Of a stretch of DNA of 64,000 nucleotides, positions 1 through 64,000 are shown piece by piece. The position numbers and the translations under genes are program-made. This DNA is from Medakamo hakoo (taxonomy: Eukaryota; Chlorophyta; Trebouxiophyceae; Coccomyxaceae). The notes below the pieces were generated by a model, which did no database searches, was not told the DNA's origin, and worked only from the letters and a program-made list of their open reading frames with translations. Positions within the stretch are counted from its first letter, which is position 1. Every line of letters starts with the position of its first letter. The stretch is taken from NCBI GenBank assembly GCA_026636295.1, contig CP089452.1, positions 186,001 to 250,000 on the forward strand. The letters are read 5' to 3'.

Positions 1-608
1 CCGCCCGCCGTGATGGTGGCGGCAGCAGGCGCCGCGGGCGGGCGGTCGTCGAACGACCCGGCGCGGGAGGGCGGCTGGTTGGCGGCGGGCCCTCCGGCGC
101 CCGGCTGCTGCTGCTGCCCACCGCCCGCGGCGGGCGGAGGCGCGGCCGCGTCGTCCGCCGCCGCGTCGTCGTCGTCATCGTCGTCGTCCATGCCCACAAC
201 AGCGGCCATGGCCCCACCCGAGTCTTCCCCACCAATAGCCGCCGCGACCGCCGGCAAAGCCGGCGCCGGGTGGCGGTGGTGGGGGCGGTGGTGGCGGCCG
301 TGAGGGTCGGCGTCGCCACCACCACCCGCCGCGCCGCCTTCCCCACCGTCCGCGGGCGAGGCCGCCATCGCGTTCTCGCCGCCCGCCGACGCGGCCTGGG
401 CGTGGCTGGCCGCGCCGGCGGCCGGGCCGGCGGGCGGGGACGGGCCGGTGGTGGGCGTCGGCGCGCCTGGAAGGCGGGGGCGGCCGTCCGCGCCACCGCC
501 GCCTCCACCCCGGCCCGGCGTGGTTCCCGTCCCACCCGCCGTCGCCGTGGCGTGCCGGCCGCCGGGCGCGGATAGGCCGGCTAGCAGGGCCGTGTCTTCG
601 GCGGACAT
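1..608 (-). CDS. Unrecognised low-complexity protein, N-terminal part only
   Basis: An open frame of about 202 codons starts at the ATG at 608 (MSAEDTALLAGL) and runs off the left edge of the window. The product is rich in Gly, Ala, Pro and His, with a run of eight Asp near residue 140 and a short Gln run after it. No domain is visible in this part, and no signal or transit peptide is evident. The start lies 46 nt beyond the CMC2 stop on the same strand. Acidic and Gln-rich segments of this kind are common at the ends of nuclear regulatory proteins, but that is only an inference. In DNA this GC-rich an open frame alone is weak evidence. The methionine start with a sensible N terminus and the position just after CMC2 are the main support. 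Confidence 0.45.
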   Translation of the reverse strand, partial: MSAEDTALLAGLSAPGGRHATATAGGTGTTPGRGGGGGGADGRPRLPGAPTPTTGPSPPAGPAAGAASHAQAASAGGENAMAASPADGGEGGAAGGGGDADPHGRHHRPHHRHPAPALPAVAAAIGGEDSGGAMAAVVGMDDDDDDDDAAADDAAAPPPAAGGGQQQQPGAGGPAANQPPSRAGSFDDRPPAAPAAATITAG

Positions 609-654
609 GAGAAGAGGAGGTGGACGGGGGGAGAGGTTGCCGTCAAGGACTCAA

Positions 655-1166
655 TCACTCGGCGGCCGCCGCACGCGCTGCAGCGCGCCGAGCTTCCAGC
701 CGTGCCTTTTCCCGGGCGGCCCGCTCCTTGTTGGCCGCGCTGTGGTGTGGCGTGGTGTGGGTGGTGGGCGGGTGGGCGCGTGTATGTGTGAGCGGAAGGC
801 CCGACTTTCCGCCGACAGTATTCGCGCCGCGCCCATCGCAAAAAAAAGACTCACATGCGCAGCCGCTTCTCCGCCCGGAAACACGCGTCCAGCGCGTGCT
901 TGGCGTCGTTGCACACGCCCCAGAACTTGGCAACCGGGTGGTTGGCGTGGCAGGAGCGCAGGGCGGCGATTTGCTGTTGTGTTTTTTGGGGGGAGGCGAG
1001 CACGCGCATGAGAGCTGGCCGCGCGGTCGTGGTGTGTGTGTGTCGGCCGCGCGGGAGGGTGGGAGGCCGGCGCCGGCCGGCGGCCGGCGTCAAAGCGCGG
1101 CGAGCTCTGAGGAGAATCGCTCACCTTCTCGCACAGCGGGTGGTCGCCCGTCAGGTGCGGGTGCAT
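655..1166 (-). CDS. CMC2: CMC2, twin CX9C cytochrome c oxidase assembly factor
   Basis: Three exons (1166-1125, 973-855, 739-655) encode 81 residues. The start MHPHLTGDHPLCEK matches the conserved start of CMC2 proteins. Two CX9C motifs are visible: one spans intron 1 (Cys 12 to Cys 22) and the second is C-NDAKHALDA-C. This is the coiled-coil-helix fold imported into the mitochondrial intermembrane space by the Mia40 relay. CMC2 is known to act in copper handling and assembly of cytochrome c oxidase. The basic, alanine-rich tail replaces the C terminus seen in animals. Both introns are GT-AG with consistent phases (0 and 2). The length is typical for the family. The identification is secure. 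Confidence 0.9.
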
Positions 1167-1295
1167 GGGACAATGGAAAAAGCAGGAGTCAGGGCCGGCG
1201 TGTCCCCAGACCGTCGCCCCCTCTCTCTCTCTCTTCGCCTGGATGGGCGGGCGAACAAGACAACACAGCGCCACACACACATACACAGCTCGGCT

Positions 1296-3138
1296 TCACT
1301 CCAGCCCCCGCCCCTCCACACTGACGCGCGACCCCCGCGCCGGGCCCGCCCGGCCCCGCTTGGCTAGGGCATCCAGTGCTTTCTCCACTTTTGTTTTGGC
1401 GTTCCCGCCGCCGCCGCCGCCGCCGCCGAACAGCGCGCCCGCCGCGACCGTGGTCGCGCCCAGCCCGGCGTCCGGCTGGCGCACGAAATCCAGGCGCGCC
1501 TGCGTGGGAGGCAGCGCACGGCGCCTGAAGCCGCGGTCGCCAGGGTTCAGGCCCGCCGCCGCGTCTGCGGCCGCCTGCTTGGCGGCCGCGTCGGCCGCGA
1601 CCCGCGCCGCGCGCGCGGCGAGCGCGGCCTCCGCGCGCGCCGCCCGCGCCGCGTCCTCCCCCTCCACGTCCCGGTGCTTCTCCCACACAGGCCGGGCCCA
1701 GGCCGTGACCAGGGCCCGCGCCAGCCGCGTTTCCGTGGGCGACGCCCCCGGCACGCGGGACAGGAGCATGACGGCCTTGCCGACGCCCGACTGGACGAGC
1801 TGCACGCGCCGGTCCGGGTCGGCCGCGTCGACGTTGAGGGTCGTCAGCGCGCGCAGGACGGCTTCGCGGACGCGGGCGGGCGGGAGGACCAGGGGGCCAC
1901 CGCCGTCGCCGTCGCCGCCGTCGCCGCCGCGCCGCCCGCCCTCCTTGGGCGCCGCCTTGGCCGGCTCCAGCCAGGTTTTCAGCAGGCCCAGCACGCCGTT
2001 GTTCAGGTACCACTCCTGCGTCTTGGCCGACGCCATTTGGGCCTCCACCGCCGGCGCCAGGCGCAGGCGGTGGACGGCGGGGCGGCCGTCCTTGGCGGCT
2101 TGGAGGTCGTCCTCGGCCGCGGCTTCCATGCGGGCCAGGAAGTCGGACGCGGCCGTGAGTTCGGCGGACGTCAGCCCGCCGCGCCCGCCGCGCCCGCGCC
2201 GGCCGCCGCCTTTCTTGCCGCCCTTGAACAGGGCTTCGAATTCCGCGTCTTCCTCCATGCCCGTGGACGGCGTGGGCGAGCCGCCGCGGTCGCCCCCGCC
2301 GTCCGAGTAGTACCCCGCCGCCGGCTCCGCGCCCTCGTCGTCGATGAACGCGTCGTCCTCGGCCGTGCGCGGCGCGACGTCCGGCTCGTCTTCCGAGGCG
2401 GACCCGCCCTCGTCGTCGCCGTCCGGGCGGGGTGGCCGAGCCTGCGGTTCCTCGGCCGCTGGTTTGGGCTCGCGCCGAGGGCGCCGGGGCGGTTCGGGCG
2501 CGGGCGCCTGCTTCTTCTTCTTTTTCTTCTTGGGCGCGGCGGCGTCGGCCGACCCTGGCGCGGGCACCGGCAGCCCGGCCGCCAGGGCCGCCGCCGCGGC
2601 TTTGGCCTCACGCTTGCGCCGGGCCTTTTCAGCTTTGCGCCGCGCCTTTTCGTCGGCCGAGTCGGCCTCGGAATCGGCGCCGGCGTCGCTGCCGGGCGTG
2701 CGGGCACGCTTCTGGGGCGGGCGGGCGGCGCCGCCGTCGTCGCGGCCGTCTCCACCCGCGTCCTCCGCCGCCGCTTCGGCTTCCGCCCGCTTCCGCGCGG
2801 CCAGCTGGGCCAGGCGGGCCTTCATGTCCAGGGCTGGCGGGGGTGAGGCGGCAGGAGGGTCGGCGGGTGGCGGGGCCGCGGGCGCGGCCTGAGATTGGTG
2901 TGTGGGTTTTCGGTGCGGTGTGTTGAGAGGGCCAGGGTGGTTGAGAGAGCAGGCTGTGCGCGTGCGTGTGGCGCACACGCGGTCCCGCCTGGTGCGGTCA
3001 TAAGCGTGGGAGGGCAGGGGATCGCGGCGCGGCCGTGCGGGGAGAGAGCGCGGTGCGAGCGCTGGCAATGGAAAGCGGCCGCACAAAAAAACGCCGCCAG
3101 CGCGACGGCAAAGATAAACCCACCTCGCCGTCCGACAT
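1296..3138 (-). CDS. IWS1: IWS1/SPN1, transcription elongation factor
   Basis: Exon 1 (3138-3124) encodes only MSDGE. A 235-nt intron separates it from exon 2 (2888-1296), giving about 535 residues. The N-terminal half is charged and disordered, with Lys/Arg runs and acidic blocks. From about residue 255 to 410 comes the conserved IWS1 core, a TFIIS N-terminal-like helical bundle, with recognisable signatures such as the segment WYLNNGVLGLLKTWLEP. The end, VSVEGRGLE, resembles the conserved end of plant IWS1 proteins. IWS1 binds Spt6 and RNA polymerase II and acts in elongation and mRNA export in the nucleus. The first exon was chosen because its ATG sits in a good context and its donor joins in frame. 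An in-frame Met at 2825 is an alternative start. Confidence 0.87.
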
Positions 3139-3668
3139 GGTGGCGAGAGCCTGGTGCTGGCCTGAGGCCGCTGGGGGTGGGAACGCGGACCGCGGGGTTT
3201 TGAGCGGGGCGTGCGAGAGGAGGCACCGCCCCGTGTTTGCAGAGTGAACGCCGCACAGACCAAAAGCTCGGATGGATGGATGGATGGACGGGGGGACGGC
3301 ATGGAAAAAGGCGGCGCGGCCCGGTCTAACAAACCCAAAAATCAGGGGCGTACAAGGGGGTGGCGGTGCGTGCAGCACGAACCAAGACCGAGGCGAGGGC
3401 GCGGGCGGGAGGACGGGCACCGGAGGGCGCGGGTGGAGGCGGGGTGGGGGTGGCACGCCCACCCCCGCCGCCGCCGCCGCTACCCTCTCCCCCGTGCGGG
3501 GCCATCCACCCGCCCCACCCTCGCTCCAGTGCGCCGGGCACGCACGCACACGACCCCGCCCTTGCACACCCCGCCCAACAAATCAAAACCTCCAGGGGGG
3601 ACGGAATGCAAAAAACAAAAAAAAGAAAACGGCCAAACCAAAAATGGAAGAAAAATCTCGCGGGGCTC
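3139..3668. other. Intergenic, IWS1 to Mpv17-family gene
   Basis: This 530-nt gap holds the 5' region of IWS1 and the 3' end of the next minus-strand gene. It contains a short GGAT tandem (about 3272-3288) and A-rich runs near 3600-3655, but no convincing gene. Confidence 0.5.
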
Positions 3669-5210
3669 TCACGCGGGCCCGCCCACGCTGCCCTCTCCAC
3701 CGCCGACCACGCCTTCCGGCAGCTCGCACGACGGCGGCACGGGCGGCGGCAGCAGCGACGCCACTCCGTCCGCGCCGTCGCCGCCTTCCTCGGCCGCCGC
3801 CACCCACACCTCGGCCGGGGCGGAGGCTGCCCCCGCCGCGGCGGCCGCGTCGGCCGCGACGGCCGCGCGGCCGACGCCCGCCGCCCGGCGCGCCGCCGCC
3901 GCCCGCCGCGTGTCCGCGTACGCGCCCAGGGCGGTGACCCAGCCCAGCTCCGCCAGGGCCGCGAAGGCGACGCGGTGGGGCAGGGGGACGCACCCAAAGG
4001 TCACCAGGCCGACCGCCGGCCAGACCCGCCACCCCGCCCGCAGCACGTCCCACCACCCGTTGGCCACGGCCGCGCCCACGCCGCGCGGGCCGCCGGCGCC
4101 GCCGCGCAGGGCGGCCAGGGCGCCCAGGTACGCCGCCGTCCAGGCGCCCGCGAAGAGCGTCTGGTCGACGCCCACCTTGAAGAGCAGCGCCCACCACGCG
4201 TCGCCGCCCTGGAAGCCGGGCGTGACGTACACGAACCGGTCCAGCCCCTCGTAGAACGCGCCCGCGGCGGGGGCCCAGAGCGCGGCGCCCAGGAGCGCGG
4301 ACCGCCCCGTTCTGAAGGCGTCGACGTCCGTCAGGCCCCGGCCCTCAAAGGCTTGGGCGGTCGCGTCGCCCAGCAGGTAGGTCAGCCCCGCGAGCGCCGC
4401 GTTGAACGCGCCCGGGTGGGCGGACAGCGCGGCGGAGTAGGCGGCCCACGCCGCAGACGGCGCGGACAGCAGGTCGACGAGGGGCGACGCGCCGGGCGGG
4501 GCGGCCGCCGCGGCGGCGGACGCGGTGGCCGCGACGCCGGCCAGGGGGCCGCCCTCACCCGACAAGCTCGCAAACAGCCCCGCGCCGGCCACGACGGCCG
4601 CGGCGGCGAGGACGGACGCGTTGGCGGCGAAGGACAGGGCGCGCAGTTCGGCGGGCCCGTCGGCCAGCCAGCGCAGGAGCAGCGGCCGGCCGCCGTGCCA
4701 GGTCGCCCGCTCGTCGTCGTCGTCTTCGTCGTCCGCGCCCGCGCGCTCGAGCGCGGGCGAGGTGGCAGCGCGCGCCGCGGCCGTGGTGTCGCCCGTCGGC
4801 GCGCGCACAGGCGGCTCAGGCGCCGGGCGCCCGGCCGTGAACCCGGTGTCCTCGCTCACCAACGGTGCCAGGACACCGGGCACAGCCGCCGCCGCGGCCG
4901 CGCCCGCGGCGACGGCGCTCCTGGCCGGCGGGCCGGCGACCGGCGCAGAAATGGGTGTGGGCGGGAAGGGACTGGTGGACGGCGCACCGCTCCCACCCGC
5001 GTCCGCGGGCCCACCCGTCCGCGTGGCCACGTCCGCGCCTCGCGGGGAGGCTGCGCGCGGGGGACGGAGGAGGCCGCGAGTGCGTGCGCGGCCGCGCAGG
5101 GCAGAGGGTGAGGGCGACGCGGGCGTGGCCGCGCACCGCCCGGAAAAGCCCGCGGGAGCTGCACGTGCCGCGGCCCCCGCCGCCCGCGGCGAGGGCGCGG
5201 GAGGGCGCAT
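3669..5210 (-). CDS. Mpv17/PMP22-family membrane protein, probably organelle targeted
   Basis: A single-exon frame of 513 residues. The first 200 residues are Ala/Pro/Arg rich and look like a plastid or mitochondrial targeting extension with a spacer. The Mpv17/PMP22 core lies at about residues 256-435: AALSAHPGAFNAALAGLTY, then LLGDATAQAFEG, a central FYEGLDRF, and the family hallmark WRVWPAVGLVTFGCVPL followed by the Arg and Trp of the last helix. These proteins have about four membrane segments and sit in peroxisomal, mitochondrial or plastid membranes, where they may form small channels. The core is normal but the whole protein is about twice the usual length because of the extensions. 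The start at 5210 faces the PDHB gene across a 248-bp divergent gap. Confidence 0.8.
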   Translation of the reverse strand: MRPPAPSPRAAGAAARAAPAGFSGRCAATPASPSPSALRGRARTRGLLRPPRAASPRGADVATRTGGPADAGGSGAPSTSPFPPTPISAPVAGPPARSAVAAGAAAAAAVPGVLAPLVSEDTGFTAGRPAPEPPVRAPTGDTTAAARAATSPALERAGADDEDDDDERATWHGGRPLLLRWLADGPAELRALSFAANASVLAAAAVVAGAGLFASLSGEGGPLAGVAATASAAAAAAPPGASPLVDLLSAPSAAWAAYSAALSAHPGAFNAALAGLTYLLGDATAQAFEGRGLTDVDAFRTGRSALLGAALWAPAAGAFYEGLDRFVYVTPGFQGGDAWWALLFKVGVDQTLFAGAWTAAYLGALAALRGGAGGPRGVGAAVANGWWDVLRAGWRVWPAVGLVTFGCVPLPHRVAFAALAELGWVTALGAYADTRRAAAARRAAGVGRAAVAADAAAAAGAASAPAEVWVAAAEEGGDGADGVASLLPPPVPPSCELPEGVVGGGEGSVGGPA

Positions 5211-5458
5211 TTGGTGTGCGCGTGTGCGCGTGTGAGAGAGCGGCGGGGAGCTCTCTCACAGCACGAGCGCGGCCGCGCTGTGACGCGCAATTTGTGCGCC
5301 CCCCTCCTCTCGAGAAAGGGTAGCGGCAGAGTGAGACAGCGCGGCCGCGAGGCGCTGCGCGCTCCGCCACCGACCACCCACTCCTCCCTTGTTCCTCAAT
5401 TTTCGCCCCTCCGCGGCCTGCAGACGACGCGCGTGAAAAAACACCACACATTCCAACC
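5211..5458. promoter_or_regulatory. Divergent promoter region, Mpv17-family gene and PDHB
   Basis: This 248-bp interval separates two divergent starts and must carry both 5' leaders and promoters. It holds a CpG-rich stretch and a short A/T patch just before the PDHB start. No known motif can be assigned with confidence. Confidence 0.4.
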
Positions 5459-7311
5459 ATGGCTGCCATGCACCTGCGGGCGTCCATGATCGCCGGGCCC
5501 GCGCCCCGCGTGGCCGGGCGGGCGACGGGTGAGTTTTTGTGGCGGGGCAGAGGAGGCCAGTGCTTTTTTTGTGCGGGCGGCGGCGAGGGAGAGACGGCGT
5601 GTGGCGGGTCTGGCGCCCGGCGCCTGGGCGTCCGCCCCCGCGCATTGTGGACTGGGATGTCTGGGCCATGCGCACGCGCGTCGTCTCCGGCCCTCGTCAC
5701 CGGCTGCCCGTGCAAACACGCCGCCGGAGCTGCGTGAGGGCGCGCGGCCCGCCGCTGGCCGCTCGCGCGCGGCGGGGCGAGGCCGGGCCGGGCTGGCTGG
5801 GCCGGGCTTTCGCCTGGCCGCGGTGCAACCCGCATTGGGCATGGCCCGGTGGTGGCTTGACTTTGGTCTGGGCGTGGAGGGGGTGAGTGTTCCCTCTGCA
5901 CGCCCACGGCCCGCCCCCCCGACCGAAATGCGGGCGGCGGGGCGTGCCTGCGGGCCGTTCGCGGCCTCTCGCGGGGCCGCTCGATCGGGCGTGGGCGGGC
6001 GGGCTGGCAATCGCCGGCCCACCGGGACGGCGTGCTTTTCATCGCACACGCAATCAGAGCGCCTTGGCTGCCCGTTAAGAGTGGAGTTTAGGGAGCTGGG
6101 AAGCGAAGGTCATCGGACCTGGGGCGGGCGAAAGGGCGAGGGGGAGGGCGCGCCGCGGCGCGCGGCCGCGCTCGCGGGCCCCCTCCACGGCCGCGCTTCC
6201 CCTCTTTCCCATCCCCGCCCACCCACCACCCCCACGTCCCCCACTCCACCCCCACACAGCCCGCGCCGCCGCTCCCACCCCCCGCCGCGCCTCCGCGTCC
6301 GGCCCCGCCCGCGCCGAGCCCAAGAAAGAAAAGATGATGTGGGAGGCCCTGCGCGAGGCGGTGGACGAGGAGATGGAGCGCGACCCGACCGTCTGCCTCA
6401 TGGGCGAGGACGTCGGCCACTACGGCGGCTCGTACAAGGTCACGTACGACCTGCACAAGAAGTACGGGGACATGCGCCTGCTGGACACGCCCATCTGCGA
6501 GAACGGGTTCATGGGCATGGGCATCGGCGCGGCCATGACGGGTCTGCGCGTCGTCATCGAGGGCATGAACATGGGCTTCCTGCTGCTCGCGTACAACCAG
6601 ATCTCCAACAACGCGGGCATGCTGCACTACACGTCCGGCGGCCAGTTCAAGGTGCCCGTCGTCATCCGGGGGCCGGGCGGCGTCGGCCGCCAGCTGGGCG
6701 CCGAGCACTCGCAGCGCCTGGAATCGTACTTCCAGTCCATCCCGGGCGTGCAGCTGGTCGCGTGCTCGACGGTGGCGAACGCGAAAGGCCTGTTGAAGGC
6801 GGCCATCCGGTCGGACAACCCCGTCATTTTCTTCGAGCACGTCCTGCTGTACAACGTCAAGGGCGAGACGGTGCCGGGCGACTACTGCCAGCCCCTGGAA
6901 CGGGCGGAGCTGGTGCGGGAGGGCACCGACGTCTCCATTTTCTGCTACTCGCGCATGCGGTACGTCGTCATGCAGGCCGTCGCCGCGCTGGAGGCCCAGG
7001 GCTACAACCCGGAGGTCATCGACCTCATCTCGCTGAAGCCGTTCGACATGGAGACGATCGCCCGGTCCGTCAAGAAGACGCGCAAGGCCATCATCGTGGA
7101 GGAGTGCATGAAGACCGGGGGGATCGGCGCGTCCCTGTCCGCCCAGATCTCGGAGTCGCTGTTCGACGACCTGGACCACCAGGTCGTCCGCCTGTCGTCC
7201 CAGGACGTGCCGACCGCGTACGCGCACGAGCTGGAGGCGGCGACGATCGTGCAGCCCGAGCAAGTGGTGGCGGCGGTGCAGAAGGTGTGCGGGTCGCTCG
7301 TGGCGGCTTGA
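5459..7311 (+). CDS. PDHB: Pyruvate dehydrogenase E1 component subunit beta, plastid type
   Basis: Exon 1 (5459-5528) and exon 2 (6260-7311) encode 373 residues. The first 48 or so residues are Ala/Arg/Ser rich with almost no acidic residues, as expected for a plastid transit peptide. The mature part begins near [15 protein letters not shown]. The E1 beta signature [15 protein letters not shown] and the later [17 protein letters not shown] are intact, and the protein ends at the expected place. With E1 alpha this subunit forms the thiamine diphosphate-dependent component that makes acetyl-CoA from pyruvate for fatty acid synthesis. Sequence style is that of plastid rather than mitochondrial E1 beta. 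Intron 1 is 731 nt and joins in phase 1. A long GT microsatellite follows the stop. Confidence 0.95.
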
Positions 7312-7372
7312 AGAGGTGTGGGGGGGGGAGAGCGATGGAGCTGAGAGATGGAGCGCGGGGACGAGAGCGAGA

Positions 7373-7431
<59 letters not shown>

Positions 7432-7638
7432 AAACCGACAGCGGCCGGGGCGATGAGACCGCCTCATTCTTTTTTCATTCGATGGAGGGGAGGTTCAGCT
7501 AGCTGGAGCACGGCAGCCACTCCGTGTCTCTCGCGCTCGGGGCGCGCGCCAAAAAAAAAAAAAAAAAGCCGCGCCGCGCGGAAGGAGGGGAAGCCTCCTC
7601 TCCCTCCTTCCCACCCCGCCCGCGGAACGACCCTCGCA
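7312..7638. other. Intergenic, PDHB to sphingosine kinase
   Basis: This 327-nt gap holds the PDHB 3' end, a GT microsatellite (7377-7429), an A tract near 7551-7567 and the leader of the next gene. An apparent upstream ATG frame that runs through the repeat is not credible as the gene start. Confidence 0.5.
7377..7429. repeat. GT dinucleotide microsatellite
   Basis: About 26 uninterrupted GT units in the 3' flank of PDHB. It creates a spurious poly-Cys/Val open frame. Confidence 0.95.
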
Positions 7639-9270
7639 ATGTCCACCGCCAGCGGCGCGACGGCCGCACCCCTGCTCGCCGCGTTCAGCTCGGCCGAGTC
7701 GGGCGGAATCGGCGCGCCAGCGCTCGCGACCCTGCCCCTCACGGCCGGCTGGGCCGTCCTTCACGCCGACGGCGGCGCCTCCTTCCTTCCTTCCGGCCCG
7801 GCCACCCGCGGCTGCTGTGGGCTGCGGTCATCGTCTCGACCCTGGCACGCCCCCGCGTCCACGCTCGTCGGCGTGGAAGAGGTCGACGGCGGCGGGTTTC
7901 GCTTTGTCGCCGCCCGGCCCGTCGGCCGCGACCTCACGTCCCTGGGCGGCCGGCGCCGGGCCGTCGACAAAAGCCCGGTGTTGACGCCCTCATCCTCACC
8001 AGCCGACTCCTTCATGGCGTCCGTCCGGTCCGCTGTGACGCGGGACGGGTGGGCGCTGCGCCCGCTGGCCGTGCTGGCCGTCCTCAACCCTGCGAGTGGC
8101 CCGAGGCGGAGAGCGTCGCGCGTGTGGCAGAGGACGGTCGCCCCTCTCCTGGCCGCGGCGGGGATTCGCTCCACCGCCATCGTGACGACCCACCCGGGCC
8201 ACGCCGCTTCTTTAGCCGAAACCGCGTCGCCCTCAACCTACGGCGCCCTGGCCGGCGTCGGCGGGGATGGGACGGCCGCGGAACTGGTGGACGGGTTGAT
8301 GCGCCGCCCGGACTGGAAGGCGGCGGCCGCCGCCCTGCCCCTCTCCCAAATCCCTGCGGGATCCGGCAATGCCCTCGCCGCCAACGCGGGCACGCCCGGC
8401 TGTGCTGTGGCCGCGGCGTTCGCGTTGGTGAAAGGCGTCGCGGCGCCGCTCGACGTCGGCGTCGCGGTCGAAGGGTGCACTGCCCGCCGCACGCACGCCT
8501 TCTTGTCGCTGTCCACGGGTTTAGTCGCCAATGCGGACGTGGGCACGGACCATTTACGGTGCCTGGGTCCCATTAGGTTTACACTCGGCGCGGTGTGGGT
8601 GAGTGTTTTGGGGCGGGGTGCGCGCGCGCAAGGGTGGGAGGGTGGTTGAGAAAAACGCGTCTCTCACGCCACCGCCCCCACACCCCGCTCACAGGAAGCC
8701 TTGCGCCGCCGCGCCCACCCCATGGACGTGTGGATCGTGCCGCCGGATGAGGCCCCCCCCGAAGACACGCCGGCCGCCACCCCCGCCAAGCCAGGCCCGC
8801 CCGCGCCGCTGGTTGAAGCGCTCGCCGCGTCGGGCGCGCTGGACGAGCCTTTGCCGCCGTCGTCGTCGTCCACCCCCGCCCTCCCGCCACTGCCGAGTCC
8901 CTGGCGCCACCTGCCCACGGCTGGCGGCGTCTCCATGCTGGTGGCGTGCAACCTGCCGCTGCTCGACGCGTCGACCCACATGGCGCCGGGCGCCGGGCGG
9001 GCGAGCGGGTGCCTGGAAGTCGTGTCCGCGCCCGGCGGGCTGTCCTGGGGCACGGCGCTGTCGCTGTTGGTGGGCGTTGAATCCGGCGCGCACGTCAAGC
9101 ACTGCGCCGTCACCTGCACGCCCGCGGTGGCTGTGCTCATCCGCCCGCTCGACGGCGGCAAGTCGACGTCGCTGGCCCTGGACGGAGAGCGGGTGGGCAG
9201 GGCGGGCGAGGCGGCTGCCTGCGCCTTGGAGTGCGTGCCGGGCGCGGCGCGCGTGATTGTGTTGAAGTGA
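7639..9270 (+). CDS. SPHK: Sphingosine (long-chain base) kinase
   Basis: Two exons (7639-8598 and 8695-9270, joined in phase 0) encode 511 residues. The diacylglycerol-kinase catalytic fold starts near residue 142 with AVLNPASGP. The nucleotide loop GGDGT is at about 208-212, followed by IPAGSGNALAANAG at 238-251, which is the signature of sphingosine kinases rather than of diacylglycerol kinases. The region FLSLSTGLVANADVGTDHLR and the following RFTLGAVW match the C5 region of the family. The enzyme would phosphorylate sphingoid bases to signalling lipids. The first 120 residues have no clear domain, and a Pro/Ala-rich insert follows the intron. The ATG at 7639 was chosen over an upstream frame that begins inside a microsatellite. 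Confidence 0.88.
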
Positions 9271-9409
9271 GTGTGAAGTCTAGGCAGGTGTAGAACGAGA
9301 CAGAGACGGCCGTGCGTACCAACCAGAGCAGCGCGCGGAGCGCATCATTGAAAGAGCCGTTTGCACTTTTTCCCCACCAACCCCCCCCCCTCTCTCTCTC
9401 TCTCTCCCA

Positions 9410-10705
9410 TTACGCCTGCGCACTCCCGCCCTCTCCTCCCTCCTCCCCGCCCGCCGGCCGCGCCTCCAGGTCCAGCTCCTTCCCCGTGATGCGGGTGTAC
9501 ATGTCCAGGACGTCGTCGATCGTCGACTCGAAGTGCGAGGTCGCGTCGTAGCCCCGGCTGATGAACGCGCGCGAGGCCGTCCCATCGTCGGCCGGCGCGC
9601 GCACGTCCGTCACCCACACCGCCTGTTCCTCGATGGCGCCCAGGAGGGCCAGGCCAGGCGCCAGCTCGGCTTCGGGGGAGTCCGTCTCCACCGTCGTCGA
9701 CACAAAGGCCAGCCACTTGCCCTTGGGCGACACGCAGTGCGCGGCGGAGCAGCAAAAGACGTAGATGTCGTTGTGGCGCCCCGTCTGTTTCTGGGGCAGG
9801 ATGATCTGGGTGGACGCCGCGTCCGCCGTGCCGGGGATGGGGTGGGACAGGATGCAGGCGGCCCGGACGACGCGGGAGACCAGGGCCGTCTGGTCCGGGA
9901 AGTAGGACGGGTCGCCGACCACCAGGGGCGCGCGCGCGGTGCCGTGCTCCGTCGTCACGCCGACGGCCTTGCCGTCCTCCCACACGACCGCCGCGCCCGC
10001 TTGGCCCAGCATGTACGTGCCGCCGTGGACGGCGGCCAGGCGGGCGAACGCCTGGGGCAGCTCGCCCAGGCCGTACAGCGGGTAGATGTACGGCGAGCGC
10101 GTGCCCGCAAAGCGGTGCAGGGAGTCGTTGTACAGCTGGATGCGCAGCACCGTGTCCAGGGCCGGCCTGTTGAGGTAGGTGTCGTCCGTGTGCAGGGCCA
10201 GACCGTGGCCGATGAAGTCGACGGTGGCGGGGTCCAGGCCAAAGTCCGCGTACAGGGCGCCCGTGGGCAGGCGCTTCAGGTCGCGCCCGCAGTGCGTGCG
10301 CGGGTCGTCCAGCTTGAAGTCTTGGACGTAGATGAAGAAGGACCGGGCCCGCCGCTTTTCGAAGAGGCCCATGAGCGGGGAGCGCAGCGCTTCCATGTCC
10401 GTGGCGGGGACGCGCTCCACGCGGCCCCGGTTCAGGACGAACGAGCCGTCGACGGCCTTGAATTCAAGGTAGCGCGTCACGCCCGTGCGCACGAGCGTCT
10501 GCGTCAGCTTGCCGCCGCCCATGATGAATTTGGGGACGAGGTCGATGTTGTAGTCGCGGGACGGGCCGAGGCCGGGCGGCGGGGTGGGGTTGGACGGGTG
10601 GAAGCGCTCGAAAAACTGGCGTCGGGCGGGGGGGGGAGAGTGGTGGTGGGGACACAGGGGAGGGGGGAGGGTGTGTGGGAGGTGTGTGGTCGGAGGAGGG
10701 GGAGA

Positions 10706-10737
<32 letters not shown>

Positions 10738-11251
10738 GAAGTTTGGCGCTCCCCCCGCCCGCACACCAATCTCACCTGGTTCAGGTTTAGGGACGCCGCC
10801 TCGCCGCCGTAGTAGCCGTTGCGGTCGATGTGGAGGACCTGCGATGGAGGCGGGCGTGGGGGGAGGAGAGGGGGGGGGAGAGGTTCATATGGCAGGACAG
10901 CGAGCGCGCGCGGGTGGTCGGTCGGGCGCCCATAACGGGCCGTTTCCTTTTCACGCGGGCGGTTTCCAGGCGCTTGCGGACGTCTTCACGCGGTGCGGCT
11001 CCCCCACAGTCCCAGGCCTCGTCTCGCGAATGCGCATGCGAGGCGGTGGGACCAGGCGTCGCCGTCTGCGTCCGCACGCGCCGTGCGACGCAGGGCGAGC
11101 GGACCGATGCCGACACGCCGCGAGGACTGCAAAAAACCTCCCGCCCACCCCACCCAGCACACACCTTGAGCCCGTCGCACGACAGCAGGCCGGAGATGAT
11201 GCATTCCTTGAGGCCCGTGCCCAGGACGATGGCGTCGTACGACTCCTCCAT
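9410..11251 (-). CDS. GDI: Rab GDP dissociation inhibitor (GDI)
   Basis: Three exons (11251-11165, 10838-10776, 10615-9410) encode 451 residues, the usual GDI length. The start MEESYDAIVLGTGLKECIIS and the second exon VLHIDRNGYYGG form the conserved FAD-like fold of the GDI/REP family. Exon 3 carries the Rab-binding stretch IMGGGKLTQTLVRTGVTRYL. GDI extracts prenylated Rab GTPases from membranes in the GDP form and recycles them in the cytosol. Family-level conservation is high throughout, so the intron positions are well supported. Intron 2 contains an uninterrupted run of about 29 G on the plus strand (10707-10735). The last 15 or so residues are Glu/Gly rich. Confidence 0.94.
10707..10735. 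repeat. Poly-G tract (29 nt) in GDI intron 2
   Basis: An uninterrupted run of 29 G on the plus strand, read as poly-C in the GDI transcript. It is close to the branch and acceptor side of the intron, so it may serve as an extreme pyrimidine tract. Confidence 0.9.
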
Positions 11252-11434
11252 TGTTGTTTGGTCGAGCAAAAACACGGAGTGAGAAGCGGGGGAGGCGAGT
11301 GGCACGACTCACCGGAAAAACGGGGGTGTGGGAAGAAAGCAGGGAGAGAGGAAAAAAAACAGCTCTCCCCCCCCGCGCCCCCCGCACACGTCATTCGACC
11401 GGCCGAAAAAGAGACAACAAAAACCGCGTGCGCC
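11252..11434. promoter_or_regulatory. Divergent promoter region, GDI and next gene
   Basis: A 183-bp interval between the GDI start and the ATG at 11435 on the other strand. It must hold both leaders. No specific element is recognised. Confidence 0.35.
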
Positions 11435-12561
11435 ATGCCTGCCCTCCCAGCCCACCGCCTCACCATCAGAGCCAGCGCCGCACCCGTCGCGCCCAAACCC
11501 AAGCCCGCCGCCTGGAAGTCCGCCCAGCACCAGCACCAGGGCGTGCGGCCGGCCGCGCCCGCGCTGTCGCCGCTCGACCGCGCGGCCGCGGCAGTCGCGG
11601 CCGCGCCGCCGCCCCTGACGGCGGCGGCCGCCGCCGTGGGAGCCTGGTGTGCCATGGGCCTGTTGAACCGGCTGATGGGGAAAGGGTAAGGGGGTTGCGG
11701 GAGTGGATGGGACGGACGGCGCGGAAGGGAAAGCGGTGCGAGGCAATTTCGGCCGGCTCCCGCCGCTCACGTTGAAACAAGATGGGGAGGAAACGCGCGC
11801 GCAAGGATTTTTTCTTGCCGCGCTTTGCCACGCACGGCCCGCACGCGCACCTGCTTCAGGCGAGCGTCTGGAGGCGTCAAAGCTCTGAAAACGGCGTGAA
11901 ACCTCACTCTCTCCTCGACCGCCTCCCGCCTCCCTCACCCAACCACACCCACAGCTCCATGTCTGACCTGGAAGCGCGCGGGTGGGTGCCGGACGACCTG
12001 GACACGGCGGGCGCTGGCTCCGCCCGCGGGCGCCGGGGCCCCGCCGCCGACGCGGCGTACCGCCGGGCCATGAAGGGCGTGCGCGTCGTCGCCATGGAGG
12101 AGCTGTCGGAATCGCAGATCGAGGCGGCGCGCGCGCGGCGCCTGAGGGAACGGTGCGGGATGGTTTTTTTTGGGGGGGGGGGAGTTGCATGGGGAGGGGG
12201 TGTGGGTAGTAGAGCCCGGACCTGGCGTGCCCTGGTCTTTGTGTGCCTGTGCCGAGCGCAGGGGAAGAGAGAGAGACAGTGGACGGACGGGCGGGCCCGC
12301 GGGAAAAAAAAAACGCAACCCTCACCTTTTTCCATCCATCCCAACCCCTTGCAAAAAAAAAACAGCGCTGCTGCACCCGCCGACTGGGACGCCGTCGCCC
12401 AGAACATTCCGGACGACCACCCCTTTGCGACGCGGGAAGCGTTATCGCCTGAGGAAGCCGCGGCCGCGGCGGCCAACCTGGCGGCGGGCCCGCCCGCGCG
12501 GCGCGCGCGGGCTGCTGGTGGAGGGAGTGGGTGGCAGGGTGCGTCCGCGGGCGAGCTCTGA
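11435..12561 (+). CDS. Unrecognised protein, possibly plastid targeted
   Basis: Three exons (11435-11685, 11955-12152, 12366-12561; phases 2 and 2) give 214 residues. The N terminus MPALPAHRLTIRASAAPVAP is basic and free of acidic residues, like a plastid transit peptide, and a hydrophobic stretch (VGAWCAMGLL) lies near residue 70. The middle part has an acidic start (SMSDLEARGWVPDDLD) and a short helical charged segment (EELSESQIEAARARRLRER). The end is Ala/Arg rich. No family is recognised. The phase-consistent introns and the methionine start argue that the gene is real. The exact C terminus is uncertain because any frame is open for long stretches in this DNA. Confidence 0.5.
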
Positions 12562-12598
12562 TGCTTTTTTGTTTCTTATACGGAGCGGAGATCGCGAT

Positions 12599-12625
12599 GA
12601 GAGAGAGAGAGAGAGAGAGAGAGAG
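12599..12625. repeat. GA dinucleotide microsatellite
   Basis: A run of GA units in the convergent gap between the gene at 11435 and the first heptad-repeat gene. Confidence 0.85.
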
Positions 12626-12667
12626 CGGGTGGGTGTGGGACGTGCTGCGAACGTGGGTGCGTCCGTG

Positions 12668-12672
12668 TTACA
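12668..12672 (-). terminator. Candidate polyadenylation motif (TGTAA) of heptad-repeat gene A
   Basis: TTACA on the plus strand reads TGTAA on the minus strand, 173 nt past the gene A stop. TGTAA is the usual polyadenylation motif of chlorophyte algae. A five-base match alone is weak. Confidence 0.4.
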
Positions 12673-12844
12673 CAACGAAACGAATCTTGGATGGAAAGAA
12701 AAAAAGATGGCTCCACCGTGGGATGGTGGTGCGCTAAAAAAAAAAAAGAGCACTCTACCCGCCACCCCACCCACCACCCCCGCCGCGGGGCGCCGACGGC
12801 GCTCACACGCCGCGCCAACCCCTCCTCCCCCACTCTTCTTCCCT

Positions 12845-14572
12845 TTACTGCAGCCGCCGCAACAACCGCCGCCTGCAGCCATCGCTGTTTTCCGTCGCCG
12901 TCGCATTGCCCGTCGTCTGCAGCCGGTACAGGTCCACGCGCACCGTCTCGTCCACCAGGTGCTTGATCGGGTTGTAGCACACCTTGCTCGGCTCGTACAG
13001 GAACCGTGTGGGTTCGACGGACAGGCCTTGCGCCTGGTGGTTGTAGCCCATGGGATTGATTTCCAGGCCGATGGGCGAGACGTCGAGGCCCTTTTTGATG
13101 GTGGTGGAGGGTGTGGGTGGACGGGAGGTGAGAGAGGGGGTGAGAGCGGGTGCGGTGCGCTGGGCGGGCGGGCGTCTTTTTAAACCGCGCGCGCGCGCGC
13201 CCGGCCACACACCCTGCCCCACGCTTCGCACCTGGGGCTGTACGTTGACGCCGATCGGTCCTGGGCGGTGTGAGAGGAGGAGGGAGGGAGGGATGGGGAG
13301 TGAGGACGGAGCAGGGGAAAAAGCCACGGTTTTGAGGCGACGAGACATCTCTCTCCCCATCGCATCGCGGCCGCCGCACGGCGTAGGGACCACGTCTGCT
13401 TACCAATGTAGCTGTGGAAGGTTTGGGGGGAGTTTGGTGGGCGAGTGGTGGGGAGGGGCGGCGCGTGAGTGCGTGCGTGTGTGGGTGGTGTGGGTTGGTG
13501 TCGCAGGCGGGTCGGGCCGCCGCCTTCCCACGCGCGCTCAACCCCCCCTCTCAACAATACACAACAAAACGCAACAGCAAGCCTGGCTGAAAATTGAAGA
13601 GCTCGGGATTGAGGTTGGCGCCGACCGGCTGTATAAAGATCAGGGCGGGCTGTATGTTCACGCCTGTGCCATGGTGTGGCGGGAAAGGACGGGGGGAAAC
13701 GGACGTCAGAGCTCCCTCTCTCTCTCTCTCTCCCCACCTCCCGCGCTTGAAGAAAAACCACGCACGCACGCACGCACGCACCCTGGAAGTACGCGGTGAA
13801 GCCAACCGGGCTGATGTTGATGAGGTTGGGCACGAAGTTGAGCCCCGTCATCTCGCCCCACGCCCCGACGGGCGTCTCGCTGAGCACGCAGGGCGTGAAC
13901 TCTATGAAATTGTGGGTGACGATCTTGCCCGTCACATACGTCGGCGTTGTTTCGGCTGCCCGGCGCATGGCTGCCGCGCCGGCTTTGACCTTGGCTTTCA
14001 AAGCCGACTTGCCGTCCAACGCGTCCAGGAAACTGGAGAAGCCGGGGCGCGCCGACGCCGCGTCGCGCGCAAAGACGGTGTCGGCCAGGTGGAGGCGGGG
14101 GAACAGGTCCTCCCCGCCGTCCGAGGCGCGGGCCAGCAGGCCGTGCGTGGTGAGCATCAGGCGCCCCAGCGCGTCGGTCGCCGCACCAGCATCGCCGCCC
14201 GCCTTCGTCAGGAGGACGCGGGCCACGACGGACGCCCAGTTGCGGTAGTCGGACGGCAGGCCGCCCAGGTCGAGCGGGTCTTCCTGGATGGTCAACTTCG
14301 GCGGGGACGACGACGGGGGGCCGGGGCCGGCGCCGCCCAACGGGCCGGGCGGGCCGGTCGCCTCGCACGTGCAGCAGCGGCAGGCGGTCAGGGCGGCGGC
14401 CGCCGTCAGGGCGAGGGCCGTGCGGCCCAGCCTGGAAGTGGGTGTCGTGAGGAGGAGGGAGGGTTGGTTGGGCTGGGCTCAGCTGTCTGTCTCGAAAAAC
14501 GCGCGGGCAAACCTAGCCGGGCGGCGTTAGCCGGGGCCTGTCCGCCCACTCTCACTCGTAGACACACCTCAT
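12845..14572 (-). CDS. Heptad-repeat secreted protein A
   Basis: I do not recognise this family. Six exons (14572-14568, 14431-13782, 13663-13576, 13411-13404, 13260-13232, 13090-12845) give 341 residues. Exon 1 has 5 coding nt and exon 4 only 8. The start MRLGRTALALTAAAALTAC is a signal peptide, followed by a short Cys-rich and Pro/Gly linker. Residues of about 55-185 form an all-alpha-looking domain shared with genes B and C (LPSDYRNWASV, then EDLFPRLHLAD and FTPCVLSET). Then come about 15 contiguous seven-residue repeats such as GVNIQPA, LIFIQPV and GVNVQPQ, and a unique Lys/Asp-rich tail. This is the most diverged of the three minus-strand copies. All junctions agree in phase, and each restores the repeat register. 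The donor after exon 3 is GTTGCG, which is unusual. Confidence 0.72.
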
Positions 14573-15465
14573 CCCTGGACACGTGAGCGTCCACAAGCGG
14601 CTTTGAGCGGTTTAGACGAGGGGTAGAGTGCCTGCCAAGCCAGCGGACGCGGGGGCGGCGAATTGAGTTTGGTTCTCACCGCCGCCGCCATTCGCCACGG
14701 CGCAGTCGGAAAAACGCCGCCTGCCGGGAGCTCGTGTGGGCTTTTCTTTCAAACGCCCGCGTTGTGTGGCTGGTGTGGACGAGCCAGACGGCCTTTTTGT
14801 GTGGACGGAGGGAGGGAGAGGGGTGGACGCGCCGTGTGGGGTGCGAGAGAGAGAGAGCGAGAGAGACGCGAGAGTGTGAGAGAGCGGCGGGCGGCGGGCG
14901 CAGGGCCCAACCTCTCCCAACCTTTTGCTCCCGGACTCGCCGCCGGGCATCACTCACCGCGCGACGCCCATCCAAGCCTTCCCTTTCTCTGTTTTCTCTC
15001 TTTGCCACCAGGACAGCGCCAAGACTTTTGAACCGAGAGATGGCTTTTTTCATTGCCTTACACGAGAGGAAAGAAAAACTCCACCTCTCATCGTAGAAAA
15101 AACGCAAAGAGGGGGGGTGTCACAGCAGTGTGTGCACGCACACAAGGGTAAATGCATTAGAAAAGAGCGCACGGCACATTCTTCGTTGACTTTTCTTGGC
15201 CGGCGCTCGTGACAGAAAAAGGAGAGACGCACTCCGTTTTTTTTTGATGGGTTGGAGAAAAGGGGAGAAAAAAGGGGAGCGCCGGTAATTCGTCCTTCAG
15301 TGTTTTGTTTTTTGGGCGCGCGAGAAATTTTCCTTGTCGCTCCACGCCCGCCGCTTGGGCGGGCGTGGAGCTAAAGGCGGGTCATCCCCGCTCCGCCCCG
15401 CACACACTCCCCACGCACGGCCGACATGAGCAAGAAACAAGCTTGAAGAAAAAACAAGCTTGTGT
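14573..15465. other. Intergenic, heptad-repeat genes A and B
   Basis: This 893-nt gap carries the leader of gene A and the 3' region of gene B. It is less GC rich than its surroundings between about 15050 and 15330 (A/T-rich 3' flank). A TTACA (TGTAA on the minus strand) lies at 15058-15062. No gene is seen. Confidence 0.5.
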
Positions 15466-17590
15466 CTACAAGCCGCCGCCGCCGGTTTGCGCAACGCCGC
15501 CGCTCGACCCTTCCACATTGTCGTCCGTCGTCGTCAGGTCGTCCCCAACGGGCGCGTACACCTGGGATAGGGGTGGGCGGGAGGGCGGAAAGTCGTTCGT
15601 GAGTCAAAAGCCAAGGGCGGCCCCGCGTGCGCTTCGTCTCTCTCTCCGCCCTCACATCCGCCCTCCTCCCTCGCCACCGCTCTCCCCCAAAAACGTACCG
15701 GTCCTTTTTGCGGGTTGTACAACACCTTGGCCGGCCCGTACACCGTCTTGGCCGGCGAGTACAGGTAGCCTTGCGGCTGGACGTTGACCCCGACGGGCGC
15801 GACGGCGAAGTGCGCGGCTGTTGGTTTGGGTGGGGAGGAGGTGGGGAGGCGTGAGAGTTTTTCCGCGGCGGCCGCGTTTTGTTTGGGAAGGCTGGCCCTG
15901 CGATGGACGCGAGGGCATCCTGCTGGCGCCAGCAAGGCCAGGGCCTACGTGCCGTCGACGACAGGCGCTCCCGACCACCGCCGCCGCCAGGCGGGCGTGG
16001 CGGGCAGGCGGCTTGTGTCGCGCGCACCGCGTCCCGCGCGCGCTCCCGCGTCGCCACCCACGCCCCACGCGTGCGAAACTCACCCTGGAAGTTGACGCCT
16101 GTTTTGATGTTGGAAGAGGGGGAGTGTTGGTGTGTGTGTGTGTGTGTGTGTGTGCGACCCGTGAGTTATTTTTTTTGCGAGAGCACAGCGCGCGCGCCAA
16201 CCCCCCCCCCCCCCGTGACAGGTCCGCGACGCGTCGCCGCCGCCGCCCGGGCCGCTTCCTCCCCCGCACTCCTTTTCCAAACGGACCTTGAGGTTGCACG
16301 TTGACGCCGATAGGGCCTGGATGATGGTTTGGAAAGGGGAAACGCGCAAAAAAATCGTGAATGAGAAAACCCGACCACCGCGGCGCCCATTTTTTTCTCC
16401 TGCTCCCTCCGACGGGAACCCTCCAACCCCGCCTCCCGCCGCGCCCGCTACCACACACAGCGCGCCCGCCCTCCTCGACCCCTTACCGAAATACATCAGG
16501 ATTGGCTGGATGTTGACTCCTTGAGGGTTCAATTGCGCGCCGATCGGGCCGACCCAGATCAGCTGCGGGAAAATGTTGATGCCTTGGAAGAAGCCGGCGA
16601 AGCCGGTCGGCGCGATGGTGAGCAGGTTGGGCGCAAACGACAGGCCGGTCAAGGACGCGGAGACGCCGGTCTGAGTGGGTGTGTGGTGTGTGTACGGGCG
16701 TGCGTGAGGAGAGGGAACGGGTTTCGCAGGTTCCTGAGCTCCGTCCCGGGCGCGCGCGCACGCGCGCGCCCGGGACGACGCAGCAGTATTGCGCCATGCT
16801 TCTTCAACTCACCGGCGTTTCCGACAGCACGCACGGCGCAAAGTTCATGAACGCGCTGCTCGCCGCGAACTTGACGACGTCCGTCTTGGGTTTGGCGCCC
16901 TTGACTTTGCCGGCCACTTGCGAGACGATGCTCTCCAGCTCGTGGCCAAAGCCGTGCGCGTCGGCCGCGAAGACCGGGTCGGCCAGGTGCAGGCGGGGGA
17001 AGATGTCTTCACCGTTGGCGACCTTGGCCAGGTGGCCGTGCGCGGCCAGCATGACCCGGCCCAGCGCGTCGATGGCCGCGTCTTCGGACCCCTCCTTTTT
17101 CAGGAGGACCCGGCCCATGACGGACGCCCAGTTCCGGTAGTCGGAGGGGAGGTCGTTCGAGATGTCGAGCGGGTCTTCCATGAGGTTGAGTTTTGGGATG
17201 TCGGCGGCTTGGGCGGCCGCGACGGAGGCCGCGGCCAGGGCGGCGGCGAGGAGGGTGCTGTTTTGTTTTGTTGTTTTTGAGGACGGGGGGTGGTGAGATA
17301 AGGGAGCCGCGGGCGGGTAGTGGGCGTGCGCGGGGCCAACTGCTTTTTGCAACGCGACGGCGCCCGCCGGGCGGCGCTCGCCGATTCTCCGCGCCGCGCC
17401 ATGATCAGACTGCACTTGTCTCCAGGGCAGCTGGGTGCAGGTGGCGTGTGCCGGGATGCACTTCCCACGCCGGCGGCCAGCCCTAAAGAAGAAGAGAGAA
17501 CGCGCATGCCCGCGGCTTGCACATGCGCGGAGGAACGCACAAACCAGGCAGCGTGCCTCGCCGCATCTCAACTCACCGCATGAACGGCAT
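15466..17590 (-). CDS. Heptad-repeat secreted protein B
   Basis: I do not recognise this family. Seven exons (17590-17577, 17257-16813, 16670-16487, 16316-16287, 16098-16084, 15817-15699, 15561-15466) give 300 residues. A signal peptide (MPFMRTLLAAALAAASVAAA) is followed by the N-terminal domain shared with A and C (LPSDYRNWASVMGRVLLKKE, then NGEDIFPRLHLADPVFA), about 15 seven-residue repeats (GINIFPQ, LIWVGPI, GVNVQPQ, HFAVAPV) and an acidic then Gly-rich tail starting VYAPVGDDLTTTDD. Exons 4 and 5 have just 30 and 15 nt. Every splice phase is consistent, and the repeat register is kept only with these tiny exons included. Intron 2 holds a perfect 17-bp-arm GC palindrome. The repeat pattern aligns one to one with gene C. 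Confidence 0.78.
16742..16777. repeat. Perfect GC palindrome in intron 2 of gene B
   Basis: Two 17-bp arms (16742-16758 and 16761-16777) are exact reverse complements with a 2-nt loop, all in G and C apart from three A/T positions. It lies wholly inside the intron 16671-16812 and would form a very stable RNA or DNA hairpin. Confidence 0.9.
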
Positions 17591-18455
17591 CGTAACTGCA
17601 GCAGTTAGACAAGCCTGGCACCGGGCGGGAGAGGATGAACAAGCGGGGAGTGAGTGGTGGGAGCGCGCTTTCTTTTTTTGGCGTGGCGGCGTGTGCGCGG
17701 CACAAGCGCGCGGTGGGTGGCCAAAAGCGCGACTCGAGGGCCACGGGACGCCGCCTTTGGCGTCCAGCGGTGCGCTCGATCAAGTAGCGCACCGAGAGGG
17801 GAGTGTGTGCAGCGGTGCAGGGGGGGTTGCGTGGAGGTGGCTGTGGAGGGGCTAGCAGTGCGTGCACTCGCGCCTAGCCTTTCTGCCCGTCCAAGGAAAC
17901 GTAGAAGTGAAGGTGCGTCGTGCGCTGCGGCGACAGCCATGGTGATAGAGACCTTAATTTCTTTTTTTCATCATGTAAGCGCGTTTCAACTGGACCTGGG
18001 ACGCCGCCGCGCGACAAACGAATAAAGCCCGGCTTTTTCGTTTCTGCCGCGGGCGGGCCACCAGAGGGCCCACGCCGTCACTTTTTTTTTCACAAACACA
18101 CTCTCCCTCAAAACGGGCTGGGTCTCTCAACCAGGGCACGCGGCGCAGGGGGTTTTTGTGCGCGTGAGACGAGGCTGGCGCCCGGACGCCGGAGGCGTGG
18201 AGGATCGGGGTGGCCCTCCTCCCACGCCTGCTGCTCGTCTGGCGGTCCGCCTCTTGGCCCCACGCACCCTCTTCACCGCTGCGCCTGGGAAGAAACCTCC
18301 CCGTCTCTCACCCCCCTCCACCCACCCAAAAAAGACAGGCAAATCGCGACCTCCCCTTCCTTGAAATTCTAGGGGAGCATCACTTCACTTGCTGGAGTCT
18401 CAGCAGCATTTTGTTGATGGTTGATAGCTTATTGCTCGTACGACGCCTGACCCGC
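17591..18455. other. Intergenic, heptad-repeat genes B and C
   Basis: This 865-nt gap contains the promoter side of gene B and the 3' flank of gene C. No open frame here resembles a protein, and no RNA gene was recognised. Confidence 0.5.
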
Positions 18456-20766
18456 TCACAGGCCGCCGCCGCCGGCCGCCTGCGTGTCGGTGGTGGGCGC
18501 GGCCGTGTTGTCGTCCATCGTGGTGAGGTCGTCGCCGACGGGAGCGTAGACGGGGCCCTTCTGGGGGTTGTACAGGGTCTTGACGGGCGCGTAGACCAGC
18601 TTGGCGGGCGCGACCAGCTTGCCTGTGAAAGTTGAAGAGAAAAGGGGGGAGAGCGTGGGGTGTGAGTGGGTTCCGGGCGTCGCGAGAGTGGCAGCGGCCG
18701 CGCAGCGCGTGTTTTGCCTTTCTCTTTGCGCGCGTTGCATTGCAGCACAGTCAGTGACGAAATCCGCCGCCCACAAAACTTACCCTGCGGCTGCACGTTC
18801 TTGCCAACGGGCGCGACGGCTGTTGTGAAGGAGGGGAGGGGAAGGGGTGGCGGGACGGACGTGAGAGAAGAAACGCGCCGCGTCGCGTCGAGGTCGGCGC
18901 GCGCCGACCTCGGCAACCTCGGCAAACAAAAACTCGGCAAACCCCGCCGCCGCCGTCGTTTCCACTGTTTTCGGCTCGGCTTTTCCGTCAACTTGCCAAT
19001 CTTGATGGGCTGCACGTTGAGACCCTGGGGCTGGACGTTGGCACCGATGGGACCTGTGGAAAGTTTGGTGGAGGGAGGAGGAGTGGGGTGGGCGTGAGTG
19101 CGTGAGTGATGACAGAAAATGGGAGGTCGCCCTTTCCGCGCCAGTCGTGCGGTGGCGCGGCGCGACCTCCTGCCGCCAAGACCGCCACGCCGCCACTACA
19201 ACGCGCGCCCCGTCCCCCACAAACGCACCCAGGTAGATGAGAATGGGCTGGATGTTCAAGCCTGGCGAATAGAGCAAGAGAAAAAGAAGAGGAGTGGGGC
19301 GCGTGAGCGCGGCGGAAGTGAAAAGGAGGAGAGGGTGAGCGCGGTTGCGCGGGCGGGAGGGGTTTGGAGATGGTGTGCGACGTACCCTGCGGCTGGACGT
19401 TAACACCAATCTGTTGTGCGGGTGGTCGGAAGGCGGGGAAGGACGGGCGTGAGAAGTTTGGTGCAGCGCTGCGACAGCTCACGAGTTTGTCTCTCTAAAC
19501 TAACCCCCGCCGCCGCCGGCCCCGTCCCGCGCTTGGAAAAGAACGTACCGGCGTCACCCAGATGAGCTGGGGGAAGATGTTCACGCCCTGGATGGCACCG
19601 AACTGTTGGTGGAGGGGTGGATGGAGAGGGGAGCGGGCGCGTCGGTGAGAGGAGGGTTGAGCCGTCGGGAAAAAAAAATCCGCCGTCGGCATTCAACCCC
19701 TGTTTTCCGCCAGCGCATCGCATTTCTTTAAAACGTACGAAGCCGGTCGGGAAGAAAGAGATCAGGTTCGGGGCGAAGTTCAGGCCTGTCAGCGAGGCGG
19801 CCGCGCCGACCTGTGTGCGTGAGGAGGGGAGGGAGGGTGGAGGACGGGTGAGGAGGGTGGGTGGGGTGGGTGGCTGGGTCGGAGCGGTGTTGTTACGACC
19901 GATACAAACCCCTTTTCCGACGGCAATACTGTCACTTACTCCGCTCTCAGACAGCACGCAGGGCGCGTAGTTGAAGAACGTCTTAGAAGAAGCGAACTTC
20001 GTGACCGCCTTGGTGGGCATTTTGCCCTTGACCTGTGCGCGTGGTTTTGTGGGGGGCGGTGGGTGAGCGAGAGGGTGGAGGAGAGGAGAGGAGGGATGGC
20101 GGGCGCCGAGCGCGTGTTTGCCAAACAGACACGTACCTTGCCGGCGACCTTGCCGACGAGGGCCTCCAGCTCCTCTCCCAGGCCGTGCGACTCGTGGGCG
20201 AAGATCGGGTCGGTCAGGTGGAAGCGCGGGAACAGGTCCTCGCCGTTGGCAACCTTGGCCAGGTGGCCGTGGGCGGCCAGCATGACGCGGCCCAGGGCGT
20301 CGACGGCCGCCTCCTCGGAGCCTTCCTTCTTCATGAGGACCTGGGACATGACGGACGCCCAGTTGCGGTAGTCGTTGGGCAGCTCGTCCGAGATGTCGAG
20401 CGGGTCGGTGATCAGGTTGATCTTTTCGGCGACGGCGCCGGTGGCGCAGGCGACGACGGCCAGGGCGGCCGCGCTGTTTTGGGGGGGGAAGGTGGACGTG
20501 GACGGCGTGGCGAGGGTGTGAGGGTGGGGGTGTGGGACGCCCGGCAGCGCGGCCCGGGCGGGCCCGGCCTCTCGGCCGAGAAAAAAAAGGGGGAGCAAGG
20601 CGTGAGGGAGAGGGGAGGGCAAAGGCGCGCGGCGGCGGTCGCGCTGTTTTTGGCCACAGCGCATGCAGGCCGCTTTTTAAGAGCACCACCGCCCCTGCCG
20701 AAGCCTCCCGCCGCCCCGCGCCGCCTGCCAGCAAACGCACCGACGCAGGAAGGTACCGAAAGCCAT
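18456..20766 (-). CDS. Heptad-repeat secreted protein C
   Basis: I do not recognise this family. Ten exons (20766-20741, 20473-20137, 20032-19940, 19810-19739, 19602-19549, 19410-19386, 19261-19229, 19053-18997, 18819-18784, 18622-18456) give 299 residues. A signal peptide (MAFGTFLRRAAALAVVACAT) leads into the shared N-terminal domain (ELPNDYRNWASVMSQVLMKK, then NGEDLFPRFHLTDPIFA) and about 15 seven-residue repeats (GVNIFPQ, LIWVTPI, GVNVQPQ, GANVQPQ, GKNVQPQ, KLVYAPV). The tail VYAPVGDDLTTMDD ends in AAGGGGL. Exons in the repeat part have 25, 33, 57 and 36 nt; the last three are phase-1 symmetric and together span exactly six repeats. The intron after the 57-nt exon uses a GCAAGT donor. Gene D lies divergently beyond a 1.2-kb gap. 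Confidence 0.78.
18820..18996 (-). other. GC-AG intron of heptad-repeat gene C
   Basis: The donor reads GCAAGT, the classic GC-type donor, and the acceptor ends CAACAG. Only this junction joins the repeat KIAVAPV in frame. The intron also holds a perfect 24-bp palindrome at 18889-18912. Confidence 0.7.
18889..18912. repeat. Perfect 24-bp palindrome in gene C intron
   Basis: Two 12-bp arms (18889-18900 and 18901-18912) are exact reverse complements with no loop. The motif CTCGGCAA then recurs three times in 18910-18942. Confidence 0.88.
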
Positions 20767-21955
20767 GGTTGGTGTGTGCTCTTGGCGGCAGATGGAGTCC
20801 TGAGGTGAGGGGAGGGAGCAACGTGAGGCGCGGACTGTGGCGCGTGAGTCTGTGTCCGAGGAAGGCGCGCACGTCCAACAGGGGCCGTCCGCCACGCCGC
20901 TCTTCGTCAGAGATGGGACTCCTGGTCAGGCACAACAATATTCAAGACTGGTGGAGGACGGCCAAGGACGGCCAGCCTGGCTGGGCGCACCGCAATGTGC
21001 CGCCGGCGCGGACCAACCACCACACGGAAGCAGCGCGAAACGCTCGCGCCAACAGATTGGCTTGCCGCCGTCGGACCGCGCCCGCGTCGATGCCGGAGAG
21101 GGCCCGAGACTCCGTGCAGCAGAGTCGGCCAGGACCGCGGTGCGACGCCGAGGGCGCGAAGGGCCAGGCGCGGCCAGGCGGGGCGCCTGTGTCCTTGTCC
21201 CTCCATTCGCACCTTGGAGCAAAAGCGAGTGTGCGCGCGTCGGAGTGAAAAAACAAAGAAGGGTATTGCTCCGCCAAGGGGGGCCGACCACACCCGCACG
21301 TGCGGCGTGCACGCACGTGCACCTGGGCCTCCACACCACGCCCCCCCGCTGCCCTCCACCTCACTCCCCGCACCCCGAATCGAGGCGCCGCCTCCCCCGC
21401 CCCCGCCCCCGCGCCGGGCCGCAGACCACGCCCACCGCTAGAAAAACAGCGGCCGCAGGAAGGCTGGCCCTTTTCCGGACTGTTGGCCGCGAGGACGGAG
21501 CGGCAGGGCTGGACGGGTGCGAGGTGACAGGGTAGTAGGGTCAGTAGGGTCCTCGGCGGTGTTGAGAGGGAGTGCGTCGTGCCCGGAGGGGTGGTCCCCC
21601 ACAGGGCGTGAGGGCGTGACGTCCCCACGATGAAAAAAGAGGGGCCAAGGTTGTTTCGCCCTCCCTCACTCTGCTATTGAAGAAACACAGGTCCGTCCCT
21701 CGCCGTGCTCCGCTCCCGGTCTCCGGGCCCGCCCAGACCTTCCGCCGCTCCTGGCGGCCGCATGTCGAGCCGCTGGACTTGAGCTACGGCACACCGCCGC
21801 GGCGGCAGGGCGGGCGGAGGCGGGCGAGGCCCCGCCGTGCGCTGGCCGCATGCCCTCGCAGCGCCATTGACTCGGCACCTAACTCTCACTTTTGGCTTTC
21901 CCACGCCCTCCCACGCGCAGGCCCTTCATCACACTCAGTGCATAGAGCCTTCACC
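20767..21955. promoter_or_regulatory. Long divergent region between heptad-repeat genes C and D
   Basis: This 1189-bp interval is the longest gene-free gap in the window and lies between two divergent family members. It may carry shared control elements. Open frames here are shadows without a recognisable protein. A short GTAGGGTCAGTAGGGT-type repeat lies near 21532-21552. Confidence 0.4.
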
Positions 21956-23784
21956 ATGTTCAAGTCGTTCGTTTGGTGAGTCAGATATGCGCGGGCAGGG
22001 GCAAGAAGGTTTTTGCGGCGCGGTCTTGGAAAATGAGACGAGCGCGGCGCCTGCGCGGCGTGTGCTCGCTCGCTGTTTTTGTGGCGCCCGCCGCGGGGGG
22101 TGCGCGGCCAGCTTCCAGCCCGCGCTCTAGCCAGACACAAAGTCCATGATTGAAGCGGTCACATGCGTGCGCTTTTGGAGAAAAAGAACCTGTTCGCGTG
22201 CTTACGGGCGCCGCGACGAATGGAACTCAATCTCGACTAGTCGGTTGGTCGCCGAAACACGCGGCCTGTTGCTGCCTGCTGCCTCAAGCGCACAAGGCTG
22301 GCCCTCGCCCCAGTCCTCGCCCCAGTCCTCGCCGCCGCACCGCACGTGGCCCGCCGCCACGGCGCCGCCCGCCCCCCGCTGCCCGCACTCAGAGCCCTCT
22401 CTCCTGGACGCAGCCAACCGATGACACTCTCACCGCACCGCCCCCCCCCCCCACCACCACCACCACCCGCGACACCACGACCACAGCGCGGCCGTCCTGG
22501 CCGCCGCCGCCGGCACCGCCGCGGCCGCTCCCCTGCCCTTCTCCTCCCCCGTCGAAGGCACGGCCGGCAAGGAAGCCGACTACGGCCACTTTGCCGAGAT
22601 GCTGGCGTCCGTCATGATGCTGCGCGAGGGCGGCGTCGACAAGGCGCTGGAGGCCGTGCCCATGCTGCACGACACGACGCACGCGTACATCAAGACGATG
22701 TCCCTGGCGGAGAAGCACCCGGAATGGTTCAAGAAGAACGGGACCAAGGCGGCGGACTGGGGCGGCCTCAAGGACTCGGACATCGACCTGCTGAAGGCCA
22801 TCAAGGACGCCAACGCGACGGAGCCGGACAAGGACGACCCGCTCTTCAAGCTGGGCGAGAAGATCGAGGCCAAGCTGGGCGGCCACGAGAAGAACCACAC
22901 CAAGGACTGGGAGACGGACAAGGTCGAGAAGTTTGAGAAGATGCTGCCCCAGGACAAGACGGACGACGACGCCGCGTTCCTGAAGGCCCTGAACGACAAG
23001 CTGGCCAAGTGAGTTTTTGTTCTTTGTGGGGAGGGTGTGGGTTTTTCGAAAAACACACATGCCCACCGCAACTGCTCCACGCACACCCTCTCATGCTTCC
23101 ACCACCACCCACCCACCCACCCCACCCCTTGCAGGTACAACATCGAGGTCACGCCCAAGTCCATCGGCGAGCCCAAGAAGTTCAACAACGGCGCCTCCCT
23201 GATCGTCAAGGCCCTGACCGGCATCTCCCTGTCCAAGACCGGCATCAACTTCGCGCCGTGCCTGGTGTCGTACGCGCCCGCCGGCGTGTCGGTCGGCGCC
23301 CAGCTGGTCAACATCATCCCGCAGGGCATCGGCTTCGCGCCGACCGGCGTGTCGTTCGCGGCCCAGGGTGTCAACATCCAGCCGGCCCTGGTCCTGGTCC
23401 AGCCCATCGGTGCCAACGTGCAGCCCCAGGGCATGCAGGTACGGAGGAGGTTGGGGGAGGCGTGTGCGTGAACCCCCCCCCGGCCATCCTCCCGCCCGCG
23501 CGCGCGCCGCCACCCACCCACCCACCCACCCACCCACCCCACCACCACCACCACCCCTCTCACTCCCGCCCCCTCAACTCCTCTCAAAAACACAGGTCGC
23601 TCCCTTCCTGATCGCCGTCTCCCCGCTGGGCGCCAACGTGCAGCCCCAGGGCGCGGCCATCTCCCCCGTCGGCACGTCCATCGCGCCCGTCGGCAAGGCC
23701 ATCGTCCCGCAGGGCAAGGTCTACGCGCCGGTCGACCGCGCGTACGCGCCCGTGGGCGTCAACCTGACCCCGCCCAAGGAGTAA
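21956..23784 (+). CDS. Heptad-repeat secreted protein D
   Basis: I do not recognise this family. Four exons (21956-21975, 22487-23008, 23135-23438, 23596-23784) give 344 residues. The start MFKSFVCAAVLAAAAGTAAA is a signal peptide. Residues of about 35-190 are charged and helical, with a weak match to the N-terminal domain of A-C (DYGHFAEMLASVMMLREGG against the DYRNWAS block). From about residue 220 to the end there are 18 uninterrupted seven-residue repeats, among them GINFAPC, GVNIQPA, GANVQPQ (twice), GTSIAPV and GKVYAPV, ending GVNLTPP plus KE. This is the cleanest array of the four and has no low-complexity tail. It is the only copy on the plus strand and has fewer, larger exons than A-C, which suggests an older split from them. 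Confidence 0.8.
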
Positions 23785-24287
23785 ATGCGTGCGCCGTGAA
23801 GGTGTGCGCCGTCGCCGCGACCGCGGTGGCGTGAAGGCTGCGTGAGGTGCTGGCGCCCGGCCGGGGGAAAAAAAAGCTGAAGGAGTGTGATTGCTCCTTT
23901 GGTTTTTCTTTTGCACCGCCGCCCATGCCTCCCTGCCAATCTCTCCTGTTGCTGTGCGTGTGTATGGGCGACAACCAACAAATGAACGAATGAACAAAAA
24001 AATGCGTGTTTTTGGGGGGGCGATGAATCAAAAAAACCGAACGCAAATACAAAAGGAAACCCTGCCGTTTCTTTTTTCTTCTTTGCGCGCGAGTGCTGCC
24101 TGGAGAAGAGCGTGTGATGCGATGGTGGGGGTTTTACGAAAACAAAAAACGCCGGCGCCACCGTCTTGCGGAGGTTGAGGGTGGGGGCTGCGTCTTTTCA
24201 TCACCTTTGTGTAAACACCGGTCCCCCTCCGATGACCCCTTCTCCGGGGCGTTGCGTCAACCTTTTTCTGTCCACACCATTCCTTCA
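23785..24287. other. Convergent intergenic region, gene D and acetyltransferase
   Basis: This 503-nt gap holds the 3' ends of two convergent genes. It is comparatively A/T rich from about 23870 to 24100. TGTAA at 24210-24214 is a candidate polyadenylation motif for gene D, 426 nt past its stop. No gene is seen. Confidence 0.45.
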
Positions 24288-25272
24288 TCAGTGTAGACTG
24301 CACCCACTCTCCCCCACCGGCAGCAGCGGCCGCACCAGCAGCGCGCGCGCCCGCGGCGGCTCACCCTCCCGACCACCACGACCACCACCACCAAACGCGG
24401 CCGCAAAGCCGGCCCGTGCATACAGCCCTCCATCCGGCAGGGGTGTCGGCGCGTGCAGCCACAGGGCTGGGTCGCCCCAAAACCGAGCTGTGTTGTCGGG
24501 GGGTGTTTTGAGGGGGGTGTGGCGTGTGAGTGTCGTGCTGCTAGCCCTCCCTCGTCCCACCCCCACCCCCACCCACCGCATCCCCATCCCCACTCATTTC
24601 ACCTCTCCTCGCCGCTCTCTCCAGCAAGGATGTCGCAATGCCTCGCCCACGCGCGTCCGCGACCACAGCTAGGTCAGCTACGTACGCCACCACCGGCGCA
24701 GCCGTGGGCGCGGGTGGAGGCAGGGCGGCCGCGGCGCGGACGCGGAGGAGCGCGGCCGCGCCGACGAGGCGGGCTGATGAAGTGGACAGGCCGTCGGCCC
24801 CTTCTTCCTCTGCCACGAGCACGGCCGTCCGCCGGGCGCGGGACGCGGCAGCAGCTTGCCGCGCTACCGCTCGCCTCCGTGCGGGGCTGGCGGGCTCCGA
24901 CGACGACGCCGGCGGCGCTCTCGCCGCTGCTTTGCCGTCGGCCCAGGCAGCCACGCGCGCCGCGCCCGCCGCCGCCGACCGGGCCAACAGAGCTTCCGCG
25001 ACACGCGCGGTCAGGCGGCCGTACGGCTGGTGCGGCGACCGCGCCGCCGCCAGCCACGCCGGCTCAAAGGCCTGTGGAGTTTGTGCGGGAGTGGGGCGGA
25101 GGTGAGGCACGGCCGGCCAGGTCGCGCGCGCGAAAAAAAAACGACGCCGGCCCGCACCCCCTTTTACCTCTGCCGTCAGCCGGCCAATGGCGGCCGCATC
25201 GCCGGCCCTGGCCTGGCGAATACGCACGGTTGTCACGCAGCGGCCGGCCGGCCCGCCGCCGCCGCCAGCCAT
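24288..25272 (-). CDS. GNAT-family N-acetyltransferase
   Basis: Three exons (25272-25168, 25071-24603, 24487-24288; phases 0 and 1) give 257 residues. The start TVRIRQARAGDAAAIGRLTAE is the typical first strand and helix of a GNAT fold. Motif A is YVADLAVVADARGRGIATSL, with the acetyl-CoA pyrophosphate loop RGRGIA. After the last intron comes ALWLHAP, then LYARAGF, the usual final strand of the family. An Ala/Arg/Ser-rich insert of about 90 residues separates the N-terminal part from motif A. The substrate cannot be predicted. A longer upstream frame exists, but it would run through a perfect palindrome in the shared promoter, so the ATG at 25272 was preferred. Confidence 0.82.
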
Positions 25273-25310
25273 CGTTCGTCCGCACGGCTCCTTTTTTCGT
25301 CGGTTCACTT

Positions 25311-25340
25311 CACACAAACGGAATGCGTTCCGTTTGTGTG
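25311..25340. promoter_or_regulatory. Palindrome in the acetyltransferase/GDH divergent promoter
   Basis: Two 13-bp arms (25311-25323 and 25328-25340) are exact reverse complements around a 4-nt centre. It sits 39 nt before the acetyltransferase start and 152 nt before the GDH start. It could be an operator for a dimeric regulator or a leader hairpin. Confidence 0.6.
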
Positions 25341-25491
25341 AGGGCCCGGCCCGTTCGCCTTCACTCCCCTTCACTCCCTTCACTCTCACCAAGACGGGCG
25401 CGCCCAGCAAGCACTCTGGCGCCCAGCTGAGCGTGCCGCTCATTTCAGGCAGAGCGTGAGACCTCAGCAAGCCCCTCTAAACCCCACGCAA

Positions 25492-26969
25492 ATGTCGGCG
25501 GCTTTATTACTGCGCGCGGGCGCTCGCCTCCGCAGCGTGGCCCGCCTGGCGCCGGTCGCCGCGCCCGCTGCGCTCAGTCTGGGCGCCACGCGCAGCGCGT
25601 CCTCGCACGCCGAGAACACCAACACGTTCATCAAAGAGGTGCGAGGAGTTGGGGACTCGACCACCTGATTGGAGGCGTGCATGCATGCCCCCTCAGCGAC
25701 GGCGGAGCCGTCGTTTCCCACGCGCAATGCAGCCGCGAGGCGACGAGGCCCCCGCTGCTCAACCACTGCGCGCCCCGCGCCCTCACCCCACCACCCTCAC
25801 CCTCCCCTCCCCCTCCCCCCTCCCCTCCCCCTCGCCACCCCTGGCCTCCCCCCAGGCCCTCCTCCAACTGGAGTACCCGGACCGCCTGCAACGCCTGCTG
25901 CTCACCCCCCAGCGCGAAGTCTTGGTCGAGCTGGTCATCACCCGGGACGGCGGCGAGATCGAGACGTTCAACGCGTACAGGGTCCAGCACGACGACTCGC
26001 GCGGCCCCTTCAAGGGCGGGCTGCGCTACCACCCGGCCGTCGACTTGGACGACGTCCGCTCCCTGGCCTCGCTCATGACCTGGAAGACAGCGGTCATGGA
26101 CATCCCGTTCGGCGGCGCCAAGGGCGGCATCACCCTGGACCCGGCCCGCCTGTCGGAGCGCGAGCTGGAGCGCGTGACGCGAAAGCTGGTCCAGGCCATC
26201 AAAGACGTCATCGGCCCGCACGTCGACATCCCCGCCCCCGACATGAACACGGGCGCGCGCGAGATGGCGTGGATCATGGACGAGTACGGCAAGTACGCCG
26301 GCTTCGCGCCCGGCATCGTGACGGGCAAACCCGTCCACCTGCACGGCTCGCTCGGGCGCGAGGCCGCGACGGGGCGGGGCACGGTCATCGCCACGCGCGA
26401 GCTGCTGAAAGCCGCGGGCGCGGGCGGGCTGGCGGGCAAGACCGTCGCCATCCAGGGCTTTGGCAATGTGGGCGCGTGGGCGGCCGAGCTGTTTGCGGAG
26501 GAAGGCGCGGCGGTCGTCGCGGTGTCCGACGCGTTTGGCGCCGTCCGGGCGAGCGGCGACGGCGGGGCGCCCGGCCTGGACGTGCCGGCCCTGCGCGCGC
26601 ACGTGGCGGGCGGAGGCGCCCTGGCCGACTTCGCCGGCGGGACGGCCTTCCCGCCCGGCGACGTCCTGGCCACGCCCTGCGACGTCCTGGTGCCGGCCGC
26701 GATCGGCGGCGTGCTGGGCGAGGCGGAGGCGGGGCGGGTGGCGGCGAAGTTTGTGGTGGAGGCCGCCAACGCGCCCACCACGCCCGCGGGGGATGCGGTG
26801 CTGCGGCAGCGCGGCATTCCTGTGCTGCCGGACATCCTGACCAACGGCGGCGGCGTGACGGTGTCGTTCTTTGAATGGTGAGAGAGGGGTTTTTTTTTTC
26901 TTGGGTGGAGCAAGGGAACCCTCGCCCGCCCCCCGCCCCCCTTTCTCACCCGCTCCCTCCCCACGCCCC

Positions 26970-27000
<31 letters not shown>

Positions 27001-27215
27001 ACACACCACACTCCCCATGGTTCAGGGTCCAAAACCTGCAGAACCTGCGCTGGGAGGAAGTCGAGGTGAACGCGCGCCTGGACAAAGCCATGACGGCCGC
27101 CTTCCAGGCCGTGTGGGCGATCCACACGGAGCGCCGCATCCCTCTGCGCACGGCCGCGTTCGTGCAGGCGCTGCAGCGCGTCACCCGCGCCCACATCCAC
27201 CGCGGCTTTGACTGA
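25492..27215 (+). CDS. GDH: Glutamate dehydrogenase, mitochondrial type
   Basis: Three exons (25492-25638, 25856-26877, 27026-27215) encode 452 residues. The N terminus MSAALLLRAGARLRSVARLA is a basic, Ser/Ala-rich mitochondrial presequence. The Glu/Leu/Phe/Val dehydrogenase core follows: substrate-binding FKGGLRYHP, the catalytic-lysine segment PFGGAKGGI, the dinucleotide loop GFGNVGAW and the late motif EAANAPTTPAGD. The family motif FFEW is split by intron 2 and continues VQNLQNLRW. The enzyme interconverts glutamate with 2-oxoglutarate and ammonium. The length and motifs fit the small hexameric class found in plants and bacteria. Intron 2 carries a 21-nt C run followed by a CA repeat. It is divergent from the acetyltransferase gene. 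Confidence 0.95.
26966..27006. repeat. Poly-C plus CA repeat in GDH intron 2
   Basis: Twenty-one C (26966-26986) followed by about ten CA units just before the acceptor, forming an extended pyrimidine-rich tract. Confidence 0.9.
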
Positions 27216-27604
27216 AAAGCGTGGGGGCGTGTGGCGGGGCGGCGGCCGTCTTTTTGGCCGGAGAATCCGCCCGCCTGGAGAGGGTGGGCGGAGTGGGGGG
27301 CGAGAGGGTAGGAGGGAGAGGGGGAAGGAGGAGGGATCGCCTCCCGCCCCTTCTTTTCTTCTTCTTTGCTGCTGCTTGCACTGTAGAGCGCGCGCGCGTC
27401 TAAATTCTGTCGTGTGGTGCGGGAGTGGGCAGGGAAGGGGGAGAGGGGTTCCGCCGCGTCTTGTATTCCTTTTCGCTGTGAAAGACAGAGACAGAGACTG
27501 GAGGTCGTGTCCGGTGCTCGCGCCACTCTCACTCTGCCTTTTTTTTCTTTTTTCCACGCACGACTCCCCCGTTTCCCGCTTCTTTTCCACATTCCACGCT
27601 CCAA
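27216..27604. other. Intergenic, GDH to PSME3IP1 homologue
   Basis: A 389-nt gap between genes on the same strand, purine rich in its first half and T rich in the second. No gene or clear signal is seen. Confidence 0.45.
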
Positions 27605-28591
27605 ATGGGCGACGCGCCTCCAGGAGGCGGCGGCGGTGCGCCGCGCCGCATGGAGATGATCCGCGTGGAGAGGTAATTTTTTGGGAGGGGGGATGCGACC
27701 GATGGCGCTCGGCCTGCAACCTCTCCGCTCTGTCGCCCGGCCGGCCGTTTTTTGTCGCGCCGCCCGCGGCCCCGCGGCGGCTTGGGACCCTCAACCGTCC
27801 GGCCTCTGGAGGCGCCTGCGCCAATGCCCTGCATGTGCGCTGTCTCTCACACGCCAACCCCCCACCCCCTCGCCATGCCCAGTGACGCCGCGCCGCCCTC
27901 CACCTCCACCGCCCACCACCGCGACGCGTCGACCGTCTTCCCCAAACGCACGGCGGCGGCCATTGAGTCCGCGGTCGGCTCGGCCCTCGCCGCCGCCGGC
28001 GCCCTCAAATTCGTCAAAGAAGCGGACCTGGCCAAGGAACGCGCGGCGCTCGGCGGAAGTGGCAGCGCCGGCCGCCCGCCGCCCGACCCGTCCAAACCGC
28101 TCGTGGAGGTTTTGGCCGCCGCCAAAGCCGCCAAACAAGAAGCCTTTGACGCGGCGTGGAAGGAGATGAAAGTGGGCGGGAACCGGCCGTTGGAGGCGGA
28201 TGAGGCGGCGTTCCTGGCGAGCGTGGCGGCGGCGGAAGCGGCAAAGGCGGCGGCCGCGGCCGCGGATGAAAAGGCAGAGGTCGCGGCTTTCCAGGCGGCA
28301 CGCGCGGCAGCGGCCGAAAAGGAAAAGCAGAAGAGGAAAGGCAGTGGGGATGCAGGCGCGTTGGTGGCGAACGACCACCGGCCGGCGGGTGCGGCGGCCC
28401 GGCCGGCCGTGGCGGTCGTGCGTCCGGTGAGGACGGGCACGGCGGCCGCTGCGGTGAAGAAGCGCCCACGCTCCGCGTCGCCGCCGCAGAATCCGCCGCC
28501 ACCCGTCACTGGTGCTGCTGACGCCGACGGCAACAACCCGGGCCTGGCAGGGCTGCTGGGCGCGTACGGCAGCGGCAGCGAGAGCGAGTGA
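27605..28591 (+). CDS. PSME3IP1: PSME3IP1/FAM192A (NIP30) family nuclear protein
   Basis: Two exons (27605-27672 and 27883-28591, phase 2) encode 258 residues. The family's N-terminal domain is visible: a start with FVKEADLAKERAAL, then PLVEVLAAAKAAKQEAFDAA and the hallmark NRPLEADEAAFLASV, which corresponds to the conserved LDEDEADFLD block. A long Ala/Lys helix follows, then a basic Pro-rich stretch and an acidic Ser/Glu end (YGSGSESE) as in animal homologues. Animal PSME3IP1 binds the PA28-gamma proteasome activator in the nucleus, and the yeast relative Fyv6 acts in splicing. The ATG at 27875 is an alternative start if exon 1 is not used. TGTAA follows the stop closely at 28616-28620. Confidence 0.75.
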
Positions 28592-28675
28592 AAAGAAGGT
28601 TAGAAGGAAAAAAACTGTAAACACACAACGCTAGATTTTTTTTTGAAGGAAGGGCCCCGTCCACCCCGCCCCTTG

Positions 28676-30001
28676 TCATTCCCCTGGCGCGACGACCGCC
28701 ACGTTGGGCGGCCGCATGCCTGCGTGCGCTGCACCTTCCCCGCTGTCCAGGGGCGCGTCGCACACGGCCACCCAGCGCAGGCGCGGGTGCGCGCGGACAG
28801 CGCGCCACAGCGTGCGAGCAGCAGCGTCGGCCCGCGCGGAGGGGGACAGGCGTAAGAGGCGGACGCCAGCGGACCGGAGGGTCGGGTGGGTGGACATGGC
28901 GGGCCACAGCGGGCCGGGCGTGGCGGGGATGACGAGGGCGGGCGGGGCGGGCGCGGTCGTCGCAGCCCACGCGGCCAGGGTCGCGACCGCGCCCTCCAGC
29001 TCGGGCGACGACGGCGCCTCCGGCGCCGCCCACGCCCCGCCCCCCTCTTCCTCATCGTCCGCCGACGGTTGCAGCGCGCCGTCCTCCCACTCGAACAGCG
29101 ACGCCGCCCCCGTGTTGCCCCAGGAGCGGGACGCCCACAGAGACTCCAGGGCGGGCAGGGCGGTCGACCAGGGGGCGTCCGTCGCGAGGAGGCGGCCGGC
29201 CCACACGAGGCGGTCGGCCCGGGGCAGGGCAGGGCCGATGGGCGTGGTGGAGGCGTCGACGGGCGTGGCCAACGCCGCCCAGTCGGGCGGGGGGGAGGCG
29301 CCCCCGGCCGCGGCGACGGCCGCCGCGTCGGCCGCGCCCGCCGCCGCCAACGCCTCAAACCAGGGCTCCGGCGGCGGGTGGGGGCCGGCGCCCGCCGCGC
29401 GCCGCACCAGGCGAGCCAAGTCGGCCGCCGGCACAGCCAGGGCTTGCAGCGCGTCCAGGTCGGCCGCGACGGCCTCGCGCAGGCCGGGCGGTGGGGTGGC
29501 GCCCCGCGCGGCCGCCTGCGCGAGGCGGCAGCCGCGGCCCGCGACGGCGGCCGCCGCGACGTGCAGGCGCCAGGACAGGCCCGCTCCCCCCGCCGCGGGG
29601 GTGGAAGCGTTTGCGGCCAGGCAGGCGACCAGGTCCGCCGCGGCGGCCGTGACGGCGGCGCCGGAGCCCGGGGCGGACGGCCGGGCGTCGGCCAGCGCCT
29701 GGAAGAGCGCGACGGCCGCGGCGCCGGGCCGGCCACGGCCGTCGGCGCAGACGTCGCCGAGAGTCAGGAGTCGAGAGGCGGCGGCCATGAGCCGGGCTCC
29801 TGACGCGGCGGCGTCGTCTGAGGGAGGCGGGCCCGTGGCCGCGTCCGGGCCCAGGCCAAAGCCCATGGAAAACGAACGGGGTGGCTTTGTCCGGGCGGGC
29901 GCTGGCCGGCGCCCGCCCACTGAAAACACACGCGGCGGCGGGCGTGGGCGGGCGTGCGACAGCGCTGCGCGCATGGGTTGAGGTGTCAGAGCTAGAGGCA
30001 T
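28676..30001 (-). CDS. Unrecognised Ala-rich protein, possibly plastid targeted
   Basis: A single frame of 441 residues from the ATG at 30001. The N terminus MPLALTPQPMRAALSHARPR is basic and lacks acidic residues, consistent with a plastid transit peptide, followed by SFSMGFGLGPD. The rest is Ala-rich and appears helical, with several DLxALQALAVP-like amphipathic segments. The C-terminal 110 residues are more ordered: ALVIPATPGPLWPAMSTHPT, then GVRLLRLSPSARADAAARTL and RWVAVCDAPLD. No family is recognised. The frame is open further upstream, so the start is a judgement based on where the composition becomes protein-like and on the chlorophyllase-like gene that starts divergently 183 bp away. 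Confidence 0.55.
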   Translation of the reverse strand: MPLALTPQPMRAALSHARPRPPPRVFSVGGRRPAPARTKPPRSFSMGFGLGPDAATGPPPSDDAAASGARLMAAASRLLTLGDVCADGRGRPGAAAVALFQALADARPSAPGSGAAVTAAAADLVACLAANASTPAAGGAGLSWRLHVAAAAVAGRGCRLAQAAARGATPPPGLREAVAADLDALQALAVPAADLARLVRRAAGAGPHPPPEPWFEALAAAGAADAAAVAAAGGASPPPDWAALATPVDASTTPIGPALPRADRLVWAGRLLATDAPWSTALPALESLWASRSWGNTGAASLFEWEDGALQPSADDEEEGGGAWAAPEAPSSPELEGAVATLAAWAATTAPAPPALVIPATPGPLWPAMSTHPTLRSAGVRLLRLSPSARADAAARTLWRAVRAHPRLRWVAVCDAPLDSGEGAAHAGMRPPNVAVVAPGE

Positions 30002-30183
30002 TGTGGTTGTCGTGGAGGTGGCGGCGATCTGCCCCCGGGCGCGGCGCCGTCTCGGGGAAAAAAAAAGGAACGACGAGTGACCGGCGAGCGGTGCGCACAG
30101 AACGCTCAATCCCCGCCGCAACGGCGCGGCCGCGCGGCGCTTTTTTCCGGCAAAAAACTCCCTGTCACCCCTCCACAAAAGTA

Positions 30184-31808
30184 ATGCGCCTCCTGCTGCT
30201 CCCCATTCTGGCGGCGGTCGTCTCCACGGCCCACCGGGCGGCCGCCACGGACGCCGACCCCAAGGAAATGGTCGTCGAGCACGTAGACTGGTCGCTCGCA
30301 TGGAAAGCGGCCGCAGAGTCGGCGAAAGGCATTCCGGAGCGCGCGGCCGCCGCCATCAAAGCCGGCGACGCGACGACGTGGGTGGGCAAGGAGGCCGTCG
30401 GCGTCCTGCCGCCTCCCGTGCCGGATTACGTCAACCCTGGGCCCTGCTCCGTGCTGCCCATCATCCAAGAAAACTTGGTCGTCCGAGAAAAGGGCGCGGG
30501 CGCGGCCGGGGAGGAGTACGGACTGAAGCCCGTCCTCATTCTGCCGGGCAACTGCAGTGCTGCGTCGCAGCGGACGCAGCCATGGCCAACCGTCTTCTTT
30601 TTCGATGGCTTTTCGGTGCGTGGCGCGGGAAAGGGAGGAAGGCACACAAACGCGGCGTTTGACAAAAACAGGCGCGCGGCATGCGGCGGCGCTGCAGGCA
30701 GAGTTTCCAGCCTTCACCCACCAACCTGCGCCCCGCCCGTGCAAAAAAAAAAACAGGTGCCGTCCAAGTTCTATTATTCTTACGCCATCCACCTGGCGTC
30801 CTACGGTTATGCTGTGGCCATGTACGGACACAAGGTCGGCGTCGACTTTATCCCAGACAGCGTAGAAGTGAATTTCGCAGCGCCCGTGTTGGAGTGGGCG
30901 GCCGAAACGGCGGCCAAGCACGGCGCGGCGCTCGACCTCTCGTCCATTGGCGTGACCGGCCACTCATTCGGCGGAAAGCTGGCCGCCCTCCAGTACTGCG
31001 GCCCGCGGTCAGGCATGCCGCCCGTCATCGCCGCGGCCCTGGTCTCGCCCGTCGACCGCACGGTCCTGACGCCGACGTCCAAGCTTGCGCCGGACGCGGT
31101 CGCGTGCCTGGCCGCGGCCGGGCCGACGAAGGGCCCCGTCGCCCTCATCGACGGCGGCGTGCGTGGTGCCTGCAACCCGCCGGGCATTGACGTCTCCTAT
31201 TCTGACTGGGTGGAGGCGACGGCGCCCGGGTCGTGGTGAGTCGACAGAGGGATGGAGGCATGTGGGGACCGGGTGGCTTGGGGCGCGGGTGGGGAGGGGG
31301 GAGGGGGGCACCACCACCCCCTCCCCTCCACCCTCGTCGCGGCTTCCGCTGATCTCCCCCCTCACACACACGCGTGTGTGTGTGTGTGTGTGCGCTCCAC
31401 CTGTGGATCACTCGAGGGACGGGCCGGGCCCCCTCTGGCCGCCCACTCACACAGAGCACGCTGACACACTCCCCCCCGACCACACACACACACACACACG
31501 CCCTCCCCCACCTCACACCCTCCAAACACAGGAATGCCCTCATCTACCGGGCCGGCCACTCCGACTTTGTCGACATCAACCCCATCGCCCAAGCCGCCGC
31601 CAACCTCATTTGCATCCCGGGCAAGTCCACCGACTCCAACGCCACGTCCGTCACCCTGGCGTCCCAAGCCTTCGTCGTCTCCTGGTTTGACTGGAAGATG
31701 GGGACGCCCGACCCGACGGCGGCCGCGATGCGCGACCAGTTTGTGAGCTGGGCGGAAGACCAGGGTGCCTGGATGGAGTGGAAGGTCAAGGGCGCGCAGC
31801 CGATCTGA
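30184..31808 (+). CDS. Chlorophyllase-like alpha/beta hydrolase with signal peptide
   Basis: Three exons (30184-30615, 30757-31235, 31532-31808; phases 0 and 2) encode 395 residues. The start MRLLLLPILAAVVSTAHRAA is a strong signal peptide, so entry to the secretory pathway (or a complex plastid route) is likely. The hydrolase fold shows a first strand with WPTVFFFDGFS, the paired YAIHLASYGYAVAMYGHKVG, the nucleophile elbow GVTGHSFGGKLA, the acid strand with SPVDRTVL and a late His in AGHSDFVDI. This order is that of the chlorophyllase/dienelactone type. Plant chlorophyllases have GHSRGG, and here the residue after Ser is Phe. The true substrate is not certain. Intron 2 has GT and CA repeats. 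A 37-nt poly-G tract follows the gene. Confidence 0.75.
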
Positions 31809-31885
31809 AGAAGCATTGGACGGGACAAGAAAAAGGATGGGGGGATGGGGATGGTTTTGTGTTCTCGAAGCGTTTTGATAAATTT

Positions 31886-31925
<40 letters not shown>

Positions 31926-32317
31926 GCTTGGCTAGTTTTTCGTGCTACTTAGGGACACACGCACGGTGTGTGTGTGTGCTCCAAAGCTGAACCGCTAGAG
32001 TGGGGGAATTTTCTCTTTTTTTTGCGTCATGTGTGTTGATGGGGGTGCTTTTTTTGTTGAACTTTTTCTGCAAGGTTGGAGGCACGAGAGACGCACGGCG
32101 GGTCACGCACACACACTCGAGGACGCGGCGTCCCCTTCGTCTCGCTCAGTTCTGGGGGAGGGCCAACAGTGGCGGGTTCGCTGTCCCGTCGTGCTCAGCC
32201 GCCGTCCGTGTGTGTGCTGCTGGAAAAGAGTGTGAGGGGTGGTCGAGGCCCAGACCCACACGCACGACCGCGGTCGAGGAGAAAGAACAGAAAACGGCTC
32301 CACCTCCAAAAAAAACA
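31809..32317. other. Intergenic with long poly-G tract
   Basis: This 509-nt gap contains the 37-nt G run (31887-31923), then a T-rich patch near 32010-32065. No gene is recognised. Confidence 0.5.
31887..31923. repeat. Poly-G tract, 37 nt
   Basis: An uninterrupted run of 37 G in the 3' flank of the chlorophyllase-like gene, plus strand. Such a run can fold as G-quadruplex. Its printed length may also be an assembly approximation. Confidence 0.85.
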
Positions 32318-33485
32318 ATGCTTCGCCAAGCTTCTCGCCGGGTCATGTCGCGCGTGCGGGCGCCCTTGCAGCAGGCCCGCACCTACGCGGCGGGTGAGTT
32401 TTTTGTGGGCGTTGAGCGGGGAGGCAGCAGCAGCGACGGCGGGCGCGACAGGGTGTCGCTCGTGGTTTTTGACGCCCGCGCTGCGGCAGTAGCGCTCTTC
32501 CCCTCCTCTCTCTTTTCGTCCCCACTGTGTGGCGGCGGGCGTGCAGAAGCCAGTCGTGTGGGCGAATGAATTGAAGAGCTGCTCCGCCCGGGCCATCCAC
32601 GCCGCCTTTCGCTCCTCACGTGGCGCATGCATTCGCGTCCGGCGGGGCGACCGAGGCCCGTTGACGGGCCGCGCCGCCGCCACCGCGCACCCGTCCCGCG
32701 CTTGGTCAGCCACAGTGTCGAGAAGGCAGGGCACCAGCCCTCCAACCAAGCTACGGCCGGTGATTGTTGATGCTCTTCATCGGTCCGCGGCCAAAAGAGG
32801 GCCCGATCGCTCGCTCGCTGCCCACCCAGGCGCCCTCGTCTCCCAACCCACCCCCACCCCCACCCCCTTCCTCATCATCCCCACCCCGCACACAGACGCG
32901 CACGGCGAAGCCAAGGTCGCCTACCCCTGGCAGGCGCCCACGGACCCGGCGTCCTGGAAGGAGGAGCACGTCGTCTTCGCCGTGCTGGCCGGGTGGGCGG
33001 TGGCCATCACGACCGCGCGCAAAGTCTTTGGCGGTGGTGGGAACAAGGAGGGGGCGGCGGCCGCGGCCGTGGCCGGGACCACGGCCGCGCCGGCGCCCGC
33101 TGCGACTGTGGTTGTGGCGCCCGCCGCCGCGCCCGTCGCGCCCGCGCCCGTCGCCGCGGCCGCCAAGTCCGTCGCGTCGGCTTCCACGACCGCGGCCGCC
33201 GACGCGGCCGCTGCGGCCAAGCACGCCGCCGCCGCCGCTGCCGACGCCGCTAAAAACGCGGCCGCCGCCGCGACCGCGGCGGCAAAGGAAGCCAAGGAAG
33301 CTGCCGCCGAAGCCGCGTCCACCGCGGCGGCCGAAGTCAAGGCTGCTGCCGCGGACGTGAAAGCCGCGGTCGCGACCGCGACGCAGCCTTCAACGGCCGC
33401 GCCCGTCATCGTCGTCGCGCCCCCTGAACAGGCGGCCGCGGTGGCGGCGGGCGCGCCTGTTGTGGTGGTGCCGGCCAAGAAATGA
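32318..33485 (+). CDS. Small mitochondrial protein with Ala-rich amphipathic tail
   Basis: Two exons (32318-32393 and 32896-33485, phase 1) give 221 residues. The N terminus MLRQASRRVMSRVRAPLQQA ends in RTYAA, a typical mitochondrial presequence with its cleavage region. Next comes a short conserved-looking segment, YPWQAPTDPASWKEEHVVF, then a likely membrane helix AVLAGWAVAITTARKVF. The remaining 150 residues are Ala/Lys/Glu/Val with a regular helical repeat (AAAxAxK), like an apolipoprotein or late-embryogenesis type amphipathic helix. I cannot name the family. The N-terminal 70 residues resemble small inner-membrane subunits of respiratory complexes, which is only an inference. Intron 1 is 502 nt. 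Confidence 0.6.
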
Positions 33486-33918
33486 GGTGGGAGGGAGGGA
33501 GGGCTTGTGGGTACGGCGGGGGGGGCTGTTGTGTCGGAGTCCCGTGTGATGAAAAAAAGGCACAAGGGTGCTCGGACGACTCTCCCCACCAGCGCGCGCC
33601 TTCTCCTCTCCTCCTCGCCCTCCGTCCATCCCCGCCCGTCAAAGGCCCGTGTGAGAGGCACGCGAGCCTGGCGCCCTGGTCCTGCTGACTGCTGCACAAG
33701 CGGTGGCGACACTGAGCAAAAAGGAAGGACCAAAAAAAGCAACAGTCTCTCTTCTCCAGGCGGCCACCCGCTCTCGTTCTCTCGAAAAGGAGAAAAACGC
33801 CACCCCTCATCCCCTCTCATCTCTCCCCCGTTTTGTCTCACTCACTCTCTTTCTTGTGCCGCTCTCTCTCTCTCTCTCTCTCTCTCTCATCTCACCTCTC
33901 AAACCTCTCCTCAAATGC
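33486..33918. other. Convergent intergenic region with TC repeat
   Basis: This 433-nt gap holds the 3' ends of two convergent genes. A TC microsatellite lies at about 33862-33889. No gene is seen. Confidence 0.5.
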
Positions 33919-36425
33919 TCACCACCCGTCGCCCGCGCCCCTCGCGGCATCCCCCTTATCCCTCGACGCGTCCACGTACCCGGGGTCGTCCCCGCTGGCC
34001 CCGCCGTCATCAGGCGGCGCGGGTACGACAGGCACGGACCGGTGGTCGTCGCCCGAGGGAACGTACCGGCCGTCCGTGGGGAGGGTGGGGCGGGAGGCCG
34101 CAAACGCGGCGCGCGCGCCGGCAGACGGCCCGCCGGCCCGGGCGGAGCAGTCGTGGAGGCGCAGGACGGCTTCGCCCGTCCACAAGCCACCGGGTGGGAG
34201 CGTGACGGAGCGCGCAACCTCGCCCACAATGCCGGCGGCCCAGGCGGAGCCGGACTCGACGGCCCGCGACGCGGACGCGGCGGCCGCGCCAGACCGAGAC
34301 ACACTCGCGTACGGGTCCGCCGCCCTCCCGGCCTCCAGGGCCGGCCGCGACGCCGTGCCCGGGCTGCGCGCGCCCGTGTCGCGGAAGCCGCCGCGCGGAA
34401 TGAGTTCCAGGGCGTGGCGCCAGTCGCCCGTGCGGAGGAGGACGGAGCCCGGGGCGGGCGCCGGGTCGGGTGATGGGGACGGAGGCGGCGGCGCGCCCCT
34501 CCCTCCGCCGCTGTGCAAGACGCGGTCGCCGATCCACACCCGGTCGACGGGGCGGGGTCCGCCCAACGGCACGGCGTCCTCGGCCTCGCGGACGAGGGCC
34601 GGCCCAGAGCCCGGCGGCGCGGCGGACGCGTCCAGGGCCACCCGCCCGGCCGCGCCCGCCAGCGCCGCCGCCGTCGGCAGCGTCAGGCGGGCGTGCGGCA
34701 CCACGCCCGCCGTGAAGGTCAGGTCCCGCCCCGCGCCCGGGCGGGAGGTGCCGGACGCGTCCGGGTTGACGATTTGGAGGACGCACCGCAGCTGGACGGG
34801 CGGGGGTGGGGGGGGCGGGCGGGGGGCGAGGGGCAGGCCCGCGGCCGCGCCTTCCGGGTCGGCCGCGTCCGCCGGGTCCGCGTCCTCGGGCATGGCCAGG
34901 CCCGGGTAGGGCGCCGCGGAGGGCGGGGGACCGTCCGCCGACAGGGCCGCTTCCGCTTCGGCGGCGGCGGCCGCGCGGTCGGCGGCCCGCGCGGCGTCTG
35001 CCACACGCGCGGCCGCGTGCGCCACTGGCCGAGGGGCGGCGGGAGAAGGGCCGTCGTCGTCGCCGCCGGGAGCCCACTCCTCCGCCAGCATGAGGGAGAC
35101 AGTGTACACGGCTTCAAACGCGTGCGGCCAGACCGCCCGCGTCGCGGCCGTGTCCCGGGCGACCAGGCAGACGGAGGGGGCGGGGTCGACCGCCGGCCGC
35201 GGCGGTGCGCTCCCTCCACCACCGCCGCCGCCGCCGCCGTCGTCCGCCACGCCCGTCGCGTACAGCGACCAGTGCATGTGGCGCAGAAAGCCGTCAAAGG
35301 GCGACGTCGGGTGGGCGCCCCCGCCCGACGCGCCCGCGGGCCCGCCCGCGCTGCCGACTTGCGGGAAGGCGACCGTCACACCGCCGGGCAGGGGCGCGAC
35401 GCCATCCAGCCGCGTCGCGCCGCCGCCCGCCAGGGTGAAGTGACCGGCAGGCCCGCCCTCGGAGCGCAAGGCCAGGAGCTCATCATCCTCGCCCAGGGCT
35501 CGGTTGGGCGCCGAGGGCGAGCCGGCCGCGTCGGTCGACGGCGGGCGGGCCCAGCGCGTGACGGCCGCGCCGTGGAGGGACACGGTCGCCGTCGACCCGC
35601 ACGGGTGGGTGAGCGTGACGGCCGGGCAGCCGTCGGGGCCGCGGGCAATGGAAACGAAACCCGGGATGCTGAACTGGCGGGCGCAGTACGCGATGTACTC
35701 GTCGACGGCCGCGCTGCGTGTGTGATTTTTTGGGGGGATGGACGGGGGATGGGGGCGGAGTGATGAGTGATGGGCCAAGGTTTTGGCCAGCGCATGCGTG
35801 GGGATGCCCCGCCCCCTTCCGGCAGCCCGGTGCCGCCGACCCACCCTCCTCGATTCCCCGCTCCACCACGCCTTGCAAACACACCTGTCCTCCGGGCTTT
35901 GCTCGGGCGGGCCGCCGATGCGCAGCCCGGCCTCGGCTTCAGACCAGGCCGCTGCATTCAGCGGCGGCAAGCCCGCGGCGGCCGCGGCTGCCGCCGGCGC
36001 GGCAGAGGAGACGGGTGGTGGAGGGGCCGCGACGGCGGACGGGCCACTCCCACCTCCACGGTCCCTTTGTTCAGGGCGTCGCCGACGCCGCTGCGCGGGC
36101 GGGCCGGTCGCGGACGACGGCCCAGGCCCGGCGCCGGGCTGCCGGCTGGCCGTGCGAGCGCCCGGACCGGGTGATGCAGACGGCGGCGGCGTGGCGCGTG
36201 GTGGACGCGGATGGGCCGGCCGCGTTGAGGGGAGGCCTGCAGATGGGTGCGCGTGTCATCGAAAAGGAGGAAAGGGTGAGCGGGAGCGGGTGGTGGCGGC
36301 CGTGGACCCGTCTTTTTTGGAAGGCAATGCATGCCAGCGGCGACACGACGTGGTGAAACGAAGGCACCAAACTCACCGGGCTTGGCGGCCGTGCGCGGCC
36401 TGGCGCCGCCCTCGAGAGGCGCCAT
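33919..36425 (-). CDS. Aldose 1-epimerase / glucose-6-phosphate 1-epimerase homologue, enlarged
   Basis: Three exons (36425-36377, 36236-35885, 35713-33919; phases 1 and 2) encode 731 residues, over twice the family norm. The first 130 residues are Ala/Pro/Arg rich and may be a transit peptide. The epimerase beta-sandwich begins after intron 2: VTLTHPCGSTATVSLHGAAV, then GVTVAFPQVGSAGG, then FDGFLRHMHWSLY. Family end motifs are also present, such as VTLPPGGLWTGEAVLRLHDC. Two low-complexity inserts (about 80-100 residues each) interrupt the fold. In hexose-6-phosphate mutarotases the segment before the Arg reads HGFAR and its His helps catalysis. Here it reads DGFLR, so activity may be altered or lost. 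The family call is firm, the function is not. Confidence 0.72.
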
Positions 36426-36558
36426 TGTGGTGTGTGTGCTCTGCGCGGGAGAGCGGCGCGCGCGGGTTCAGGGGAAGTTTTTCTCTCTGCGAGCCCCCTC
36501 TCTCTCTCTCTCTCTCTCTTTGTCCTAGTGCTGTGTTTCCACGCCCGCCTCCGTTGCC

Positions 36559-36770
36559 TCAGCTCCACCCTCCATCCCCTCCTCCGTCCCCGCCGCGGAC
36601 GACCTCTTCAATGGCGACGGGCAGGCACCCGATTTTGGCGGGCGCCGCCCAGCCTTCAACGGCTCGAAAAGCCGGCCCACCCGCGCCGGGTGGGCCCGCG
36701 ACGACCAGGTGGATGGCGGTCGGCGGCGGGAGCTGTTCTGCTCCTCCCCCACTCCCACTCCCACCACCAC

Positions 36771-36812
<42 letters not shown>

Positions 36813-37291
36813 GCCGGGTCAGCAGCCCAATCCTTTTAGCAAACGCTTCCCGCTTAGCCGGCGGATCGTACCAGATCGCCAGGCGGGAGGGCGGGCAGGG
36901 CAGGGCAGGGCCGGCCGCGGCCGCGGCGGCGGCCAGTGCGGCGTCTGTGCCCGCGAGGACGCGCAGCGGCGGCGGGCCTGGTGGGACGGCCGGGGACGCC
37001 GCCCGGCCCGACGGACTGGCGGTCCCGGGACGTGGGGACGCCACAGGTGAAGGCGGCGGCTGCTGTGGCGGCGGGGACGCAAAGGCGGCCAGCGCGTCGA
37101 CGCGTGCGGCGGGCGAGAGGTCGGCGTAGACGAGGGTCACGTCCGCGCCGGCGCCCGCCTCGGCGGCGGCGGCCGCTTCGTCCAAGGCGGCCCTGTCAGC
37201 CGTAATGACAGTCACGGCCAGGCCGGCAGGCGCGGGCGCGGCGGAGCGCAAGGCCGTCAGCAGGTCGAGGAACGCGGGCTGTGGTTGGTTT

Positions 37292-37334
<43 letters not shown>

Positions 37335-37524
37335 ATGGATGGACGGAGCGGGGTGGATTGCGCGGAGGAGGGGGGGGGAGGGTTTTTTTCGCGGCCCTCG
37401 CGGGGGTGCGGCAGCCCACTTCCCTCACCAGCTTGTCTTGCTGCGATCCCACGGCCAGGTAGAAATGCCGGACGCTGGCCTTGGCCGAGGAGGGTGGGCC
37501 GCCGGAGGCGGTGGCGACGGGCAT
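36559..37524 (-). CDS. Orphan DEAD-box helicase C-terminal (RecA2-like) domain protein
   Basis: Two exons (37524-37429 and 37278-36559, phase 0) give 271 residues. The order of segments follows the second RecA domain of eIF4A-type helicases: SVRHFYLAVGSQQDKL, then LDLLTALR, a strand VTVITADRAALDEA, the region SPAARVDALAAFA, then VLAGTDAAL, LAIWYDPPAKREAFAKRIG and TAIHLVVAG, ending CLPVAIEEV. The HRIGRxxR motif reads KRIGLLTRR, which lacks the usual His and second Gly. No first RecA domain with Walker motifs can be placed in the 300 nt upstream before RPL11. It is therefore either a degenerate half-helicase or a gene whose first part I cannot see. A GGC repeat codes a run of about 18 Gly (near 36772-36825). 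Confidence 0.5.
37297..37333. repeat. GT microsatellite in intron of the helicase-like gene
   Basis: About 18 GT units inside the intron 37279-37428. Confidence 0.9.
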
Positions 37525-37824
37525 CGCGTTTTTTTTTTCGCAGGGGGTCTCTTGCACGCGCAGAGGCGGGCGCCCTCAGGGGCTGGCCTCCTTCCCCGCC
37601 GACCGGCCGGGCGCTCAGAGCAGAGCGGTGCGTGTGCGTGTGAGAGGACAGTGCGTGGCCTCCCCACAGAGCATACGGAGGCTTGAGGCGGCCCGGGAGA
37701 GAAAAGCAGGCAGTGACGAGCGAGCGAGCGCGCCCCCGCTCAGGCCGTGAGCCCGCTCGCTCGCCACACCAGAAAAACCTTTTTTTTTCCGAGCAGCTCC
37801 GCGTAGGAAAAAAACATTGCAGCC

Positions 37825-39551
<1,727 letters not shown>

Positions 39552-39900
39552 GGATTTTTTTCCTCCTCGCGCGCGTCCGCGTCGTTGGGGCGGGGGTGGC
39601 GGAGGGTGGAGGACTGCCGGGGCGCGTGCGCCCCAGGCATGCTCTGTTCCCTCCGCCACCCCGCCCGATGGCGCCCTTCCTGTTTTTTCTCTGAGAGTGG
39701 GGAATGAGAGAGGCTGGCGTCGGTTGGGGGGGTGCTGTTTTTTCTTTGAATGCTCGGGACGGCGGGACGTGTGTGTAAAGCGCTCCGGGTCCGGGAAGAA
39801 AAAAAATGAGATGTGGGAGAGGGGGGTTGCGCGCGAGACACAACCAGCGCGGCCGCGTGCACTCGCGCGCTTTTCTCTCTCCCTTTGGCCGAAAAAGACA
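39552..39900. other. Intergenic, RPL11 to cation exchanger
   Basis: A 349-nt gap with the RPL11 3' flank (TGTAA at 39774-39778) and the leader of the next gene, which contains CTCTCTC just upstream of its ATG. No gene is seen. Confidence 0.5.
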
Positions 39901-42483
39901 ATGGCCAGGCGACGCGGCCGCAATGCCGCCGCCGCTGCCCTGGGCGCGGCGATGGCCGCTGCGCTTGCCAGCCGATCGGCGGGGGCGGGCGGTGACAGCG
40001 CAACCCCGCACGGGCGGCCTGTCCACGCCCATGCGGCTGCATACGAGCGCGGCGAAGCAAACGCGACGTCCGCCCGGTCCCTGCTGGGCATCACACGCGC
40101 GACGGTGGACGAAGACTGCTGGCCGCGCGGCGTGCCCGCGGGCGAACGGTGAGGGATGGGAGCGGCTGTGTGGGGCCCCCGGAAAGGTTTTGCGTTTTTT
40201 CGTTTTTTTTTTCGACCACATCCCCTCTCCACCATTCTCCCTTGACACACGCGCCCCGCCCCCCTCAACAGGTGCGCGTACGTGACGGCCAAGTCCGCGT
40301 GCGGCCCGCGGTCGGGCCGCCTGCCCTACACCCGCGCCTGGTTCTGCCGCCCGCCGGGCCCTGCCACCGCCATCGCCGCCGCGGCCGGCGCCCTGGCCTG
40401 GGGCGGCGGGCTGGCGCTCCTGCTCGCCGTCGTCGCCGGCCGGTTCTTGGTGCCCGCCGTCGCGTACGCGTGCGCCGTGCTGCGCGTCCCGCCCGCGCTG
40501 GCCGGCGTCACCCTCCTCGCCTTCGCCGGCGGCGCGCCCGACTTGTTCACCGAGGTGGCCGCCGTCCTGGCGTCGCGCGGGGACGACGCCGCCCCGGACG
40601 CGGGGCGGCCGGGCGGGCCGCCCACGACGGCGGACGACGTCGGCCTCGCCGTCGCGACGGCGCTCGGGTCGGGGCTGGCGACGCTGTGCGGCGGGCTGGC
40701 CGTCGTCGGCCTCGCCGCCCCGCGCGCCCACCCGGGCGCGCCGGCCATCTTGCCGCCGGCCTTCCCGGACAGGGGCGCATTTTTCAGGGACGTGGCCGCG
40801 TACGCGACGGCGGCGGTCACCCTGGCCGCCTGCCTGTGGAACGGGCGCTTTGCCGCGGGCGAGGCCGCCGGTCTGCTGGCCCTGTACGCTGCGTACATCT
40901 CCGCGTCCGTGTGGGGCGCGCGGCGGGCGGCCGACATGGACAGCGGCGGTCAGGGCGGGGCGGGCGGCGGCGGGGCGGACCCGCCGACGGTGGTGGTCCA
41001 CCCCGGCGGCGCCTCGGGCGGCCACCTGCCCCCCGCCGCCGGCTCCATGGAGCTGGCCGTCTTTGCGCGCGGCGGCGGCGGCGGGAAGGAGGCCCTGTCC
41101 CCGCCGGCTGCCGCGGCCGACGGCGGCGGCGCGGACGACGGCGTCGTCCTGTCCAGCCCGCGGTCGTCCCGGACGGGCGGCGCGCCCGTGCCGCCGCCGG
41201 CGCCCGGCCTGGTGGAGCGCCGGGCGTCCGGCGCGGCCGCCGCCCTCGCGCCGCCCTCCACCCCGCCGCCCGCCGCGCCCGCCACGCCCGGCTCGCCCCT
41301 GCGCCCAGGCGCGGTCGCGCCCCCGCCCTCCGCCCGCCGCACGGGGTCCGGCTTTTGGAGCGGCCTGACCGGCCGCCCGCCCGCCGCGTCGCCCGCCGAG
41401 TTGGGCCCCCTCCTCGCCGCCGCGGACTGGGACGGCCCGCCGACGGCCGTCAAGGCGCGCGGCCGGTCGTCGGCCGGCGGTGGTGGTGGGGAGGGCTTTG
41501 AGGCCGCCGGAGCCTCCGGCTCGCTATGCCCGCCGCCGCGCCCGCGGGCGGTGGTGGCCGCCGCGGTCGCGGCGGCCAGGGCACACTGGCCGGCCCCGCC
41601 GCACTGGCACCCCGCCCTCCGCGCGGTGGCGGGCGGGCTGGCCGCGCCCGTCCTGGTGTGCTTGCACGCCACGACGCCCTGCCTGGCCCACGGCAGCAGC
41701 CACGCCGCCGGAGGCGACGGCGGCGGCGGGGACGCCCCCCCCGAGCACAGCGCGCACGGCAGCGGGCCGCCCCACCCGCCCGGCCCGACCTACTCGCTCT
41801 GGTACGCCCTGTCCCTGGCCGCCCTGGCCCCGCCCGCCGGCCTGGCGTTCATGGGCGCCGCGCCCTGGGGCCGGCACGCGGCCTGGTGGGGGCCCGCCGC
41901 CTTCTTCGGGGCGTGGGGCGCCGCCAGCGCGGTGCTGGCGGCGGGCCTGCTGCCGCCGCTGGCCCGGCGGGGCTGGGCGGCCGCGCCGCGCGCGACGCCG
42001 GCCATGGCCCTGCTCGCCATGGTCGCGTCGTCGGCCTGGCTGAGCGCGTCCGCGGACGAGGTCGTCGAACTGGTGCGCGCGCTCGGGCGGGCGGCCGGCT
42101 GGCGGGCGGAAGCCCTGGGCGGCGCGCTCCTGTCGTGGGGCGAGGCCCTGCCCGAGTTGGCGGCCGCGGCGTCGCTCTCGGCGTCGGGCGCGCCGGGCAT
42201 GGCGCTCTCGTCCTGCTTCGGCGGCCCCATTTTTGATGTGTGCGTCGGGCTGGCGGTCCCGGCGCTGGCGGCGGCGGGCCGGGCGAAGGAAGCGCTGGGC
42301 GCGCCGCTCACGCGCGGCCTGGCGCTGCTCGTGTGCGCGACGCTCGCCGTGCTGGCCGGCCTCGCCCTCGCCATTCCGTCGCGCCGGTGCGGGTGGCGGG
42401 TGGGCCGGGGCGTGGGCCTGGCCGTGGCGGGCGCGTACGTGGCGAGTCAGGCGGCGTTTGCGGCGGTGGAAGGGTTTGGGTGA
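39901..42483 (+). CDS. Cation/calcium exchanger (CCX/NCLX-type, Ca2+:cation antiporter)
   Basis: Two exons (39901-40148 and 40272-42483, phase 2) encode 819 residues. A luminal Cys-containing segment (CWPRGVPAGERCAYVTAKSA) precedes the first membrane block, as in CCX and NCLX proteins. The alpha-1 repeat is LLAFAGGAPDLFTEVAAVLA. The alpha-2 repeat is GALLSWGEALPELAAAASLS with the downstream CFGGPIFDVCVGLAVPAL. These carry the ion-binding acidic residues in the expected places. A loop of about 330 residues, rich in Gly, Pro and Ala, joins the two five-helix halves, which is longer than usual. The protein would exchange Ca2+ for Na+, K+ or H+ across an internal membrane. Which membrane is not clear: the N terminus is basic and Ala rich and could be a signal anchor. 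Confidence 0.85.
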
Positions 42484-42655
42484 GGTGTGTGTGCGGGCGG
42501 GGCTGTTGTGTAGTGGGAGCGGGCACCAGGGAGTTACACTCCACTTTGGGTTTTTGCCCTCGCGCACCACCTATCGCCCCCGCCTCCCACGGCCGAACCC
42601 GCCGCCCACACGCCTCCGCCCCCCTCCCAATCCATTGATCAAGACGTCTGTCCGC

Positions 42656-43045
42656 ATGGCGTCCACATGTTGTGACGAGTCCCCGCTGGAACGGAGCCTG
42701 CGGGTTCAAGTAAGTAAATGCGCGCGCACAAGGGCACAAGGCCCGACCGACGGCTCTCCCCTGCCGCTCCCCCTCCCTTCACACGCTCACTACCCACCGC
42801 ACCTCTCTCACGCTGCCCTTCTCCACGCCCTGAAAAACACTTACTAGGAGGACTTTGAAGCTGCCCTCGCCGCCCACCGCGCCCAGTGGATGGCCCAGGC
42901 CGCCGAAGAAAAAGCAAAGTTCATGGCGGAGTTTGAGGAGCGTAAAAAACAGCTGGCCGTTGAGCTGGACCACAAGCTGGGCGCGCGGAAACACGTGGAA
43001 AAGATGCTGGTCTCGGTGTTTTTTGTGCTGCGCCTGATTTCGTAA
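42656..43045 (+). CDS. Small coiled-coil protein of unknown function
   Basis: Two exons (42656-42709 and 42848-43045, phase 0) give 83 residues. The start MASTCCDESPLERSLRVQ leads into a highly charged helix with clear coiled-coil character (AAEEKAKFMAEFEERKKQLA). The last 16 residues (VEKMLVSVFFVLRLIS) are hydrophobic and could be a tail anchor. No family is recognised. The acceptor TAG is less common than CAG, but the donor GTAAGT is perfect and the joined frame has a non-random charge pattern, unlike the Ala/Arg/Pro shadow frames around it. Orientation matches the exchanger upstream and the P450 downstream. Confidence 0.6.
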
Positions 43046-43473
43046 AGAGAAGCGGGGCGCGGCAAGGGGAGGGTCTGGCGCGCGCCCGGGTCGGCCGACC
43101 CCCGGCCCGCCGACCCCCGGCCCGCCCACTCTCTCCCATCAAAAAAAGCATTTGTTTGTCTGTATCATTAGGCCCATTTCCCATTCTTTCCTTGTGTGTG
43201 GGTGTGTGTACGAGTTTTCATTTGCGTGGGGTGGGGTAGAGAGCGAGTTTCTTTTGTGTGTGCTTGGCCGTTTCCCCTAGGCGGAGAGGGGGGAAGGGGT
43301 ATTGATGAACGCAGTGGGCGCCCAGACCAAAAAAACAGCGAACGCTGTCGCTCCACACTCCCACACCCTCCTTCCGCCTCGCCCACCCACCCCTTGCCCG
43401 GCGCCTGCTGCGTCGACCCCTCCCAGGCTGAGCCTTGGCGCCTGGACTGTCCATCGCACAACACACGCCCGCC
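43046..43473. other. Intergenic, small coiled-coil gene to P450
   Basis: A 428-nt gap. A 15-bp direct repeat rich in C and G lies at about 43098-43127, followed by A/T-richer 3' flank sequence. No gene is seen. Confidence 0.5.
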
Positions 43474-46020
43474 ATGCACGCCCTGCCTGCCCCCGCCCGG
43501 CCGGCGCACGCAACCCGTGCGTTGCGTGTCCGCCGCGCCGCACGCGTGGCTGCGTCGCCCGGTCAAACCGAGCCCGCCGCCGCCGCGCCGCCCATGCTGG
43601 GCGGCTGCCCGCTCGGCTTTGGGAGCGGTGGTGCTGAGTCGATTGCTGACGATGCCGCGGCGGCCTCTACCTCCACCCTGGCCGCGACGGCGACGCCTAT
43701 TCCGTCCGGGCCAGATGCGGGCGCTGCTTTCTTGCCGACCGCGCCCGGCACGAAAGGCCTGCCCTTTGTGGGCGAGACCTTTGAAATGTTTCGAGGTGCG
43801 TTTTGCAAGAGAAGCTGTGCCTGCTGCGCCTGCGTGGGCGGAATGCTGTGCAGGCGGCCGTGTTGAGGCGGCAGCGGGCGTTTGTCATCATCCCTCGCAT
43901 GCGTCCATTTCGCCGCCCGCCAACCTTCCGACCATCCATCCGACCATCCATCCGTTTCTCCGCCCATCGAGTAAAAATCACGCCCACACCCTCCCTGACT
44001 CAACACACACACACACTCTGCCCAGACATCCCCGGCTTCCACGCCCGCCGCCTGGCCAAGTACGGCAAAGTCTACTCGTCCCACGCGCTGGGCGCGCCCC
44101 TGACCTGCGTCGCCGACGCGGCCCAGGTCCGCCGCCTCCTGGTCGGTGAACAGGGGTCCGCCCCGATCACGGCCACGGACTGGACGCCTGCGGTGCGGGC
44201 GTTGCTCGGTGAGTTGCTGTGGCAATCCGGTTCTTTGGGTGCAAAAGAGCCGCGCCCAGCCGTCGGGACGGAAAGTCTCACACCCGTGCGCGCGCACGCT
44301 CTCAACCCCCCTCCATCCCCACCCACCCACCCACCCCCCACCCCTCTTTTTTAGGCGAAAACTCGCTCCTCATGAAGACGGGCGCCTCCCACGCCCAGTC
44401 CCGCCGCATCCTGACGGCTGCCTTCACGACGGCGGCCGTCGACTCGTACCAACCCTTGGTCGTCGACGCGACGCAGCGGGCTTTGGCGGGTTGGGCCGAC
44501 GCCTGCAAAAACGGCGCGTCGGTGCGTGGCCTGAGCGTCGGCAAAGATTTGGCGTTTGAAGTCGCGGCGCGTGCGCTCATCGCGGGCGACATGGACCCAG
44601 CCACCATGATTGCTTTCCGCGAGGATTTCGACTGCTTCACGACCGGTGCGTTCGTTGTTTTTTGTTTTTTTTGTTTTTTTGTTTTTTTTTCCAGCAACAA
44701 CAGGATGGGTTCGAAAAAAGCACAGCAACCCTCTCTCTCACGGGGGCAACAGCGGCACTGTCTAGCCTCCTCCTTCCCGTCGTGCCCTCCCGTCCTCACA
44801 CACGCCCTCTCCCACTCCCACCCCCCGCCCACCGAACCAGGCTTTTTCGGCATCCCCGTCGCCATCCCGGGCAACGCGTTCTGGCGCGCCCTGCGCGCGC
44901 GCAAGCGCGTCCTGGCCCGCATCGACAAGCTCATCGACGCCGAGTACGCGGCCATTGACGCTGAGGAGAAGGGCGCGGCGCCGCTGCGCGGTGGCACGCC
45001 CACGGCCCTGCGCCTGCTGGTCACGGCGACCGACCCGGAGACGGGGGAGAAGGCGTCGCGCGAAGAACTGCGGGACCAGGTCGCCCTCTCCCTGTTCGCG
45101 GGCCACGAAACCACAGGCACGACGATCGCGCGCATGCTGGCCTACATCACGGAGGACCGCCACCCGGGCGTGCTGGCCAAGCTGCGGGCGGAGCAGGACG
45201 CCGTCATCGCGAAGTTCGGCCCCGAGCTCACGCCGTCCGCCACCGCGTCCATGCCGTACGCCGACGCGACGGTCAAAGAACTGTTCCGCCTGTTTCCCAT
45301 TGTGTCTGGCGTCTTCAGACGCGCGATGGTGGATTTGGACGTGAGTTGTATTGGTTTTATTTATGAATGGCGAAAAGGGGCTCTTGATTGGGGGGGGAGT
45401 GTGGGCAGCCGCGCGCGCGGCGGCCCACGTGGGAAGGTGGAGGTCGGACCCCCCACCCCACCCCCCACCCCCCGCCTCCACCCACCCACCCCCTCGCCCC
45501 TCGCCCCTCTCACCCTCCCGCACACCCGCCCCACCCCACCCCACCCCACCCCACCCACCACACCCACCTGTTGTGTGGCACACAACAGGTCTGCGGCTAC
45601 CGCGTCCCGGCCGGCCAGCGCGTCATGCTGATGCTGGGCCAGACCCAGAACCAGGTGCCGGAGTGGGTCGCGACGATGGGCGGCTTCGACCCCGACCGGT
45701 GGATGGCCCTCAAAAAAGAACCGTCCCAGTTCATGCCGTGGGGCCAGGGCCCGCACATTTGCCTGGGCATGGGCCTGGCGTCGAGCGAGATCCGCATCAT
45801 CCTCGCGTCGCTGGTGCGGGACTACGAGTGGGCCCCCGTCGACCCCGATGCCGGCGTCGCGTGGCGCGCGCCGCTGCAGCCGGACCACGGCGTGCCCGTG
45901 CAGGTGTGGAAGCGTGGGTCTGCCCGGCCGCCCAAACCGCCCGTTGGTGGGGACCCGGCGCAACCTGTTGCGTCGTCTCCAGGCGCCGACGCGTGGTGGT
46001 TGCAGCCCGCGGCAGCTTAA
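43474..46020 (+). CDS. Cytochrome P450, CYP85-clan/CYP120-like
   Basis: Five exons (43474-43795, 44026-44208, 44355-44645, 44841-45340, 45589-46020; phases 1, 1, 1, 0) encode 575 residues. The N terminus MHALPAPARPAHATRALRVR is basic and lacks acidic residues, suggesting plastid targeting rather than an ER anchor. P450 signatures are in order: APGTKGLPFVGETFEMF, the I-helix SLFAGHETTGTTI near residue 350, the ExxR motif KELFRLFP, the GGFDPDRW block, and the heme loop MPWGQGPHICLGMGLA with the thiolate Cys near 490. The heme loop has Trp where Phe is usual. The style recalls CYP26, CYP120 and plant steroid or retinoid-type enzymes. The substrate is unknown, and carotenoid cleavage products or sterols are only a guess. 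Confidence 0.88.
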
Positions 46021-46418
46021 ATGTGTGTGCGTGTGTTCCTTCCTTTCCTTTGCTCTGTGCTGAGCCGGGCGCTCACGAATTCTTACTTCTTGCATTGTTT
46101 TTCCTTTTGTACGTATCTTCGGCGGGCGGGGCGACAGAGAGAGCGCGCGTCGGAGCGGGAGGGAGGGAGGGAGAGGGAGAGAGAGAGAGAGACATTTTCT
46201 TTTTAGTGGGTGAGAGGGTCACACAGAAAGGCCGACCCGCGCGCGCGAGCCCCTCTAGGACGGGCCCGGGCGGCGCCCTTTGACCGCACCTCCCCTTTCC
46301 CCCCTTGTCCTTCTGGCCACGGCCCTGCGGCCCGCGCGGCCTGTGTGCATGCTCTCGCGCGTGCGCGGGCGTTTGTGTGTGGGCTCGAGTGTGTGTTGCA
46401 GCCGTTGTTCCCATCTCT
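46021..46418. other. Convergent intergenic region, P450 and METTL16
   Basis: A 398-nt gap holding two 3' ends. It contains a GGGA/GA-rich tandem near 46160-46192 and no recognisable gene. Confidence 0.5.
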
Positions 46419-47744
46419 CTAGTTTTTTGCTACCGCCGTCGTCCGCGCCCTCTTCCCCGCCGCCCGCTCACCCCCCACACCGCCCGCCCGCCGCACGCCC
46501 GTGATCTGTCGCTGAAACGACCAGGCCACCACCCACCGGCGCGTCCGCTCCCCGCCCGCGGCGAGCGTGAAAACGCGCACCTCCGGTGGGCTGGGCTTCA
46601 ACCCAGCCAAAACTTTCTTCACGCTGCCCACGCTCGCCTTCCTGCCCAGCATGGACGAAAACCAGGCCACGCGGTGCGCCAGGCCAGCCGACTCTCCTGC
46701 CATCCGCCCCACAAACCCGGCTTCCCCACCGTCCGGCCAGACAGTCTCGGCAGCCGTGCCCGCGTGCCCGCCCGCGCCCGGCTCCTTTGCCGTCGCCGCC
46801 TGGGCGTCCGCGCTCTCGAAAAAGGGCGGGTTGCAGACTGAAAAGTGGAAGGGCGGGTCGGTCGGGCGGAAGGCGTGCGGCAGGATGGATGGCGTGGCAG
46901 CAGACGCGGAGGAGGGCGGCGGCGGCGGGCCGGCCCGGAGCACGACCCGCCCGACCAGGCCCGGGTTGAGCCTCAAATTCTCCGCCGCGCCCGCCAGGGC
47001 GGCCGGCGTCACGTCCAGGCCGACCGCCCTCCACCCAAAGACGGGGGACGTGGCCAGGAGTGAGAAAATGAGGTTGGCCCCACAGCCGACGTCCAGGACG
47101 CGCAGCGGGAACGGCGGCGGGGCGCCGCCCCCGCAAATGAGCGCCATGCGCCGCAGGTACGCCGCCCGGGCGGGGACGGGCGGGACGAGGGCGCCGGGCG
47201 GCACCGTCCAGCCGGTCAGCTTAAAACATTGCACGAGCGTGGCGTGGGTCAAAGCGCGCACAGCGGCCGGGTCTGAGAAGTCGAGGCGGCCGGGCGGGTG
47301 GCCGGCCGCGAGCGCGGCCGCGAGCGGCGGGTGGTTGGTGGCGAGGGAGGCGAAGGAAGGTGGGGGGTCGAGAGGGTCGGCGATCGCCCAGGTCGGGGTG
47401 TAAAGAGCGTCGTCTGCATCGTCGCCGCTGGGTATGAGGGCCAAGGCCTCGGAGGCGGCGGCGTCCAGGTCGGACCGGAGCTGTGCGGTGGTGGGGGACA
47501 CGGTGCGGCCAGGCTGAGCGAGCGAGCGAGAGAGGGAGAGAGCGCATGCGTCGCCGCCGCCCCGCCCTCTCTCCCAACCTACCTTCAACGCCTCCTCGTC
47601 ATCCGGCGCTGTGGATAGGCACGCCTGCACGTCAGCGAGAGCGGCGTAGCAGGCCAGGACGACGGACGCCGGGTCGCCGGCGTCGGCCATTTCCATTTCT
47701 ATCGCCCGCGGCCGCGACGCTCGCCCGTCGCCACGCCCCGCCAT
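46419..47744 (-). CDS. METTL16: METTL16, U6 snRNA adenine-N6 methyltransferase
   Basis: Two exons (47744-47583 and 47480-46419, phase 0) encode 407 residues. The family fingerprint is clear: FASLATNHPPLAAAL, then RLDFSDPAAVRALTHATLV, the SAM-binding loop VLDVGCGANLIFSLL, the catalytic VCNPPFFE (NPPF), and AWFSSMLGRKASVGSVKKVL. The end is basic (KRARTT), a possible nuclear signal. METTL16 methylates the U6 snRNA ACAGAGA box and certain hairpins. The plant and algal enzymes lack the animal vertebrate-conserved C-terminal region, as here. A stretch of about 65 residues before the usual start of the family has no known domain. The upstream ATG at 47813 is an alternative start. Confidence 0.9.
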   Translation of the reverse strand: MAGRGDGRASRPRAIEMEMADAGDPASVVLACYAALADVQACLSTAPDDEEALKVGWERGRGGGDACALSLSRSLAQPGRTVSPTTAQLRSDLDAAASEALALIPSGDDADDALYTPTWAIADPLDPPPSFASLATNHPPLAAALAAGHPPGRLDFSDPAAVRALTHATLVQCFKLTGWTVPPGALVPPVPARAAYLRRMALICGGGAPPPFPLRVLDVGCGANLIFSLLATSPVFGWRAVGLDVTPAALAGAAENLRLNPGLVGRVVLRAGPPPPPSSASAATPSILPHAFRPTDPPFHFSVCNPPFFESADAQAATAKEPGAGGHAGTAAETVWPDGGEAGFVGRMAGESAGLAHRVAWFSSMLGRKASVGSVKKVLAGLKPSPPEVRVFTLAAGGERTRRWVVAWSFQRQITGVRRAGGVGGERAAGKRARTTAVAKN

Positions 47745-47877
47745 CCTCAGTGTGAAGGGGGCGAGAGAGAAATTTAGACGGGATGGACGGACGACTCTTT
47801 TTCGCCGCGCCACACTAACCTGTTTCTAGCACACGACGCCCGCGCGCACAGCCTCGCCGCCACAGCCTCTCTCCCCT

Positions 47878-49524
47878 CTACCCTTTTGGCATCGCGTCCC
47901 TCAACTCCTCCACCGCGCCCGCCGCCCGCCGCAGCACGCGCGCCAGCGGCGCCAGGCCCGCCTGCCACGCCGCAAACCGAATCTCATCCAAGAAGAGCGC
48001 GTCATCCGACGCGGCCTGGGCCATGAGGGCGGCCAGTGAAGCGGGGTTGGTCTTTTCGTGCTGGACGCGGGCGGCCGCGCCGTCGTGGAGCGCCTGGATG
48101 GCGGCAACGGCGTCGTCCAGCGCGGCGAGCTCCGCGCCCGCCACGCCTCCCGCCTCTTCTTGCACGACGGGCTCGTACCGCGCCGGCACAGCCGCCGCGA
48201 TGGCTGCCGCCGCCGCGTTGGCCGCCTCCCCGACCCCCGCCAGGGCGCGCTCTCCATACGTCGCGAGGACGGCCCCCGCCGCCGGCCCGGCCAGCGCCCC
48301 CGCCTGCGGCAGGACGGCCATCGTCCAGGCCAGACGAGCGTGCGCCGCCGTCGCGTCCGCCAACGCTTCCGCTGCTTCCGTCGGGAAGTGGCGGGCCCGG
48401 CGGGGCAGCAGGGCGTTGAGCGCGGGCAGGAGCGGGAACAGGAGGCGGAGGGGGGGGCTGCCCCTTTTTCGACCCACCACCCGCACGACGCCGGCACACC
48501 CTTCCCCGCGGGCGGCTTCCCGCCACCGGCCCGCTTCGGCCAGGGCCACGTGCACCCGGGCCCAGGCTTCGTCCGGCGTGGATGGCGGGGGCGGAGGCGG
48601 CGGGAAGGTGGAGGAGGAGGCGGAGGGCGTCGCCGGCCCCGCCTCTTCATCCCCGCGCCCACCGCCGCCGCCAGCCTTCTTCTCCCTCCGCCGCAGGCAC
48701 AGGGGCGGGCGTGGGGCGGACAGCTCGCCCGCGGCGGGCAAGACGGGCGGCGGGTCGCGCGGGGTGCGCAGGCGGCGCAGGCGCCGGCGGCGTGGGCGCG
48801 GTGGCGGCGGCGGCGGCGGCGCGGGGGGGCGGCCCGCCTCCCCACCCTCGCCCGCGCCACCGCCGTCAAACCTCCACTCGCCACCACCGCCCAGGGCCTG
48901 CAAGTCCGCCGCCGCGCCCGCCGCCCGCGCCGCCGCCGCCAGCGCCCTGTCCGTCGCCCAGGCGGGCGACACGGCCCAGGTCGCGGCCGTATACACGGCC
49001 GCGCCCAGCGTCAGCCCGGCCAGCCCCGTGAGGGCGAGCGGCCCCACGGGCGCGGGCGGGGTGAGCGCGTAGCCGGCCACCATGAACAGCACTGTGACCG
49101 TGGCTGCAATGGACGCCAGGATGGGCGTGTGCAAGAAGCCGCCGCCCGCGATGAAGGCGGCCGCCACGAGCGCGGACGCGGGCGCGAGGACGGCGGGCGA
49201 GGCAGAGATGGAGGCGACGGCCACCGCCGCGCCGGCCGCGAGCGCCGTCGCCGGGACGACCAGCCCCGCCAGGTGACTCACTTCGCCCACCGTCTCCAGC
49301 CAGGCTTGCAGCGGCGTCGTCGACGCGAAGAGCGTGATGAGGTGGGTGGCCAGGGCGGCCGCGCGGGCCCTGGACCGGGGCGGGTCGGCGTCGGGCTGGT
49401 CCGTGGGTGCGGCGCCGCCGCGCAGCGCGGCGCGCGCGGCCGGCGCGATGATCAGGACGTCTGGCAAGGCGATGAGGGCCAGGCAGAGCGCGACGCGCGC
49501 GGCCAAGACGGACGCGGGGCCCAT
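47878..49524 (-). CDS. FUSC/ALMT-like multi-helix membrane protein, copy 1
   Basis: A single frame of 548 residues from the ATG at 49524. The first 210 residues hold about six hydrophobic segments (for example VALCLALIALPDVLIIAPAA and LAGLVVPATALAAGAAVAVA), followed by a Pro/Arg-rich linker and a soluble helical C-terminal half. This layout, six N-terminal helices plus a long cytosolic helical domain, is that of FUSC-type and aluminium-activated malate transporter-like proteins. Sequence identity to the family is weak by eye, so the family call is an inference from topology. The gene faces a second protein of the same layout across 268 bp, which makes a diverged duplicate pair likely. Confidence 0.55.
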   Translation of the reverse strand: MGPASVLAARVALCLALIALPDVLIIAPAARAALRGGAAPTDQPDADPPRSRARAAALATHLITLFASTTPLQAWLETVGEVSHLAGLVVPATALAAGAAVAVASISASPAVLAPASALVAAAFIAGGGFLHTPILASIAATVTVLFMVAGYALTPPAPVGPLALTGLAGLTLGAAVYTAATWAVSPAWATDRALAAAARAAGAAADLQALGGGGEWRFDGGGAGEGGEAGRPPAPPPPPPPRPRRRRLRRLRTPRDPPPVLPAAGELSAPRPPLCLRRREKKAGGGGGRGDEEAGPATPSASSSTFPPPPPPPSTPDEAWARVHVALAEAGRWREAARGEGCAGVVRVVGRKRGSPPLRLLFPLLPALNALLPRRARHFPTEAAEALADATAAHARLAWTMAVLPQAGALAGPAAGAVLATYGERALAGVGEAANAAAAAIAAAVPARYEPVVQEEAGGVAGAELAALDDAVAAIQALHDGAAARVQHEKTNPASLAALMAQAASDDALFLDEIRFAAWQAGLAPLARVLRRAAGAVEELRDAMPKG

Positions 49525-49792
49525 TGGGCGCGCTCGAGCCCCCACGAGGCGAGGAGAAAAGAGGGAGTGTGAAAAAAGGCATGCATGCACTGTTTTCTCA
49601 CACTCTCATTCCTCCGGCGGCTGGTCGCCGTCGGAGGGGGCTGGCGGGACGAGTCGTCAGGGACATCCAGGCTTGCAGTAACCCCACAGCACTGGCCGTG
49701 CCGCTGCAGCAAGGCCGACAAAAGGCCCGGGCTTCGCGCGCCGCCCCTCAACCCGCCCCCCCCCCCCTCTCTCCCCCTCCATCCATCCCGCC
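49525..49792. promoter_or_regulatory. Divergent promoter of the two FUSC/ALMT-like genes
   Basis: A 268-bp interval between two divergent, similarly built membrane-protein genes. It could allow joint control. No motif is assigned. Confidence 0.4.
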
Positions 49793-51397
49793 ATGCGCCT
49801 GCGCCGCGTCCCGCCCTTGCCGGAACCCTTGAAGCCCGCCGCCCGGACCTTTGTCGGCGTCGCCTTCTTCGCCGGCATCGGCCTCTGGGCGCTGGAACCG
49901 CTGAAGCACGCGGGCGGGGCGCCGTTGAGGGACTACGCCGGGCGCGCGACGCTGGTCGCCGCCCTGACGGTCGCGTTCGCGGCGCCGGCGCCCCTCGGCA
50001 ACGCGGTCGTCGTGTGCGTGCAGCGCGTCATCGGCGGCGTGCTGGGCGCGGCCGCCGCCGCCGGGATGCTCGCCATTCCGCCCAGGGTGGTCGGCGCGCG
50101 CGCGGCGGCCGCCGCGATCCTGCCGCTCTCGGCCGCGGCCGTGTTCGTCGGCCAGGACGCCCACGTCCAGTACGGCGCCCAGTTCCTGGTCCTGACCTTC
50201 ATCCTCATCACGGTCGAAGGTTCGGCGAGCGGCGGCGGCTTGGAGGCCATCGGTTTCCTGGCGGCCGCGCGCGGGGTGGGCGTGTTGGCGGGCGCGCTGG
50301 CCGCGGCGGTGCTGGGGGTGGTCGTGTGCCCGCAGAGCGCGTCCAACGCGGCGACGAAACGGCTGGGCGACGCGCTCACGCACGCGGGCGCCCTCGCCAA
50401 AGCCGCGCTGCGGTCGTTGGAGGAGGTGGAGGGCGAGGGAAGCGGCGGCGCCGGCGGCGCTCAACCACCACTCCCCTGGTGGCGCCGCGCCTCCGCCTTC
50501 CTCTTTTTGCGTTCGTCCCCGCCGCTGGTCGGGCCGGCGCACCACGCCGCCGAGGCGGAACGGGCTGGGTCGGCGGCTTTAACCATGGCGGACCTGGTGG
50601 AGAGTGCAGGCCCCGCCGCTGCCGCGGCGGCGGCCGTCGGGCGGACGGTGCGGGACGGCGGAGGCGGAGGAGAGCGCGGCGCCCCTCCCCCACCGCCGCC
50701 ACCAGGCCCGGACACGGCCACCGCCCGGTCCGCCGCGGCTTTGGCCGCATCGCTGGCCGGCGTGGAAGCTGCCCTGCCCTGGAGCCGGGCCGAGGCCTGC
50801 GCAGGCGCGACGGGCGCGTCGCCCTGGAGCCGGGTGTGGCTGCCCGGGCGGCCGCGGCCGGTCGCCGCGGGTGCGACAGCGCGGCGTTTGCCGGCCGACG
50901 CCATCGAGGAAGCCGTCGCGGCGGTGAGAGCGGCCGCGTCGACACTTGTCCTGGCCTCCACCGTGCGCGGCGCGGCCCTCACGCCCGCGTCCCGGGCGGC
51001 CGTCGCCGGCTTCTGGGCGGAGTCCGGGAGGAGGGCGGGGATGGGCGGCCCCGCCGACCCGCTCGGTTGCCTGGCCGGGCCCGCCGCCGGGGCGTGGGAG
51101 GGGCTGGCGGCCGCCTGGGCCAGTGGGAGCGCCGCCGAAGTAAAGGCCGAGGCTCTGGCCTCGGCGGCGCACGCCGCCCGGGCGGCCGTGCGGTCGCTGC
51201 TGGCTGCGTTCCGGGGCGGGACCGACCCGTCCATCCCCCAATTCCTCCGCGGCTTGAGTGCGGGCGAAGCCAATGACGCGCGCGCGCTGATCAGGGCGCG
51301 GCTGGTGCTGGGCGCGCTTGTCGTGGCGGATTTCGAGCGGGCGGCCAGGGCGGTGGCGGGCGTGGAGGCGGGGATGCCTGCTGGGTGGTGCGGGTGA
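49793..51397 (+). CDS. FUSC/ALMT-like multi-helix membrane protein, copy 2
   Basis: A single frame of 534 residues. Hydrophobic segments lie in the first 190 residues, including TFVGVAFFAGIGLWALEPL, RATLVAALTVAFAAPAPLG and the family-like VQRVIGGVLGAAAAAGML with its basic RV just before a Gly-rich helix, as in the ALMT motif with TxG-x-R-x-xGT. The C-terminal 340 residues are soluble and helical with Pro/Gly inserts. Plant ALMT proteins are anion channels, while FUSC proteins export aromatic acids. The function here is not certain. The ATG at 49793 (MRLRRVPPLPEPLKPAARTF) is preceded by a C/T-rich leader. Confidence 0.6.
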   Translation: MRLRRVPPLPEPLKPAARTFVGVAFFAGIGLWALEPLKHAGGAPLRDYAGRATLVAALTVAFAAPAPLGNAVVVCVQRVIGGVLGAAAAAGMLAIPPRVVGARAAAAAILPLSAAAVFVGQDAHVQYGAQFLVLTFILITVEGSASGGGLEAIGFLAAARGVGVLAGALAAAVLGVVVCPQSASNAATKRLGDALTHAGALAKAALRSLEEVEGEGSGGAGGAQPPLPWWRRASAFLFLRSSPPLVGPAHHAAEAERAGSAALTMADLVESAGPAAAAAAAVGRTVRDGGGGGERGAPPPPPPPGPDTATARSAAALAASLAGVEAALPWSRAEACAGATGASPWSRVWLPGRPRPVAAGATARRLPADAIEEAVAAVRAAASTLVLASTVRGAALTPASRAAVAGFWAESGRRAGMGGPADPLGCLAGPAAGAWEGLAAAWASGSAAEVKAEALASAAHAARAAVRSLLAAFRGGTDPSIPQFLRGLSAGEANDARALIRARLVLGALVVADFERAARAVAGVEAGMPAGWCG

Positions 51398-51669
51398 GGA
51401 GGGGGGGGGGACATGGGAGCGGGGGAGGGAGGAGTGGCCGAGCGCGCGCGTAGGGAAGCCCGTGTTAGAGAATCGAAGCGCTGGTGCAGGGGCAAAGCAG
51501 GGCGTGCGTGCAGCAGGATAAACGGGGCATAGTAGGGACGGAGGGGGAGGGAGGGAGGGAGGGAGCGGGCGGCCCAGAGAGCAACCGCCGCCCGTTCCCT
51601 GTCCAGAGCCGAGTTTGGGCGGGAGAGGCGCCACCGCGCGAATTCGGGCGCCTTTCGGCACTTGGAACG

Positions 51670-52710
51670 ATGCTGCGCCCCACGCGACCTAGCACATTCC
51701 CATGTCCGACGGCTGGCCGGGCCTTCGGTGGAGTGAGAGCCATTGTTCCTCGCGCGCTGCCGCCGCGCGACAGCAAAAACGACGGCTCTCGCGTGGTCCA
51801 CGCGCGCGACAGCGCCGACGTCGGCCGAGAAGCGCCTCCTCCACCGTCCAGCGACGACGGTGCCTCCGCGCCGCCCGCCGCCGCCAAGGACGCCCGCGCC
51901 CCGCCCTTCCCCCTCCGCCGCCGCCGCCTGCGCGCTTTAGTCAAAGTCATGACGAAACCCCCGCCCGTCCCGGCGGGCGCGGACGCGTCCCCGCCCGTGC
52001 GCCGGCGCCGCGCCCTCATCGGGGCCGCGGCCGTGGCCGCGGCCGTGTCCAGCCGGGCGGGCGGGGTCAAGGCCGCCGAAGGCGGAGGCGCGGTCGCGTC
52101 CGCGCCGACGCCGACGGCCGCGCCACCCCCGCCCCCACCGCCCGACCCGCCCGTGACGCGCACGGCGTACCTGGACTTGGCCGTCGGCGGCCAGCCCGCC
52201 GGCCGGCTGGAGGTCGGCCTGTTTGGCTCCGCCCTGCCACGGACCGTGTCCAACTTTCTGGCCCTGGCCGGGTGTCCGGTCGACGAGGCCGGGCGGGCCA
52301 GCCCGCTCGTCGGCAAGTACGTGGGCGTGGCCTTCCACCGCCTGGTCAAGGGCTTCGTCCTGCAGGGCGGCGACTACGAGCGCGGCAACGGGACGGGCGG
52401 GGCGTCCATCTACGGCCGCACGTTCCCGGACGAGGGCTTCGTCCGCCACGGCGGGCCTGGGGCCGTGTCCCTGGCGAACAGGGGCCCGAACACCAATGGC
52501 TCCCAATTCTTCATCACCCTGGTGCCCACGCCCTGGCTGGACGGCAAGCACGTCGTCTTTGGCCGCGCGACGCCGGCCTCGATGGCCCTGCTGGCCAAGA
52601 TCGTGGAGTCTGCTGACGTGGACTTTTTCTCCAAGCCCCGGGCGCCCATCACCATTGTGGGCGCCGGGATTGTGGAGGAGGCGGGCGAGAAGGACGGGCG
52701 CGCCGAGTGA
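51670..52710 (+). CDS. Cyclophilin-type peptidyl-prolyl isomerase, thylakoid lumen
   Basis: A single exon of 346 residues. A plastid transit peptide (about residues 1-100, basic and Ser/Pro rich) is followed by a twin-arginine lumenal signal at 111-133: RRRR, then ALIGAAAVAAAVSSRA. A Pro-rich spacer leads to the cyclophilin domain from about residue 165. Active-site residues are in place: FHRLVKGFVLQGGDYERGNG (Arg, Phe, Gln), then NGSQFFITL and WLDGKHVVFG with the conserved Trp and His. The protein should catalyse prolyl isomerisation in the thylakoid lumen, arriving by the Tat pathway. TGTAA at 52890-52894 lies 180 nt past the stop. The dense arginine run makes the Tat assignment likely but not certain. 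Confidence 0.9.
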   Translation: MLRPTRPSTFPCPTAGRAFGGVRAIVPRALPPRDSKNDGSRVVHARDSADVGREAPPPPSSDDGASAPPAAAKDARAPPFPLRRRRLRALVKVMTKPPPVPAGADASPPVRRRRALIGAAAVAAAVSSRAGGVKAAEGGGAVASAPTPTAAPPPPPPPDPPVTRTAYLDLAVGGQPAGRLEVGLFGSALPRTVSNFLALAGCPVDEAGRASPLVGKYVGVAFHRLVKGFVLQGGDYERGNGTGGASIYGRTFPDEGFVRHGGPGAVSLANRGPNTNGSQFFITLVPTPWLDGKHVVFGRATPASMALLAKIVESADVDFFSKPRAPITIVGAGIVEEAGEKDGRAE

Positions 52711-52954
52711 AAGAGAGAGAGACGAGAGAGAGAGAGAGAAGAGAGAGAGTCTCTCAGGAGAGACTACAAAAACCAAGAGCGACAGCGAACTAAAAAACAA
52801 ACGAGACAGCCCGCCGGGGGTGCGAGACTTGGTCTCCGCCCACCAACAAATACGACAGCGACAGCGACAGCCGGGGAGTGAGAAATGAATGTAAAAAACC
52901 ATCGACGACACGTGCCAGCCCTTCTTTTTCAACAGAAACGCACGCGCGCCACTC

Positions 52955-55820
52955 TCACGCGCCCTCCCCCCCGCCGCACACCTCCTCCACCAACGGCAGC
53001 ACGACCGCCGCGCTCGGCTCCAGCTGCGCAGCCGTCCCCGCCGCCTTCACCGCCGCCCGCACCGCCGCGACCGCTGCCCCGGGAGGCGCGCCGTCCAGCC
53101 ACGCCGCGTACGCGGGCGGCGGCTGGCCGGCCGCGGAGGCGGGCGACTCCACGGCCGCCGGCCCGCGGCCCAGCAGGAAGTGGGCGGCGTCCGCCCGGGG
53201 CAGGGCGGCCAAGAGGGCCTTGGAAGACGGAGAGGCCAGCTGGTCCGTGGGGACCAGGGCCAGGCGGCGCAAGGCGCGGAGGGCGGCCACCGGGTCAGCA
53301 GACGACGGGCGGGCCGGGCCACGCTGGGCGGCGGCGCGCGGCGCCACGCCGCACTCCTCCACCAGGGCCGCCTCCACCTCGGCCAGGTCCCGGGCCAGCT
53401 GGGCGGCGCCGGCCGGCCAGGCCAGGGGACGCGCCAGGCAGGCGTGGCGGACGGCCAGGGAGCACACGCGGGCGGCCAGGCGGGCGAGGAGGGCGTCCAG
53501 GACGGACGACGAGGGAGGGGTGGGCGGGGGCGGCCCACCACCCCCCACCCCCACGGCCGCGCCAGGCAGCGGCGGGGAGAGCCGGGACAGGAAGTGCGCC
53601 CTGAACCCGGCCAGGCCGTCGCTCAGGTCCCGGACCCAGGCCGACGGTTGTCCGGCGGCCTCGGCCGCCGCCGTCCCGGCGTAGGGCGAGCCCGCGTGCA
53701 GGCGGGCGATGGCGTCGGCCGCGCCGTCGGCGGCGGCGGCAAAGGCGGGCGCGGCCGTGCGCGCGACGACGCCGGCCAGCCCCTCCAGCGGCCCCGCCAG
53801 GGCCGCCGCCGCGCCCGGCGGGCACCGGGGCAGCAGCGCGGCCAGGGACCGGTGCAGTTCCGCGCCCGCCGACGCCAGCGCGCCCGCCCGGCCCGCCCAG
53901 GCCGCCTTGTCGGACGGCGGGGCGGAGCGCGGCGGCGGGCGCCCCGCCATCGCGGCCAGGCGCTCTGCCGCGGTGGCGACGCCCACGCCCGCCGCCGCGC
54001 CGGCCAGGCCCGGCAGCGCCGCGCACGCGGGGCCGGGTGGTGTGCCGGCGTTCACGGCGCACTCAGTCAGGACGTCGTGCAAGCGGGCGACGAGGCGTTG
54101 GACGGCGGCGGAGGGTGGGGGCGGGGCCCGAGCGAGCGCAGCCGCGTTGTTGCTCCCGCCGCCGCCGCCGCCGCCGCCCAGGGCCGCCGTGGCGGCGGCG
54201 GCGGCTCGGCCGGCCGCGCCGGCCGCCCAGGCTGCACGGGTGGGGGCCAGGGCGGCGGCGGCGGCGGCGGCGTGGCGTGGGGCCAGCGGAGCGGGAGGCG
54301 GCGCGCTCGCCCCGCTGCCGCCGCTGCCGCCGCCGCCAGGCAGCGCGGCCGCGGCCGCGGCCGCACCCCCCGCGCCCGCCGCCGCCAGGGCCGCCAGCGC
54401 ACCGTCCAACCCCGCCGCCAGGCGTGGGTAGCCCAAGACGAGTGGGGACGGGCCGGAGGAGGGCAGGGAGCGGGCCAGGGCGGCGCACGCCGCCGACCAA
54501 TAGGCGTCGAGGACGGACGCGCCGCGCTCCGGGCAGCCGCCGCCCCCGTGCAACGACAGCCGGCTGGCGAGCGTGTGCAGGCCCGCCGGCTCGCGCGCGG
54601 TGGCCAGCGCCCGGCCTAGCAGGTCGGCCCGGGCGGCTCCCGCGGCGAGGGCGGACAAGGCCGCCTCGGCGGCGGCCCAAGCGGGCTCCGCGGCCGCGGT
54701 GGTCGTCGAGGCCGCGCCGCCCGGGCCGCCCCCCGGCTGCCGGACGGACAGGCCGGCCAGGGGCGCCGCGACCGCCGCGGCCGCCGTCTTGATGGCTTCC
54801 GCCACCGCGTCGTCCAAGTCCCCCAGGGCGTGGAGGGCGCCGGCAGCCGCGCCGACGTCCGCCAAGCGCCCGCCGCCACCGGCCGCAACGAGCGCCGCTG
54901 CGCCGCCGTCTCCGCCCTCTGCCGCCAGCGCGGACCGCAGGGCCGCCCGGGCGGCCGCACGGGCGGCGGCGCCCGCTGTCGCCAAGTCTTCTGCGGACAA
55001 GGAGGCGCCGGGCGGGGGCGGGCCCGCGCCAGCCGCGGTCGCGGCGGCGTCCGACGCTTCCGCGTCCGACACCAGGCGCGCGAGCGCGGGCACGGGCGGC
55101 GGGGCCGGCTCCGCCAACGCCGCCGCCAGCCGGCCAGCCGCCCGTTCTCGGGCCAGCGCCGCGCGCAGGGCGGCCGCGGCGGACTGGGCCGCACCCAGGG
55201 CCGACGCGCGGGAGCGCATGCTGGACGCGGGCCCGGCGACGGCCGCGCGCGCGCGCGCGAGGCCAGCCCTGAGCGCGGCCGCGGGCGCGGCGACGTCGCG
55301 GACGCCCGCTTCCGCGAGCGTCAAAGCCCGCAGGTGCGCGACAAGGGAGCTCCGAGACGAGCGCACCAGAGCGGAGGCGCGGGCGTCCAGGCGGGCGGCG
55401 GCGGCTCGCAAGGACGCGGCGTGGGCCCGGGCCTGTGTGTGGAGGGCGGGGTGTTGAGGGTGGATGGAAAAAAAACAAACGCGCGGGCGCACGCGCGCGC
55501 GCGCGCGAGGTGAGACGTCCCCCCGCCCGCCCAGCGCGCCTCCCCTCTCCCTCCCTCTCCGCCGCCCTCCCTCCCCCTACCTCATCCGAGCTCGCCGCTT
55601 CAGCAAGGACGCGCCCAGCATACGCGCCCGCGTCGAAATCGCCAGGCGATGAGAGGGGTTCGAGCAAGAGAGCATCGGCCGAGGCGGCGGTGCTCGCCTC
55701 GTCCGCCTCGGCGGCCCGTGGGGAGAGCGGGACTGCTTTGGTCGTTTCTTTGATTGACGTGGGGGCGGCAGCGTCGCCGCCGCGCCGGGGTGTGGACGCC
55801 GGGGCGGAGGCGGTCGTCAT
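52955..55820 (-). CDS. COG5: COG5, conserved oligomeric Golgi complex subunit 5
   Basis: Two exons (55820-55581 and 55432-52955, phase 0) encode 905 residues. The N-terminal part shows the COG5 pattern: LLLEPLSSPGDFDAGAYAGR, then after the intron a long helix, HAASLRAAAARLDARASALV, with RSSRSSLVAHL. The C terminus also matches, with RHACLARPLAW, LAEVEAALVEECGV, LASPSSKALLAALP and AYAAWLD. COG5 is in lobe B of the tether that keeps Golgi enzymes in place. The whole middle is swollen with Ala/Gly/Pro tracts, so it is somewhat longer than animal COG5 (about 840 residues). The start faces the DUF2358 gene over 123 bp. Confidence 0.82.
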
Positions 55821-55943
55821 CGATCCCAGGAGGAGGGACGAATGCTTTCCGCCCCTGGCTGCACAGGAAAAAAGGGTGTGCTGCTGCTCTCTGCAGGGTG
55901 CCCCCTTTCTCGCGCCACACGCGCAAAGGCGAGCAGCAAAGCA
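55821..55943. promoter_or_regulatory. Compact divergent promoter, COG5 and DUF2358 gene
   Basis: Only 123 bp separate the two start codons, so the two genes must share one promoter region. No motif is assigned. Confidence 0.45.
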
Positions 55944-57435
55944 ATGGCCGCCCTCCTCGCGACGCCGGCCGCCCGGCCCGCCGGACGGCGGCCGCCGCCG
56001 CTCAGCGTGCCCAAGACGTCCACATCTTGTCTGAACCCACGCCCGGCCCGGTCCGCGCCGCCGGCGCGGCGGCCGCGCACGGTCGGCGCGACCGCCGCTG
56101 GCGCGGCCGCGCCCGGCCGGCCGGCCTGCTCTCCCTCCCCTCGCCCCGACGCGTCCGCCCCGCCGCGCTCGCCGCCGCCCGCCCTGCCGACCGGCCTGCT
56201 GCTAGCCGCGGACGTCCAGGCCCCGCCGGCGCGGCGTGGCGGGGCGCCGTCCTCCTCGTCCGACGCCCAGCGCCGGGCGGGCGGCGCGGGCCCGCCGTCG
56301 AGTTCGGGCGGCGGCGGTCGCCCGGACGGCCCGGACCCGGACTTTTTCGTGAATGTGGGCCACGCCATCCGGACGTTGCGGGAGGACATCCCCGCCCTGT
56401 TTGCCCGGGAAATGGATTGTGAGTTGGAGGGGTGGGTGCGCGGGCGGGGGGCGGGGCGGGAGGAAATTGCGCCGTGGGCCGACCACCACCAACGGGGCGG
56501 GCACCACTCGCGCGCCCCACCACCCCTGACTTATTCTCTCCGTCCGTCAACACAGGGTCCATCTACCGGGACGACGTCGTGTTCCGGGACCCGCGCAACT
56601 GTTTTAAAGGGCTGCGCAACTACAAGATCATCTTCTGGTCGCTGCGCTTTCACGGTGCGGTGGAGAGAGAGCGTGGGTGGCCGGGGGGGCGTTTTTTTTT
56701 CTGTCCGTCCCTTTGCCCACCCACACCGCGCCCTTCTCTCTCCTCTCACCCACCCCACCCCACCCCACCCCCGTCCACCCCGCCCCCACCCCCCATCAAC
56801 ACGCAGGCAAGCTCTTTTTCTCGGCCCTCCGCGTCGACATCGCCCGCATCTGGCAGCCCGACCCGCGCGAGGTGCGCGTGCGGTGGACGATCGTCGGCCA
56901 CCCGCGCGGCCCCTTCTCCCCGTCGACGGTCGGCGTCTTTGACGGCGTCTCCACCTTCAAGCTCGACTCCAAGGGGCTCATCTACGAGCACGCGGTGGAC
57001 AATGTGATCCTGCGCCCGCGGGGCGGCGTGCTGCAGGCCAGCCCGCTCTTCGCCGGCCTGGGGTTGGCCGACTCTGGCGGCCGCGTCGTCGCCGTGCCTG
57101 GGGGCGCCGGCGGCGGTGGGGGCGACCCGGGCTTCCCCTGCCCCAACTTCGAAGACGCGCCGGCCGGGGGGGTGACGGCGGCGGCGACGGCGGCGGCGGC
57201 TGAAGGCGGTGAAAGCGGCGGCGGCGGCGCGGCGGCCCTGGCGACGGCGGCCCTGGCGGCGGCGGCGGACGAACCCGCCGGCCCGCCCGCGCCGCCAGAC
57301 CCCACCCGCCTGGCCGCCGCGCGCGCGGCCCTGCGCGCCGCGCTCGCCGCCTCCACGTCATCCACCGAGGACGCCATGACGCTCGTCCTGCCCAAAGCGG
57401 TGCAGGAGGGCCGGCCGATGGCGGGCGCGGCTTGA
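55944..57435 (+). CDS. DUF2358 family protein, plastid targeted
   Basis: Three exons (55944-56418, 56556-56654, 56807-57435; phases 1 and 1) encode 400 residues. The first 60-80 residues are basic and Ser/Thr/Pro rich, as in plastid transit peptides. The DUF2358 domain begins with LREDIPALFAREMDW and continues SIYRDDVVFRDPRNCFKG, NYKIIFWSLRFHG and DIARIWQPDPREVRVRWTIV. The family has a nuclear-transport-factor-2-like fold and is found in plants, algae and cyanobacteria. Its biochemical role is unknown to me. After the domain the tail is Ala/Gly rich without known motifs. TGTAA at 57624-57628 is a candidate polyadenylation motif. Confidence 0.85.
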
Positions 57436-57759
57436 ACTTTTTTGTTTTTTGTGTTTTTCAACTTCTTAGGTTTTTTTTTCACCCGCAACGCGTGTGCGTG
57501 GTGTGTGTGTGTGTGTCTTTTCTATGGATGCGTGTGTGTGTGTGTGTGAAGGATGGAGAGAGAGCGCGTTGTGCCCTCTTGTTTTTTCCTCTCCCCCGTG
57601 CGGGGCAGAAGGGGACGACGGGTTGTAACAAACAGAAACAAGCTTCTATGCTTCACTTGGAAAAACGCGCTCGCCGCGCCGCCTCGTTTCTCGCGCGGCC
57701 GGGGCGGCCTGGAGAGGACGCGGTGGGCCTCTGCGCTCCTTCTCCTGTGAGCGTACACC
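57436..57759. other. Intergenic, DUF2358 gene to U2SURP
   Basis: A 324-nt gap with T-rich 3' flank, two short GT repeats (about 57499-57516 and 57532-57547), TGTAA at 57624-57628 and the U2SURP leader. Confidence 0.5.
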
Positions 57760-59204
57760 ATGCGCTTCAACTTGGGCAAGGCGCCAGCTCCGCAGGTTTG
57801 ACTGGCGCGACGAGCGGGCCGTCCTTCTTTCGTCCCGCTGCATGCGTTTCCTTGCCGCCCACCCGCCTCCCACCCCTCACCCCCCACCTCTCCTCTCTCT
57901 TTTTGACGGCCGCGCATCCCCAGCCGACGGCCGGCCCTGCCGCCGCCGCCCCAGCCGATGACCCCGAAGCCGCCGCATACGCCGCCTTCATGGCGGACCT
58001 GGGCGCCGTGGCGGCTCCACCGCCCGCGCCCGCCGTGCCCGTCCGCCGTGCCGCTGCTGTGCCCCGGCCAACGGCCGTCGCGGCTGCGTTTGCGCTGGAC
58101 GACGAGGAGGAGGGCGGGGACGAAGAAGAACAGGCACAACCACCTCCGCGGGCCAGTGATGGCCGGCCGCGGGCCATCGACACGCTGCGGGCCGAGCTGG
58201 CGGCCGAACGCGCGGGGGCGGGCGGCCACCACGCAACCACGACCGCCGCGCCCGCCGCCGCTCCGGGCCTGGACCTCCCGCCGCTCACCACCAACCTGGC
58301 CTTCCGCCACCTGGCACCAGGCGTGGACGAAGCCACGCTCGCCCGCGAGTTTGGGCGGTTTGGGCCGCTGGCGGACGTCAAGGTCGTGTGGCCGCGCGGA
58401 GACGGAGGGTCGGGGCGGCGGGAGGCAGACCTCGCGGCCGACCTCGCGGCCGGCGCGGGCCACCACGGCTGGGTGGCTTTCATGGCGCGCGCCGACGCGG
58501 AATGCGCACTCGCGGCGCTGGACGGCGCTCTCTTGGGCGGCATGCGTCTGAGCGTGCGGTGGGCGAAAGCTGTCCGCTTGCCGGCCGTGCCCCTGCACAG
58601 TGGTGGTGGTGGTGGTGGTGGTGGTGGTGGTGGTGGTGGGCGTGACGGGCGCGACTCGCCGTCCCTCCCTCCCCGCCCCGACATCCCCATCGCCCACCCG
58701 GCCGACCCGCGGGCGGCCTTCATCATTGACACGCTCGCGTCGTACGTGGCGGCGGAAGGCCCGGCCTTTGAGCTGGCGGTGATGGTCCGCGCGGCCCAAG
58801 ACGCAAGGGCCGCCGCGGGTGGGAGCGAGAGCGAAGGCGACGACGACGGCGGCGGCACCCGCCCCGCCATCCCGCCCGGCCTGCACCCGGACTGGGCGTT
58901 CTTGTTCGATCGGGCCTCGCCCGACCACGCGTATTACAGGTGGCGCCTGGCATCCCTGGCGTGGGGCGACGGGCTGGGCGCGTGGCGGGCGGCGCCCGTG
59001 CCGCTCGTCGCGGGCGGGCCGGCCTTCATCCCGCCGCCCGCCGTCGTGCCCTCGACGGCGGGTGGGCTGGGAGGCGGGGGTGGCAAGGTGCTCCGGGCGG
59101 GCGCGCGCCGCCTGACGGCCGCCCAGCGCCGGGCGGGCGCGGCGGTCGGAGGAGGGGGAGGGGACGGCGAGCGGGGCAGCTCGCCCTCCGCCCCTCCTTC
59201 CTCG

Positions 59205-59245
<41 letters not shown>

Positions 59246-60275
59246 CGCCGACGGCGCCGACCCGGCCGCCATCCCCGCCTTCGCCGCCGCCTTGGCTTCA
59301 GCCCCGCCCGAGCCGCTCCCGCCCGCCGCGGCGGCCGCCTGGGCGCGGACGCTGCGCAAAGCGACGCTCGGCCGCGCGGCCGTCCGGTCCGCCATGGCCT
59401 TTGCCCTGGACCACGCGGCGGGGCACGCGGGCGCGGTCGCGGCGTCGCTGGGAGCGGCGCTGCTAACGCCGTCCACGCCGCCGCCCACGCGGGCGGCGCT
59501 GCTGATGGTGGCGTCGGACGTGCTGGCCAACGCACGGACCGCGGTGCGAGACTTGGAGGCCGACGCGCGGTCCGCGTCGCACGCAGCGTCGTCCGCCGCG
59601 GCCGCGTCGGCCGCCGCGCCCGAGGCTGCAGCCGCGTCTGCCGCTGCCCGGGCGACGACCGCGGCGGCGCTGGCTGCCGCCAGGGCGGGCGCCAAGGCGT
59701 ACTCAGCACTGCTCCCGCCGCTCCTGCCGGCCGCGCTGGAAGCGCTGGCCCGGGACGTCCGGTGCGCCGGCGGGCGCCTGGCCCAGGAAGGGCTGGCCCG
59801 TGCCGGGCGGCGGTGTGTGCGGGCGTGGCGGGGCGGGGTGGGCGGCCTGGCCCCCGACTTTGTGGACGGCCTGGAGGCGTCCGCGTGCCTGGCTGGAGGC
59901 AAGGCGGCGGCGGCGGCGGCGGCGCCCGGTGGAGGGGGGGGAGGAGGAGGGGAAGCGGCCGACCTGGCCGCCCTGCCCACGTCCGTCCTGCGGTCCATGT
60001 GCGGTGCGCGGGGCCTGGTGTGCACGGGGCGGCGGGCGGGCTGTGTCGCCCGGCTGGAAGGGCTGCGAGCGCTGGTGGACGGGCGGCGAGGCGGGACGGG
60101 CGAGCCGCCGCTCGTGTTTGTGGCGCCGCCGGGCGTGCTGCGGAAGAAGGGAGGGCGGCAGGCGAAGAGGGGGCAGGAGGTCACGGCCTCCTCCTGCGAG
60201 GAGGAGGAGGAGGCCAAGGAACCCCGGGCGGCGGCCGCGCCGGTGGGGACGTGGGAAGAGGTCGGAGGCGAGTAG
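57760..60275 (+). CDS. U2SURP: U2SURP/SR140, U2 snRNP-associated splicing factor
   Basis: Two exons (57760-57795 and 57924-60275, phase 0) encode 795 residues. Domain order fits U2SURP: a short N terminus with AAAYAAFMADLG; an RRM at about 120-225 (TTNLAFRHLAPGVDEATLAR, then FGRFGPLADVKVVWPRGD); a SURP module at about 255-340 (IIDTLASYVAAEGPAFELAV, then WAFLFDRASPDHAYYRWRL); and a CID at about 470-610 (WARTLRKATLGRAAVRSAMA, then LLMVASDVLANAR). A SAP-like motif (LPTSVLRSMCGARGLVCTGR) lies near residue 700. The protein acts with the U2 snRNP in branch-site selection. A GAC repeat codes a run of about 11 Asp near 59209-59241, and a TGG/GGT repeat codes a Gly run after the RRM. Confidence 0.9.
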
Positions 60276-60430
60276 AAGGAGAGAGCAGAACAGAGGAAGG
60301 TTGGAGAGGGGGCTTCACACTTCCACTGAGTTTTTGAGAGCAGCGCGCGAACACACCAACGCCTTTTCGGGCGTGTCACACGCGCGCTCCCCGCGAACCA
60401 AACCCGCCCGACCCACCCGCATTCTGTTCC

Positions 60431-61249
60431 ATGGCGTCTGCTTTACGCGTTGCGCCGTGCTGCGGCGCCGCGGCCAGCTCCAGCGGCCGGCCCGCGCTGC
60501 TCGCACCGGTGGCGCGGCCGTGTGCTCGGCCGGCGAAGCTCGCCTGCCGGGCCTTCAGCATCGAAGCCGCTGCGGTGGAACTCGCGGTCGCCGCCGGTGT
60601 GGCGGCCTTGATCCTGTCCCGCGGCGATGAAGGCGGCGGCGGCGGCGGCACGCCCGAAGAGGTGCGTGGAGCGCGAGAAAAAGAGGCGGGAGGCGCGCGC
60701 GCTCGGCCGAATGCAAAGAGAGAGAGCAGCAAGGGCCTTGGCTGGGCGCCTCCCGTGGCGCTTGGCGCCCGCGTCCGCCCGTCCAAAGTGTAGCCCGGGC
60801 CTCGAACATTGAGACCCGGGGCTGGCGCGGGCGGATGGGCAACGCGGTGCTCCCCCTTTCGCGGCGAGCGCGTTGCGCCCCGACACGAGGCGGCCACACG
60901 CGCGCCCGCGCTCCCTCAGGCTGGGACAGCAACCAACCGCCGCCTGCGGCCCGCAGGCCCCTCCCCCCTCCCCGCCTGATCGCGCGCTCACGCTCACACT
61001 CCTTCCCCGCCTCCACGCAAACCCAAACAGGCGTCCCTGCCCGCCTGCGCCACCTGCGCCGGCTCCGGGTCCGTCCCCTGCCCCTGCACGCGCTGGTCCG
61101 ACGGCGACGTGGGCTGCGGCACGTGCGCGGGCACCGCCAGCGCGCCCTGCCCCGTGTGCGGTGGGGGCGGGCGGGCCCGCCGGGTGCTGGCCCGCGTTGC
61201 CGTGCGCGGCGGGCCCGGTGAGGGGCCAGTGCGCTTGCCGCCGCGCTGA
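60431..61249 (+). CDS. BSD2/DnaJ-type zinc finger protein, plastid targeted
   Basis: Two exons (60431-60661 and 61031-61249, phase 0) encode 149 residues. The start MASALRVAPCCGAAASSSGR is a plastid transit peptide type, followed by a possible membrane helix (AAAVELAVAAGVAALILS) and a Gly linker. Exon 2 is a Cys-rich domain with CATCAGSG, CPC, CGTCAGT and CPVCGGGG, the pattern of the DnaJ-type zinc finger found alone in BSD2, PSA2 and LQY1. The second motif is CxC rather than CxxC, so one zinc site may be altered. These proteins act as chaperones or thiol isomerases in Rubisco or photosystem assembly. The membrane helix before the finger recalls LQY1. TGTAA at 61434-61438 follows the stop. 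Confidence 0.75.
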
Positions 61250-61919
61250 TTGGGAGGGGAGGGGAGGGGAGGGGGACGGGAGAGGGCTTTCGCGCCTTCC
61301 CCCCCCCCCCCCCCGCCATCCCTCCAGGTCATCCTTGCTTTTTTTTTTTGCTTGTACAAAATTCTTTTTCGGTTCGATTCCTCAGATGGTGTGTGCGTGT
61401 GCGTGTGTGTGTGCGTTGAAGACGGGACTTTTCTGTAACATTACCCAATTCTTTTTTCTTGGCGGAGTTTTTCTTATCAATGCCGAGAGGAGAGAGAGGA
61501 GAGACAGGCGGTGGGAGAGGGGAGGGGTCGAGGCGGCTTGCCACGACCAAAGCGCGCACGTCAGTCTGGCCTCCGGCCCGCCCGCCACCCACGCTCCCCA
61601 CCCGCTGTCTCCTCAAACGCGCGCAGGGACTCACCACAAGTAAAAAAAGCCCGACGACGGGCGCAGAACAAAAAGCTAACAGATCTCCCCGCACACTCTC
61701 CCCCCGTCCCACCCATCCCACCACCGCCAAGGCCGCCCACAGCCAGGGTTAGGGCTCTCTCCTGCAGCCAGGCCGCCGCCGCCGCCGCGCCCGTCCGCCT
61801 CCCCCCGCTACAGTCGTGCCATGCCCCTGAAAAGAGTCGGCACGCGCGCCTGGCCACACGCCCGCGCGGCGCGCCCCGCCCCACACAGGCGACGAAGGAA
61901 GGCGCGCGTCCCCACTCGC
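61250..61919. other. Convergent intergenic region, BSD2-like gene and QCR8
   Basis: This 670-nt gap holds the two 3' flanks, a C run (about 61301-61314), T runs and a GT-rich patch (61390-61415). No additional gene is recognised. Confidence 0.5.
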
Positions 61920-62269
61920 TCAATACCGGTGGTGCTGTTTTTCCTTTTCTTTGTAGGACGCCGCGTACGCCATCGTCGCCCAGGTCGGCAGCAGGAAGAA
62001 GACGCCGACGTCAAACCAGTTCTGTTGGGGGTGAGAGCGCGTTGCGGCGGGGGAGGGTGTGAGGCGGCACGGCACGGGCCGAACGAGGACGCGTGCCCCC
62101 CCGAATCACAAAAAGACACGCAAAAAAAAAAACCCGCGGCCCCCCGCACCTCGCTGAACTTCCGGGCCAGCTTTGCCGGCGCGTCCTTCCACAGGCCCGA
62201 CATGACCGTCTGCTGGAAGGGGGACAGCGTGTAGACGACTTCACGCAGGCGGACGGGGACCTTGCCCAT
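61920..62269 (-). CDS. QCR8: QCR8, cytochrome bc1 complex subunit 8 (plant type)
   Basis: Two exons (62269-62150 and 62021-61920, phase 0) encode 73 residues. The start MGKVPVRLREVVYTLSPFQQ, then MSGLWKDAPAKL, is nearly the plant QCR8 consensus. Exon 2 supplies the membrane helix (NWFDVGVFFLLPTWATMAYA) and the charged tail YKEKEKQHHRY. The subunit lies in the mitochondrial inner membrane next to cytochrome b and binds ubiquinone-site regions. Length and end match the family. The junction falls right after KFSE, as the conserved E-N-W order requires. Transcription is divergent from CDC27. Confidence 0.93.
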
Positions 62270-62971
62270 GGTGTTGGTCTTGGGGGGTTGAGCCGGGGAC
62301 GCGGAGGAGAAGGGGAACGGGGGGGCGCCTGGGGGGGAGAGGTGGGGGGGCAGGGGTGTGAGCGCGTTTGGGGGAGGGGAATGGCGAGTGCCGCCGCCGG
62401 CAGACGGCAGGAACAAACGTCCCAACCCTCTCCCAGACAGGGCGTCGTCCTCCACCCAGCTCCGCGCTGAGCGGTGAGGCCGACACTGGCGTCCGTGGGC
62501 GTGCGCGACGGCGCGTAAAAACGGAAAGGGAGAGGGCGGCGCCGGCGACGTCGCGCGCAGACGACGGGCGCGTCGCACGCCGACTCGCACGCCTTTGCCC
62601 GGCATGTTGGCCCGCTCTAGCAGATACTGCATCCTCACTCCCGTCCTGGTGTCCGGGCAGTGTGTAAGCAGAGGCAGACACGCCCGCCGGACGCGCATTT
62701 GCGGCGAGGCGGCCCGCTCGATCGACGCCCCGCACGTTCACTCCCTTGCGGCAGCAGCGCCCACGCGCGGCCCCTTCCGCCGGCCGCCGGGCGAGGGAGC
62801 AGGCGAGCTGGGCTTCTCGTACGTGCGTGAGCTGAAGAAAGAAATACAGAGAACGCACCTCTGTGCGCACCAAAAACGAACTGCAGAGTGGAGAGCGGTC
62901 GCGTCCGCACTCCATTTTTCTCGGAGCAGGGGAGGCGAGCGACCGTTCCCGGGGGACGCGGCCCCGACCCA
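62270..62971. promoter_or_regulatory. Divergent region between QCR8 and CDC27
   Basis: This 702-bp gap carries both promoters and leaders. G-rich just upstream of QCR8, mixed elsewhere. No further gene or known motif is recognised. Confidence 0.4.
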
Positions 62972-63502
62972 ATGGCCCCCACAACACCAGACCCGGCCAC
63001 CACAGCCGCCGCCTTGGCCGCCGCGGCACGGGCCTCCCTGGCCGCCCTCCTCCCTGACAATGCCGTCTTCCTGGCCCAGCGCGCGGCGGACGAGTGGCCG
63101 AGCGAGGTGTGCGAATGCATGGACAGGGGGCGTGGCGGGGGAGCTGGCAGGCGCCGCACGCGAGCTCCAGCACGCCCAGCGATGGCGGAAGTGTCTCTGC
63201 CACACTCAACGAGGGCGCACGAGCGTGGAAGAGCGCCCCGCCTGCCGCGCCGAGAGTCGCGGAAAAAACAGAAACGGGCGCGCGGCGCGCGCGCGTCCGA
63301 CGCGCGCACCTCAACCTCTCCTTCTTCTCCACTGACAACGACACACAGGAACACTACCTCCTCCTGGCGACGGCGCACTACCGGGCGGACGCGCCGCACC
63401 GGGCCAAGCGGCTGCTGATGGGTGAGTTGATTGTGTTTTTTTTCGCGACGACAGCGCGAAACGCGGCTGTCGAAAAACGCGGCTGTCTTCGTTCCATTTT
63501 TT

Positions 63503-63538
<36 letters not shown>

Positions 63539-64000
63539 CATTCCCACTCAACCAGACGTCCGCGCAACCTCGGACGAGGCGCGCTACCTGCTCGCCCTGG
63601 CCTGCCTGGCGACGGGCGACCCGGCGGGCGCGGAAGCCGCCCTGCTACCGGGCGGCGGCGTCGAAGACGGCGGGGCCCACCCGACGCCGCCGTCCGTCCC
63701 GGGCGGCGCGGCCGGTTTCTTGGTCCTCGCCCGCGCCGCGCGCGCGTCCGGCCGCCCCGCCGCCGCCGCCGCGCACGCCGCCGCCGCCCTGGCCTTGGAC
63801 CCGCTCCTGTGGGCGGCACACGCCGAGCTCCTGGCCGTGGGCGCGGTGGACGAGGCGGACGCGCTGATGGGCGGCGGCGGCGGCGGTGTGCCTTCCACCA
63901 CCTCCCACCCGCCCGCGGTCGCGACGCCGGCGCCGCCGCCCCCGCTCGCCACGCCCGCGACGGCCGGCGCGTTCGTCACGCCCTCTCCCGCCGGGTGGGC
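62972..64000 (+). CDS. CDC27: CDC27/APC3, anaphase-promoting complex subunit, N-terminal part
   Basis: Three exons are visible (62972-63106, 63349-63421, 63556 to the window end; phases 0 and 1), giving about 217 residues. The first TPR block of CDC27 is recognisable: DNAVFLAQRAADEW, then EHYLLLATAHYRADAPHRAK, then ARYLLALACLATGDPAGAEA, a Gly-rich P-loop-like GGAAGFLVLARAARA, and ALALDPLLWAAHAELLAVG. Plants and animals share this order at the start of APC3. The protein binds activators such as CDC20 and CDH1 in the ubiquitin ligase that drives mitosis. The gene continues beyond 64000. Intron 2 contains a CA microsatellite (63508-63537). Confidence 0.85.
63508..63537. repeat. CA microsatellite in CDC27 intron 2
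   Basis: About 15 CA units immediately upstream of the acceptor region. Confidence 0.9.

Follow-up and report, generated by a model that had tools for sequence, protein, structure and literature searches.

Four genes in the 64,000-nucleotide window analysed here (bases 186001-250000 of contig 15 of the Medakamo hakoo genome) encode proteins with a repeat of 18 seven-residue units, ordered as six coils of three distinct heptads. Together with three paralogues found elsewhere in the genome (E, F and G), these four (A to D) make up the core members of a family, and the repeat is six coils of 21 residues in 7/7 of them, aligned over 127 columns with zero gaps. We propose that it forms a three-sided β-solenoid with seven residues per face, which may act as a structural rod of the cell wall or coat, and that its divergent gene pairs would be co-expressed. 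We give this reading as a whole about an even chance.

The cluster spans 12845..23784, as a first-pass annotation had delimited it, with the stop codon of A ending at 12845 and that of D at 23784. A, B and C on the minus strand and D on the plus strand can all be spliced without internal stops, and their models are established at the level of sequence. Gene A (341 aa, 12845..14572) has exons 14572-14568, 14431-13782, 13663-13576, 13411-13404, 13260-13232 and 13090-12845. Gene B (300 aa, 15466..17590) has exons 17590-17577, 17257-16813, 16670-16487, 16316-16287, 16098-16084, 15817-15699 and 15561-15466. Gene C (299 aa, 18456..20766) is the most divided, with exons 20766-20741, 20473-20137, 20032-19940, 19810-19739, 19602-19549, 19410-19386, 19261-19229, 19053-18997, 18819-18784 and 18622-18456. 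Gene D (344 aa, 21956..23784) has exons 21956-21975, 22487-23008, 23135-23438 and 23596-23784.

The chosen splice donors conform to GTRNGT in 16/23 cases, and the rest include GTTGCG in A, GTCCGT in B and a GC donor, GCAAGT, in C. The heptad register of A needs one extra piece between two exons, which is supplied by an 8-nt micro-exon, CTACATTG (13404-13411), preceded by AG and followed by GT. This micro-exon with its upstream GTTGCG donor, the first exon of A (ATGAG) and the GC donor of C are the weakest points of the models. Several junctions have more than one frame-keeping option, from which the best fit to the donor consensus and the heptad register was chosen; because the models were picked partly by register, the register is not independent of them at the ambiguous junctions. 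D needs a single junction inside its repeat.

The repeat domains extend over 12968..13911 in A, 15711..16854 in B and 18564..19981 in C (all minus strand, split by introns), and over 23238..23772 in D (plus strand, one intron), with coordinates derived by hand from the exon table. The annotation had counted 15-18 repeats per protein, which we correct to 18 heptads, or six coils, in each of A to D. Its observation that A, B and C align repeat by repeat is borne out by the gap-free alignment. So is the unbroken register, as the repeat prolines fall in one register of seven in 13/13 cases in A, 13/15 in B, 14/16 in C and 16/16 in D, and likewise in 14/16 in E and 16/16 in F.

The BLOSUM autocorrelation of A to F at lag 7 has z of 7.0 to 11.1 against 300 shuffles. 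Lags 7 and 14 are both high, and lag 21 exceeds them in 6/6 proteins with z of 9.8 to 12.8. The period-7/21 regularity is far beyond chance. Units spaced by a multiple of three are more alike than others, with a difference as large arising in 1/500 permutations. Units at the same position score a mean BLOSUM of 2.61 between the six paralogues, against 1.00 between proteins and 1.05 within proteins for units at different positions. Such a fixed, gap-free count with position-wise conservation marks a folded domain that is both old and fixed, as opposed to a low-complexity tract in expansion.

The three faces differ by column, as [Q/T]GxNxxP, xLIxVxP and [VIM]GxNVQP (15 heptads of A to F). Of the seven-residue consensus first described, the proline stands, closing 106/126 heptads of A to G at position 7, but it is not in every heptad; coils 1 and 2 lack it in their third unit in 7/7 core members. 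Strongly hydrophobic residues occupy position 3 in 92/126 units and position 5 in 107/126, and are also present at positions 4 (33/126) and 6 (20/126). Asn or Gln is found at position 4 in 51/126 units and at position 6 in 43/126, and Gly at position 2 in 70/126. Charged residues are few, with 46/882 in the whole repeat and 12/252 at positions 4 and 6, which presumably face outward (all A to G). Tyr or Trp takes position 4 of the xLIxVxP face in 7/30 units of A to F. Eight aligned members, and also G, retain a Pro-Cys close to the beginning of the domain.

In line with the signal peptides claimed earlier, the proteins begin with secretory-type leaders, whose best hydrophobic 11-mer has a KD value of 1.9-2.7 and whose first 20 residues contain 0 acidic residues (6/6). 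Ala is abundant in the leaders, which have one or two basic residues, and an A-x-A-like site follows the hydrophobic core by eye in B to F, A being less clear. They resemble ER signal peptides, and secretion is likely. The N-terminal domain is probably helical; AlphaFold2 placed helices in that of B (131 aa, four-sequence alignment) at low confidence (pLDDT 50.6, pTM 0.42), with the best prediction around residues 21-64. Paralogue E has Met- and His-rich stretches resembling MDGMDGMMDGMGHDHM ahead of the repeat and again in its tail, which might bind metal.

All of A to D have tiny first exons that end in phase 2, and by our own reading E and F start in the same way, as expected of one ancestral leader intron. 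Introns cut the repeat differently among the paralogues. A, B and C have one position in common, in phase 1 and 54 residues beyond the anchor; B and C have another (-7, phase 0). A to D have 17 introns in or just before their repeats. Five of these, none of them in D, interrupt the 21-residue unit at an identical point, between Q and G at offset 1 modulo 21 (A 22 and 64, B 64, C 43 and 85), four in phase 1 and A 64 in phase 0. The other 12 do not have this placement. The five may stem from an ancestral one-coil exon or, equally, from mere insertion at the CAG/G that the motif creates.

A six-frame search of the genome (15,638,232 bases in 16 contigs) found at least nine family genes, at least five of them outside the window; the search scored the best candidates alone, making the family size a lower bound. 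E (plus strand) and F (minus) lie at 58.3-62.1 kb of contig 2, and G at 433.3-435.4 kb of contig 15. The more divergent H (minus) and I (plus) lie at 658.4-664.3 kb of contig 11 and have 11 heptads each, with the same three-face order as the core members. The chlorophyll a/b-binding family PF00504 has 23 matches in this genome, which marks the host as an alga. The published assembly is described as having 18 contigs, 2 of them organellar, with 15,811,321 bp and a GC content of 72.7% (PMC9871001).

C and D are arranged head-to-head with their start codons spaced 1189 bases apart, and the stretch between them (20767..21955, unstranded) may serve both as a promoter. E and F are also head-to-head, with a spacing of 248 bases. 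H and I are divergently oriented as well. A tree built on the A-to-G repeats separates D and F (support 0.999) from the other five, A, B, C, E and G, among which the inner branches have supports of 0.899, 0.358 and 0. Thus C/D and E/F are head-to-head pairs that each contain one member per subfamily, and we infer an ancestral pairing whose two partners are produced jointly.

Comparison of A-B, A-C and B-C gave pN below pS for both the whole protein and the repeat (0.216 vs 0.574 for the B-C repeat). For C-D, pN was not below pS over the whole protein (0.457 vs 0.440), and the difference was small in the repeat (0.379 vs 0.498). All these figures are rough because synonymous change is large.

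The repeat had been called new-looking, and the libraries searched agree. A to F found no credible match in Pfam (best E 0.077), NCBIfam (best E 0.024) or PHROGs (best E 0.24), and three pieces of H and I gave nothing in Pfam at E 0.1. Among PDB sequences, the single match to query A1 up to E 1 was PrsA (E 0.073), and the repeat profile had three matches up to E 10, the best being short tail fibre protein gp12 (E 0.31); all were dismissed. Pattern searches, two each, matched 19 and 40 stretches in viral contigs and 41 and 104 in prokaryote genomes, with 0 confirmed in either. A plasmid collection gave zero matches, and one match in a phage collection (E 0.1, 26.7% identity) was dismissed. Among the titles and abstract openings listed by literature searches on the repeat, on 21-residue or triangular solenoids and on algal wall proteins, none describes the repeat. 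The novelty is limited to the scope of Pfam, NCBIfam, PHROGs, PDB and the prokaryotic, viral, phage and plasmid collections. As general eukaryotic collections lie outside that scope, we would expect other green algae to have relatives, and a mention of the family may exist elsewhere.

The period is as long as a coil and divides into three faces, as seen in the lag-21 signal and the modulo-3 likeness of units, and the counts for A to G give a hydrophobic alternation, presumably inward, with mainly polar or small residues at the presumed outward positions. Hydrophobic residues at 3 and 5, Asn or Gln at 4 and 6, Gly at 2 and Pro at 7 fit a short strand with a Pro-x-Gly corner, three per coil. AlphaFold2 was run on exon 3 of D (101 aa, four-sequence alignment, repeat cut at the exon end), and the low-confidence model (pLDDT 31.7, pTM 0.13), in which strands of at least three residues are absent, is uninformative either way. 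Because this model of the repeat is unusable, the solenoid is argued from sequence alone.

On this reading, a core member starts with a signal-peptide-like leader and continues with an N-terminal domain that is probably helical, and a rod of six 21-residue coils forms its C-terminal part. The three faces of a coil would broadly follow [Q/T]-G-[LV]-N-[IV]-[QA]-P, x-L-[IL]-x-[VI]-x-P and [VIM]-G-[VA]-N-V-Q-P. Positions 3 and 5 would point inward as short β-strands, Asn and Gln at 4 and 6 would often be stacked outward, and most corners would be Pro-x-Gly, giving a three-sided β-solenoid. Within the cell wall or extracellular coat, the rod might be a stiff element that gives structure or contacts carbohydrate, and co-expression of the divergent gene pairs would provide two partner subunits. 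Medakamo hakoo cells are described as having thick walls (PMC9871001). The thick-walled host, the several paralogues, the rigid-looking rod and the few charges together favour a structural or polysaccharide-contacting coat protein; placing it in the wall itself is an extrapolation from the leaders and the wall-bearing host. The reading as a whole also draws on pN being below pS among A, B and C; the C-D comparison over the whole protein, the hydrophobic residues present at positions 4 and 6 and the mere 11 heptads of H and I count against it.

Both a β-solenoid and an elastin-like spiral had been suggested at first. The solenoid is favoured by the period of 21, the hydrophobic alternation at 3 and 5 and the fixed coils, and the spiral is disfavoured. 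A flexible elastin- or gliadin-like chain, disordered or wound into a β-spiral on Pro-Gly turns and lending elasticity or adhesion to the wall, would account for the frequent Pro at heptad ends and Gly at position 2, and for the structure predictor returning no fold for exon 3 of D. Elastin-like repeats, however, are of low complexity and vary in unit number; here 18 gap-free units are kept in 7/7 core members, conserved by position and not homogenised, with three ordered unit types and strongly hydrophobic positions 3 and 5, so this explanation appears quite unlikely. It also seems unlikely, if a little less so, that a β-solenoid or related parallel β fold is present for binding, as a carbohydrate-binding or adhesive surface protein or part of an enzyme and not as a structural rod. 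Known three-sided solenoids, such as those of the pectate-lyase type and some yeast wall adhesins, do bind or cut polysaccharides, and the Tyr or Trp residues on the xLIxVxP face would suit such contacts, but the scarcity of charge makes a catalytic cluster in the repeat unlikely.

Two further alternatives concern location and metal. The Ala-rich leaders, with few basic and no acidic residues, could be plastid transit peptides, which can be short in algae, and the proteins would then act in the plastid or thylakoid lumen. Yet the uninterrupted hydrophobic core in 6/6 leaders is more typical of ER signal peptides, and the A-x-A-like site comes next in most of them, which makes a plastid location improbable. 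That these are metal-related coat proteins, with copper bound by the Met/His stretches of E and the solenoid serving as scaffold, is hardly credible, since such stretches, present on both sides of the repeat in E, are absent by eye from A, B, C, D and G. An ice-binding role, also raised at first, is unsupported. Ice-binding solenoids display a flat face of regularly spaced Thr (T-x-T), and here Thr or Ser makes up just 36/252 residues of A to G at positions 4 and 6 (17/126 and 19/126), the two taken to point outward.

If the three-sided solenoid is correct, its code would be unusually exact, each face being one heptad and each coil three faces, and simple enough for design. It would also provide an initial way into the proteins that make up the coat or wall of ultrasmall algae. 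From the recurrent pairing of two subfamilies head-to-head, one would predict an assembly of two subunits, which is directly testable.

Among known systems, elastin-like and gliadin repeats share the Pro and Gly turns, and omega-gliadins even the seven-residue unit, but the repeat described here differs in its fixed unit number, three ordered unit types and hydrophobic alternation. The 14-residue head repeats of YadA type are likewise built on a multiple of seven; the present family differs in its period of 21, its eukaryotic host, its other N-terminal domain and the absence of a Pfam match. Pentapeptide solenoids, with five residues per face and four faces, resemble it in having a short exact unit and a fixed face length, and the annotation rightly set it apart from them, as the period of 7/21, not five, and the absent Pfam match (A to F) do not fit that identity. 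The same distinction holds for the hexapeptide repeats of LbetaH acyltransferases, whose faces are six residues long and whose coils are 18. Both have a strict short period, coils of three short faces and a single hydrophobic pattern for each face, whereas our family has seven residues per face, 21 per coil and mostly Pro-ended faces, and A to F lack a Pfam Hexapep match. The right-handed β-helix of pectate-lyase type comes close in coil length, about 21-22 residues, and in its Asn ladders, and some of its members are secreted or in walls. Its coils are irregular in length and sequence, unlike the 3 x 7 of every coil here; A to F gave no Pfam match to this type, and no PDB sequence match of worth was obtained. 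Wall adhesins of Candida glabrata are reported to have a β-helix fold (PMC8746771). The family may represent a new class of three-sided β-solenoid, which would combine an exact 3 x 7 code, with two inward residues on every face and, as a rule, a corner proline, with a fixed six-coil form, secretion, occurrence in one algal lineage and origin from head-to-head pairs of two subfamilies; we put the chance of this somewhat below even. As a structural kind, it would be a variant among three-sided solenoids and not a wholly new thing.

Five of the 17 introns that lie in or just before the repeat of the repeat-protein genes A to D fall at an identical place in the 21-residue unit, after Q and before G. 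All five are in the repeat regions of A, B and C, at offsets of 22, 43, 64 and 85.

In the window, an open frame downstream of gene D (25649-26881, +) matches glutamate dehydrogenase strongly in both of its domains (ELFV_dehydrog_N, E 9.6e-53). A separate open frame at 7348-8649 (+) has a diacylglycerol kinase catalytic domain (E 3.1e-22).

On L005, the stretch carrying the head-to-head paralogues E and F, the gene downstream of F (about 1985-4330, −) resembles, by eye, a secreted vanadium-haloperoxidase or PAP2-type enzyme, with FWRPITAIR and PEYPAGHPT-like motifs. The gene next after it looks like an LCAT-like gene. Gene E itself (about 6775-8860, +) has stretches rich in Met/His, both in its tail and ahead of the repeat, which recall copper-binding motifs.
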